Below, piece by piece: positions 1 through 64,000 of a stretch of DNA of 64,000 bases (position 1 is the first letter of the stretch; each line of letters begins with the position of its first letter). The translations under genes and the position numbers were made by a program. The notes below the pieces were generated by a model. The model was not told the DNA's origin. It worked only from the letters and a program-made list of their open reading frames with translations, and made no database searches. Source of the stretch: Malus domestica (taxonomy: Eukaryota; Streptophyta; Magnoliopsida; Rosales; Rosaceae); the NCBI RefSeq assembly GCF_042453785.1, contig NC_091661.1, positions 30,185,501-30,249,500 of the forward strand, read 5' to 3'.

Positions 1-559
1 AAAGCACTGTTTCGGTGCGAACTACGAGAGCGGTACCAAATTAAAGCAAACTTTAAATACTAGATATAATATCAAAATAACAGAAGTCAAAGTTAACGAG
101 TATATTTCTAATGTAACAAGAAAAACGAGTTAGATGATGTGAAACTCTATTAAACCAATCTCTACTGATGACTGACATCATCTAAGGAGCAATAATTGTA
201 TTGTTGTGATGATATATAATAATTAACAATATTAAGCAAGTTTCTTTCTTTATATATTAGTGATAGTTTGTAAGGCAAGGCTAAATTTTGATGTTATATT
301 TGTGATAAGTGTCAATTTATGAATTGCAATGTCCTTAAGAAAACGACATCCACCCACTAACATCCCACCTCCATTCACCTCCATTTAGCTGGCATGCATC
401 AATGCTTTTCGGTGCTTACCGCTTAAATAGAGCGTTCTTATTAACACTGAAAAGCGACAAAATATACGGTCGATAGACCCCTAATATTTGTTGGTGCATG
501 TGCTGAACAATGACGGCTTATCTTGTTCTTATTAATTTTGTTTTGACAATGTAGGGGGT

Positions 560-715
560 GACGTTTTTGCATGGTTGCAGCATCCTTCTTCATGTACCAC
601 TTTGCACTGTTTATTAATGCTTTGTTAGCTTTAGCTTGCCTCGTTGTAGGCTTTCCCTGTACGTTCTGACATCTTTGCCCTGGAATATCATTCTCAATTT
701 ACCCAAAAAAAAAAA
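560..715 (+). mobile_element. Poly(A)-ended retroposon 3' fragment
   Basis: A non-coding stretch ends in about 12 A residues (704-715). Before the tail it reads TGTAGGCTTTCCCTGTA and then CTTTGCCCTGGAATAT. This resembles the 3' end of the poly(A)-tailed insertion at 61845-62067 (TGTAGGCTTCCTGTAT, then GCCCTGATTAT). I infer a truncated non-LTR retroposon 3' end, LINE or SINE. The left edge is uncertain and I found no clear target-site duplication. Confidence 0.35.
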
Positions 716-904
716 AGCTACAAAATCTACGATGTGGCTGAGTGTATACACATTTCTTCTTATAATGCATATTTGTTGTCTTTATGATTCACGTGATGAA
801 GGAGACAGGCAGATGAGTGTATACATTTGGAAACATTGTAAATTGCGTTACAAGCCAATTTTACCTTTAAAAATAGCTTATACAGTGAAAAGAATTTTAA
901 AACA

Positions 905-1015
905 ACCACGGGGCACCCTGGTGGTTAAGACAAATTCCATTATCGTATTTCACATTGTAGTTCGATTCCTGGTGCTGGTGAATCACACGATAATGGTCAG
1001 ATGATGCTGAAATGC
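905..1015 (+). mobile_element. tRNA-derived SINE-like fragment
   Basis: CCCTGGTGGTTAAGAC resembles a pol III box A, and AGTTCGATTCC about 35 bases later resembles box B. A similar layout, more decayed, lies at 21960-22050 and 23800-23880. No tRNA cloverleaf can be folded, so I call it a SINE remnant and not a tRNA gene. Confidence 0.4.
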
Positions 1016-1059
1016 CTTAATGAGTCTTCCCAACCTCCGAAACAATCAGCTAATGTCAT

Positions 1060-1215
1060 TTTTTTTTTTGAACTTTAACGAAAAGCTCATAGTACTGTTT
1101 ACTTTAATGAAAAACCACATTTTTACACTAAAAAGTCAATCAAGGTACTATTCATTTTACCCTTTATTTTGTCATTATCATTAAAACTCAAAATTTTCAA
1201 GTTATTTTCATTGGT
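1060..1215 (-). repeat. Dispersed repeat E, copy 1
   Basis: Starts with GAACTTTAACGAAAAGC and continues through a block containing CCACATTTTTACACTAAAAA. The reverse complement of the same text occurs at 23510-23648, and a short piece at 42240-42325. It is a short non-coding interspersed repeat; its class is not clear from the ends. Confidence 0.55.
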
Positions 1216-1704
1216 TTTTTTTTTTTTAAACGTATATTTGAAGAAGGTAAAGATTCATTGAATGCCCTTGGATGCCAAACAGTTAACAGGTACTTGGTAC
1301 TGTAATGTGAATTGGGGCTTGGAGGTTGGATACATTTTTTTGTTTTTAGGGAAGTTGGATAATTGAATAAATAAGATAAATGTGAGGGCCATGCTGTTTT
1401 TTATGTTTAACATCACGTTACTAGAAGGAATTCTTGGACTGTGCAAAATCTTAAGCGTGAGTATAACACATCGAATTATTTATCGGTAACATACAAATTT
1501 ATGCATATCACACGATAACAGGGAGAGAAAGAGGTATACTCCCGATTAAATGACGGAATCTCGGAATCATAAGTTTGCATCAAGATTCAAAACTGAAAAT
1601 TCAAGCATAATATGAGAATTCGTTGTGGGAATTGCAGCATTGCATTGTGAAATGCAGCTCATCAGCATTCCCTCTGGATGCTGGAATTCTATACAATTCA
1701 TGGG

Positions 1705-1900
1705 AGTTGGATCCTCTCTTGAGTAAAAGGAGAGGATCCTCTGACCAAGTAATTTGGACCGTTGGATTTTCATTCAATGACTATAATTAATATAATTTTA
1801 AAGGGATCCCTTATTTGTAGCCGTTGAATAAAAATTCAACGATCCACACTGCTTGTTCAGGAGGATCCTCTCCTTGGGCTCAGAAGAGGATCCAAATCCC
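1705..1900. mobile_element. Palindromic MITE, family A, copy 1
   Basis: The ends are inverted copies of a GGATCCTCTC-type sequence (TTGGATCCTCTCTTGAG at the left, CTCAGAAGAGGATCCAA at the right). The centre contains the mirrored pair CGTTGGATTTTCATTCAA and TTGAATAAAAATTCAACG. Related copies are at 25400-25598 and 30725-30922, where flanking 9-base duplications are visible. Non-coding. Confidence 0.65.
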
Positions 1901-1952
1901 AATCATGTACCCACTTTGGCCACTCAAAAGAAAAGAACATATCTCTGTGTCA

Positions 1953-2160
1953 GAAAGAGATCCTCTTCGGATCTTTCCTTTCAAATCCTAGGGATCAAGT
2001 GATCCGGACCTTTAAATTTTGATCAAACGGCTAAAAAATATTATAGCTTTTAAAAGTTTTTACTAACTTCTCTGTTTTTAGCCGTTGGATCAAATTTTAA
2101 AGGTCCAGATCACTTGATCCCTGAGCTTTGGAGGGAAAGATCCGGAGATGATCTCTTTCC
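1953..2160. mobile_element. Palindromic MITE related to family A
   Basis: The left end AAAGAGATCCTCTTCGGATC and right end GATCCGGAGATGATCTCTTT are inverted repeats. Inner arms GATCAAGTGATCCGGACC and GGTCCAGATCACTTGATC extend the palindrome, so the whole element could fold as one long hairpin. It shares the CCGTTGGAT core with family A but has different ends. Non-coding. Confidence 0.6.
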
Positions 2161-2191
2161 CTTTGTGTCCACCAGATAAAAAGGGAGAGAT

Positions 2192-2405
2192 GATCCTCGC
2201 CGAATCCTCTTTGTGAGAATTTCGGGAATCTTTCGATCACATATGTTCATCATATATTGTGTGGTCAGTTTTCGTCAGGTATTTTTTATTTTAAGTTTTA
2301 AATAAAAAAATTACGCTAATTTCTGACGAGACAATATACAATAAACATATGTATTTTTGAAGATTTTCGGGATCCTCACAAAGAAGATCCAACGAGAATC
2401 CTCAC
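2192..2405. mobile_element. MITE family B, copy 1
   Basis: Terminal blocks GAATCCTCTTTGTGAGAA and TTCTTTGTGAGGATCCCG (the latter on the minus strand) are inverted repeats. The middle is AT-rich with mirrored GTTCATCATATATTGT and ACAATATACAATAAAC. Other copies are near 10651, 13633, 30932 and 46722. Non-coding. Confidence 0.6.
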
Positions 2406-2788
2406 TCATAAAGAGGGTCCAATAAAATCTTGAATAATATAAAAAAAATTCAAACAGAACACCCTCAATTAATTGGACTTGGATTGTCTGCCCTCCTAGT
2501 TGTGGTGCCCTTCCATGCCCTCCTATTTTGTGCGGTCACGGTTAAGCCACGTTAATATTTTATATTAATTTTTTAATGAGATAATAAGATAAAAAATAAT
2601 TAAAATATAAAATATTGACGTGGTTTAACCGTGACCACACAAAATAAGAGAGCATGGAAGGGTACCACAACTAGGAGGGCAGACAATCCTTGTCCCAATT
2701 AATTTCACACTTCCACTTTAGTCAGAATCCACTGTGCCTCTGTTCCTCCAACTCCTCGTCACTCTCTCATGAGCTCCAACCTCCTTCC

Positions 2789-5251
2789 ATGGGCACCATG
2801 AACTTCCATTTTCTCTCTCTAACCATTCTCTCTCTCCTCCACTTCTCAGCCTCCTTCACTCCCTTAGACAACTACCTTTTCAACTGTGGCTCCTCCACCA
2901 ACGCCTCCGTCTTCAACCGGGTCTTCTCGGCGGACCCGTACAAGTCCGGGCGGGGCTCCATTTCCCTCGCCGACCAAAACCCACCTCCCAATTCACCTGT
3001 TCTCTACCGCACAGCCAGAGTTTTCACCAGAGCTTCGAGCTACACCTTCAGCATCAAGAAATCAGGGATCCACTTGGTACGTTTTCACTTCTCGCCGTTT
3101 GTAGCTCAGGGTTTTGATTTGAAAGCTGCAAACTTTAGCGTTTCCGTTAATGGGTTTGCTCTGTTAAGAGAATTACATGTTAGGGAATCTGTCATTAGAG
3201 AATTTGTTATAAAATTTGATGCACATGTGGTTGAAATTTTGTTTGCGCCTGTGGGTAATTCTGGGTTTTGCTATGTAAATGCCATTGAAGTTTTTACAGC
3301 TCCTGAGGATCTTGTTGTTGATTACGGTGCTAAATTCGTTGGTGCGAATGTTGTCGAATACAAGAATCTGTCTTCACAAGTTTTAGAGACCCTTTATAGG
3401 ATTAATGTTGGAGGTTCGAAATTGACACCTTTTAATGATACTTTGTGGAGGGATTGGGTCCCTGATGTCGATTATCTTGTTCTGGAATCCGCTGCGAAGT
3501 GCGCTTCCACCACGGATACTCCCAATTATCAGAGGGGCGGTGCAACTCGAGAGATTGCGCCGGATAATGTATATATGACTGCCCAGGAGATGAATACGGA
3601 TAAGGCAATTACAGGTGCAAGGTTTAATCTTACATGGAAATTTCCAGTGGATACGAATTCCGGGCATTTGGTTAGGTTGCACTTCTGTGACATTGTTAGT
3701 TCTGCACTTAATTTGTTGTACTTTAATGTGTATATCAATGGGTATGCTGCGTACAGAGATGTTGATCTGTCAGTGATGGCAGCCAATGTGCTTGCATCTC
3801 CTGTCTATATTGATTTTGTTGTGGATTCGGATGGTTCGGGGATTATAGAAATTAGCGTTGGTCCTTCTGATCTGAGTAGTTCCGTTAGGATTAATGCTAT
3901 ATTGAATGGGGCAGAGATCATGAGAATGGTGAATGTTTCCAATTTATGGGCTGGAACTGGGCGTAAGAAGAGGAGTATATGGATTTTGGTGGGCACAGTT
4001 GTTGGAGGCTTTGTTATTCTGTGTTTTGCAATTGGTGCATTTCTGCTTGCTTTGAAACGCAGAAAGAGGAAACTGAAACCCGGCCCTGCAGAAAGTGCGG
4101 TTTGGACACCTTTACGCGTATATGGAGGTAGTTCACACAGTAGAATGTCTGAAAGGACTGCACTTGCGTCTCCAGGCGCAAATGGATATCATTGCTTGAA
4201 GATCCCTTTTGCTGAATTACAATTGGCGACAAACAATTTCGATAAAAGTCTAATTGTAGGCTCTGGTGGTTTTGGCATGGTTTATAAAGGGTTCCTGAAG
4301 GACAACACAAAGGTTGCTGTGAAGAGAGGTGTGCCTGGATCTAGGCAGGGCCTTCCAGAATTCCAGACTGAAATAACGGTTTTGTCCCAAATTCGCCACC
4401 ACCATCTTGTATCACTTGTTGGGTATTGTGAAGAACAATCTGAAATGATACTAGTTTATGAATACATGGAAAAGGGGCCGTTAAAGAAACATTTGTATGG
4501 TTCGGGGATCTCACCTTTGTCCTGGAAGCAACGACTTGAAATTTGCATTGGATCAGCAAGAGGTCTTCACTACCTTCATACAGGTTTTGCTCATGGAATC
4601 ATCCACCGTGACATTAAATCAACTAACATTTTGCTTGACGAGAATTATGTGCCAAAGGTGGCCGATTTTGGTCTCTCAAGATCAGGTCCGTGTCTCAGTG
4701 AAACTCATGTAAGTACCGCTGTTAAAGGTAGTTTTGGGTATCTTGATCCTGAGTATTTCCGGAGGCAGCAGCTTACTGATAAGTCAGATGTGTATTCATT
4801 TGGGGTTGTGCTCTTTGAGGTTCTTTGCGCTAGACCTGCTGTGGATCCCTCGGTTGACAGGGAGCAGGTGAATCTAGGTGAATGGGCATTGGAATGGCAG
4901 AAGAAGGGCATGCTCGAGAAAATTATTGACCGCCACCTTGTTGGGAAGATCAAACCAAGCTCTTTGAAAAAGTTTGGAGAAACGGCAGAGAAATGTTTGG
5001 CTGATTATGGTGCCGATAGGCCAACCATTGGTGATGTATTGTGGAATTTAGAATACGCGCTTCAGCTTCAGGAATCTCGACCGCGTGGAGAACAGCCTCA
5101 AGACTGCGACATCAATGAGCCTCCGACAAATAACGTTGTTCCTGGAGATCCCTCTACCAATGTAAGAACAGAGGAAAATGGCGGTAATGGCAGTTCGGAG
5201 ATTAACACAAGCCTAGTTTTCTCTCAATTGATGACCAACGCTGGCAGATAG
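2789..5251 (+). CDS. CrRLK1L-family receptor-like kinase, At5g24010-like
   Basis: Single-exon gene of 820 codons. I start at the ATG at 2789 because it opens a clear signal peptide (about residues 1-23); the frame is open 33 codons further upstream but has no usable ATG. A malectin-like extracellular region follows (about 27-390), then one membrane segment (about 396-420) and an intracellular Ser/Thr kinase (about 485-755). The kinase has the glycine loop GSGGFG, the ATP lysine in VAVKRG, HRDIKSTN, ADFG and DPEY, so it should be active. CrRLK1L kinases sense cell-wall state and RALF peptides at the plasma membrane. The C-terminus FSQLMTNAGR and the body agree closely with what I recall of At5g24010. 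Lack of introns is typical of the family. The ligand is unknown. Confidence 0.93.
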   Translation: MGTMNFHFLSLTILSLLHFSASFTPLDNYLFNCGSSTNASVFNRVFSADPYKSGRGSISLADQNPPPNSPVLYRTARVFTRASSYTFSIKKSGIHLVRFHFSPFVAQGFDLKAANFSVSVNGFALLRELHVRESVIREFVIKFDAHVVEILFAPVGNSGFCYVNAIEVFTAPEDLVVDYGAKFVGANVVEYKNLSSQVLETLYRINVGGSKLTPFNDTLWRDWVPDVDYLVLESAAKCASTTDTPNYQRGGATREIAPDNVYMTAQEMNTDKAITGARFNLTWKFPVDTNSGHLVRLHFCDIVSSALNLLYFNVYINGYAAYRDVDLSVMAANVLASPVYIDFVVDSDGSGIIEISVGPSDLSSSVRINAILNGAEIMRMVNVSNLWAGTGRKKRSIWILVGTVVGGFVILCFAIGAFLLALKRRKRKLKPGPAESAVWTPLRVYGGSSHSRMSERTALASPGANGYHCLKIPFAELQLATNNFDKSLIVGSGGFGMVYKGFLKDNTKVAVKRGVPGSRQGLPEFQTEITVLSQIRHHHLVSLVGYCEEQSEMILVYEYMEKGPLKKHLYGSGISPLSWKQRLEICIGSARGLHYLHTGFAHGIIHRDIKSTNILLDENYVPKVADFGLSRSGPCLSETHVSTAVKGSFGYLDPEYFRRQQLTDKSDVYSFGVVLFEVLCARPAVDPSVDREQVNLGEWALEWQKKGMLEKIIDRHLVGKIKPSSLKKFGETAEKCLADYGADRPTIGDVLWNLEYALQLQESRPRGEQPQDCDINEPPTNNVVPGDPSTNVRTEENGGNGSSEINTSLVFSQLMTNAGR

Positions 5252-5559
5252 CTTTCGAGCTTGTGCCAATATACGATCAATATACCATACAAGAATTTTA
5301 AAGATCTCCACCTTAGAACTACCACTGTGACAAATCATACAGGTATGTTTTTAAGGTTTTACGTGCTTCCACTCTTTTTTTCTCTATTTTCTTACCACGA
5401 TTATATATGCAATCCGCTATTTTTGTTTCCATATTATTGTTGTACCATGTTTGTAAGTGAAGGGAATTATAGAAGCTGCTCATGCTTGGTGTATGAAATG
5501 TAAGAAGTATTGTATTTGTTTGCTTTTTTGGTGTTTTTTCCAAGTACCAAACCTATGCA

Positions 5560-5900
5560 TGGCAAACAGGTCGTGTTCATGTCATACTCGTTATCTTAGC
5601 GAGTCGTGTCATGTGAAACCCGTTACCTTAACGGGTTTTTATCAGGTGATCCGATAACTACCTAATTCATTAACAAGTGTTGTTTCGTTTCTGGTAACAG
5701 GTCATGCAAAAAATTGTTATGTCTAATATCCAAATCATATCTTATAGGGTTTTTAAAGAGTCACCCGATAACAACCCGACTCGTAAACATGTTCCTAACA
5801 GGTGATCTCATAACGACCTAAATCGTTAACGGGTTGACTCAAAACATATTATTTTTGTATCGTTTCGTGTTAGTTAACGGGTCGTGCATTAACTTTACCT
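5560..5900. repeat. Repeat with scattered inverted AACGGGT motifs
   Basis: The stretch is built of recurring words such as CGTTACCTTAACGGGT, GATCCGATAAC, CACCCGATAAC, CGTTAACGGGTTGAC and TTAACGGGTCGTG. They occur in direct and inverted order. It looks like a decayed non-autonomous DNA element; the ends cannot be fixed by eye. Confidence 0.4.
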
Positions 5901-6099
5901 CACAAATCTTCGAAGTTTTGTTGATTGAATCTAATATTTACACCCAAAATACAGATCAAATCATAGGTGGCTAATTGCATATCTTCCAAAAAATAAAATT
6001 TCTAGTTGGCTATCTAGCTGTTATGCACTACAATATCTTCAATGATGCATGCATAGATTTGCTTAAGCAAATACCAATTGCTAGTGTGATAGTGGGAGG

Positions 6100-6295
6100 A
6101 GGTTGTCTCTCCACTCAAAGTTGTCCTACCTAAATCATTGGTTTAGTCACCGACCTCAAGTTAACAAGACTCCTCGCTTTGCGAAGGTAGGGAGGCACGT
6201 CTATCGTATGACCTTACCTTTACAAAGAGACTGGTTCTACAACTTAAACCCGTCACCTCTTGGTTACAAAAAAGCAACCTTTTTGTTGCACTAAG
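6100..6295 (-). mobile_element. Au-like SINE fragment
   Basis: Read on the minus strand it carries a box-B-like GGTGACGGGTTTAAG, then CAGTCTCTTTGTAAAGG, and later CTTCGCAAAGCGAGGAG. This order matches what I recall of the plant Au SINE (pol III box B, then GGTAAGG, then CTTTGCG near the 3' part). A second fragment of the same kind is in the polygalacturonase-like gene at about 34620-34745. The 5' part is decayed. Confidence 0.5.
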
Positions 6296-6969
6296 ATCTG
6301 CCCTCATCATTTTATTGTTCATTTTCTTGTCGGAAAAATCAGGTCATACTCAACAAAGTATCGAACTTAAATATCGGGTTGGCATCATTCATGTTGCGTA
6401 TGTAAGCTCTTGTGATAATAGACGTCAAACGGATCACTTAACTAAGTATCGAACTTGATTATCGTTTGTAACATTCACATGAATTGGATATGATATCTCA
6501 TTCGACTAAGCATATACAACTACTAAAAGTTATATGGCTTGTTTGGATGTGTTTTTAAAATGATTGAAAGTTCTTTTGTTGAAAATGTTTTTAGAATTAA
6601 TCCTTAGTAAAAAAAAACAAGTAAATCCTGAAAAAACCACTTAAAATGCTTCCAGGAAGAATTGGTCCTGTAGAGAGTTTGATCAGTATTAGCATTGCTA
6701 TCAGATTCTAATTCTCTGTATACAAGTGGCATTTGGACCAAAAACACAAGGATATGGATAGTCCATGAGAATATTGATGACCCCAACTAAATTGGGATGG
6801 GCAAGCTGGCCGTTCGAGCCATGAAATAGATTTCAAATTGGATTTTGAAGTTGGTTGGCCCGAGTCGTGCAAGTATTTTGTAAATAAAAATAGTTTGACT
6901 GTATAATTATTTTTGTTTATGGCCCAATCACAGTTATCTAAAATGATTATAATTTTTTGATAAAATAAT

Positions 6970-7175
6970 CAGGCTTGTTTGAAAGTGCTTGTGAAATGAC
7001 AAAAAACGTTTTTGGTGAAAATGTTTTTTTTTAAACTAACCCTTAGTAAAAATCAAAGTGAATTTTAAAAAAACATTTAAATATTTTCTGCAATAAGCAT
7101 ATCTGATGCTTCTCCAAAATCAATTTCACCAAAAACGCTTTCATTCATTTTAAAAGCACTTCCCAACAAGCACAG
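6970..7175. mobile_element. Tourist-like MITE, family C
   Basis: Left end GGCTTGTTTGAAAGTGCTTG and right end AAGCACTTCCCAACAAGC are inverted repeats. The interior has the family words CCTTAGTAAAAATC and TTTCACCAAAAACGC. A shorter, decayed copy begins at about 6536 (GGCTTGTTTGGATGTG). Non-coding. Confidence 0.6.
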
Positions 7176-7691
7176 ATGATTGAATCGAGATTTCGTCGCT
7201 GAATTAATCAAACTCAAATCCTAACTAGCTAGTGACAAAGTTCCTAAAATACAAGAATAAGATCCATCAAACAAGAACAATAAAAGACACAATGAGGAAT
7301 TCTTACGAAACGACGTCGGATGCCCAATTGTGTCGCGAAGCCGAAAAGATCTTGGATACGCGACGTGTGGCAGGCTTTTCTTGCGGCACGGGAACACTCG
7401 TTCGAACAAGACAAGGGCAGGTCGGTCATTTGACAAAAAGCGGTCGGTGTCATAACCTTTAATAATTGCGTGGCGTGGCACGTTGGCCCACTTATCCACG
7501 TCGCGCTAATCATAACCGCAGCGGCGGACAGCTGTGCTAACTGGGATGTCAGTTCCGTAATTTCGCTCGACTTCCGGGGTCTGTTCCGTGTCCGAATTTT
7601 ACCCCTCGGCCCGCGAAAATTACATTACGAACCCGATTTCTGAGATTTTGCTAAACATACCCACACAGACACAGACGCTGACTTTCTCTCT

Positions 7692-7699
7692 CTATAAAA
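7692..7699 (+). promoter_or_regulatory. Probable TATA box of the PPPDE gene
   Basis: TATAAAAA sits in a CT-rich context (CTCTCTC on both sides), 262 bases before the chosen ATG at 7961. This is a normal spacing for a plant core promoter with a 5' leader of about 230 bases. The CT-rich flank resembles a plant Y patch. Confidence 0.5.
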
Positions 7700-7960
7700 A
7701 CTTTCTCTCTCTAAAGTTTGAAGAAATTGAACCAGTTTAGAGCGAGAAAGGAAGAGAAAAGCAATTGAGCAATTCGAAACGAGAAAGTATTCATATTGTA
7801 ATCGCCAATGCAGCGAAAAGTGGTTGGCTTTTTGTTCGAATTGAAGTGGATTGTTTCATTTCTGAGAGGATTTGGATTAGGGTTAGGGTTTGTGATTTGA
7901 ATTGGGAGGAGGGAGGGGGGATTTGGGATTTGCAGTTTTTGGTGAAGAATCTGGGGGGAG

Positions 7961-9999
7961 ATGGCGGAGGTGGTGCTGCATATATACGATGTGACGAATA
8001 GTGGATCGGACAAGACGAATAGCACCATTCTGCAGATCAACAAGATCTTCAAGGACGGTATCGGCCTCGGCGGCATCTTCCACAGCGCCGTTCAGGTTCC
8101 TCCTCCTCCTCCTCCTCTCTCTCTGTGTCTTCCTCTTGTGTACTCGCGGTTGCATGTATGTGTATGTAATCTCAAAGCGGACGTGTAATTGGTAGTTGGA
8201 GTGCTGTGAATTTGGGGGAGATTTAGGGCTTTAATCTGAAAGTGGACATGTAATTGCTAGTTGAAGTTAATAATTTTCTTGATTGATTGTAAACCTTTGA
8301 TTTGAGTTTGATCTGAATACTGAAAAAGTTTTAATTTTCGCTATTACCTTTATGATTTGCGTTTGCGGTTTATAATTTTCAGTAAGCTGCTTTATGTTGC
8401 CTTAATAGATGTTTCACGATACAATGCCTTTATGTTGAATCTTCGTTGCCAGTCAAGAAACTCTGATGATTCTTATATGGAGAATGGCTAGAGTTTGGCT
8501 CTCTGTTTTATTACGTAAAGACAGTTAAAAGTTGCAACGTAGCGGCTTATATTTCGGTTTGTAATTGTTTATGCTCTATTGGACAGGTTTATGGAGACGA
8601 TGAATGGTCATTTGGGTTCTGTGAACAAGGATCTGGTGTGTTTAGTTGCCCTTCTGGGAAAAATCCAATGTACACATATCGTGAAAGCATTGTTCTTGGG
8701 ACAACGCATTGTTCGATCTTCAAGGTTAACCAAATCTTGAGGGAACTGAGTAGAGAGTGGCCAGGGTATTCGTATGACCTGTTATCAAAAAACTGCAATC
8801 ACTTTTGTGATGAGTTATGTGAAAGGCTTGGGGTGCCAAAGCTTCCAGGTAACTTTGTGAGATCGTAGGGTTTACCGGCTATACTAAAGATTTATTTTCT
8901 ATGCAATTGCGCGTTTACTTGACCGATCATAAGTACAATGGCCGGTGATTTGTTCTTGTTTCGGTCAGTTCCCTAATATATGGTTGTGCGTTTATGATCT
9001 TCGTGTTTAAGTTGTGCATTTATGATCTTCCGTGTTTTGTATTGTGCCTCTGAATTTGAAAATGTAGTCTTGTAGATAGATATATGGCATGTATTCTTAT
9101 AGCTTCTTTTACAGGTTGGGTTAATCGTTTTGCCCATGCTGGTGATGCTGCTATGGAAGTCGCAGGAAACACGGCAGAACGGGTGAGTTATTTTATGCAG
9201 AATGCATAACTTTTGTAATCTCCCAGAAGAACAGCTTATTTCATAGTAATTTGGATACATGATTTAACTGCGGTTTTTGTTGGCTTTCTACGCATGTTCC
9301 TAGAAACTAGAAAGGGAAAATTGCAGCAAGTTTCACATTTACATATTTACATGGACATTTCATCTTTAATGGAAAGGGCAATTGCATCAAATTAATCTTA
9401 CACACATCCACATTAGGTTGATCCACAGACTGTACTGATCTGTTCACTTTGAAGTTACATCTAGTCTCATGTGGCCTATTTCTTTGTTTTCTTCTTTGCC
9501 TTGGACTCGACTTTGATGATACCTTGCCCGGAGATGTGGCTAACCGTACATGCTCGGATTGAATTTTCCTGCAATTTAGTTTGGCCTCTATACTTCTTCG
9601 TGTTTGACCTTCCACTCATTGTTGCTTTGCTTTAATGTTATTTTCGTTATTAGACGAAATTTTGCTTTTGGTTGCTTAGGTGCATGCAAGTCTGATACTT
9701 TTCTTGCGTCGTTGCAGTTTAGACAAGCGAAGACAGAGATTGTTTCAGCTAGCAAAGTAGCGTATCGTTTCCTTGTGGGTGTTACAAGCAATGCCATAGC
9801 TTCTCCCGCGTCTCCTGAAAATTCAGACACAGGTACTCCTAGATTTCAGGCCGCATGGTTTAAGAATCTAATCACAACGGGAGCAAAGCCTTCTAGTAGT
9901 TCAGATTTCGAGAACAAGGAAGAAGATGTTCGGCAGAACCAGCAACCGCATGAAGAGCCGCCGCTGCAGCAGAATTCTCGAACATGGCAAAGTACGTAA
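7961..9999 (+). CDS. PPPDE/DeSI-type thiol peptidase
   Basis: Four exons: 7961-8095, 8587-8848, 9115-9182, 9718-9999, giving 248 residues. All junctions are GT-AG and the frame stays open. The PPPDE fold covers about residues 4-150. The family's catalytic pair is visible as His41 in IFHSAV and Cys115 in KNCNHFCDEL. Known members remove SUMO or ubiquitin, or act as palmitoyl thioesterases, so the exact substrate is open. The C-terminal 100 residues are low complexity with PASPENSD and a Gln/Pro-rich end, as in plant DeSI-like proteins. The start is the first ATG giving the conserved EVVLHIYDV strand. Introns 1 and 3 are about 490 and 535 bases. Confidence 0.9.
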
Positions 10000-11145
10000 A
10001 TCCGAGGACACTTTGCTAGTGTGTACTAGTCAAATCCAAGCACAGGTCGATGAGTCCTGCGTCGTGTACCAATGAAGAAAATTCTTTTGTTTGTTGAACA
10101 GAAGTATGCCCCATTCATGCCCCCAAAGAACTGGATTACATTCAATAGATTGCCCAGCTTGTAGTTGGTTTCATTACGTTACGCGATTTGTTATGTTATT
10201 CAACGTACGTTTTAGCAACGAAGAAACTTGTCCAACTTGACGGTAGAAGATGAAATTTTCATTCAGAAAATGCATCCCTTTTCGTCTTCACAAAATAGTA
10301 AAATTCAAAGGGACAGCTCTGAACTATACGAGTTATTCAATTCAATCCAATCTTGAACACCAAATGAGCTCCAAACTTGATCACAAGGTTTAATGGCCCG
10401 TTTGGTGAGCCTGTTGGTATTGAATTTGGCGGTGATTGGTTAGGCAGGACTTGTAACCTGTGTATATAGATAACTTATTTTATTGTGAATTCCTTACTCA
10501 TCTCCTTCAGCCATGTCCATTTCAAATTTTGACACAACAATTAACAAACTGGACTCAAGTCTACTTTAATCGATCACAAATCCTATTCAAATGGCCCACC
10601 AAACAGGCCTTAAGTGGGAAAATCAAGATAACTTTTGGTTGTTGTAAAACCAGGAGGATCTCATCATCCTCTTTGTGAGAATCCTCGTCGGATCCTCTTT
10701 GTGAGGACCCTAAATATCTTCTATTCACATCCGTTTACCGTACAAAATAATTGTAAATTTTTTTATTTGAAATTGAATATAAGCATAAAAACTGACTGTG
10801 CGATGTACAATAAATGAATGTGATTGAAAAATGCTCTCTCGTAATAAAGTTTGGGATAAGGTTTAACTAATAATTTCATACCACAAAAGATGTAAACATT
10901 ATTGAAACTACATTAGTTTGATACAATCCACAAAAAAGAACAGAAAAATGAGTCAGCTGATGCCTCAAGGTCATGAAATGTTACTGCACGTAAAATATAT
11001 AGCAGCCTCTCGAAGGGAAAAAAGAAGAACACGCAAGAGCATGAGACTGCAACATTCTTCAACGCGAAATTATATACAGAACATTGTCATCGAAATACAG
11101 CCGAGGGCTCTTCCAGTAACATAACAGCTTGACTGAAACGTCCAT
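10000..11145. other. 3' flank and spacer with a MITE
   Basis: Contains the 3' untranslated region of the peptidase gene and a truncated family B MITE at about 10651-10835. From about 10920 it probably holds the 3' untranslated region of the minus-strand gene that stops at 11146. No other gene was seen. Confidence 0.5.
10651..10835. mobile_element. MITE family B, truncated copy
   Basis: Starts with CAGGAGGATCTCATCATCC and repeats CCTCTTTGTGAG twice within about 40 bases. It then runs into the AT-rich family B centre with GCGATGTACAATAAATG. The right terminal repeat is missing or decayed. Confidence 0.5.
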
Positions 11146-11790
11146 CTACCGCCTTAGCATTCCGTCGAGCACAATTGTGCCTTCATGTGCATCCTCTGCA
11201 ATCCGTAGAGATGAAACAGCCTGCGCCGCAATGAGCCCAGCAGCAAATCCGGCGCTACCCCAACCTCCATCGTCACAAAATGATTCTGGGTAATCTCTTT
11301 CATAAGGTCCAGATGAGAGTGACCATTCACTGTTCCCTAAGCCGCCCAAGTTGTATCCCGATCTGTAAGCACCAGACACCCACCCAATCGTTTCGAGTGA
11401 ATACTTTGCAGAGTCTTGATAAGGAAAGCATGTCCTCCTTCCACCCATAAATACGTCGATGTTGCCAGGACAATCCCAATGATTGAACACTTGATCTTTG
11501 TTCAGAACGATCTCACATGTTTCGTCCGAGTCTTCTTCACCAAGAAGGACACGCAACGCAACAGCCTCCGCAATTGCAGCGCCTTCTTCATCAAGCCTCT
11601 GTTGCTCTTCTTTCTTCTTCTGTTTTTTCTTTTCTAGTTCAGAAATGATGGCTGCTGAAGTAGCAAGGGCTTTCTCCAAACGCCTCTTCTTTTTCTCAGC
11701 CTGTTTTTGACGATCCAACTCGTCCTTCACCTGCTTTTTCTTAACTTTTCTCACAACCGGTTGCAATTTATTACAATCCATGCTATCCAT
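11146..11790 (-). CDS. Uncharacterised plant protein with N-terminal coiled coil
   Basis: 214 residues, one coding exon, reading MDSMDCNKLQPVV at the start. The frame is open a few codons upstream but without an ATG. Residues about 15-75 are a highly charged Lys/Glu helix, likely coiled coil (KKKRRLEKAL, ELEKKKQKKKEEQQ). An acidic turn GEEDSDETCE follows, then a Gly/Tyr/Ser-rich segment with GGLGNSEWSLSSG. The end is a small-residue helix GFAAGLIAAQAVSSL. There is no signal peptide and no domain I can name. The lysine runs could serve nuclear localisation. Conserved-looking composition and an intact frame make it a real gene, but the function is unknown. Confidence 0.7.
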   Translation of the reverse strand: MDSMDCNKLQPVVRKVKKKQVKDELDRQKQAEKKKRRLEKALATSAAIISELEKKKQKKKEEQQRLDEEGAAIAEAVALRVLLGEEDSDETCEIVLNKDQVFNHWDCPGNIDVFMGGRRTCFPYQDSAKYSLETIGWVSGAYRSGYNLGGLGNSEWSLSSGPYERDYPESFCDDGGWGSAGFAAGLIAAQAVSSLRIAEDAHEGTIVLDGMLRR

Positions 11791-13600
11791 TAAACCAACA
11801 ACCTCCAAAAAGTTGCCTTTGTTTAACTTGTTTTGAGAATTTCTCTAAAGTGTATACATTTCCCTATAACTGTGTTCCCTTACTTTTCTATATTACTAAA
11901 TAAAATTAATTACTTTTCTTGCTGAAAACTAATATAATTACTATAATCCTAACAACTACACCCACTCAGGTCTATAGGAGTACCTCATTTTGCGAACGAT
12001 GCAATCCCACACGGAAACAACAGGTGACAACAGAAGGGAAAACTGATATGCACTCACAGAGCCACCCCTCGGCATCATTCTTCCTAGTTTCCCACAACCC
12101 TTGCATTTACCCATCTTGAGCATACAGAAAAACTGATCATCCAATACCAACTGTGGAAGCAATAACGAAAATCTATTCCAAATAGCTCACATGGCCTTTC
12201 CCAGCTGAAAAATAGCAAAGAGGGTCACAAGCTAAACCAAAACTTCTACGTCAGCAAAAATAGAATGCACACATAAAAGTAACGATATAAATAAGCATAC
12301 AAGACACGCTTAACAGCAACTATAAGACAACACGAGTAACACCGCAATCCACAAAGAGCCCAATTGAAGAGACTTCCGAAAGCAGTATCCTCAGCCTAGT
12401 TGGGAACCAGAAAACCACTGCTTCCCAAGTCATTATTCAAAGAAACAATAAACAAGAAAACACCTCTGAATCATGAACATTAACAGACTGGATGCGCCAT
12501 TGGAAAGGAATAAAATGGATGCTCGAAAGGCAGAACACACATGCTACCAAACACAAGCAACGTAAATCATGGACGCATCCCCTACTATGCCTAACCCCAA
12601 CTATCATCATAATTAAAAGTGAAGTCAAGCTTCCCAAATAACTGGATCCAAATAACGTCGTCATAATTCATAAACCTCGCAAGCTATATCCCAAGAAACA
12701 CTTAGTTAATGATAAAGCTCCAATGATTTCAATTAATGGTAAATATATCCATCCGATACTTGTTGGTGACAAAACTCTGGACCAAGAGTAGATAAAAAGC
12801 TCACAAAATCAAGAGATACCAATCGAGTCAACTCATGAAACCCGCTTCGATTATGAATTACAAAACAACACCAATCCAATTAATCCAATCTTAATCGTAT
12901 TGGGGAGATGATGAAATAACACAAAAACCGACATCTAAGCCCTCTCACTTAATTCAATAACCAGAAATTCAACTTCCACTCAATTTTCTCATCAGCCAAA
13001 CAGATTCCAGTATCCAATTCGTTCAAATCCAATCTTAACCAAACAGATCCGTACAAAAAATCAACAAACAGATCCGTACAAAAAATCAACACAGCTCCAA
13101 CAGCTCATCACAAATCCGTACATATAACAGCGTGATCTAATCAGTTCGAATACAGTATCATCAAATTCAAACACCAACCAATCCAGATCCAATCACAGAC
13201 TAATCTAAACAGATAAATCGAAACAAACACCAACAATTAAATCCAAATTCAAACACGCGAAATCAAAGACGAACAGAGGGAGAGAGAAAGCAAACCAGAT
13301 TGAAATCACAGGTAGAGGAAAGGGCCTCGAGCTCGGAATCTCATCCGCGGAGTGAAGAAATCGGGAAAAACTCGGACGAAATCGGATCCGGAGAGAAAAA
13401 CAGAGGAGGAAGAAACCGGGAGTCGGTGGTTGTTTTGTAAGTAAAAAGGAAGTGGAAATTTGATAACCAACCGACCAGAGAGAGCGAGAGAGAGTGAAGG
13501 GGGGTAATTTTGTAATTTACAGATGGGCGGAGGACACGTGTCGGGAAGACGGGAGGGGGGAAGTTGATCCGAAAGGGTAAACAATATCTAGAATCTACGA
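11791..13600 (-). other. Probable 5' leader and leader intron of the coiled-coil protein gene
   Basis: No coding exon was found. The sequence is intron-like on the minus strand. A GA/CT-rich segment at about 13260-13510 looks like a transcribed first exon and promoter edge. On the minus strand, CAATCTGGTTTGC near 13295 could be the splice donor of a non-coding first exon. This layout is inferred from composition only. Confidence 0.3.
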
Positions 13601-13632
13601 CTTTTCTGTGGCCTTTCGGGATTACGTTGGGC

Positions 13633-13840
13633 CAGGAGGATCCTCGCTGGATATTTTTTGCGAATATTCAATCATATCCGTCCATCATAAATTATGTGTT
13701 CAGAAATTATTATATATATTTTATTTAAATTTGAATATAAACAGTGCAAAAATTGATCGTACGATATACGATGAACGGATGTAATTAAAGAATTACCAAG
13801 ATCCTCGTAAAGAAGATCCCACGAGGATCCTCTCTCTAGG
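13633..13840. mobile_element. MITE family B, copy 3
   Basis: Left end CAGGAGGATCCTCGCTGG and right end CCCACGAGGATCCTCTC are inverted repeats. The centre has mirrored CATCATAAATTATG and ACGATATACGATGAACG blocks. About 208 bases, non-coding. Confidence 0.6.
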
Positions 13841-15385
13841 TTTGGAGGCAATCCATGGTGTCTCTTGCTTTCCGTCAGTGTTTCTATTGGTTTGTTTATT
13901 AGACGGTCAAGATTGTAGATCTGAAGACACTTGTTTTTTGGATCGGACGGTTTAGATTAAGTACAGGAATAAGAAGGTGGGAGTGTAATGTAGACTGTAG
14001 AGTGGGTAATGGGCCGACCTGGGCCTCTACATTGGGCATGTTCCTCGGAATAAGGTGGGTCTGTGATGTTGAGTGGTAGGGACTATTGTTGTTTATAGTT
14101 GTGGAAATTATAATAACGATCCTTTAACTTTAGAGTAAATTGTAGCTATGGTCCCTTAATTTTAACTCAATTGGAGCAATGGTCCCTCAACTAAAAATCC
14201 ATTACCTTTGGTCCCTCAACTTATCAAAACGTGCAGCTATGGTCCCTCAACTAAAAATCCATTACCATTGGTCCCTGAACTTTAATTCAAGTGGAGAAAT
14301 GGTCCTTTAACTTTAATCTAATTGTAGCAATGGTCCTTACAATATAACTCGTTTTGACAAATTTTTTGACATAGTTGACGAAAAGAACCATAATTATACA
14401 CTTTGATGAGTTGAGGGACCCTAATTATATAAATGGTCATTCCAACATAGCTTATTTTGACAAAATTTTGACAAAATTGATGAAAATGACTATAGCTACA
14501 CATTTTGATAAGTTGAGGGACCAATGGTAATTGATTTTTAGTTGAGGGGCCATTGCTCCAATTTGATTAAAGTTGAGGGACCATTTGTACAATTTACTCC
14601 TAACTTTAATCTAATTGGAACAATAATCTATCAACTAAAAGTTCATAATCATTGGTCTCTTAATTTATCAAAATGTATAGTTATGATTATTTTCGTCAAC
14701 TCCGTTAAAACTTCCGTTAAAATAAGTCACGTGCCACGCACATGAGGTTGAATCAAGAAGCAACTATAGAAAACCAAATCAAAAAAATTGCAGCAATGGT
14801 TCTTAACCTTAACCCAATAAGAGAAATGGTTCCTCAACTTTTAACTCAATTGGAACAACGATCATTCAACTTTAACCCATTTGTAATAATAGTCATTTCA
14901 ACATGAATCATTTTGATGGAATTTTTATGGAATTAACGAAAATGATTATAGCTGCACGTTTTGATAAGTAAAAGGACCAATGGTTATGAATTTTTAATTG
15001 ATGGATTACAATTTTCTCAACTATAAACAACAAAATCATAAATAATATAAATTACATTAGTCGTTACAATTTATACTGTTTGATTTACAACCCAGTTTTT
15101 AGTATATGATTAGGTCTTAAACCAAAACCATTTCAAGGCCGTAAAAAACCAAACAATTCAATGCGGTTCCCTTCAATACGACTTGGGATTTCGATTCCAA
15201 TCACCCACCCACCCACCTCCTATTTCCCTGTTGAAGCGTTCTCTCACGGTCACAACTCACACTCTCCCTTTTGCTCACTAGTCACGCTGTCACACACACA
15301 TTCCCCACCAAAATGTTCATCTCCTTCTCCTTTCTTTTGTTTTGATGATCCCACCTGATCTAATCCAAGGGTCACAAAAGCCGCA
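13841..15385. other. Promoter-side spacer of MinD
   Basis: Most of it (about 14095-15010) is the compound repeat listed next. The last 250 bases before MinD are rich in CCCACCCACC and CTCACACTC words and probably form the promoter and leader of that gene. I see no clear TATA box there. Confidence 0.5.
14095..15010. repeat. Compound palindromic repeat of ATGGTCCCTCAACT units
   Basis: The word GGTCCCTCAACT or a close variant occurs at least five times forward (about 14150-14340), and its complement AGTTGAGGGACC at least four times (about 14410-14590). Linking words TATCAAAACGTGCAGCTATG and its mirror lie between. A second, weaker set continues to about 15010. It is a DNA-element array with nested inverted arms. 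A decayed relative is at about 60985-61170. Non-coding. Confidence 0.65.
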
Positions 15386-16384
15386 ATGGTCTCTCTTCAA
15401 CTCCTCCCCGCCATCCTCCACCCCAAGCCCTCCACCTCCACCTCCTCCTTCCTCAACGCCGCATATCCACTAAAAGCCTTTAAACCCAAAACCCTAAAAC
15501 CCAATCTTTCTTCTCCCTTCACAGTCCGCGCCGTCCTCCAATACAACAGGAAGCCCCAGTTGTCCGGCGACACCCCCCGCGTCGTCGTCATCACCTCCGG
15601 AAAAGGCGGCGTCGGCAAGACCACCACCACCGCCAATGTCGGCCTCTCCCTCGCCCGCCTCGGCTTCTCCGTCGTCGCCATAGACGCGGACGTCGGCCTC
15701 CGAAACCTCGACCTCCTCCTCGGCCTCGAGAACCGCGTCAACTACACCGTCGTCGAGGTCCTCAACGGCGACTGCCGCCTCGACCAGGCCCTCGTCAGGG
15801 ACAAGCGCTGGTCCAACTTCGAATTGCTCTGTATCTCGAAGCCCCGGTCCAAATTGCCAATGGGGTTCGGCGGCAAGGCCCTGGTCTGGGTCGTTGACGC
15901 CTTGAAAGCCAGGCAAGAGGGCTGCCCGGACTTCATTCTCATCGATTGCCCGGCAGGAATCGATGCCGGATTCATCACAGCCATTACGCCGGCCAATGAG
16001 GCCGTTCTGGTGACCACGCCGGACATCACGAGCTTGAGAGACGCTGACAGGGTCATTGGGCTGCTGGAGTGTGACGGAATAAGGGATATTAAGATGATGG
16101 TGAACCGGGTTCGGACGGACATGATCAAAGGGGAAGACATGATGTCGGTGCTGGATGTGCAGGAGATGTTGGGACTGGCATTGTTGGGGATGATTCCGGA
16201 GGATACGGAGGTCATCAGAAGCACCAACAGAGGGTACCCTCTGGTTTTGAACAGGCCACCCACATTGGCAGGGCTGGCTTTCGAGCAGGCGGCCTGGAGG
16301 CTTGTTGAGCAGGACAGTATGCAGGCTGTCATGGTGGAGGAAGAGCCCAAGAAGCGCGGGTTTTTCTCCTTTTTCGGAGGGTAG
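15386..16384 (+). CDS. MIND1: Plastid septum-site determining protein MinD
   Basis: Intronless, 332 residues. Residues 1 to about 50 are Ser/Pro/Lys-rich and poor in acids, typical of a chloroplast transit peptide. The ParA/MinD ATPase follows, with the deviant Walker A motif SGKGGVGKTT at residues 71-80 (both signature lysines present), the switch AIDADVGLRNLDL, and LIDCPAGID as Walker B. The end KKRGFFSFFGG is the amphipathic membrane-targeting tail of MinD. MinD works with MinE to keep the FtsZ ring at the middle of the chloroplast. The gene is very GC-rich in its 5' half compared with its surroundings. It is convergent with the MurC-like gene, with stop codons about 540 bases apart. In Arabidopsis MinD1 is At5g24020. 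Confidence 0.97.
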   Translation: MVSLQLLPAILHPKPSTSTSSFLNAAYPLKAFKPKTLKPNLSSPFTVRAVLQYNRKPQLSGDTPRVVVITSGKGGVGKTTTTANVGLSLARLGFSVVAIDADVGLRNLDLLLGLENRVNYTVVEVLNGDCRLDQALVRDKRWSNFELLCISKPRSKLPMGFGGKALVWVVDALKARQEGCPDFILIDCPAGIDAGFITAITPANEAVLVTTPDITSLRDADRVIGLLECDGIRDIKMMVNRVRTDMIKGEDMMSVLDVQEMLGLALLGMIPEDTEVIRSTNRGYPLVLNRPPTLAGLAFEQAAWRLVEQDSMQAVMVEEEPKKRGFFSFFGG

Positions 16385-16924
16385 GAAGTGCGCCAATTTC
16401 GAAGCTTGCAAGTATTGTTCTGCTTGTGCTTTTATCTGCAGATGACCGTTCAGTAGTAGAGAAAAAAGTGAGTGAAGCTGTGTACAGGGTGAGTCAGTTC
16501 AATTCTCCGATTGTGTTTTTGTTAGTGATAGCTTAAAGTTTAGATTTCTAGTCTTTCTATGTTTTTAGGGAATGCAAGGATTAATGTGATGTATTTACTT
16601 GATTGAGAAACAAGGAAAATTGGTACCTGTCTTTCGAATTTTCCGGATTGAGAAGTTCGTGTTTGATCTTTATCTTTTGATGAATTGTGCATTGAACAAC
16701 TCGTTTCCTTTCCATCCTTTGGTAAGTACGCATTGCAGTTTGCTCGGAAACGAATGCTTAGCTTGCAAGCCGGTCACTTTTGTTAAATGGCTTCTCTTGA
16801 CGTAGTTCAGAACGGGGTTACTACACCTTCCACCTCCGGTTTGGGGAAGTTCGGCTCAGTGACTGTCACTGATGCATCAAACACTTGAATCTTCAAACTT
16901 GATGATGAAGCCACGGAAGGTAGA
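16385..16924. other. Shared 3' flank between MinD and the MurC-like gene
   Basis: No reading frame of note. The stretch must hold both 3' untranslated regions, because the two genes converge. AATAAA-like poly(A) signals are not clear on either strand. Confidence 0.6.
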
Positions 16925-19900
16925 TCAGTGGGGAGCAAGCTGCGAATTCACTTGTAATCTCCTTCTCAATTCATAGAGCAGCTTTGGGCCGACGGTAGTT
17001 ATATTACCTGAAAAAATCGAATAATTATTTGATTCGTAAGTTTTAGTTCAAAGTTTGTCCCTTTTTATATGAACCAGAATGATCTGAAATTAGTGAGATT
17101 AGTTTCATCAAGATTTGAGTACCTGCTCCAAGTGTTAAAACAACGATTTCCCGACGAGGGTTCTTGCATATTTGAGATGCTAACTTCTCTACAACATCGT
17201 CCTGCATATTCAACAATCTTCAAATCATCCAGTTACCCGAATCCTTCCTAGATAACCATTTGAAGCACTTATGGGTTTTTATTCGATCCTGGTATGCGAT
17301 TTTTTATCGTTTACAGTCATGTTTCGAATGCGATTTCAGACATAATTGTACCTAAAAGAACTTAAAACTTGGGTATTACCAGAGAAGGGATGTATTCAGA
17401 TGGCGGGCCAATTATCGTAGCAGCTAACTCTCTTCCGCCAACATTCTCGACATCTTTCTCTCTAGCGGCATACACCTGACATCATACTTCCAACCAATTA
17501 GCCCTTTGGCTATAAGGTAATCCAAAGACTCTGTGCTATGACAACTTACCTCTGTGACTACGACTTGATCTGCATCGCGGAGAGCATTGGTGAAGTCATC
17601 CTTCAGTGCTGTTAAACGGCTGCAAACGTATCAGTCAGTCAGTCTAGCACAAATCATACGAATCATGCTAGCGATAAAAGACTCTGCGCATTGTTCTCGT
17701 GTTGAGTGAATACCTGTAAGTATGAGGCTGGAACACGACCAAAAGAGACTTGACAGGGAACCTCTGGCGTGCAGCTTGAATTACTGCACTAACTTCTGTT
17801 GGATGATGAGCATAATCGTCATATATATGGCATCCGCATACGGCGCCAATCATCTCAAAACGTCTTGAAATGCCTATGAAATTGTTTAAGTGCAACCTCA
17901 CAAGATTGATTGTATTGTTGATTTGAAATTGGTCACTGAATAATGCCATCACAGTGGCAATAACCTGCACAATACAGCACAATTAACAGCCACAATAAGT
18001 TTACACATTACAGGGCTTGTAGTTCATTTATGCCAACAGACGAAAATCCAAAACACGAAAATCCGCCTTTAAAAATATCGAGCAAATGATGGTTATAAAT
18101 TATAATACAACACAGAACAGAAATGTGATGAGGAAAATTATACTCAGAACAGTATGCCACTCACTGCCAACGAATTAAGGACGTTATGAACTCCTGGAAT
18201 CTGTAGACTGATGTCTGCCACAGGGTGCCCGCAATGACACTGCAGGGGAAAGAGTGATTAACCAGGGAAAAGAAATTCAGTTAAGTTTCCTACACCATTT
18301 TTTTCCAGAAGAAACTGAATAATGTAGACAACAGGGGAGCATCCCGGCATGATAAGAAACCATCTTTACGTACCAGTGTATAATCACTACCACCCCTTAA
18401 ATTTGGCCTGATCGATGATGCATGCCATTCATTAGAACTTGTGGTTCCATAAGTTGTTACGTTGTAGCTATCAGAACATCTCCAGTTATCGGATCCACCT
18501 GCCCGCTTTCCATCAGTCAGCAATGAAAATGCACCTTGACTGTTGCAAACGGGAAACATTTACAAAGAGTATACTACCAAATAAATTTACATCTGTAAGA
18601 ATGGTGAGCAGAAAATACAATAGACATGTATATTGAATAACTAATGCATGCAACCGCTACCAAAGGACCAAACCAAAAATCTACACACGATGAACCATAT
18701 AGTTTTAAGTCGAATTACATCCAAAATAAGAGTTACACAACCATAAGATAAATACGAAAATGAAGAGCAGCTCGTGTAATATGCTGGATGACTTAGGAAA
18801 CTGTCATTTCTTTTGTGGTATAATGCCTGCCACTTGAACTTTCTGCTGCACCAGAAATGCAATATGCTGCCAAAATAGTCGAGCAATGTACCTGTCCCCA
18901 CATAAAATGAGATGTCCACCGACCCTGATACGGTTCAGGAATTTCCTGAAAGTAGCTTTAACCGCCTCCTCGTTTGGAAATATGTCAACATGCTCCCAAT
19001 CCAAATTTGTTACAACGGCTATAGAAGGTGATAATCCCAGGAAACAGCAATCGTATTCGTCAGCCTACTACAAACATGAAATATGTAAGTAATCTTTATG
19101 AGCAATTGAACATGAAATCGATCTACTATTGTCGATTAAGTATTAAGTAGTACAGGTTAACTAAAATTCATTTATTCCAATCAATAATAGGTTCCTAATC
19201 ATTGTTACAGAACCATGAACGGAAAATTAAATATTAGATATCTTCAGGTTTTGTTCATGCATGCTATACCATTTACTACCTCCCTTGTTTGGCCTAAACA
19301 GAATAATGTATTCCATTAAAATTTTATAGCATTTCAACCTTTAATCCTTAAAAAATACATGTCATCCTAGATTTCAAATCAAAATTTTCAACCTCGAAGG
19401 AAAAGTATACCTCCAGGACAAAATTACGACCATCACCGAAGATAATGTTTCCTCCTGAGAACTGCAAAAGACAGTTTGAATCATTTCCAACATATAATTT
19501 AAGAAAGCCAATTCCAATTACTAATGAAACGACAATCAAACACTTTATTGTAAAAGCTAATTCAAAAGAAAGTAAAAAACTATGATTTAACCATGGTGAG
19601 TGGACCGCACAAGAAAGAGTTGTTTCACATATTGCATCTGCTAAGCTCGTATTTTCTCCAAAGCTGTATAGAGAAGTAAAAGAATTGAAAATGATACCTG
19701 CGGCACATGTGCTCCAACTACTGCGGTAAGACTATCACCCATGGCATCTAGAACATAAGCAAGCATACTTGCAGTTGTACTCTTTCCTGTAAGTATTAAT
19801 ACTTATCATTATTATGCAATAATAGAAATGAAGACAAGCCAATAGTATCTTAGATTTCCCCACATTTAAATCACTACTATCACTATCATTGCATCCGTCG

Positions 19901-21447
19901 CATGATTTGATATGAAGCACGCACCCTTAGCTTCTTGGCAATATCACATTCAAGCAAATAGCCATCACATTTCACGTACTCTTTTTTTTTTTTTTTAATA
20001 AGAACTGCATTACACTCTACTGAAGCAAAAGGAAAGGGAAATCAACCAACTTATTCACATTGACAACTAGATAAGCATAATAGATTAATAATAGATAGAC
20101 CAAAGAAGACATTCCGTAAACTGATTTTGAAAATAATGTGCAGATAGCATAACAATGATTGGTGAAGATAACAGCACAGAAATATTCTTACCATGGCTAC
20201 CGCTTACAGCAATGAGATTATAGCTCTCTGTCAGCTTTCCTAACCACTGGTCTCGCTTGTACCTGTAGAAGAAAGAGGTTAAGATATGAAATCAAGCAAA
20301 ACAGTGAATGCAGCATACTTAGATAAGCAAACACTAAGTGCTCGTTTGGAAGTGCTTTTAAAATGACCGAAAGTGCTTTTGGTGAAATGTTTTTGAAACC
20401 AATCCTTAGTAAAAAACTAAGTGGATCCTGTAGAACCACTAAGTGCTTCCTGCATTGTGCTTCTTCAAAAAAGCACTTAAAGTGCTTTTGAAACCCAAAA
20501 TCTATTTCACGAAAAGCGCTTCAGTCATTCTAAAAGCACTTCCAAACGAGCCCTAAACTGTTAAAGTAACATACATAATAGCCTACTTGGTTATCCATCA
20601 ACATAGGAAGCCTAGGAACGGAATAGACAGTTGCGCACAATCTACAAACTTAGCCTATAGTAACTGCTAACAATTCGTAATTCCTACTACTACTGCTAAC
20701 ATGGTAAGAATATTTCAGTGTTTATAACATTACACACCAAAAGAAGTTCCAATTGCTTCAAATGCTAAAGTGAACAAAGATATACTCACACAGGTACTCC
20801 GACGGACTTTGCATACAAAATCTCAGCATTGTTTTGGGGAATAGCACTTGAAACAACAATGGCATCAGGTAATCTCGAGGCCCCGTTCCTTTGCAAATTG
20901 ATCACCGAATGGCCTATATGCAAAAATGCCCCTGCTTCCTGCAGCCCATCCATGAAGCTACTCCACACAATATCCGAGCCACTAACCTCATAAACCTACG
21001 AAATAAAAAACAACTCTCAAAATTCAAGAAACCCAAAAATGGTCCAGTTTTCAGAAGTCTAATGACATTCTAATACTTCCACAAAATTTCCACCATTTTC
21101 TCGGCAACCAAACAGAGAACTATAGGGTTTCAATCAAGCATTACCTGTTTGAGTGCAAGCATGGCCAGCGCAGACAACCCGCAACCTCCAATCCCCACAA
21201 AGTGAATCCAACCCTTTTCGTTTCTCAAACCATCGGATTCTCGATCGCTCTCGTCCGTGAACGCCGGCGAGTTTGAGATGCTGCCGCTGTTGTTTTTACT
21301 CGATGCTTGCACGGATTTCGCAATGCGATTGCGTTTGCACTGGGCCGAGCTCTCCCTCACAAATATCTGGAAGTCGATCTTCGGTTTTCCGATGATATTT
21401 GCCGGAAAACGGAGGCGTTCGGACGTTGACATCGCCGGGAATTCCAT
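16925..21447 (-). CDS. murC: MurC-like UDP-N-acetylmuramate-L-alanine ligase, nuclear, probably plastid
   Basis: Thirteen exons (written high to low): 21447-21145, 20995-20790, 20262-20192, 19786-19698, 19461-19411, 19064-18892, 18539-18374, 18239-18165, 17964-17714, 17619-17550, 17475-17380, 17201-17123, 17007-16925. The joined frame is 570 codons with no internal stop. The N-terminal 75 residues are Ser/Lys-rich, fitting a plastid transit peptide. FVGIGGCGLSALA (about 83-95) is the UDP-sugar binding loop, and GSHGKSTT (191-198) is the ATP loop. EADEYD (240-245) and NLDWEHVD match the central domain; HNVLNSLAV, DDYAHHPTE (427-435) and QPHTYRSR match the ligase C-domain. In bacteria MurC adds L-Ala to UDP-MurNAc. 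Mosses keep this pathway for plastid division; most flowering plants keep only parts. Introns rule out bacterial contamination. Confidence 0.9.
20338..20553. mobile_element. Tourist-like MITE inside a MurC-like intron, family C
   Basis: Inverted ends GTGCTCGTTTGGAAGTGC and GCACTTCCAAACGAGCCC, flanked by TAA on both sides (CTAA before, TAAA after). A 3-base TAA duplication and a G-rich end with GTTTGG fit PIF/Harbinger (Tourist) MITEs. It lies in the intron between exons 2 and 3 and does not touch a splice site. Confidence 0.7.
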
Positions 21448-23509
21448 CGGTGTGATGCTTTTCCCGGGAAAGTGACGGCTTTGAAGTTGGATCGTGAATT
21501 GGTAGAAATGGAAACGGATAGTTTAAAATTACAAAATGGGCTTTGTTAGGCCCATCATATTGACCCATTAACGCCCAATACCTTTTAATCACTTGAGTTG
21601 ATATCCAAAATATTTCAAATAACGTTTTTATTTTCTATGATTTTAAATTTTTCATACCTTTTATTTTCTAATTTTTTTAATTTTTTTTTTAAATGGACTA
21701 GCTGGTGGCTTTGCCACGACAGTTCATCGTTTGAGGCAGGAAATCATCACAGAGGCATTTCAACCCCCCTAGCTACTATTGTGATTCACCAGTGCCAGAA
21801 ATTGGGCTCAAAACTTGCTAAAGTTTTTGAGAAATAACACCATAAAATGAAGAATAATTCAATTTGTTTCCTCGTCCACCCATACTTGTAACCACACGTG
21901 GCATGCTTAGAATGCAATTATGCAAAACCTTTTTAAAAGAAAGAAAATTAAAGGCTCGTATTTCATACGGCACGTTATGATTTGATTCGTAGCGCTGGTG
22001 AATTATACAATGATGATTAGAAAAATATTAAAATATCTTATAAATTTTTTTAACTTTTGAAAAAATAAACTATCGCGACGAAGCTTCCATCTGGACCTTT
22101 TCAAGAGAAATATAACTGAAGGCAGTGGGAGACCAACTGACCAATGTGTCCACTAAGCACCGCCTGAATTGGCTTGTCAATTAAATTTGGTTAGACGGTT
22201 GAGAACATCAACCGACCTTGGCCACATGAAACCAATATATGAAATTATGAATACAAAGATAAGATAAAAAATACTAAAAAGAATTAGAACTTTTCAAAGA
22301 GGCACCATTAATATGAGATCAGCTGAGTAATTGATAGTTGTTGTTTCCTACCGTCAAAGGAGGAAGATGATTTGTATGAAACGGAGATGTTACAACTAAA
22401 ATTACTTGTCGTTTCGAGGGGACGACATACTCTTTGTATGGTTTTGGCAGTACTAGATAAGCAAGTCATCGATCCAAATCAGGCGTGGCTACCGTTCCAA
22501 GGCTTTTATGCCGTTGGTCAAGGGTTATTTAAGATAGGAGAATGAAGTTAAAGCCGGCTTTTGCCTAAAGCAAGTAGCATACTCTGGTTTTAGTGCACGT
22601 GTAATCGCACTTCTAGACTATCTTTTAGTGGTTTGTATTGTATAAATTGAAATGCTATCGAACCTCGAGCATCTTCTTTTTTATTTGAAAATGAAAAAAG
22701 GAGTTAACTTATGACTTCAAAATCGATCCACGAGGCGGACTGCCCTTCTTACTTGGTTTGAATTATATTATGACCTATTAACGATACTCAAAAGATCTGG
22801 TATTTCAAACAACACATTCACAAGTTCATAATGCTTAACTAATAGTTTGGATAATCCAAATTCAACTCGAATCAATTGCAAATAGAATTTTTTTCAAACT
22901 TGAATGCAAAAGTGAAGCTCAATATTCTAGTTAACTTGATTAAATTCGTGTTTATCATGTTAAACATAAATTGAGTTTACTTCAACTTAATCAAGTTAAT
23001 CAAATGTCGCAAAAAAATGAAATATATTAGATTGGATTTTAGATTCACGTCTCAACCAGTTGTATGACTAACACTACATCATTGGTATGAACACGTTTTT
23101 TTGAACAACAAATAGTTTCTCCCTCAATTGGAAGTCAACTATATATTAATCCAATATTCAAATTATTGGAAATCTTACATCATCATTGTGATACATTCTT
23201 ATCCCATATTAGTATACTTTTTCCTTTTTTTAAGGGATTAAGGTCAATATCAAATAGGTCTATTTGGTGGGCTGGATGAAATATGATTGGATCAAGAGAC
23301 ATGTAAGACAAGATTTGTAACACATGCATAAAGATATGTTAGATAACTCATTTTATTGTGAATTTGTAACATATCATGTCAAGTCTTAACCATCTCATAT
23401 TTTTGACACAACAAACAAGAAAATGAACGCAAGCCCATTTTAATTAATCACGACCTATTCAACCAGCCACCAAACATGCCCATAAAGATAAAGGAAAATT
23501 AATGAAAAT

Positions 23510-23648
23510 GGCTTGAAAACTTTGAGTTTTAATGATAAGGACAAAATAAAGTGTAAAGTGAATAGTAACAGGATTGACTTTTTAGTGTAAAAATGTGGTT
23601 TTTCGTTAAAGTGAACGGTACCGGGTGCTTTTCGTTAAAGTTCCCTAA
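23510..23648 (+). repeat. Dispersed repeat E, copy 2
   Basis: Reads from AAAATGGCTTGAAAACTTTG to GCTTTTCGTTAAAGTTCCC. It is the reverse complement of the repeat at 1060-1215 with modest divergence. Its core is AAAAATGTGGTTTTTCGTT. Non-coding. Confidence 0.6.
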
Positions 23649-23799
23649 AGATAATGGAGTTGAAATCTTCTATACCTGTTTTGTGTATGGCCTTTTTATG
23701 GCTCCTATTATTTATTGACATGTTTTAAGTTTATGAAAACATAGTTAATGAGGATTAAGTTTATAAGTGCATATCAATCAATAATCAAGCCACAACCAC

Positions 23800-23880
23800 C
23801 CCATCGTGTCCTAGTGATTATGACGAATTTCAAACCTATATTTTATATGACACATTCTGAGTTCGGATCATAATAAAATC
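23800..23880 (+). mobile_element. Decayed SINE-like fragment
   Basis: GTGTCCTAGTGATTATGACG recalls box A of the element at 905-1015, and GAGTTCGGATCA recalls box B. Both are degenerate, so this is an old remnant. A third weak copy is near 21960-22050. Confidence 0.25.
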
Positions 23881-25399
23881 ACTAAAAAAAACTCACACAA
23901 AATAAGTACAGAATATTTAAACGCTGCTATTAAGAAAAGCAAAGGTGATGTCGGAAGCAATATACAATATGCTCGACAGATAAAAAGTTTTTTTTATCTT
24001 ATTTCCGACCTCTGTCGAGAAGTTGGGTCAAGTAGAAAGTAGGTCCCCATTTTTTTTTCCTGTCAAATTTTGACAGGTATTGGTACACTCCAATTTAAAC
24101 ACTCCCATTGACGGCCGAACCAACAAGGAAAGTGGAGCTCTTAATCTCTTGGAAATGAAAATTTGGATTGGAAATTGGAAAAGATCATACGTATTAATTG
24201 TAAAGGTAAGTGCATGAGCCACTAAGGTTGCGTTTTAATATTGGGGTCTAGGGTTTCAATACATGTTGCATATTCCTGCTTTTTATATCTTTTTCGTCAC
24301 TTGATGATTGAGATAAACAAAAAATAAAGTTGTCAACAATCACATAGTCGTTGAGCTAAGGACCAAACCCTAGTTATTGTCGTTATACATATAATTCTTT
24401 TCTACATCTCTCATCACGTAGCAAGTAATAAGAGAGATATGTGATAGTTTCGTCCAAGTTTCTTCTCAAAGATGGGGCATTTGGGACGATGGCACGACCC
24501 TCCACACGTCGAGCAATGGCATTACCAAACAAAATGGACGAAACGCGGTAACTTCAAGAGGCAACAACGCACACACACGACACGATATGGAAATTAGGTC
24601 AAATTATATGCATGGTTGGGTTGAGTCAGCACCACGATACCCACAGTTTGGGGTATGACCTCTATACAATAGGTGGCTTCAGAATATTGGATGTGAATCT
24701 GAATAGCTATACTTTATTTCATGTCAGAGACTTTTGAATAATTGAATCACACATAAACCCTATTCATTCGAAGAGGACGTTATCAAAATTCAAAACTCTT
24801 CAGATTCAAGGAGTCATGTATATAATCATACTTGTTATTTATCCAAGGGACCATTTATCTATTTATGGCGGACGATATTGCTTACTCGACCAGTGAAGAA
24901 TGTATTTCGGGACCAAATTGGTCTTAGGATCATTTGAACTTTAAGAAATATACATGTGAATGTTTTTCGATGATCATTTGAATGTTTAGTATGAGTCTTT
25001 TTTGGTATGCACAACATAGTTCGGTGACAACAACAAACGTATCAAGTGTTCTGTGAAAATATGCTTCAATGAATAAACTGAAGAAAAAAACTGCGCACTG
25101 CGTACTTCTCACTTTGTTTCTATTAAAAAAAATTAGAGATTTAATAATGAGACTAACAATGTTCGAATACTAAATCAGCCTCTGAATTCGACTAGACTAA
25201 GTTGAGAGAAATAGTTCAATCCAGGGCACAATGAGATTAAAGAAAAATACCATGAACGCGGCCTTTTTCAATGTTTTTTATCTGAGATTATATTGTGGTG
25301 GAGTATTGTATACAAACTTTTGACGCGTGGGAATGCGTGACAAATGTTCTACCTACCAAACACAAGCTCCTCGATCCTTCGTCTTCGATCAACATAAAC

Positions 25400-25598
25400 G
25401 GAAGAGGATCCTCTCCTGAGCTCAGGATGAGGATCCTCCTAACCACGAAATTTAGACCGTTCAAATTTAATTTAACGATTGTAATTATTATAATTTTTAG
25501 AGAATCCTTCTATTTGGAGTCGTTGGATTAAATTTGAATGGTCCGGATTTTGTGATAAGGAGGATTCCCATCCTGAGCTCAGCAGATGATCCTCTTCC
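25400..25598. mobile_element. Family A MITE with 9-base target duplication
   Basis: Element ends are GGAAGAGGATC and GATCCTCTTCC, perfect inverted repeats. Directly outside lie identical 9-mers AACATAAAC at 25391-25399 and 25599-25607. A 9-base duplication is the hallmark of Mutator-like transposition. The interior is a long palindrome (CGTTCAAATTTAATTTAACG mirrored by CGTTGGATTAAATTTGAA). No coding capacity, so it must have been mobilised in trans. Confidence 0.8.
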
Positions 25599-27423
25599 AA
25601 CATAAACTAAACCTAAATCTTGACTTTTTCGAGTGTCAATCGAGTTACTTAACGGATAAATAGGTTTAGAGGAAGATAAAGTGCCCTCCAACTAAAATAA
25701 ACATCATGGCTTCGAAGGAAAAGTAACCAATCAATCCCTCATTAGTAAAAACACAATCACTTACGTTTACTGTGAAGCAACTCGACAACGTAGTAAACGA
25801 CGAAATGCTTTGGCAAATTAAAAATAAGTGCAAATTCGGAGATTCTTTTTCTTGTAAATTGTATATGGGTGTGTTATCGTCAACAAAGATATAAACGTTC
25901 ACTGATGTACAGTTAAGCTCCTCCCATAATGTTTCACGCATAAAATGTATAAATTAAATTTAAAGAGTCCTACCAAACATTCTCTCTTAATTTTCCTCAC
26001 AAATGTAAATTTTATACAATAGATGTAACACACGTCAATGAACAAATGTCTAAAGTTAAAAGTCTTCCGTAATGTTGGTCCTCCTCAGTCTTCATCGTGT
26101 TCCATGCACCGTCAAAAGTAACATTTTATAATAAAGTCGGTGAAAGTGATAGCATTAGGCCATGGGTGCTATATTCCATGAACAAACTTCATCTTTTGAC
26201 CTAATGAAAAAAGATAGTTACCATCCTCATTTAATTTGGGTAACAATCCTCTTAAGATATATGTCCTTCGGATCTGCCGACCAAGTTATCTTGACCGTCA
26301 CATTCAAATCTTGCAGTTGGAGATCTTTCTTTCCTTTCCTCTTTCTTTTCCTTCCTCTTCTCATGTGTAGATTTTCCTTTCTCTTCCTCTTCCTCTTCGG
26401 CAGAGAAGAACTCTTGGGTCATACATATTGGGAATACATATTTGAGAAAAACCAAGCGATTCCGAACAAACGGATAAAAATGGGCATGTTAAACTGTCAC
26501 CATCAGTGGTAGCGAGAGAAAGACGAGCATGTTGGTCGCAACGACGAGGGTTAGGTCATCTCCAATCAAATAAGGTCAAATGGTCATGTTTAACAATATA
26601 GTCATGTAAGAATTATATTTTAATGAACGCCATTCATATTTTATATCATCTCTAACTGAGGGGGCCAAAGGATCATAGGCCAAACATAGCTTTTTGACAA
26701 AAAACTTATCTCTAACCAAGAAGGTCAAAGAGTCATATGCTAAACATAACCCCCTCAATAATTTATTATTTTAATTGAATTAATATGGTTAATTAAATTA
26801 AACTACTATATGAAAATAAGATTTTCGAACATATTTTAAATGTCACTTACTACAATAACGTAGAAAGCGTAATATTATTGCACCTGCCACAAAATTAAGC
26901 TTGACATTGTGACATTGGAGGGCTAGCTGGCTAGAAATGGCCGACCAGCTAGCCTGATTTGAGGACTTTGGCCCAGTAGGGCCCATAAGCTATTTGACCT
27001 AACTCTCGGTCGAAGACGATTTTCGTGTTATTCCAAGTTCTTTTTAACCTTATAATCATTTGGACGGATCGGTTGCAAATGGCCTTACAAGGTCTGCACT
27101 GATTGCGAGTGGAAAAGATCATTACCCAAGGATCCGGAGTTAATTGGTCATAAGAGGATCCTTGCCCACTCAATTTAGGGTTTAAGGTTTGAATTCAATG
27201 ACAAAATGGTGGTCGCACGTCATAGTATGTAAGTGGAACAAAATACAAATCCCCATAGAAAATATACACATGTCCTCCTCTTTCTTCATTGCAAAGACTC
27301 TCTGGCTGCCCAGAAAATTGGCAAAAACATACATACATACAAATGCATGTAACACAAAATTGATCACCGAAAACCCATTTAATTTAATTTATCTATCATT
27401 TTTTCTACACTGAAAATTTTGAT

Positions 27424-29622
27424 CTAGTTAGAAGCCCTTGTATTGTATGCTTTGATTCTTCTATTGATCTCCTTGTCCAACTCATCTAGTCCTCCCACTT
27501 CTTCGAGTTCCTGCGACCCCAAATCACACGATATGTAAAAAGCAGACTTGAAATTAGATAAATCATTTTGTTTCTCCCTCTGCACTCAAGTTCGAGATTA
27601 AAATATCGCTTGCTCGAAAAAAAAAAAAAATCCTGCAATTAAAACAAAATTTTCAAGGCAGAAAAAATTGATGACTAACCTTAGGTCCAAGAAACAACCC
27701 ATATGGGACACCCTCGAATTTCTCTGAGTGGTGGAGCTGAGGCCAAAACATCCAAATCAAAACCAAATCTTTGACAGTTAGATTCAGTCGAACAGAAATT
27801 CATACTTAAATGCCTAATCTTGTTTCTAATCAATAATAATGGAGCTAATTCATATGATAAGTATTATTTTATAGTGTCTTGTTTGTGTGGTGATGGAATG
27901 AGATCCTCTCCAGATCTTATTGTCGGATTTCAAGAACCAAGAAATCCAGACCACTTACTCCTTAATTCATTCAGTCATTCCATTGGCTCACCTAACACAA
28001 ATCAAGAGTTCTAATCTCTTTTTAACACAAACCAAGAGTCCAAATTTCGTAATTCTTAAACTTCGTAGAAGATTCAAATTATGCGGTGATTGTTTACCTG
28101 ATGAGCTGCAGCAACCTTTCTCAAATAGGGCACGTTGGCTATGGGCCCCACTGGGAATCTTTTATGCACGAGACCATCGTGGACAAACATATACGCCATG
28201 CCGAACACCGTAATTCCAAGGCCCTATTATTCCAAGTCAATATATCAACAACAAAAAATAGATTAATTAATTAATTATGATTAAAGTCGTTAATTAAACA
28301 GTAAACACAGTGAGAGGGACTTACAGCACCAAAACAAAGACCAGGAACCAGGCCTTTGTGGAAGAAACCGTAATTAAGGAGGGCGATTGCCGGAACCGCG
28401 TTGATTATCGCAAACACATCGTTGAGCTCGAACGGACCTTCTCTAGGCCGGTGGTGCGACTGCAATTAACGTTCGTCCCACGAGTTAAATTAGTTTAAAT
28501 AGAATATCGCTCATATTAAGTAAAAATCCAATCTTGGCATGTTCCTCTCATTAATTGCTGGGTTTCTAACGAATGAAAAGCAGCAAAGAAAATCAAAAAT
28601 CAAGATTTTGTTGGCATCGAAGAGAGAACAAACCTCGTGCATATGCCATAAGGAAGCGTGCCAGAGAGCTTTATGTGCCCATCTTGCCCAAAACTCCATT
28701 CCCACCTACAAACATAAAAAAACCGAATTCTACTCGGCTTGAATTCCTCTTTCATACCCAATTTGGAACTTAGCTTTTGTCAGAAGCACTTCTGCTTATA
28801 AGCGTTTTTGATTAAAAAAATACTTTTAGCTTTTTTCAGAAGCACTTCTGCTTATAAGCGTTTTTGATTAAAAAAATACTTTTGATGCAAGTGATTTTCA
28901 TCGGAAATCTAAATGCTTTCGCATGTTAAGCTTTTGGTTGTCAGAAAGCGCTTTCGATTCTAACAGAAGCAGTCCCGAACAAGCACAAAAATAGTATAGA
29001 ATATTGCTTTTGCTAAAAAAGAAGTGGTGATTGAACTTACAGCAGCACCAACAGATAGAGCAAATGTACCCAGCATTTCAGACATAGGCACATTCCCACC
29101 CTACAAACAGAAACACCCAACTCAAAAACTCAATCAAATAAATAATAATAATAATAATAATAATCTGTGATTTTTTTGTGGGTTTTCGAGAGCTGAGAAA
29201 AGCTTGGAAATTTAAAGATTTACCTCCATTTGCCAGTAAAATCTGTAGTAAACAGCCATGACAGCCATGGAAGTAATCCCAAAGCTGGACATCACGGCAG
29301 CGACAAGGTAAGTGAACCTCTCCGACTTCTTCCTCGACAGCCTCTCCGCCACGCGAACCGACGGAATTACGATTGGGATCTGAGAATCATCGGCTTCCGG
29401 GGCTTTTCCGGCGGAATTGTCGAGGTGGGTTACCTGTTTTTGGCCCTCCATCACTACATAGACGGTGAAACAGAGTTTCCGGCGAGTCCTGTGGAGTGCC
29501 GACTTCTGGTGGCGGAGATTTGGGAAGAAGACGGTGGCGGGGTTGGGTTTTGGAATGACGTAGGAGGACTGGATTAGGCGGAAGGGGGTGGGGGTTGTGG
29601 CGGCGAAGAGTCCGACCGCCAT
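27424..29622 (-). CDS. BCH: Beta-carotene 3-hydroxylase, chloroplastic
   Basis: Seven exons (high to low): 29622-29224, 29100-29041, 28705-28634, 28459-28325, 28223-28098, 27736-27680, 27510-27424; 311 residues. The first 55 or so residues form a plastid transit peptide. Several membrane segments follow, starting at FTYLVAAVMSSFGITSMAV. The di-iron histidine clusters are all present: HKALWH (164-169), HMHESHH (174-180), HDGLVH (237-242) and HQLHH (263-267). The enzyme hydroxylates both beta rings of beta-carotene to give zeaxanthin in plastid membranes. Exon number and phases look normal for the plant family. Intron 2 carries a MITE with a tandem duplication. The last residues NTRASN are not conserved, as is usual. 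Confidence 0.96.
28762..28995. mobile_element. MITE with internal tandem duplication in BCH intron 2
   Basis: An inverted-repeat element whose left part reads TCAGAAGCACTTCTGCTTAT and whose right part ends AGAAGCAGTCCCGAACAAGC. A block of about 54 bases containing TATAAGCGTTTTTGATTAAA occurs twice in a row (about 28780-28880). It lies wholly in the intron between exons 2 and 3 of the carotene hydroxylase. Confidence 0.6.
29143..29163. repeat. (AAT)n microsatellite
   Basis: Seven or so AAT/ATA triplets in a row inside the first BCH intron. Likely length-variable. Confidence 0.8.
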
Positions 29623-30724
29623 GGAAGTATGCTTGTTGGTGAGGTTGAAAGTTGAGATAGAGAGAGAGATTTGAGCTGAAGGTGAGTGGAGTTGGGGTGA
29701 ACAAAGACCACAACTTTCTGTCCCTCAAAATCTCTTGAGGCGCAGACCAAAACGCCTTTAAAATACTACTCGGATGGACAAAAGCACAAAAACTTTAAAA
29801 TTTGATGCCATTGATTGTCAACAAAATTACAGCTAAGCCATTCACACTTCTCTTTTCACACTCCTCTCCTCTTATTTAAATATTTCGATGGATGGCTTTT
29901 GAGGTAAAATGATCTCGTAAATTATCATAACTTTTCAAGATTTAGAATTGATAATATCTGTTCATAGGATTGGCCATCGTCAATTATTTTAGTTATTTTG
30001 TGAAAAAATTTCGTTAAATTGAAAAAATTACTAGTTTAAGATTGACAAAAATGCTCTCAATTTAACAAAGATTTCTCATAGAAGAATTGAAATGATTGAC
30101 GGTGAACAACCTTGGAGACTATTTCAATCGATTTTAAATTTTAAAGATCAAAATGAAGAGTTACACTAATCTCAAAAACTATTTTAAATAAAAAAAACCT
30201 TTGTTAGATATTAGATAGAAAACGGCACAATACAAGATCGTGTTTGGGAAGTGCATTTTGATAACTGAAATTTTTTTTAGAGAAAATATTTTTGTGTTCT
30301 AAAAACACATGAAATGGGTCCAAATAAAGTACTAGTTATGTGCTTCATAAAAAAAAACTTCCCAGTATATTTTTAAAGATTAACTTTCTTTTTTACTAAA
30401 AATTAATTTTAAAAACGTTTTCAATTATTTAAAATTACTTTTTAAACGAGCCTACATTAACACATAAAAAACAATACGTGGCAATAATTTCATCGCAAGG
30501 ATTGCGAAGGAGACGACAGCGAATCACAACAGCATGTTGCAACAAACGACACCTGGACTTTGGCTTTTTTTCGGGTACCAGTTTACTATCTGTTACATAT
30601 CGCCACGTAGCAGTTTACGTATTCACTCACTAACGAGTCGATAACTTTTCGGGATGTTAATTGGCGGGAACAGCTCCACAGGTAGGTAGGTAGGCGTCGT
30701 GGCAAATTCTTGGTCCAGAAGATC

Positions 30725-30922
30725 GGATTTGGATCCTCTCCTGAGCTAATGGAGAGGATCCTCCTGATCAGTTATCATGGGCTGTTGGATTTTTATTCAA
30801 CAGTTACAAATAAAGGATCCTTTTAAAGTTGTAATAATTATAGCCGTTGGATTTTTATCCAACGGCTCATGATAACTGGTCAGAAGGATCCTCTCCATTA
30901 GCTTAGGAGAGAATCCAAATCC
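30725..30922. mobile_element. Family A MITE, copy 3
   Basis: Ends GGATTTGGATCCTCTCCTG and GAGAGAATCCAAATCC are inverted repeats. Flanks are CAGAAGATC (30716-30724) and CAGAAGACC (30923-30931), a 9-base target duplication with one mismatch. The interior palindrome contains GTTGGATTTTTATTCAAC. Non-coding. Confidence 0.75.
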
Positions 30923-30931
30923 CAGAAGACC

Positions 30932-31149
30932 GACCTAGCATCATCTCTGGATTCATGAGAATTATAGATAATCGTGAATCGTGTTTTTTAATCATATATC
31001 ATACGATTAGTTTTTGTTAATTACTATTTATGTTTATTTTTAAATAAAAATATTTAAAATAATTTCTGATCGTATAAAATACAATGAACGGACACGATTT
31101 ACAGATTTTCAGAATCTTCACAACTAGAATCCGGCGAGCATCCAAACTC
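30932..31149. mobile_element. Family B MITE next to the family A copy
   Basis: Between CAGAAGACC at 30923-30931 and another CAGAAGACC at 31150-31158. The ends contain TCTCTGGATTC and GAATCCGGCGAGC as degenerate inverted repeats. The AT-rich centre has ATCATATATCATACGAT and ATCGTATAAAATACAATG. The flanks suggest family B also makes 9-base duplications. Confidence 0.6.
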
Positions 31150-31947
31150 CAGAAGACCGAAACGTAGTACAATCTGTGGGCCATTCCGGTTTCAACCGGG
31201 GTTTAGTAAAGGACTATTAATAATGGCAGTCAACGGTCTTTAATTTGTTTTGTCCATAATATTACGAGGAAGCAAATAAAAGTGCATGATATTTTTGGTT
31301 GAAAAAGATACTTTGTTTATGAAGCCCTAAACAAAGAATTAATCCGAACGAATTGAGCCCAAAAAGCCCAAAGAGAATTGGTTTTCAAGTATTTCACTTG
31401 GTAAACAGTGATATTCACACTCTCGTTTTTTATTATGCATATTTTTACTTGTTTATGTTCATTAATTACTAATGATTTGTTTAATTCAAGAGAATTGTTA
31501 TTAGCACTCTAAAAATCTCATTCTACACTCCAAACTTTCTATATTAGGAAAGAAAAATACACTTGTGAGAAGTGTACAATGAGATTTTTAGAATGTCAAT
31601 AACACTTTCCTAATGGTGGAAAAGAATTCATAAGGAAAAAAGGAGAATGTGAAGATGCGGGTTCTTGTGATGACGCTTGAACTCGCACTGAAAACGAAAG
31701 GGGAACAAACAGAGGAGGATCCACCTTAGGGCAAGGTGTATCAGTTGACCCAGCTCAGCTTAGAAAATCCCTCATGAAAAAGTTGGGTCTTGCCCTTTAA
31801 AAGTATAAGATGCCCTTAAAAGTTGTCATCTAGATGCTCGATGAATTGACTTTATGAGCACGGGGTAGGATAGCTGCTAACCTCATGTCTTTGTATGTGT
31901 TGCTATGGGTATATGTCAATAGGCTCACTAGGCATATGTTGTCGTTT

Positions 31948-32013
31948 GTCGACATGCTCGCTCAAAAGCTATTGACATAAGTCAACATGCTCACTTGAAA
32001 GTTGTTGGCATAC
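31948..32013. repeat. Two tandem 33-base units
   Basis: Unit 1 (31948-31980) begins GTCGACATGCTCGCTC, unit 2 (31981-32013) begins GTCAACATGCTCACTT. They share about three quarters of their bases. The surrounding 31640-32270 could not be assigned. Confidence 0.55.
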
Positions 32014-32714
32014 ATCGACAAACATGCAATATAACTTCGCAAATACCATCATACCCACCAAAACTCGATGAAATACCAATTTGCAAGCTACTTCGTCTAG
32101 ATCATATTTCTTGGATACTCTATTGGGTGCAAAGGGATGCCCAACTTGTGGCTGCCCGCTTCTTTGAAATACGCCAAACCGTCTCACGGATCTAACACCC
32201 ATCGTGCGCAAGTGCTTGGTTGCTTTGCTTTGTGCGGTAAGTTTTGTGTGGCCCATACTCAAAAGGAAAGCTGAACTTTCCTTGCACGTAATGGTTTAAT
32301 TTGTTTACGTAAATGGAGTTATTACCTTTAATTCCAGGTGGTAATTAATTCGTATCCGCTCTTTATTCTTTATTAGCCTCTTGCTACATACTTACGTGTC
32401 TAGCAATTAACTTTTTTTCTTTCTTATTTTTCCCCCTTTTTTAACTTATTTTAGATGTTAATTTTTTATTAAACTAAATTTTGAAAAATAATGAACGTAA
32501 CCATCCATATTCTTATTATGTAGGTTTTTTTTGTGATTTTTATTTTTTATTTTTCAAATCTTAGTAAAAGAAGGGTGAGAAGTTTCACCATTTTAACCTT
32601 TCCTTTTATATATAGAGGTTTAGATATCCTACCCATGTATAGGAGTCCAGTGCACCCTTATAACTTCTTCCTAAGCTCTACAACATTATTCTACAATTCC
32701 TCAATCTTCAGACA

Positions 32715-35493
32715 ATGGTGCCCTCAAAATTTCATGTAAGTACTCTTCTTTTCCACAAATGATTTCAATCCTATTTTGTGTGTGTGTTAATTTGCTTGTT
32801 TTTTGGGGTTAAACTTTCAACTTTTAGCGGTGTCATTTTCATTTGTCAAATTTGAAAGTGACGTCCCAGTGTTTCAACACCGATATTGCTCCCAACCTGA
32901 ATTATTTTAAAAGACTACAGTGTAATTAGGGATGAAACCATGTATGATATGCTGTAATTTGTTTTTATCAATTTTCCCAATAGGGAATTTTCAAAATCAT
33001 TCCCACTTTTTAAGTTCAATATTATATTTTAGTCTAATCTAAATTACTGGGATGAGGACGCTCTTGCCACCGGTCCAGTTTGTTACATATTTTGTTTAGA
33101 ATGCCATATTTTATTGACAAATTTATGTTGTTTTTAACAATTACAGGTTGCTTCTGCGATTATTGCTGTGTTGGGATTACTCTTCCTAACAGCGGCAGAA
33201 TGTCGAAAACCGATTTCGAACACGGTCAAGTACTCGGCCATTAACTGTAGAAAACACAGTGCTCTTTTGACTGACTTTGGAGCCGTTGGCGACGGAGAAA
33301 CTTCCAACACAAAGGCCTTCAAGGCGGCCGTCGGTCATCTAAGCCAGTTGGCATCTGACGGCGGAGCGCAGCTTATTGTGCCGCCAGGGAGGTGGCTTAC
33401 CGGGAGCTTCAACCTTACCAGCCACTTCACTCTCTTCCTCCACAAGGATGCCGTTATTCTTGCAACTCAGGTTTGAATGTGTTGTCTTTGTTTTGTGTGA
33501 TATTTCTTCAGTTGTTTTTCTTTTGGTATATATATTTTGGGCTTGTTTGACATAAGTAAGGTTCTAAACCGTGCTAGTCGAAAGACGGATAGGGTTTCAC
33601 GCCTAGGTTTTAAGCGGAGTTTGGCGCTAGTCGGGTGACCGGTAGATAATGATTGTATATTTCTCATATTAAACACAGGATGAGTCAGAGTGGCCTCATC
33701 TTCCGGCGCTGCCTTCATACGGGAAAGGCAGAGATGGCCCCGGTGAAAGGTTTAGCAGTCTCATCTTCGGAACAAACCTCACCGACGTCGTAATTACCGG
33801 TCACAACGGCACCATCGACGGCCAAGGTGCTTCCTGGTGGGCAAAGTTCAAACAAGGTCTGTTGAACAGCACCCGACCATACGTGATCGAGCTCATGTAC
33901 TCTGATCAGATCCAAATTTCTAATCTCACTTTGGTCAACTCTCCTTCGTGGTTTGTCCATCCCATATACAGCAGGTAATTTGACTCTTTTTTTTAACTAA
34001 CGCACGACAGCCGCATCAACATGTAGTAGTGTTACTCACGTCACAATGATGGCTACTCTCAAAAATTCCTTGCACTATACATGCATATATATATTATATG
34101 TGGATCCGTGACATTATTGTTTTTACACAATTTTTGACACAAGTTTTTGTGAGGTTTAATTTGTAATGTATTGTAGCAATCCGAACGGTCTTCTCTCAAA
34201 GATTATGTCTATAGTCAACCTAAAATCACCAAAATCTGAAAATATATCATCAATGGATTAAGGGTTAAGAGTTTCTTTGTAAAATCTTATGCGTTCATTT
34301 TTTTTTTGCTATAAATGAATGTTTTAATGGTTTTGGATTTGTCTAATTTTGTGCATAGATGATCTATGAATGATGTTTAAAGAGAGATATGGTTTGGGTG
34401 GTTAAAATATATTACGGAGTGGATACCCAAAAACCTAAATGTGTTTTTACCATTAATCTTGTTCTAATTTTGCAGCAATATAACAATTCAAGGGCTCACA
34501 ATCCTTGCACCCATTGAGGTTCCCAACACCGATGGGATTAACCCAGGTTTGTTATTTTTGCTGCCAGTTAATTTGTTCTTGTTGTTGCTCATTAGTGCTT
34601 AATTGGGAAATGAACATGATTAAAAGGCGACTCTAAGTCAACAAGGCTCATTGTTTTGCAAGGCTCAGGGAAAACGTCTATCATACGCTGCCTTATCCTT
34701 GTTTTGCAAAGAGACTGTTTCCACGTCTCGAACCCGTGACCTTTCTGTTACTTAACTATAAATCTCTATGCTTCCTTCAGATTCTTGTTCACAAATTAGA
34801 ATTGAAGACTGCTACATAGTCTCTGGAGATGACTGCATTGCGGTAAAGAGTGGATTTGATGAATACGGAATCAAGGTCGGAATCCCGACGGAGCACCTTG
34901 TGATCAGAAGGCTCACTTGCATTTCCCCTTCCAGTGCCACCATTGCCCTCGGCAGTGAAATGTCAGGCGGAATCCGCGACGTTAGAGCTGAGGACATCAC
35001 AGCCATTGATACTGAATCAAGTGTGAGGATCAAAACTGCCGTCGGAAGAGGAGGTTATGTCAAAGACATTTATGTGAGAAGAATGACCTTGAAGACGATG
35101 AAGTACGTTTTCTGGATGACCGGCTCTTATGGATCGCACCCTGACCCCGGCTTTGATCCTAAAGCGTTGCCTGAGATTACAAACATCAACTACAAGCAGG
35201 TTGTGGCAGAAAATGTTACTATTTCTGCAAGGCTGGACGGAATCCATGATGATCCCTTCAAGGGAATTTGCATTTCGAACGTGACCATCACACTGGCTGA
35301 GAAGGCGAAGAAATTGCAATGGAACTGCACTGATGTCGAGGGAATCACAAGCAACGTGACCCCAAAGGCGTGCGATTTGTTGCCCGAGCAGAAAGAAGCG
35401 GTTGATTGTGCTTTCCCTGAGGATAGGCTGGCGATCGAGGATGTTGAGTTGGTGACTTGCTCTGCAAGCACCCCCTTCTTCCGAGTGTGTTAG
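32715..35493 (+). CDS. GH28 polygalacturonase-like protein, secreted
   Basis: Five exons: 32715-32735, 33147-33470, 33679-33974, 34476-34546, 34781-35493; 474 residues. The first exon encodes only MVPSKFH, and the second supplies the hydrophobic core of the signal peptide (AIIAVLGLLFLTAAEC). The right-handed beta-helix has GH28 motifs NTDGINPDSC (from residue 231), SGDDCIAVKSG (252-262) and RIKTAVG. The usual GHG motif is replaced by GSEMSGG, as in a plant subfamily I recall (At3g61490 and At4g23500 type). Members are thought to act on pectin in the cell wall, but loss of the motif's histidine makes classic hydrolase activity uncertain. It converges with the receptor-like kinase at 35803. Its introns carry a SINE fragment and another repeat. 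Confidence 0.93.
33540..33665. repeat. Dispersed repeat in intron 2 of the polygalacturonase-like gene
   Basis: Contains AGGTTCTAAACCGTGCTAG, CGCCTAGGTTTTAAGCGG and GGCGCTAGTCGGGTG. This CTAGGCG-rich wording is typical of a common plant interspersed repeat. No ends could be fixed. Confidence 0.3.
34620..34745 (-). mobile_element. Au-like SINE fragment in the last intron of the polygalacturonase-like gene
   Basis: On the minus strand it reads AGGTCACGGGTTCGAGACG (pol III box B), GGAAACAGTCTCTTTGC and GGATAAGGCAGCGTATGATA. This matches the plant Au SINE order. It ends about 35 bases before the exon 5 acceptor without altering it. Confidence 0.6.
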
Positions 35494-35802
35494 ATGGGAA
35501 TTGTTATACGTTTAAGAACATTGCAGTATGAATTTTAATAAATGTAACAAAAATTTCGTTATTTCTATTTCCATAGGCTATGTATGCTCCATCGTTTCAC
35601 TAATTAATCACCGCAAGCAGTCTTAATTGGTCGAAAACTAAGCAAATTAACAATCTCAACTGCATAAAATAAATGTACAAGAAATCTTCGTTCTACGATG
35701 ATTTTCGATTATTCCATTTATCTTATGGATGAACGTCCCTGATTGATGAATGTTATGTCTGGTGAGGAATCTCATGAGAGTTTGAGGATTATTCGTTTAA
35801 CT

Positions 35803-37751
35803 TCAACGGATTTTCTTGTGCCAATTTTGCAGATGCTTTGTTCTTGCAGAAGCTTTCTTCTCTGCAAATAGAACGAGAAGAAGTTTGTCTCTTAAGCCAT
35901 TGGTCCTTTTCATTGCAGAGAAGGAAAAAATAAACACATCATATTCAGAAGTTAGGCAGAAATTAAATTCCGAATCTACGAATTTAGGCTAATTGAAAGG
36001 AAATACCTGTTCTTGAATCGCAGAGCATCAAGTCACGGAGCTCAAGCATGTGAATAACTTCTCCCATTTGAGGCCTATGTTCTGAATCGGGATCAACACA
36101 ACGAAGAGCAACCAAAAGTACCCTTTTGAGCTCCTTCGGAGATGGCTTCTCTGGCATTTTAGGGTCAACCACGCAAGCAATTTTCTGTCCCGCAACCATG
36201 GACTTTAACCATTCAACCACATATGGCTGCAAGCGAATAGTCATTGTTTAAGTATTCGCATATTGAACCGAAAAAACAAACCCTTACATCTTACATGTTT
36301 CGAAATTAAGAACTTATACATACTTGGGGTTGACTGCGATCTATAGGTCTCCTCCCCGTTATGATCTCCATTACGAGTACTCCAAAGCTATAAATATCGG
36401 ACTTCTCAGTGAATTCACCGGTAGAAGCATATTCCGGAGCAATGTAACTGAACTTCCATGCAATTCGAGAACGATAATAAAATCATTGACAACTGATATT
36501 GATAACGTTCCAATAGCGAACATCAGCAGGCATATATGCATACAGATTTTTCCAAGAGCAAAGAAACTAACCCTAATGATTCCATTATAGTGATTCCCCA
36601 CTCGGGATTGTAGAGCTTAGCTAGGCCAAAATCCGAGACCTTAGGATCCCATTGGTGATCGAGCAGCACATTGCTAGATATTAGGCTTCTGTGTAGGATT
36701 TTCGGTTCTATATCCTCGTGCAGGTAGGCCAATCTGCAGAAACACAGTCACTTCAAATTATATAACCACAAATTTGTCTAATCAGATAAAATTAGATACG
36801 CAGGATCTCACCCTTTTGCGATTCCTCGGATTATTTTCAACCGAATGCTCCACGTTAGAGGGCTGACTAGTTTCGAGCATTCGTGAAGCCAGTGGTGCAG
36901 ACTTTTATTATCTACATACTCATGCACAAGCAACCTGGTAGAAGAAAAATCAAATCATTGGCTGCCTTTCGAACATCTAAAATTGTGCAATGACGAAAAA
37001 TTTGCATACCTGTAGGCTCTTTCAATGTGGTATCCAAGCAACTTGACAAGATTTTTGTGCCTCACAAACCCAATTGCCTCCATTTCTGCGATGAAGTCGT
37101 CGACTTGGAATCTGTTCATTGAACATTTTAGCATTCACTTTAATTGTTGAAAATATATGGATTCGATGAACTTGAGTACCTGTCACTCACTAGCCTTTTC
37201 ACTGCCACGAGCGTATTATCGAACAGAATGCCATGATAAACAATTCCATAGTCCCCATTTCCAATCAGATTTTGTTTCGAAAATCCATTCGTTGCAACCT
37301 CAAGCTCCTTGAGACTAAACTTTTTGCCCCTCCACACATCCTGAACCATTTGTGAATACATAGAAACCGGTCCCAACTCCATCACATTACTATTTCGGAT
37401 TCTCCCACTAGCCTGAGGAGATGCGAACTGACCGGAAAACACACGCCCGTGCTGCTGCAGCTTCCCGCTGTTCATCTCAATATCAGACATGTTACGCGAA
37501 AGCAGCCTCCGGTCCAGGGATGAATTACAATAACCATTGTGTGTAGTTTTGGAAACAATGGGAGTCGGGAGACGGAAGTTGGATTTGGAGGATTTTCGTC
37601 GACGGTAATGGATGACACAGAGCAGAGAGATGATGAGAGTGATAACTGTGAATAGAGCTATGAAGATTACAAGCAAAACCCATGATTTGACACCGAAAAA
37701 TGAGGTCGGCTTCAAGAGCTTTTTCTTGAGAGACAAGGCACTGGAGGACAT
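35803..37751 (-). CDS. Receptor-like kinase, probably a pseudokinase
   Basis: Seven exons (high to low): 37751-37180, 37111-37010, 36934-36812, 36733-36572, 36447-36324, 36226-36007, 35861-35803; 453 residues. I start at [10 protein letters not shown]; the frame is open to an ATG at 37991, but that extension runs through a GA repeat. One membrane segment (about 20-45) follows a short exterior. The kinase resembles the At1g01540/At5g18500 group of single-pass kinases. It keeps the glycine loop GNGDYG, Lys185 in VAVKRL, DFG (300-302) and APEY. The catalytic HRD is HRS (280-282), and the nearby lysine of HRDIK is Ile284, so phosphotransfer is unlikely. The last exon is inferred from a good acceptor; without it the protein ends shortly after 36007 in GISFQLA. 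Confidence 0.82.
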
Positions 37752-37754
37752 ATT

Positions 37755-37756
<2 letters not shown>

Positions 37757-37785
<29 letters not shown>
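37757..37785. repeat. (GA)n microsatellite in the pseudokinase leader
   Basis: About 13 GA units directly upstream of the chosen start codon (CT units on the coding strand). This is a common leader feature in plants and likely varies in length between individuals. Confidence 0.85.
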
Positions 37786-37999
37786 CAAATGGAGATGGAG
37801 CTTGGTAAATAGCAGTAAAAAGAGATTTGACACAGGAAGTTGGGATCATCCAAATCACTTGGGTAAAATTCAAATATTTTCAGGTACCAACTAACCAGCG
37901 GGAGCAGCGAGAAAAATCTGCAAGGATTTGGTACCAGATTTTCTTCCCAACAAATCAACCAATCGTCTTCGGCCACTTCAACAGTGCCCATTTCTATTT

Positions 38000-38536
38000 G
38001 GCTTAAATGTCATAACGGTGTTTGTGTTTCATCCCAATCGGTCATTTTAGTTCCTGTGTTTTTAACTTGGCCAAATTGATCCTCATGTTTGTCTCTGTTA
38101 GCCAATCTTAAACGATCTATTAAGGGACCGTTAAAATTGATATGTGTGTCTTGCATTTGAGAGGACAAAAATGTAAAGCCATAACCCCATCATTGCAAGG
38201 ACAAAATTGTAATGCCATGAACCCCGTCAACTCCGTCTTGGGTAGTCTTTCAAATCCTTTGTTTATTTTCCAAGAGAATTGTAATCCTAAAAGCTATCGT
38301 GCAACTAATTTGCAATACTCTAGGCATGAAAATATTTTGAGGCATCGTCGTCGATTATCTGATTTCGCTGGCATTTAATGGATCTACAATCAAATTATAT
38401 TTTTGTCTCAATTATAATGATCTTTTAACAAGTTGGCTAACCGAAGTAAACACGGAGAACAATTTAGCCAAATTGAAAACACTGGACCAAATTGACAGAT
38501 AGAATAAAATAACTAAACCATTTTAACATTTAAGCC
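38000..38536. mobile_element. Non-autonomous DNA element with 11-base perfect ends
   Basis: Begins GGCTTAAATGT and ends ACATTTAAGCC, an exact inverted pair. Subterminal arms TTTGTCTCTGTTAGCCAA (about 38092) and TTGGCTAACCGAAGTAAA (about 38432) are also mirrored. About 537 bases with no long frame. It sits about 250 bases upstream of the pseudokinase start codon, in its promoter. No clear target duplication. Confidence 0.65.
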
Positions 38537-38889
38537 GCTCAATGGGTTTTTTTCTTTTTCTGAATTTCGTTCTTCTCGAAATTTCTCCAAATCAATCTGT
38601 ATTCCGGCGCCACCCACCCCGTTCTAGTTCCATCCGATGAGTCCTTGGACGGACAACCATGTGATCCGGCGTCCAGAACAAAGAACTCCCCTCATTGATA
38701 GTTTGATACTTCCCCGCCATACCAATAAATCGACACGAATACTTTTCTTTTTGTACAAATTTTGCTTCTTTCTCTACTTCCACATTTGTTTGTGACCAAA
38801 TTCATGATACAAGTAAGGGTTTTTACAATAAAAAACTGTTAGAATTAGAATTCCAATACCACAAATTGGACAACAATAGCCGAGTATCT

Positions 38890-41459
38890 TCAAAAATTGA
38901 ATGGCCTCCGCATGCAAAGCCGCTCAATGGCCCCGTCTTTGAACTGTTTCTTCATCGGATGTAGCTTGATCTCGTAAAGCTTTGGCCATAGTTTTCCGGT
39001 CACTGCCAACACACAACACGTATCAATAGAAGTGACTGCACAACACAATTCTATCCTACTAAAAGAGTAAATATCAATTCTTCCTAACAATGGCGATCGC
39101 TTCCAGTTCAACATAAGCTTACCAAATATACGGTTTTTGTCACTGTCCCATGCAATGCCGTTTAGAACATCTATACCCTGTATAAGTATGTCAAATTGCT
39201 AATGAGTAAATTATTAGTTTGAGATGTATGGTTCTGAAAACAAACGAGCTGTCACTTTCAAGGAAGCCATACAGAACATACGTTGTATACCAATCGACAT
39301 TTAAAAAAAAAAAAAAAGCAAAACCGTGAAAACATAAACGGAGAACTTATTGTTTTTGGTTCAAGGGCTTACATGATTCCCAGAAGCTAGTAAGCCTTCC
39401 CTGTAAGTGATAATATAACATATAAGCCATTAAATGAGATTCCCGAGAAAAACGAACAGAACATGATAAGTCTCATAATTAGACTAAAAACTAATGATTA
39501 AATAAAGGAAAATGAATGCACAGAAAAACCTTAATTTTGGAAGGACGATCCATCCAAGCACCCTACCATCTTCATGCGAGATTCTAGCTATGCAATCTGT
39601 CTACATAAGTAGGATCACAAAACTTTAAGAAGCCAATCCAAGGCAGAATAAAGCATTCTAATACGCGTTTTTTTTTTTTTTTTTTTTCCATCTGCGCATC
39701 ACAACTGATCATTTCTATTGTCCACACGTAGCAGAGATACTGCTCTAAGGAAGTCACGTCATGTCATATGCCAATGCTCCATTGACATGGATTTATATGT
39801 GCTGATGAAAAGACTGACCTGATATACATTTGCCCAAACTTCGCCGTTTATAAACTCTAACTCGTTGAGGTTGTGCACTTCTTGATCTTTATATTTGACC
39901 ATATGTCTGTCCGTAACTGCATGAGATATGACACAACTATTATTATAAATAAAATACACAATCATCAAGAAAATTGTCCTACCGCTAATTTGGAGGAGAT
40001 AAAAAGATCAGGTACGGGCTAACAATGAAACAATTATACATACAGGAAAAAACAAAGAAACCTTTTAATGTTAGAGGGTCAATCTTGTACAACACTGAAC
40101 TGCCATCACTTCCAAACAACACTTTTCCATCAGTAGCCAGTCCCCAGCCATCTTTCATCTGATGCGTGAACTTCTCAAACTGCGTTGAGCAAAATGTAAA
40201 GCAAGTTATTAAGGATTAAGACCTACATTTCACTGGAATATCAATTCTCAATTGAAGGTCAAAATTACTAGAATTGATTGATGCTGATCAATTTAGCATC
40301 CGAGAAATTGAATATGTATGCACTGAACCTAAAAATACTGCAGATGCAGAATCGTATAATGAAACTATACATCGATAAAAGTATTTTCAAAAGGAATAAA
40401 GGAAAAGCACAAACTTTGGTTAAATTTTTTCGGTCATATATGAAACCAATTTTCCTCAACCAAGTTACTTGGAATAGCCTACAAAAGAACATATAAATGA
40501 CTAGATCAGCACTCTTGGACTCCTTAGAGGTCAATCATATACTAAAAATACAGATCGAATGATCAAAACACCAAATCCGCTTTCACTTCACTATTAAATA
40601 AATCAACGGAAAAACGTAAGTAACATGATTTTCTTTTCAGACCTTTCACCAAGGAGAGTTAATCCCTCCCCAAAGTAAGAAGGGTCCATCTTCTGAAGTG
40701 CTTCAACCTGTACGTATCAAAAAACAAAACCGGATTTACGCATAAACAATCTCAATTTAAGCAATGTCACAACCAAGCATCAAACTAAATCGATTTCCCA
40801 GCAATAACAGATAACCTGACCAGAAATTTTCATATGTCACTTCCGATAAAACTTGTTACCCACTTAACTACAAATCAAGAAGATCAATTGAAAGTCTTTA
40901 CCTTTCCGGTTCGAATCGCAACCTTGCGCACTGATGACTGAAACAATTGAAAGAAAAGATGAATCCAAATCACATAAACAAAATGTATGTCGAATTTAAC
41001 ACCAGCAACCAACAGGGCGCAAACTCACCTTCCCGTAAAGTCCAGTCGACTCGAACAAGCTGTCATTTCCAGCATAAAGTAGCCCCTGAAGAACAAACAA
41101 TCCAACAAAAACCCTAAAATTCCAAAAATTGAAAACCAATTTCCAAATCCAAAATCTAAAAATTAAGCATCGAAGATTACCTGGGTGAAGGCGTCGGGAT
41201 CGTGAGGGAACTCATGGACGACCTCGATCGAGTAAAGTCCAGGGGAGACGTCGGCGTAGATGACGGTGCTCCACATGTTCGACGAAATGCCGAGGAGAAT
41301 AAGAACGCCGAGCACGAGAAAAGCGGCGAGGATCAGAGAGGTTTTCCTGTAGTTCGGAAGCGACCTGGGCCGAGAGGCCGCCATGGGAGCGTTATTGTAT
41401 GGCCTGCGGTCGGACCGCTTATTGTTATTCAGCTTCTTCCTAAGCGAACCGGTGGCCAT
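38890..41459 (-). CDS. QCT: Glutaminyl-peptide cyclotransferase (plant-type glutaminyl cyclase)
   Basis: Eleven exons (high to low): 41459-41181, 41085-41029, 40937-40902, 40707-40643, 40478-40415, 40179-40062, 39916-39819, 39600-39530, 39400-39373, 39177-39123, 39002-38890; 327 residues. The start MATGSLRKK is the first ATG; a longer open frame upstream lacks one. Residues 41-60 are a signal anchor, placing the enzyme in the secretory pathway. The beta-propeller follows, with family words such as STGLYGKSSVRKV, YFGEGLTLLGE, TWLRKIGFIYD, DGWGLATDGK, NELEFINGEVWANVYQ and LNGIAWD. It converts N-terminal Gln to pyroglutamate on secreted proteins. It matches what I recall of Arabidopsis At4g25720. 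Several exons are tiny (28-57 bases), as is usual for this gene. Confidence 0.95.
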
Positions 41460-42447
41460 GAACCGGTGGATCAGAAAGGGGGTTTGAGAACTTGAGGTAA
41501 AAGGCTGTGCTCGAGTGGTTTGCCGGTGGAAACGGCAGGCTTGCGGTAACACGCGCCGAAATATTTATTAGGCCAAATTTGTAGACTAATGGAAGAAAAA
41601 AAAGGTAATGTTAGGGAGATAATATTTGTAGATTAAATTTTACAAATTAAATCACATAGAAGTTGATTAGATTATGACTTAAGCGTTGACAGACGTGTTT
41701 ATTTCAATTGGTATCACATTATTTAGTTTACAAATTTAGTCTTCCTAACATTACCCATAAAAAAATAACTCCCGTGGTAAAAAAATTTGTTAAATCCCAG
41801 TCAATATTATGTACGTAAGCTTTATGTGTGAGATTAACTTTGTAATTTAAATGTCGTCCTGTATCGTGAAAGCGATCCTTTCCTGCTCTGTTATTGTAAA
41901 TTTCGATTAACTATGAGCTGAGAACAGTTTAATCAAATTATCATCCCCTTTCCCTTCCAATGAAATTCAAAACCTAACGCCCCTTATTTGTTTACATCAA
42001 CGAGGGAAAATCATGACATGATAAAATTAATCTCATGCATAAGGCTCACTCACATGCATGCTATTAGCGGAAAGTTAACGGAAAATTTTAATTTTGTTAG
42101 CTAACAGACTTTATCACAAAAATTTCAATCCTAATTTTCTTACCGCAATCACTATCTTTCGAAACCCCCTGCCACAATAACCAAATACCCAATTCAACAT
42201 ATCTATTATTTTTGGTAGTTTATATTCATTAATTTTAAGGGAACTATTCATTTTACTATCTATTTTGTCCTTATCGTTAAAACTCAAAGTTTTGAAACCA
42301 TTTTTCATTAATTTTTCTCCATTTTAAACTATTTATTTCGAATACAAATTTTGATGAATTGGTAGGATCAAGTTAACGGATCGGGTTGAAAATACCAGGT
42401 CTAGCCATTAGCCCGTTTAGCCCTCGAAGGTGCGGGAGAGCCCGCGA
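41460..42447. other. Divergent spacer between glutaminyl cyclase and HSP90
   Basis: The two genes are divergent and share this interval as promoter space. A fragment of repeat E lies at about 42240-42325. Otherwise AT-rich without recognisable genes. Confidence 0.5.
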
Positions 42448-42462
42448 TGACGTCATATAAAA
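42448..42462 (+). promoter_or_regulatory. TGACGTCA palindrome joined to a TATA-like sequence
   Basis: TGACGTCA (42448-42455), a perfect bZIP (TGA/CRE type) palindrome, is followed without a gap by TATAAAA (42456-42462). A second TATA-like TTATAAGAG at 42689-42697 is nearer to the HSP90 start codon, so two core promoters are possible. Confidence 0.5.
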
Positions 42463-42480
42463 GCGGTTTTTCTTGGGTAG

Positions 42481-42533
42481 GAACGTTCCTGAGCAATCGA
42501 CAAAACATAACGAAGCAGAACATTCTCGATTTC
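42481..42533 (+). promoter_or_regulatory. Heat-shock element cluster of HSP90
   Basis: GAACGTTC at 42481-42488 and GAACATTCTCGATTTC at 42518-42533 fit the alternating GAA and TTC units bound by heat-shock factors. They lie about 310-360 bases before the ATG and upstream of the TATA-like site at 42689. This fits heat or stress induction of the gene. Confidence 0.6.
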
Positions 42534-42842
42534 ACATTCCCCCAAATAAAACCAACCCCAAACGACGCCGTAAAACCATCAAATCCCAACATTCTCCCTG
42601 AAACGGCAGCGTTTTGGACCCCAACATACGCGGGAGATTATACAAGTCGAGAAAAGAGTAGAAGCATCCAGAACCAGAGTCCTCTTCCTTATAAGAGCCT
42701 CCTCAGTCCCTCCCCCAACCATCAGACAATCGCAATCGTCAATCTCTTTCTTGCTTTCTTTCAATCGCGACGCTTCGAATTTTCTCGCAAACAAGCTCGA
42801 ATTTTCTCTCGCTTTCTTGCATTTTCTCGGAAAACTTGATCG

Positions 42843-45683
42843 ATGGCCGACGTTCAGATGCACGACGCTGAGACCTTCGCCTTCCAGGCCGAGATCAACC
42901 AGCTTCTGAGCTTGATCATCAACACTTTCTACAGCAACAAGGAGATCTTCCTTCGTGAGCTCATCAGCAATTCATCTGATGTGAGTCTCTCCTCTCCGTT
43001 TCTTGCATGTTTTCGTTTCGATTCACCGTATAAATTTGTACGATTTTCCTCCCCAATTTTCCGATAAATCGCTGTGTTGGCGTTTAAAACCCTGATTTTC
43101 GAAGTATAATACGTTCTGTGACAATGTAGTATTGGTTTTTGCTCTTTAATTTACAACTAATATTGATTTGGTTTCATTTTTTTCCACAATTTAATGATTA
43201 ATCACTATGTTTTGTGGTCAATAATCTTGTTTCTGGATTAAAATTTGTTTCCGCGATAAAGTGTGATCTGGAATTTGTAGGATTTTGAGATTGATTGATT
43301 TTTGTTTTTCTCTTAGGCTTTGGACAAAATTCGTTTCGAGAGCCTCACAGACAAAAGCAAGCTCGATGCTCAGCCGGAGCTTTTTATCAGGCTGGTGCCT
43401 GACAAGGCTAACAAGACCCTCTCAATCATTGACAGTGGCATCGGCATGACCAAAGCAGGTATGTATTTGTGTAAATTGCACTTCCTTACTTATCTTATCG
43501 ATCTGTTTGGCTTTCGAGAAAATCCAAGAAAATCCATTAGCATATACCTTTTGATTAGTAAAATTGTGCATTCTGTATTTAAGCTGGCTCCCCTGTTTAT
43601 ATGTATTGTATGATTGTTTCTGTAGACGCTTACAATTGTTCAAAAATCAGAACTTTGGTTATGGAATGCTTAACTAATTATTCTTGGCGTTTTGTTAATT
43701 ACGTAGTCATCGTTTATGATTATGTTAATAAGCTGTGAATCTGATTGCAATTGGTTTCTGTAGATTTGGTGAACAACTTGGGTACAATTGCAAGGTCTGG
43801 AACCAAAGAATTCATGGAGGCATTGCAAGCCGGAGCCGATGTGAGCATGATTGGTCAGTTTGGTGTCGGTTTCTACTCGGCCTATCTCGTTGCTGAGAAG
43901 GTCATTGTGACCACCAAGCACAATGACGACGAGCAGTACATCTGGGAGTCACAGGCTGGTGGTTCCTTCACTGTCACAAGGGATGTCAATGGCGAACCGC
44001 TCGGCAGGGGCACCAAGATCACCCTCTTCCTCAAGGAGGATCAGGTAAAGAATTGAGCCAATGTTTTAAGTCTTTAATTATATAATTAAGAAGAAGAGTT
44101 GGGTATTAATTCGTTTTTGTGATTGTGATCAGTTGGAGTATTTGGAAGAGAGGAGGGTCAAGGATCTTGTGAAGAAGCACTCTGAGTTCATCAGCTATCC
44201 AATCTATCTCTGGACCGAGAAGACTACCGAGAAGGAGATCAGTGACGACGAAGACGAAGATACCAAGAAGGAAGAGGAAGGAGATGTTGAGGAGGTTGAT
44301 GAGGACAAGGAGAAGACATCAAAGAAGAAGAAGATCAAGGAGGTTTCTCACGAGTGGCAGCTCATCAACAAGCAGAAACCCATCTGGCTCCGAAAGCCCG
44401 AAGAAATCACCAAGGAGGAGTACGCTGCCTTCTACAAGAGCTTGACCAATGACTGGGAGGAGCACCTTGCTGTCAAGCATTTCTCAGTCGAAGGCCAGCT
44501 CGAATTCAAGGCCATCCTCTTCGTCCCGAAGAGGGCTCCTTTCGATCTTTTCGACACTAGGAAGAAGATGAACAACATCAAGCTCTATGTCAGGAGGGTG
44601 TTCATCATGGACAATTGCGAGGAGCTGATTCCGGAGTACCTCGGATTCGTGAAGGGTGTCGTCGATTCGGATGATTTGCCTCTCAACATCTCTCGTGAGA
44701 CGCTGCAACAGAACAAGATTTTGAAGGTGATCAGGAAGAACCTTGTGAAGAAATGTATTGAGATGTTCAATGAGATTACTGAGAACAAAGAGGATTACGC
44801 CAAGTTCTACGAAGCCTTCTCCAAGAATTTGAAATTGGGCATCCATGAGGACAGCCAGAACAGAGCCAAATTGGCCGATCTCCTCCGCTACCACTCGACC
44901 AAGAGCGGTGACGAGGTGACAAGCCTGAAGGACTACGTGACCAGAATGAAGGAGGGTCAGAAGGACATTTACTACATCACCGGAGAATCGAAGAAGGCGG
45001 TGGAGAACTCTCCGTTCTTGGAGCGCCTGAAGAAGAAGGGCTACGAAGTTCTTTACATGGTGGATGCCATTGACGAATATGCCGTCGGACAATTGAAGGA
45101 ATACGACGGCAAGAAGCTGGTGTCCGCCACCAAGGAGGGTCTCAAACTCGATGACGAGACAGAGGAAGAGAAGAAGGCAAAAGAGGAGAAGAAGAAGTCA
45201 TTTGAGAACCTCTGCAAGACAATGAAGGACATTCTGGGAGACAGGGTCGAGAAGGTGGTGGTTTCCGACAGGATTGTCGACTCGCCCTGCTGCTTGGTGA
45301 CCGGAGAATACGGGTGGACGGCCAACATGGAGAGGATCATGAAGGCGCAGGCGCTGCGGGACAACAGCATGAGCTCCTACATGTCGAGCAAGAAGACGAT
45401 GGAGATCAACCCGGACAACGGAATCATGGAGGAGCTGAGGAAGAGGGCGGAGGCTGACAAGAATGACAAATCCGTGAAGGACCTCGTGCTGCTGCTGTTC
45501 GAGACTGCTCTGCTGACCTCCGGCTTCAGCCTGGATGACCCCAACACTTTCGCGGCGAGAATTCACCGGATGTTGAAGCTGGGGCTGAGCATTGAGGAGG
45601 AGGAGATCGGCGGCGATGATACTGACATGCCTGCTCTGGAGGAGGACGGTGCTGAGGAGAGCAAGATGGAGGAGGTGGACTAA
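42843..45683 (+). CDS. HSP90: Cytosolic heat shock protein HSP90
   Basis: Four exons: 42843-42980, 43317-43458, 43764-44044, 44133-45683; 703 residues, the normal length. The N-terminal ATP domain has the signature [15 protein letters not shown] split by intron 1, [11 protein letters not shown], and [14 protein letters not shown] charged Glu/Asp/Lys linker spans about residues 215-255. The middle domain has the catalytic-loop region [17 protein letters not shown], and the C-terminus is MEEVD, the dock for TPR co-chaperones. This marks it as cytosolic. It folds kinases, receptors and other clients. Exon 4 is GC-rich with strongly biased codons, fitting high expression. There is no sign of damage. 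Confidence 0.98.
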
Positions 45684-46721
45684 GCCAGTTTCTGCGTTTT
45701 GGAGTCAATTGGGATGTCATTTGAGTTTGTGGATATTTCGGGTATTTTGGTTTACCTAATTGTTGGTAGGTGTCGCGGTCTTATTGGATGAAAGTTGTCC
45801 CCGTGGTGTGTCAATCTTGTAGTGTCTTTTAATTTTGTGTTGTCAGTTTTCAGTCCGTGTCAAAACTTGATGGTGGTTAATTCTGAAACTCGATAATGTT
45901 AATATAATTTTGAGTTTCTCATATTTTTTGTGCTTTTTCTTTTTCACTTGTATTGTTACCTACTCTCCTTGGCTTTAGGTTAAAAATCGATTTGGGTTTG
46001 GGTTGAGTTCGGGGTTTCAACTTATTACATGAGAGATTCGAGTTGGTCAAGTTAGGTTTGGACGAGTTTTTACTTGTTTCGATCAGCTCAATGGCTCAAT
46101 GAAACTAAAATAGGTTATTAGGTTATTAGGTTTTAGGGACTCGGTGTCGGTGAGAAAGTTACATAATTAAATATTTTTTTTTTGAAGTTTAAAAAACAAA
46201 GTGTTTTATGTAAAAAACAAGTTTATTATAAAAAATACATAAAATGCTTTTCAAGTTTAAAAATAATTTCATCAAAAATGGCTTCATTAATTTTAAAAAT
46301 CCTTTCAAACAAACTGTTTAAAATTGGATTGAGTTGAGAGCGACTGAGTTCCACAGCCCTGTAATGTGCAAATACGTCATTTGCTGGCTTAATCTAATGT
46401 AATATGCGACATGTCGTACTCTAGTTTTGGGCCCAAGCAACATGTCCAATTATCATGTTGTCGTTTGTTTATGCCTTGGACTGACATTAGAAGGCCACAT
46501 GAATTTGATGGTAGGCGAGGCCCAGGGAACGCTTGCTTGGGGCGCACGTTTTCTCTGCTCGGGGGCGGAGGGTGGGGATGTAATTTCCATGAAACGTCAT
46601 GTTCTACCAGTCAATTAACTCGATTTGAATTTTTACAGTCCTTTTGGTACAGCCTGTCACTTTCCGGCTACCTTTTCAGTGTACAATTTTCAATTATGCA
46701 GTGATTGTTTCCCCTGCGGAA

Positions 46722-46892
46722 CGAGAATCCCCGGATCTTCATCTCGAAAATTCTTTCATCATATATTGTGTGGTTAATTTTCGTCAGATACTATTTATAT
46801 TTTATTTTAAATAAAAAGATTTACAATAAATTATAGTCACACGATATAAGAGAACAATTGTAATTGGAGAATTTTCGGAATCCTCATTCTCC
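46722..46892. mobile_element. MITE family B, copy 5
   Basis: Ends GAGAATCCCCGGATCTTC and GGAATCCTCATTCTCC, with the family centre TCATCATATATTGTGTGG and a mirrored ACACGATATAAGAGAAC. About 170 bases, non-coding, decayed. Confidence 0.5.
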
Positions 46893-47636
46893 CCTGCAAC
46901 CACGTTTCGTCTTATTTATTTGACGGGGAACAATAAGTTGCAGGTCTCCATCAACCTTCCCAAAAATGGCAAATGCCTTCATACTTTCTACCACTCCAAT
47001 TAAGGTAAAAACTCTATGGTTAGTATTGGTTAAACAAAAATATTGGTTAAGTTTTTTTATTTTATTTTATTTTTTTATAACTTCCGTAAGGCCAAAATTA
47101 GGTAGTTTGCTTGCAAAGTTGCAAGAGTGAAGGAAAGGCAACTCGAATAAGTAAACAATCGGTAACAAGTAGTTCCGAAATAAAAAGAGTACAAGTGAGC
47201 ATACGATTTCATGTAAATTTCCGTCTTTATTGCGTTCAATTTTTATTAAAGAAAATTGTTTATAAAAAATGAAACCATCGATAAATGAAATTATTATGTT
47301 TTCGGGTTGATCAAGAAAATATTTGATGATTGTCTAATTAGACGAGCTCTCATATAAATTAAGTACCATTTGTAATTAGGTTGAATCATCACACACAAAA
47401 TTTACGTTTTGTGGAAAATGTTGTACAAATGACGTGGTTAGGATTTTTTCCCACTTGGCACATATTTTTTTGTTTATTTTTCAATGGATCCGGCCAAATC
47501 GGAGTTTTGGACAAGGACATATTTGGGCGCTGCAATGCTCCTCAAGGGGCCAACCAATGTGGTCTTCCCATGTCACCAAGTCAAATACCCAACCAGGTCA
47601 AACAGATTCAACTCGGGCAACTTCGGCGTTTCTGTC

Positions 47637-47644
47637 CCACGTGG
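47637..47644 (+). promoter_or_regulatory. Perfect G-box palindrome
   Basis: CCACGTGG lies 480 bases before the start codon of the eIF4E-binding-like gene. G-boxes are bound by bHLH and bZIP factors, including light-pathway regulators. Site match only. Confidence 0.4.
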
Positions 47645-48123
47645 CAAGCCCCCGTCAAAGCTACACTATGTACGTCCTCACCCGCTCCGCAGCGGATTAT
47701 TCTCCCGCAAAACTTGTATGCGTACATTATGCATATTTCCCCTATTGGCGATAGCTCTGCAGAAAGGCAACACAAACCAGGTAGTGCTCATCATAATCTT
47801 CTCTCTCAAGAATTTTCTCTCACTTTCTCGCCAACCAAACACTCATTTCGCCAAACCCTAAGATATTTTCCCGGAAAATTTTGCACACGAAGAGTTTCAT
47901 ACTTCACTGGAAACTCTGATTTCGTCAGCATTGTCAAAGTTTTGCTTTCTTTTTTTTTTTTGTAATTATTTCCTTAATTTTCTAGTAATTTTTTGCTTCT
48001 TATTTCTCTGTCCGTACAGAGAAACACAGAGTATTGAAGATTTTGCATATTTTTGCATCTTGATCTTTGAAGGTTTGTGGAGGAGGCAGAAAATCTGCAG
48101 TTGATTTGAAGTGACTGGTTAAA

Positions 48124-51100
48124 ATGCCGGATTTTCCCGGGAAAATGAGCTCGGAAAGTGAGGACAAGGGTCGACTTCCGCACTCTGAATCTGACGCACA
48201 AGACCTCGCCAAGTAATCTAATATCGCTTTTTAAGTATTCTTTGCATTATTATAATCTTTTGAGCTGATCTTCCTAATAAAATATTCAATATGCTACTTT
48301 TACTGTTATATTGTTATTTTGCTGTTTGGATACCGAGAAAATGGAGGAAGTGAATTAATCCTGCTCAAATTTTCTGTTTGGTTACCGAGAAAATATTCTC
48401 GTTTTTGTGATTTTGTTTTTACTGAAGTCACTAAACCTGCTTAAATGCCGTGATATTAGCCTAATTAGCTGATAACTTGTTTTTTATTTTCTGAATTTTA
48501 TTCAGACATTCAAGGATTACATATAGTAGGGATATTTTGTTCTCTCTAGCAAATGTGGATGCAAGCATAAAACTTCCGAGTGGGATCGAATCTTCGATTT
48601 TAAGGTACAATACTTAATGCTTGGTTGTTTACATATTTTTCGAAATTATTCTGTGTATAGCTAGCTATTGGTTCGTGCTCTTATGCTTTTACTTTGATGA
48701 TTGTCCTGGAACAGTGAACTTTATTCTGTGTGTCCTCGTTCGTCACAACCTTCTCGTGATTCAGGTGTGTAGTTTATGGTTTCCTAACACTGTTTTTAGC
48801 CCTCCGCATTCTGCGAACTGTTCTCTCTGTATTTGGAGAATACTCTTGCATTTTGATTCTGTTTACAATGAGCGTCCATGTGAAAGATGGCATGACAACG
48901 TACATAAATGACATGTTTGTTGCAAAACTCAGAATATCGTGGACTTCTGGGAAACGGGCACGAACTGGGAGTATATGGACGCTTTCCTGGGGATTCTGCT
49001 TCCATGTTGCAAAACAGTCCTCACCTACTCCATAAGAGCAAAGAACCATATCGTCCTCGACAACTCTATAAGGTCCGATTGATAACTTTCTTATTCTATT
49101 TCAAACTACGGCATTAGCCAAGCCTGTATGATGTCTTTAATTAAGTAATTCTCATTAGCCATTTTTGGTCCTTATATATTTGCATGGATTTAGAAGGTGT
49201 TGCTAAAGACATCTACTTAAAAGTTTTAATTTATAACCTTTCAGGCAGTGAATCGTTTGGGGACAAACCCTTGGAATTCGTACAATGATGAGACTTTTGG
49301 TTCTTCCGAGTGTCCAAGTCAGAAGGAAGAAGAGGAGGGAAACATTACAAGAGGTGCGACGATCTCCTTGTGCTATTGCATTTAAAAATACTGGAAGTTT
49401 TGGGTTGTAGTTATGTAGTGCATTCTTGCCTTTTTAGTTTGCTTCTTCGATAGATTACTGAAGAAGTTTCCTAATGCAAATGTAAACTACTGACCATCAG
49501 TTTTGTTTGGTGGCAGAAGCACATGAAAAAGCCGTCCAAGAGAAGCAAACTCAAAATTCAAACGAGCATGACGAAACTTCCAAATTTGGCTTGTCTCTTG
49601 AGGATTCTACTAACAGTACGAGAAACAAATGTGAAACATCAGAGGAACATGTAGTATCCCCTGCTTCACCTGTCAATTCTTCCAACAGTGCATCACAACA
49701 AACTCCTGTATCTGGACAAGAATTATCCCCAGGTCTCCTGGCCATATCCGTTGACGAGGATACTGAAGCAAAATTCTTAATTGATTCGATCATACCAGAG
49801 GTATGCGTGATGCTTAACTAACTTATTAGTCTAAATTTGAACATCATTTTTCTGTCTCACCCCTTTGTTAAATGTCTTGCCCGCAGCATTCTGATCTGAC
49901 CACAATTCACCCCGAGGACCCTGAAATCTGTTGTTCTAAATTTGTTCACCAGTTTCATGTTACAGGTAGAGTTGCAAATGTTGATTGTTCTTTAGTAGCT
50001 TAATATTTTGTGGAAATTGTGGTTTCAACTGAACATTTTGACCTCTGTCCATTAAATTTTAACTTGCATTAGCTGCTGAAATATGGAGAGAAGCTAATGT
50101 TTTTTTGCATTTCTCCAGAGAAAACGCCTAGCTATGGCATATCTTGCTGTGAACGGTCTGAATTTATAGCTCATGAAGTTTCAGAGGACCTGACTCAAGA
50201 ACCATCATACGGTGGTTCCGGAGAGGGATTGCAATCAACTGATGCATCTTCTTTCATTCAACAAGGTTCTGTTGAAAGGTCAGGAAAGAATGGCATTTCA
50301 GAACCGTGCAATTTGCCACTTCCAATTGCAGATAAATATGTCTTTCCTTCAACCACTGAAGAATATGAACTCATTTCAATGGATGGGGAAGACAGCTTGT
50401 CCTCAAGCTCTGGTGAACAAAGTAAGGGCAGGGAAACTCAGTTAGTCTCTGATGATTTTGTAGAAAAACTCAGATTGGGTGTTCAATTTGACCCGGGATC
50501 AGAATCTATAGCTTATGGAGTGTCAAAGGACTTGACCCGAGAACCATCATATGATACAGTTTCTGGGAAGGGATTGCAATCAACTGATGCAACTTCTTTA
50601 ATTCAGCAAAGCTCTTTAGAAAGGTCGGCAAGGAATGATGTTTCAGAACCATGCAAGTTCCCACTTCCTATTGACGAATATGCACTCATTTGGCTGGATT
50701 GTGAAAATATGCTGTTTTCAAGCTCTGGTGAGAAAAGTAAGAGCAGGGAAAGTCGGTTGGCCTCTAATGATTTGCTCGAAAAAATGAGATCCGGTGTTCC
50801 ATTTGACCCAGGGTTGATACACAATCCTGTCAGCTGCATTGATGATCTGGAGAGTTTTCCCATTGAGCTTCTTTTGCCCGATGAGGACAGCCTAATTACA
50901 GCGGATGACTTCAAGTTTACACCCGAAAAGGACAATAACACAATTGAAGGTAGTCCAGTCAAAGCTGATGGGGTAAACTCAAGTTCACCGTTTGCTATTT
51001 CCACGAATCTAACAGGCTTGAATATTTTCAAAGATGAAAAATCTACTCAACGGAGTTCAGAAGATTCCACTTCCTTCTGTAATTCGTATAATGTTGTCAC

Positions 51101-51757
51101 TGGCTTGGGGACTTACAGTAACAGTCAAGAACTACAAGCATACAGAAGCCCTGCAACATTTCATCGGGTACGAACCATACAATCAAGACAGACGAAGCAA
51201 ACATCTTTTTGTCCATTAGATTCTCATCCAGCTCAAGCTCGCAAGGCCTCCGTCCCATCCCACCATCCTTTCTCTACTAATATACTCCCCAGCACTGTCC
51301 ATCACTCCCTTGCAAAACAACACCAGCAACTGCTGCAGATGCACGTTCCAGGAAGGATTCCACAACACCAACTTAGTGGGTGTCCCGGAGGTGCAATGAC
51401 TCATTGTCCTTGTGATCAATCTCGTTACTTGCAGGAGTTCGGCCCTACTCAAGATTTTCCTTTGAACTACCAGCCACCAAGTCATGGATCTTTCGAAATG
51501 CCAGGTCTAGGTACGATGTGGGAAGTTAGTTAATCTGATATTTTGGCATCGAATCTCTTTCGAGCTTTCTACCTGCTGTCATAATTCGGAAAAGTATGAT
51601 CCAGTAGTAATATTTGTTTCCGTTGCTTTTGGTGTTTTCAGGGTTTCGTGTCTATGGGAGCACCGATGATCTGACTTTCAACACCCCTCTGCAAGAAACT
51701 CAGCGCAAGGCGGGGACAGGCTTCTACCTTGGCCGGCCATACTCGGACAACCTTTGA
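48124..51757 (+). CDS. Plant CBE1-like protein with eIF4E-binding motif
   Basis: Nine exons: 48124-48212, 48506-48604, 48715-48764, 48933-49072, 49245-49353, 49517-49800, 49887-49965, 50119-51510, 51642-51757; 785 residues. An in-frame stop just upstream supports the start. Residues 36-42, YSRDILF, fit the canonical eIF4E-binding motif Y-x4-L-hydrophobic, followed by LPSGIESSILSELY. Next come GLLGNG and EPYRPRQLYKA, then a long Ser/Glu-rich disordered region. Near the end LLQMHVPGRIPQHQL resembles a C-terminal block of the plant family around At4g01290 (CBE1), from memory. Members bind the cap-binding factor eIF4E and influence translation. Exon 8 holds a tandem duplication: 50157-50498 and 50499-50813 encode similar blocks of about 105-114 residues. 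Family assignment is moderate; the frame is certain. Confidence 0.75.
50157..50813 (+). repeat. Internal tandem duplication in exon 8 of the CBE1-like gene
   Basis: Copy 1 (50157-50498, 114 codons) and copy 2 (50499-50813, 105 codons) both run from an SE-IA-VS-DLT-EPSY opening to a closing FDPG. Shared words include GLQSTDA, SSGE and LPLPI. DNA identity by eye is high in the first third (GGGATTGCAATCAACTGATG occurs in both). Both keep frame. Confidence 0.85.
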
Positions 51758-52562
51758 GAAACAAAGCGGTTAACGAACATCTTTACGGCATCAGCTTATA
51801 CGTTGATTCTACCAATCTGTAGATGATGCGACTGTAAATATTTCGGTGTTCACTTCAAGTTTGACTATTAGTTTCTACTGAAATATGACTCTGTACAAGG
51901 AAAGCAACGACGCGAAAAAGGCGAAAATAGAACAGCAGCTTAAGAAGCTTAAAGAAAAGGGGGAGAAAAGTTATCTTTACGATTCTGGCTCGATTTTGCT
52001 TGTTAAAATTTTATGTTAGGTACTTGCTTTACTGTATTCTGTTGTGACAACCATTTCAAGTTGAACCGAAAACTGCCGGAGAATGGTTCGAGAGCCAGAT
52101 GAATGACCAGGGATCGCGCCCAAGCCGCAAGGGCTTCTGGCGCGATTATTGTACACAAAAAACCGAGATTACAGTACACAGAAAGTCGGACGCATCCAAT
52201 TTCAAGAGGAATTCAAACAGGCATGCAAACACCATGCCAACATCGCATAATCAACAACGAAAACTTGAATACAACGGGATGTACAAAATAACTTGAACTA
52301 ACTATACCGAAACCCGTTACTTATATCTTGATGTATACAACCACAGCAAAATGCCATACAAGTGACATGTTTTGCGGTCGACGAGCTCACTACACTTACA
52401 ACGCAGTATCACGAAGAGTCAATACCTAGATGAAACCTGACGCTTTCTAATAGTTGCCGTTTCATCTGCTGGATGCCAAGACCAGTTGGGCAAAGATTAC
52501 ATTTGAAATTCAAGCACCGCCAACGGGATGAGAAGAAAGCTTCCAAGCTCCAGAACTACCAC
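51758..52562. other. Convergent 3' flanks of the CBE1-like and REVEILLE-like genes
   Basis: Between two stop codons on opposite strands. It should hold both 3' untranslated regions. No gene or clear repeat was seen. Confidence 0.5.
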
Positions 52563-55466
52563 TTAAGAAACTTTCTCGTGTTGATTGTCACAACGGCTTT
52601 TAGTTTCATCACTGAGATTCCCTGTATCCGCATCCATCTTGTGGGATGAAAGCAACTGTCTCTGGATCCAATTTAAAAGTTCATCAATATACTTGCTTTT
52701 AAGAGATCAACTAAATAAACTATAGCTTGTTATGATAAATCTTGCTCCAATAGTAAAAGCAAAGCTAAGAATAAATCAGAGGTTAGTGGAAGGGAAATTT
52801 ACATGATCCTCGAAATCAGGATTGGTCAAATTCATGGACAGGTTTCGCATCAACAGTAACACCTGAAGAGGAGCCAAAGAAAAATAATAAGATCACAAGC
52901 CAATTACAATTACAAAAGAAAATTGTAAATCTATACGAGGCAGTAACCGAACACTAGTTTAGATAACAAACAAATATATAGACTACACTCAAAACTTAAA
53001 AGTGATTGCACATGAGGTCAGAAGGGAGAAAAGTACCGTTTCAACATCTATCGGATCCATCTTCTTCAGATTCTGCATATGACCTGTAACATTGGGGTCA
53101 AAGACGCTGCCAATGAATCCGTATACTTGAGTAAAGTCGGGAAGAACTGCAGAAAACAAGTAAGTGTCACATTCATGGAAAAACACTTTTTTCTAGCTAT
53201 AAATTTGTAATCCATAGCTCAGGCCACGGCACACAGCAAACAAAACGGGTGACATACAAATTCAAGAGTTGCAACTGTGCATTGCTAATAAAAATCCAGA
53301 TTCATTACTGGTTCCAACTGTGACAAGCCGTTAGACATGTAGTCTTATCCAGAGAAGAGAGTACATAAATAGTGCAATTCCTCGTCTATGACACATACAA
53401 AATGAAAACCAAGGCCATGACGACAAAGATGTGCACTTTTCCGGTGTTTAACAGAACAAATGAAGGAAACATACACATAGCTGTGTTTATCTCCTAAAAG
53501 TTTGATACATTGAGTATCCAATTACACGTTGAAACAGAAAACCTGTGCACACATACAAGAATGAAATTCCATGTTCTTGCCACATTATATCCCACTTCAA
53601 GGTGACAGAGTTCAAATTCAAGATCAAAGAATTAGAATCATTATGTGACTAAAGTTGTCGGGTGAGAAAAAAACTGCAAACAGGAAGACTGAAGCCTCAC
53701 CTCTCAATGCATGGCTATGGTTCACTTGATCAGTTGTTCCACCAACTGGTTGAGCTTTAGGGGTGCTTTCTGGGGTGCTGCAACTGTTGTTCGGCACAGT
53801 TGCTGGCCCTGAAACAACCACCACATGAAAAAGAAATCATCAAATTTGTGAACGACAGCATTAATGTACACTGAGATCAAGTCATTGTGATGAATTAAAC
53901 TATTTAATAGTCGCACCTTTGGACTCGTGAGATGGATTGGCTGTTTGCACAGAACCATTAGTCCAAGAAGTGGCTACAGGGATGGGACTCATTAGCATTG
54001 ATGATGAATCTGGCCTTTGATTAAACCCAGATTCAAGTAAAGCAGATGAAGACTGACATGACACAGATACCGGCGGAAGTGCCAAAGCTGGAAAACATAG
54101 CACATATGAGCAAGGGTTGTATAGACTTTGTCATATGAAAAACAGGATACACAAAACAGAAACCATTCACACCATTTTTTGAAGCTTTTTGAGGATACGG
54201 ATGAGCAGCTTTCCTTTTTGGCCTAGGGGGAGGTAGATGCTCGCTTGTCCCATTCTTTTGAACCTTTAGAAAATACTTCTGTGCATGACTACGTATCTGC
54301 GAAAAGAATCCTTCTTATGAGTAAGGGAGTTCATTATTTCCTAATTGATGAATTTGTAGACATAAGACTAAACCAAAAGCATAAGTTGGTGATAATTGAA
54401 ACTCAAGCAGTCTTCCTCTTTGCATAGGAAACTATAGAACGAATCAAGAAAACTAACCTGTATGACTGTCTTTGACCCAATGAAAGCCTCAATCTTTTTC
54501 CAATCGCGATCGAAGCTGAATACAACAGAGGGTACATTAACAAAATTAGGGAATAACCCAAAAATTTATACCAAATTGAGCTAAAACTCAAATGGGCTGA
54601 CCATCATAACAAATAATAATACAAATCATTATTGAGAAAATCAATTGCCACTAAAATCCTACTCTTTTTCCACATTCCCGAAACTTCTATCTTCTTTCTT
54701 TCCTACTAAAATCCTACTGTTTCTCTACAACCAAACAAATCCTACTCTTTTTCCCACTTAAGTCCTACACTTTCTCAACAACCAAACAAGTCCTTACAAA
54801 CCTCAAAACACAAACAAAATTTATACCATTTCTTTCCCCCACATTTTAAACCCAATTCAAAACTAAATTCCTACTCTTTTTCCACATTCCTGAAACTTCT
54901 TGTTTTTTCTTCCTTTCCTAAATTTTCTCAGCAACCAAACAAATCCTACAAATTTTAAAACCCAATTCAACACTAAATTCCTACCCTTTTTCCACATTCC
55001 TGAAACTTCTCGTTTTTTCTTCCCTTCCTAAATTTTCTCAGCAACCAAACAAATCTTACAAATTTCAACACACAAAATCTACACCATTTTTTCCCCACAT
55101 TTCAACACCCAATTCGGAACTACAACTCTGTCCCCCTAAATTCATATGTAACATATACAGAATTGAAGAATTAAGAGAATTTAACAAAAAAATAAACAAA
55201 AAAATAATTAAAGAAATTAGGAGAATTTAAATTTACAGCTGGAGGGCTTCGAGGAACTTGTCGTGCTCCGGTTCGCTCCAGCTCTCTCTGGACTTGGTAA
55301 TAGTGTAGGGCTTCCGAATCTTCTTGCTGAGATCCTCCGCCGAAGACGACGTCGTTGACGCCGTCGCAGTGACCGAGGCGAACGGCCCGAGTCCGCCCAA
55401 CGCCATGCCGTTTACGTCCGGATCCAAGTACAAGCCCTCTGGCAGGTTCGGGTTTTTGGATACCAT
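52563..55466 (-). CDS. RVE6: REVEILLE-type single-MYB transcription factor (RVE6/RVE8 group)
   Basis: Eight exons (high to low): 55466-55237, 54515-54458, 54296-54173, 54087-53917, 53808-53701, 53146-53037, 52862-52803, 52661-52563; 319 residues. The MYB domain covers about residues 52-107 and contains the SHAQKYF signature (99-105), preceded by [13 protein letters not shown] Pro/Lys-rich [19 protein letters not shown] block follows, typical of the RVE group. The C-terminal [17 protein letters not shown] and [10 protein letters not shown] match the conserved region specific to RVE4/6/8 proteins. These are nuclear activators that bind evening elements and act in the circadian clock. The N-terminus [15 protein letters not shown] is closer to RVE6 than RVE8 from memory, so the exact paralogue is not certain. 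Confidence 0.92.
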
Positions 55467-55680
55467 AAATTGCGGAATAGTCGGATTCGGGTTTTTTTGA
55501 TGAAAGAAGCCGCGGCTCTTCTGGAGGCGGCGGAAATTTTATATAAGGACTCGGGGATTGTTGGATGCGGCGGAGATTTAGGTGGGTGTGCAGCTGGCCA
55601 ATAGTAACTCGCCACGTTTACGGTCGTCAGATTGACTGATTGGTCCTTTCCAATTTTAGGAAAATTTGGGAAATAAGATT

Positions 55681-55703
55681 AATATATATATATATATATA
55701 TAT
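55681..55703. repeat. (TA)n microsatellite
   Basis: About eleven TA units upstream of the REVEILLE-like gene. Confidence 0.85.
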
Positions 55704-58319
55704 TATTAATAATGAGAAAAAGAAGGTGTAAAACTATTATAATAATTTAAGAAAAAAAGTGTTACGAAACGCATGAAAAATTCAATAACTTAACATGAAT
55801 AATCACCATCGTGAACACAACCAACATGCTCAATAGTTCATGAGAAACAAAATTAGGATTAGAGGTGTTGGAGACTTCATTAGAAAAAGAAGAAACGAGA
55901 GAGGAGATGAGGCGCGGGAAAGGGATCGGCAAGAAGGAGGAGATGAAAGAGAAGAAACAGAGGGGTGAAGGGGAAAGGAGGAGGGCATAGGGAAGAAGGG
56001 CGGGAGGCTAGAAGGAAGGAGGAAAGGGGCTACCACCAACTCCAAGCCAGAGCAAGGAGTCGTTGTCTGTGATCCCTCTTGAGACATCTCGAGAAATGCT
56101 GGAAGCTAAAATTCCGCTTAAAATTTTCTTGAGATAACACTTGGACAAAATACATATTCAAACTCCCCTTCAATCATTAAAATTTTAAGAGTAAAAATAG
56201 GATTAAAAGTCATATACATGAACAACTTTGGCTATTTATCAAAAGCGACCAACAAATTAAGTGCAATGGGTGTTCCAAGTAGGGAAAGATGGTATGATTT
56301 AGCAAATTAACACGTGAACAAAATGTTTAAGTTGAGTGACCCAATTAAGGTACATACCGAATTAGTGACCAACTAAGAGAACATGAGATGAGTAGACTTC
56401 CTTACCAAAAGGAGAAGGAAACCATGTTGATCGTGGATGATTATGATTTGATTGGTTTATACACAATTTTTCTCACCCAATGCTCTTTCTTTTCTTTTCC
56501 TTTTTTTTTTCTTTTTTCTTTCTAGTTATTGAATTAAACAATGACACACCCCAACTCGAGTTTAGTAGGCTTTAGAATCCTTGATGTCGAGGTGTGGAGG
56601 CATAATATTCCCTCATTAGTATAGGGGTTATTCATAATTTTGTAATTAGCATTTTTTGTTGTGGACCTTGTGGTACATTGTGTACTTTCACTGTAGATAT
56701 TTAGTTGCTCTAATTTCTCGTACATATATTTACTAAAAGTTCATCACACTCATTGAACACTCTACTTTATTTTATACTATTTTTTAATTTATTCATACTT
56801 TTTACACATCATCTTCACATTATGATTTCGTCATCTTCAGAATTGGCTGACACACCTTAATTCTAGAGTCCACCATGTCATCGCGGTCGGGATGTGTCAT
56901 AGAACTTTGTTCCCATCCACAAAAGTTAAAGTAATTTTGGTTGTTTGTGGTAACGGTGGACTTGTGTGAACCAGGAACCAGTGCATCACCTCTCTATGAT
57001 TTGATTAGGGTTTGCAAAATAGGGACCCCAAGTGAAGCAGACACATGGTCTTTGGACCTGGGAGCTCAAGGTGCGTGACGTATCATGTGGCTGAGTATGT
57101 GGCCACTCATTGAAGCTAATACATTGAGAGCGAATGGACCATAGATTTTTCCAGATATTTAGACGGCCAAGTTCCAACCCCACCACATTTTGCTTTCCAC
57201 GCGACTTTGTTTCTTAATTTTGAGAATTTTTTTTTAATAGTCCAGAGAAACAACGGTTTAATTTTGTATTTAGAAATAAAAATAAAATTTCGCAAGGATT
57301 AGGTCTTGCATGTAACTTATACTTCTTTTTTTGTTGGAATTGGCATATGAAATGAAGTATGATGTTTACATTATTAAGTGTACTTATATCTCTTATATCA
57401 AATGAAGTGTTTTTCTTCCTTTCTATTAAGTGTCTTTGCCTACTGCATATTTTTCAAAAACTCTGAGGTTGGTGTAGATATCTAAAGAGAAAAGAAGGCA
57501 AAATCTCAAGTGCACGAATCGGCTATTGTTTTTTGCTTAAGAGATCGTTAAACGTAACTTGACTATTATCACGTTGAAAATTTTCTTAAACGAAAATTAA
57601 ATGGAAAGAAAACATATATATATATATATTATATAAGGATAATCACTGGGGTGTGTGAGAAATGTTTGAGTCCATAGAGAAGTTTGATAGGTTTTATCAA
57701 GAAGAAGAATGTGCTTGATGAACACAAAGATGCCATGAATTATATTAGAAAGAGATGAAAATTAAAAATAGAGGAGATGACTGTACAGAGAAAGAAAAAA
57801 ATTGATTAAGTAAAAGGCCAATTTTGAAAAATTTTAAAAATTATTTTAGGTCTCCAAAGAAAGTGAAGAAAAATTTGAGTGTCCAAATTATATGGGTGTT
57901 CAAAAACAAAAGTTAGGTGTAAACAGAATTTTTTCCAAAATTCTTACGTGCAACTACTTGTATACGCTTGCGGATCCCCGGACTCTGAATCCAAGCCTGT
58001 CGTATATCAAATAATAACTTTTTATATCTTGCTCGAATTAAGCATGTTACTAGCTTCGATTAATGCAGTGAGAATCTTAAAACTAGAGGATATGGTATAT
58101 ATACCAGATGCAGAGATGCAGACGTAGAAACCCAGCAAAAGATATAGGCTATCTAGACTATACCTTCCACCATGTGACACTAACCCTTAACTTAATCAAA
58201 TTATTTAAGAAATACAAGAAACAATAAAAATACCGTTCACACTATGACCATGATGCATCCCTACCACAAGAAATTTTTTTATTTGTCTAATAGCTGACGG
58301 GACCACATATGAGGACGGG

Positions 58320-58745
58320 AGAAAATGCAATGTAGGGGGCTTGTTTATGCGCGTGGAACTGCATGGGCATGTGATCCGACGAGTAGGCCTTCAAAAAGTT
58401 ACCTTGTTACAAATAGAGAATCTTGAGCACGGGCTTTTTTTATGTGTGTGTAATTGTATGAGCACATGATCTGACGGGTAGACTTTTAAAAAAAGTAGAA
58501 TTTGCCTTGTCGAAGAGAAAGGCTCTTGAGTACGGGCTTTTTTTATTTTATGTGTGTGTAACTGCATGGCCACGTGATCCGACGGATAGACCAAAAAAAA
58601 GTTAGAATTTGCCTTGTCGCAAGGAGAGACTCTTGAGTACGGACTTTTTTTTATGTGTGTGTAACTGCATGGCCACATGATTCGAAGAGTAGACACTATA
58701 AAAGTTAGAATTTGCCTTGTTGCAAAGAAAGACTCTTGAGTACGG
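58320..58745. repeat. Four tandem units of about 105 bases
   Basis: Each unit has GTGTGTAACTGCATGGCCAC, a GTGATCCGACGG-type word, GTTAGAATTTGCCTTGT and CTCTTGAGTACGGGC, with variations. The leftmost unit is the most diverged. Single extra copies of the unit are at about 62176-62290 and 62985-63115. Confidence 0.75.
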
Positions 58746-58752
58746 GCAACAA

Positions 58753-58808
58753 CTCCTCACAATGAGTGTGAAACTTCGTATCACATGGTCAACTCTCATT
58801 GTGAGGAG
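58753..58808. repeat. Perfect 14-base inverted repeat (hairpin)
   Basis: CTCCTCACAATGAG (58753-58766) and CTCATTGTGAGGAG (58795-58808) are exact mirrors with a 28-base loop. In the other two copies of this block the arms are broken by mismatches. Confidence 0.7.
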
Positions 58809-58977
58809 CTGCCCTACGGGTCAAGAATTTCTTCATTGTTGAATTTCTCCATGGTTGAAGTCATATATTGTACCTAACGAAAATCCGAACTGAAGCCTTC
58901 TTCTAGTGTCTCACTTGACATGGTCTGAAATAACGCGTGGAGATCGCAGAAATGAAGAAAATGTGGCTGTGGGGGAT

Positions 58978-59205
58978 ATGGAGACCTACCATCGACGACG
59001 ACCCACAAGAAACTAGAGTTGTGCCAAAAATGTGTTCATCAAGCCAACGACTCAGAATTAATGTGGGTTCCTTCACGGAAGGAACAAACACTATGATTGC
59101 AGATACTTTTCATAAACCATTAAACTTTCAAAATGTGCTGGAAGCAATTACGGTGTCGTTTGGCAGCGAAAGATTACTGATAACACAGTTCTTAGGTCTC
59201 GTTTG
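58978..59205. repeat. Segmental duplication block, copy 1 of 4
   Basis: A block with GACCTACCATCGACGACGAC, AGCCAACGACTCAGAATTAA, ATTGCAGATACTTTTC and ATTACGGTGTCGTTTGGCAG. It recurs at about 61189-61410, 62520-62730 and 63370-63625. Each copy is followed by a Tourist-like MITE. Confidence 0.75.
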
Positions 59206-59372
59206 GTTTTAAAATAATTGAAACCATTTTAGGTGAAAATATTTTTAAAATTAATATCTTGTAAAAATTCAAGTGAATTTTAGAAAAACATTTTAAGTTT
59301 TGTAAACCAAAAATTAATTTCACAAAAAGCAAGTTCAGCCATTTCAAAAATACTTACAAACAAACTCTTAAA
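59193..59372. mobile_element. Tourist-like MITE, family C, in the duplicated array
   Basis: Starts GGTCTCGTTTGG and ends ACAAACAAACTC, with TTA on both sides. Copies at the same relative place follow the other blocks (about 61410-61648, 62728-62900 and from 63626), so they were carried along by the duplications. Confidence 0.6.
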
Positions 59373-59375
59373 CTT

Positions 59376-59679
59376 CTAGTATTTGGTTACATGATGATGA
59401 TGTAAAGAAAATTAAAATTTAATTAATTTTCTCTTGCAGCCGAAATTTGCACATGATTTTGATGACCGTAGACTGAACTTCTTGCGTCTTGACTCTTGAC
59501 TAGTTGCGTTGACTCAGTTCCTTCGTTGTAAGTTCTTCTTCCCTTTCCAACCTTCAATTATTCAGTATAAATTGCGGTCCCCCAAGGACTCTTCACTTCA
59601 CCAAGACACTTTCAACGTCTCTCTTCCTCTTAATTACTTCTACCATAATATAATCTCGTTTTATTTTCTTAATTTCTTG
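59376..59679 (+). promoter_or_regulatory. HIPP promoter and leader (original copy)
   Basis: Includes the TATA box TATAAAT at 59566-59572 followed by a CT-rich leader, 178 bases before the start codon. The same sequence, close to identical, recurs at 61644-62178 without the gene. Confidence 0.6.
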
Positions 59680-59749
59680 GATTCTGCTGAGATATTTGAA
59701 GTGTTTGATTCAACTTCTTGCTCTCAGATCACTCAAGCTCCACAGAAAA

Positions 59750-60492
59750 ATGAAGGTAATTAGGTTTCTCTTTCTGCAGACAAGTTTTTTTTTGTGATTT
59801 TTTTACATAAAAGATATGCTTGCATGAGTGATGATGCTACTTTTGGGTAAACCCAAAACTTACTTTTGGAAAATCTTGGCTACCCTTCACTTTTTATATT
59901 TATATTAATTTATCACTTGGTTCTGATTTTGATCGTTGCTTATTTTTTCTGACAGAAAGTAGTGTTGAAATTGGAATTATACGACGAGAAGTGTAAGAAG
60001 AAAGTCATGAGGGCCGTCTCGGGGCTTGAAGGTATAAATTCCATGGCCATATTACTCTCTTTTACTCCGATTACAGTAGTTTCGAATTAGCAGACCCAAG
60101 CGTAGCCAAGTCAGTAAGAGCACTCAAGTTCGAATCCTCATCTATTGAGTAACGAACTAATTTAATTGTGTTCCTGGAATTTTCTGTTTGCAGGCCTTGA
60201 TTCAATTTCTATGGATATGAAGGACAAGAAGTTGACGGCCACAGGGGACATAGATCCCGTGCATTTGGTGGGAAGATTGAGGAAGCTTTGCCGGACGGAG
60301 ATAGTCTCAGTCGGACCGGCAAAGGAGGAGAAGAAGAAAGAGGAGCCGAAGAAGGAGGAGCCGAAGAAGAAAGATCCAAAGGACGAAATGCTTGAGCTTA
60401 TGAAGGCCTACCCAGCACTTTATCCTCCAATGCCTGCGTATTATTACGTAAGAAGTTCAGAAGAGGATCCCAATGCTTGTGTCATTTGCTAA
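59750..60492 (+). CDS. Heavy-metal-associated isoprenylated plant protein (HIPP)
   Basis: Three exons: 59750-59755 (only Met-Lys), 59956-60031 and 60194-60492; 126 residues. An HMA-like beta-alpha-beta fold covers about residues 2-68 ([19 protein letters not shown], then [18 protein letters not shown]). The metal-binding CxxC is absent; only Cys15 remains, so metal binding is doubtful. A Lys/Glu/Pro-rich linker ([18 protein letters not shown]) follows. The end CVIC is a CaaX box for farnesylation, which should tether it to membranes. Such small HIPPs act in metal handling, stress and disease susceptibility; some bind pathogen effectors. The two-codon first exon is typical of the family. The gene sits in a duplicated array, and this is the only copy with coding sequence in view. 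Confidence 0.92.
60093..60165 (+). mobile_element. tRNA-derived SINE head in HIPP intron 2
   Basis: CGTAGCCAAGTCAGTAAGAG resembles box A and AGTTCGAATCC is a good box B. The spacing is too short for a real tRNA gene. It is a SINE 5' remnant within the intron. Confidence 0.4.
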
Positions 60493-61180
60493 ATGGTTGG
60501 CAAAATTCAGTTGATACGGTGTTTTTTCAAGGAGAGAAATCATATGTACAGTGGTTGAAATTGGGATAAAATTTTGGTTAAAATATTGTGGTTGGTCTTG
60601 AATTTTCCATGATCCAGAAGTCTTTGAGGTATTTTTGATGTATTACTTTGTATTTCTTTTATATAGTATTTACTCGAATAATCAGTGAATGAAAATCAGC
60701 TGTCTTAGCAATTTCATTAATATTTATATGCTATCATTTTTTACTGCACTATTCTCATTTTAATCCCTCGTTATACTTGATTATAAACTTGAAAATTTTT
60801 CATGTCCTTTTTGATAGATCTCAATGAATACATAAAAGTTGAGTATTATGATCGGTAAACAAAAATTTTAAATTGAATGATGTTTTACACGAATAAGCTG
60901 ATAACTTGTGACCGCAACAATTAATTGTGGAAAGGATGAGGAAGAGAAAGAATGCAATCCGATGTCTATCTCAACTATGAATCTTAACTTTAACTCAATT
61001 CAATCAGAACAATAATTTCTCAACTAAAAGTTCTTAAGCATTGATCGTTTAATTCATCAAAACATGTAGTTATAATCATTTTCGTCAACTTCGTCAGATT
61101 TTCATAAAAAATAATTATGATGAAAGAATCATTACGGCACTTGAGTTGTACTTGAGTAACCTTTGTTTTAACTTTTAATT
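60493..61180. other. HIPP 3' flank
   Basis: 3' untranslated region and AT-rich spacer. A decayed relative of the GGTCCCTCAACT repeat lies at about 60985-61170. No gene was seen. Confidence 0.45.
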
Positions 61181-61188
61181 GGGGTTAA

Positions 61189-61410
61189 GGACCTACCAAG
61201 AACGATGACCCACGAGAAATTAGAATCGTTCCAAAGAACTGTTCAGCAAATGCCAACGACTCAGAATTAACATTGGCTTCTTCCCGGAAGGAGGAAACAA
61301 ACAGTACGATTGCAAATACTTTTCAAAAACCATTGAAATTTTCATAAAATGTTCGAAGCCATTACGGTGTCTTTTGGCAGTGGGAGATGATAACAATGTT
61401 TCTTATATCT
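61189..61410. repeat. Segmental duplication block, copy 2 of 4
   Basis: Begins GACCTACCAAGAACGATGAC and ends near TGTCTTTTGGCAGTGGGAG. It is followed by a Tourist-like MITE (about 61410-61648) flanked by TTA, and then the second copy of the HIPP promoter. Confidence 0.7.
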
Positions 61411-61643
61411 CGTTTAGAAATGATTTTAAAATGATTGAAAATGTTTTAAGTAAAAATATTTTTGAAACCAATCTCTTGTAAAAATTCAAGTAGATCCTAA
61501 AAAAATACTTTAAGTGTTTCCTGCAAGAAATACATGTCTAGTATTTCTTCCAAAAAACACTTAAAAGTGCTCTTGAAACTCAAAATGAATTTCACAAAAA
61601 GCGGTTTCACTTATTTCAAAAGTATTTTCAAACAAACCCTTAA

Positions 61644-62178
61644 ACTTCTAGTATTTGATTACATGATGATGTAAGGAATATTAAAATTTAATTAATTTTC
61701 TCTTGCAGCCAAAATTAGCACATGATTTTGTTGATTGTAGAATGAACTTCTTGCGTCTTGACTCTTGACTAGTTGCGTTGACTCAGTTCCTTCTTTGTAA
61801 GTTCTTCTTCCCTTTCCTACCTTCAATTATTCAGTATAAATTGCTGTATTGAAGAAAGATGGACCTCCTTGCCCTCCATAAACTTTTTTAGTTCTCCCCG
61901 CAGTGGAGGGAGCGACGCCTTGCTCTTGGTGCAGCGTCTGTTGGTTATTTACCCTCCTCTTTTGTTTTATGTTTGTGGTTCCCCGTGTTGCCCCTCTTTG
62001 TAGGCTTCCTGTATCTTTGGCTTTGGCCCTGATTATGCTATATTTCCAATCTTTCAAAAAAAAAAAAAAATTGCAGTCCCCCAAGGACTCTTCACTTCAC
62101 CAAGACACTTTCAACGTCTCTCTTCCTCTTAATTACTTCTACCATAATATAATCTCCTTTTATTTTCTTAATTTCTTG
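61644..62178 (+). pseudogene. Duplicated HIPP promoter and leader without the gene
   Basis: Matches 59376-59679 almost base for base (for example GACTAGTTGCGTTGACTCAG and CACCAAGACACTTTCAACG), including the TATA box at 61835-61841. It is split by a poly(A)-tailed insertion and stops at AATTTCTTG, where the original goes on into the HIPP leader. From there it joins the CTTGAGTACG repeat. No HIPP exon follows. Confidence 0.8.
61845..62067 (+). mobile_element. Poly(A)-tailed retroposon insertion in the duplicate promoter
   Basis: The uninterrupted promoter reads TATAAATTGCGGTCCCCC; here TATAAATTGC is followed by about 223 foreign bases, about 15 A, then TTGCAGTCCCCC. AAATTGC occurs at both edges (61838-61844 and 62068-62074), as a target duplication. 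The 3' words GTAGGCTTCCTGTATC and GGCCCTGATTATG resemble the fragment near 640-715. It is either a truncated LINE 3' end or a SINE. Confidence 0.7.
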
Positions 62179-62730
62179 AGTACGAGCTCTTTTTATGTGT
62201 GCGTAATTGCATGAGCACGTGATCTGACAAGTAGATTCTAAAAAAGTTAGAATTTGCTTTGTCCCAAAGAGAGACTCTTGAGTACAGGCAACAACCGCTA
62301 ACAGTCAGTGTGGAACTATGTATCACAAAGTCGACTCTCATTGTGAGAAGCTGCCCTACAGGTCAGTTTTCGTATCCAAGAATTTTCCCATGGTTGAAGT
62401 CATATATTGTACCAAACCAAAGTTCCAACCCAAGCCTTTTTCTACAGTGTCTCCCTTGACATGGTCTGAAATAACGCGTAGAGATCGTAGAAATAAAGAA
62501 AAGGTGGCTGTGGGGGATATGGAGACCTGCCAACTTCGACGACCCACCAGAAACTAGAAACGTACCAAAAAACTGTTCATCAAGCCAACGACTTGGAATT
62601 AATGTTGGTTCCAACAAACACTATAATTGCAGATACTTTTCAAAAACCATTGAACTTTTCCAAAAGTGTTTGAAGCCATTACGATGTCGTTTGGCAACGG
62701 GAGATTACTGATAACACAGTTCTTAGGTTT
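62176..62730. repeat. Segmental duplication, copy 3
   Basis: Contains one 105-base unit (62176-62290), the former hairpin region with broken arms, GGTTGAAGTCATATATTGTAC, GACATGGTCTGAAATAACGCG and the GACCTGCC...TTTGGCAACG block. It is followed by a Tourist-like MITE at about 62728-62900. Confidence 0.7.
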
Positions 62731-62984
62731 TGTTTGGAAGTGGTTTTAAGAATGATTAAAACTGTTTTAGATGAAAATGTTTTTGAAATCAATTTCTTGT
62801 AAAAATCCAAGTAGATCCTAAAAAAAACACTTTAAGAAAAATTAATTTCACAAAAAAACAAGTTCAATCATTTCAAAAACACTTCCAAACGAGTTCTGAA
62901 GCTTCTAATATTTGGTTACATGATGATGTAAATAATATTAAATTTAATTAATTTTCACTTGGTCCTGATTGTGAGAGGACAAAG

Positions 62985-63625
62985 AGAGACTATTGAGTCT
63001 TGCGTACGGACTCTTTTTAAATGTGTAACTGCATGGTCACGTGATCCGACAGATAAACTTCAAAAGAAACTAAAATATGTCTGATCACAAAGAGAGACTC
63101 TTGAGTACGGGCAACAACGACTCACAATAAAGGTCAAACTACATATCACACAATCGACTCTAATTGTGAAAAGTTGCGCTACGGTTCAATTATTCGTATT
63201 CAAGAATTTCTCCATTGTTGAACTCCTCCATGCTTGGAGTCATATATAGTGACAATATTGTACCAAACCAAAGTCCCAACTCAAGTCTCCCTCTACTTTT
63301 CTCACTTGACATAATCTGAAATAACGCGTGGAGATCGTAGAGATAAAGAAAAGGTGTGTGGGGATGCGGAAGACCCACCAACAACGATGACCCATGAGAA
63401 ATTAGAACCGTTCCAAAAAATTGTTCATGCAAAGCCAACGACTCAGAATTCCCGAAGGAGGAAACAAACACTATGATTGCACGTACTTTTCAAAGGAAAG
63501 GGATTCGGAGAAGAGGATCATTTTCCCTTTTCAAAAGCCATTAAACTTTTCAAAAAGTGTTTGAAGCCATTACGGTGTGGTTTGGCAATGAGAGATTATT
63601 AATAACACCGTTTCTTAGGTCTTAT
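62985..63625. repeat. Segmental duplication, copy 4
   Basis: Same order as copy 3: one 105-base unit, degenerate hairpin, TGAAATAACGCGTGGAGATC, and ATTACGGTGTGGTTTGGC. A Tourist-like MITE starts at about 63626 and is broken off near 63715. It is the most diverged of the large copies. Confidence 0.65.
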
Positions 63626-63715
63626 TTGGAAATACTTTTAAAATAACTGAAAACGCTTTAGGTAGAAATGTTTTTGAAACCAACCTTTTGTAAAAATCAA
63701 AGTGAATATGTTTGG

Positions 63716-64000
63716 ATCCAAAATTACACCATCGGCCCGAGTAGTCAAGGAGAAAAACTTGTGTGGGGTTTGACTTATTACTGGACTTTGCTGAGAGACA
63801 CTACTATCCACTAAAAAATCGTCACGTGACAAGTCTTAACTATAATTTTTTTGCCCATTCTTTTATATTTAGGATTCTCATAATTATATTTCTCACTAAT
63901 TAATATACCTCAATCTAATGGATATTTTTTTGTTTTCTTTCTTTTTAAAGAAATGGGTCAACTGGTGGTAAGTCACGGTTATCCATCCCAAATATTCCCT
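63716..64000. other. Unassigned right edge
   Basis: AT-rich sequence after the broken MITE. No gene or repeat was recognised within the window. Confidence 0.5.

Follow-up and report, generated by a model that had tools for sequence, protein, structure and literature searches.

The window analysed here—the whole stretch of 64,000 nucleotides—lies on contig 1 of the apple (Malus domestica) genome assembly (651 Mb, 19 contigs) and carries on its minus strand, at 21447..16925, a MurC gene of 13 exons and 12 introns. The exons join into 1713 bases, or 570 codons and one stop, running from an ATG start codon at 21447 to a TGA stop that ends at 16925; all 12 introns are bounded by GT...AG and the splice phases restore a single open frame. 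The coordinates, 13 exons and 570 codons given in an earlier note on this DNA proved exact when checked to the base, and its three motifs are all present: GIGGCG (residues 85–90), GSHGKSTT (191–198) and DDYAHHPTE (427–435).

Exon 1 (21145..21447, 303 bases) supplies the start codon, an N-terminal extension of about 76 residues that falls outside MurC models, and then the GIGGCG loop, with homology beginning at residue 77–81. The N-terminal, UDP-sugar domain (PF01225, residues 81–184) follows in exon 2 (20790..20995, 206 bases) and finishes in exon 3 (20192..20262, 71 bases), which also opens the ATP loop (GSH); the rest of that loop, GKSTT, stands in exon 4 (19698..19786, 89 bases), its G split by the junction. 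The central domain (PF08245, residues 189–382) extends through exon 5 (19411..19461, 51 bases; last residue E240), exon 6 (18892..19064, 173 bases; E243 and H265), exon 7 (18374..18539, 166 bases) and exon 8 (18165..18239, 75 bases), the last with the HNVLN motif (N372, N375). The C-terminal ligase domain (PF02875, residues 412–544) occupies exon 9 (17714..17964, 251 bases), which holds the RRF and DDYAHHPTE motifs, exon 10 (17550..17619, 70 bases), exon 11 (17380..17475, 96 bases) and exon 12 (17123..17201, 79 bases), where a GAGN motif begins; exon 13 (16925..17007, 83 bases) contains the remainder of this motif, the C-terminus and the stop codon. Tail-to-tail with MurC, and no part of it, stands a gene for MinD, the plastid division-site ATPase, on the plus strand at 15386..16384: a single open frame of 332 amino acids that scores 318.4 bits against TIGR01968 (cut-off 212.9).

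An NCBIfam scan of the spliced protein returned the murC equivalog TIGR01082 at 383.8 bits (cut-off 335.1, E = 1.3e-114), while the other Mur families remained below their own cut-offs (Mpl 182 bits, with 388.7 needed; MurD 59.8; MurE models at most 57.3; MurF 40). The three Pfam Mur ligase domains occur in the order PF01225, PF08245, PF02875, and of 17 Protein Data Bank matches the best 13 are named UDP-N-acetylmuramate-(L-)alanine ligase. The call of a complete MurC-like gene is thus upheld by equivalog score, domain order and matches to solved structures, and the equivalog score and structure matches exclude a non-Mur ligase as the best match.

For comparison with bacteria, 80 of at least 587 listed relatives were retained, from which six with stops within the matched span were dropped to leave 74 MurC sequences. 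Among these, 58 columns are conserved at 95% or more, and the apple protein is identical at 54 of them, deviating at S196, L213, A219 and I536; K195, E240, E243, H265, N372, N375, R413, D428 and H431-H432-P433 are all kept. We take the invariant catalytic residues of Mur ligases to be seven: the P-loop lysine, a glutamate, a histidine, two asparagines, an arginine and an aspartate. K195, E240, H265, N372, N375, R413 and D428 each agree with 72 to 74 of the 74 bacterial sequences. Apple MurC shares with bacterial MurC (TIGR01082; chains 9ir5, 6cau and 1gqq) a build of three domains and every catalytic position checked, and is 36% identical to each of two solved chains; it differs in its N-terminal extension of about 76 residues, in having serine for threonine in GKT, leucine for proline at 213 and alanine for glycine at 219. 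Residue 102, glycine in 63 of the 74 bacteria, is valine here. Given the four deviating columns and V102, a partial loss or shift of MurC function is possible.

Searched with the MurC protein, the genome yielded 16 matches: 12 belong to the window gene and four lie on contig 7, in a segment collinear with the window. Duplicated segments of this genome pair contigs 1–7, 3–11, 5–10 and 6–14. The contig-7 copy of MinD is complete (328 codons and one terminal stop), its protein 94.9% identical to that of the window. The contig-7 copy of MurC is a relic: BLAST of the coding sequence recovered exons 1, 10 and 11 in full and parts of exon 2 (165 of 206 bases) and exon 9 (114 of 251 bases), whereas of exons 3 to 8, 12 and 13, eight in all, it found nothing on that contig except a single exon-12 base at the edge of a match. 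Relic exon 1 is interrupted by an in-frame stop, has lost 43 bases in a deletion and has gained one by insertion. One MurC duplicate has remained whole and the other has collapsed.

Synonymous divergence (dS) is 0.25 both for the MurC pair and for the adjacent MinD pair, which served as divergence control for the duplicated segment, so that both fit the same duplication. Of the 570 codons, 229 were comparable (one of these skipped as a stop), and on them dN/dS for the MurC pair is 0.42 (Fisher p = 3e-4). In the core, which comprises 164 codons past residue 80, the value is 0.31, and Fisher's test gives p = 1.1e-4 against an absence of constraint. For MinD, of which both copies were retained, dN/dS is 0.076. 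One constrained copy and one drifting copy predict a value between that of MinD and 1, and the MurC pair falls there, although its dN/dS would also have been lowered if both copies were constrained until the twin died. The N-terminal extension gave 0.71 over 65 codons (p = 0.49 against 1), and among the first 60 residues of the protein there are 12 S/T, 10 R/K and 4 D/E; we regard it as a putative plastid transit peptide.

When 0.125 neutral changes per site, a distance equal to half of the pair dS, were simulated 2000 times under each of three transition biases, 0.05–0.4% of runs remained free of stop codons, and the chance that all 48 splice bases stay intact over the same distance is 0.0025; indels, which lie outside the simulation, would lower the chance of frame survival further. 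Since both a stop-free frame and intact splice sites are improbable under drift, an unselected frame would hardly have survived. These comparisons of the two sequences indicate that the contig-1 copy of MurC was kept by selection since genome duplication while its twin decayed. The earlier note had held that an intact MurC implies selection, either for a residual plastid peptidoglycan pathway or for a new ligase role; past selection is indicated by the decayed duplicate, and of the two purposes the residual pathway is favoured over the new role by exons of the other early Mur genes in this genome.

Other pathway genes were sought exon by exon across the genome contigs, a method that can miss short exons, and ten open frames from the matched places were scanned against NCBIfam; only MurC was modelled exon by exon. 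Exon-level matches were obtained for all eight of MurA, MurB, MurC, MurD, MurE, MurF, MraY and MurG, including the six (MurA, MurB, MurD, MurF, MraY and MurG) that had been proposed for a search of the same genome, with exons of MurA, MurD, MraY and MurG each singly under whole-protein cut-offs. MurB matched on contigs 5 and 10, and both contig-5 frames were best to MurB; both frames of MurF, on contig 13, were best to MurF. Mur ligase matches occurred on contigs 6 and 14, and the frame on contig 6 was identified as MurE at 354.6 bits (cut-off 257.3). The weakest matches were those of MurD on contig 12 (28–42 bits per exon), where two of three frames were best to MurD (34 and 42 bits) and one was without any match. 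MurA exons were found on contig 3, in a frame that MurA models fitted best and EPSPS far less well, together with a piece on contig 11 and two more stretches on contigs 15 and 10. The family scan named both of these stretches MurA and not EPSPS; each is intronless and spans only the middle of the model, so they may be retrocopies or fragments. MraY matched on contigs 5 and 10; the MurG model matched on contigs 6 and 14 and, more weakly, on 16 and 12.

For the later steps, the transglycosylase domain PF00912 was present in three exons on contig 8 (the one exon scanned was best to the PBP1A family), and the exon-wise search of the genome gave no match to the transpeptidase domain PF00905 or to MurJ; because short exons can be missed, the absence of MurJ counts as weak evidence. 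With MurJ and transpeptidase not found, a complete cross-linked wall is unlikely. In the presence of the Mur genes, MraY and MurG, and of a transglycosylase without transpeptidase, the genome fits the angiosperm “full PGN set minus PBP”.

Several other Mur duplicates are also broken. The contig-10 copy of MurB has frame breaks and stops relative to the contig-5 exons, the contig-14 copy of MurE has several stops relative to the open contig-6 frame, and the contig-11 copy of MurA (9.5 kb examined) matches the contig-3 gene over a single stretch of 317 columns only. All four syntenic pairs examined, those of MurA, MurB, MurC and MurE, thus have one broken or fragmentary member, whereas MinD kept both. 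MraY and MurG were each matched on two paired contigs as well. Loss or breakage of the MurA, MurB, MurC and MurE twins, set against the retained MinD pair, looks as if pathway dosage were held in step. We offer, tentatively, the reading that apple-type plants may make real, uncross-linked plastid peptidoglycan (or free lipid II) under selection, with dosage so balanced. Return to single copy after duplication is common among genes, and with the extra MurA stretches this makes the pattern of broken twins suggestive only; the two intronless stretches in particular weaken the single-copy argument and lower the probability of the reading.

Taken at the level of the gene itself, the sequence comparisons make it likely that this nuclear MurC encodes a UDP-N-acetylmuramate:L-alanine ligase, probably imported into plastids, in a retained peptidoglycan-precursor pathway. 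The enzyme would join L-alanine to UDP-MurNAc using ATP, the third soluble step of that pathway, after cleavage of its N-terminal extension upon plastid import. By analogy with other Mur ligases, UDP-MurNAc would sit in the first domain, ATP in the central one and L-Ala in the C-terminal one; an acyl phosphate would form and be attacked by the amino acid to give UDP-MurNAc-L-Ala, which would pass to MurD. These domain roles and the acyl phosphate route are established Mur ligase chemistry, from which we infer the steps for apple MurC. Given a transglycosylase domain and no transpeptidase found, the pathway would end in lipid II or in a glycan that is not cross-linked.

The chief rival to a precursor-pathway ligase is exaptation, in which the MurC fold would be retained for another substrate or as a structural subunit. 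It has a precedent in angiosperm MurE, described as part of the plastid RNA polymerase complex, where it is PAP11 (PMC12681378), and it would accommodate the deviations at four near-invariant columns and at residue 102, as well as the failure of the exon-wise search to find MurJ and transpeptidase. Every catalytic position checked is nevertheless kept, and the genome has exons of MurA, MurB, MurD and MurF, which feed or follow MurC and none of which a lone repurposed MurC would need; we consider exaptation improbable.

Alternatively, MurC may be a recent relic, functional until lately and now drifting behind a frame that is still unbroken. In simulations at 0.02 changes per site, 26–38% of runs keep the frame by chance, so that a recent relaxation of selection could leave no trace. 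The contig-7 twin is already broken and yet retains the glycine at residue 102 that the intact copy has replaced by valine; in a polarity test that was not significant, the two copies differed at 23 positions, of which 15 had the commoner bacterial residue in the contig-1 copy and the other 8 had it in the relic, which looks more bacterial there. Against this, the 570 codons and 12 introns have come intact through about 0.125 changes per neutral site, and core dN/dS of the pair is 0.31, and so we give a recent relic little credence. Bacterial contamination or an assembly artefact can be set aside as having a negligible chance: the gene has twelve spliceosomal introns, sits within a 651-Mb assembly and has a syntenic relic on a second contig, and the 80 retained bacterial relatives are only 33–40% identical to it over the best segment.

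The earlier note had implied surprise at such a gene by reference to Arabidopsis. That surprise is not supported: Arabidopsis is a “four-gene” species, and near-complete Mur sets have been published for several angiosperms including Malus domestica (PMC9954125, PMC7432710, PMC4815162). According to van Baren et al. (2016), multiple vascular plants have all of the pathway but PBP, and Arabidopsis has four of the genes; they find expression for all pathway genes, though not in every species, and describe a LysM-transmembrane protein, PPASP (PMC4815162). Rosales is reported to include both kinds, Fragaria vesca falling under the four-gene set and Malus domestica under the full set minus PBP (PMC9954125); apple, “wine” (grapevine), tomato and cocoa are named elsewhere (PMC7432710), and a peptidoglycan toolkit is described in Thuja, Asparagus and Citrus (PMC10784329). 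Such angiosperms are stated to have nine Mur genes and no bifunctional PBP, and both they and several crops are credited with a gene for a transglycosylase alone (PMC12681378); MurA is recorded in two of six sampled angiosperms (PMC11588093).

Plants with the “full PGN set minus PBP” (Malus domestica, Carica papaya, Citrus sinensis, Asparagus officinalis and others) likewise have a nuclear MurC beside other Mur genes and a transglycosylase domain without transpeptidase (PMC9954125, PMC7432710); at the level of published gene sets we found no difference. The plastid pathways of the moss Physcomitrium patens and the spruce Picea abies comprise genes of the same kind as far as the synthesis of lipid II (PMC9434261, PMC12681378). 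Both species are reported with MurJ and bifunctional PBP (PMC12681378), whereas the exon-wise search of the apple genome found neither MurJ nor a transpeptidase.

Apple MurC is accordingly a known gene in a known set, and what is new is the evidence that selection kept one copy while its duplicate decayed. Literature searches, whose wording did not target this point, turned up no account of a decayed MurC duplicate or of such a selection test. As to peptidoglycan in flowering-plant plastids, click chemistry is reported to show rings around the chloroplasts in Arabidopsis and Nicotiana benthamiana (PMC9954125), and there is a published worry that some plant Mur genes may be pseudogenes, which one account says cannot be ruled out (PMC12681378). 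An intact and a wrecked member of a syntenic pair in one genome are a direct sign of selection on an angiosperm MurC after genome duplication, and mark apple-like plants as useful test subjects for plastid peptidoglycan.

In a tree of the 74 bacterial MurC sequences and apple MurC, the apple protein fell beside Chloroflexota on a long branch with weak support (90/52), from which we draw no origin. One study describes a MurC tree that includes angiosperm sequences and states that the plant enzymes do not have a cyanobacterial origin (PMC7231273), and the same is said of most plant pathway enzymes (PMC8227023).

In a tree built from 74 bacterial MurC sequences and the plant protein, the window MurC adjoined the four Chloroflexota rows (L067, L068, L070 and L076) and did not group with the three cyanobacterial-type rows; this placement carried weak support (90/52), with the plant protein on a long branch. 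At residue 102, encoded by the first codon of exon 2 (20993–20995), the intact MurC has V, versus G in both the decayed duplicate on contig 7 and 63 of the 74 bacterial sequences. This V may represent a mild lesion or a change in the working copy.

MurC (16925–21447, minus strand) lies tail-to-tail with the plastid division-site gene MinD (15386–16384, plus strand). Contig 7 carries the equivalent neighbourhood, with its MurC decayed, so the adjacency is older than the duplication; the pairing itself is probably coincidental. Plastid division or the plastid wall is a theme shared by the two genes.

Elsewhere in the host genome assembly, exons encoding a transglycosylase domain were found on contig 8 (19856330–19861294), while a genome-wide search for a transpeptidase returned no match, a combination that fits the published ‘TG-only’ angiosperm genes (PMC12681378). 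The same source reports the lipid II flippase MurJ for moss and spruce; in contrast, an exon-wise search of the whole host genome, an approach that may miss this gene, returned no MurJ match. Two intronless stretches matching the MurA model, on contig 15 (L014, 10749311–10749865) and contig 10 (L016, 31734605–31735207), cover only the middle of that model, are separate from the exon-split MurA gene on contig 3 and are perhaps retrocopies.

Within MurC intron 2, 35-base inverted repeats that are 91% complementary and separated by 148 bases (20337–20554) look like a MITE. An unnamed dispersed repeat occurs as two copies in opposite orientation (1059–1228 and 23490–23645), each matching the identical three places in the contig 7 segment. 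The window also contains a malectin-like receptor kinase gene (2690–5251), a piece of a polygalacturonase (GH28) gene (34768–35493) and an HSP90 gene (44133–45683).
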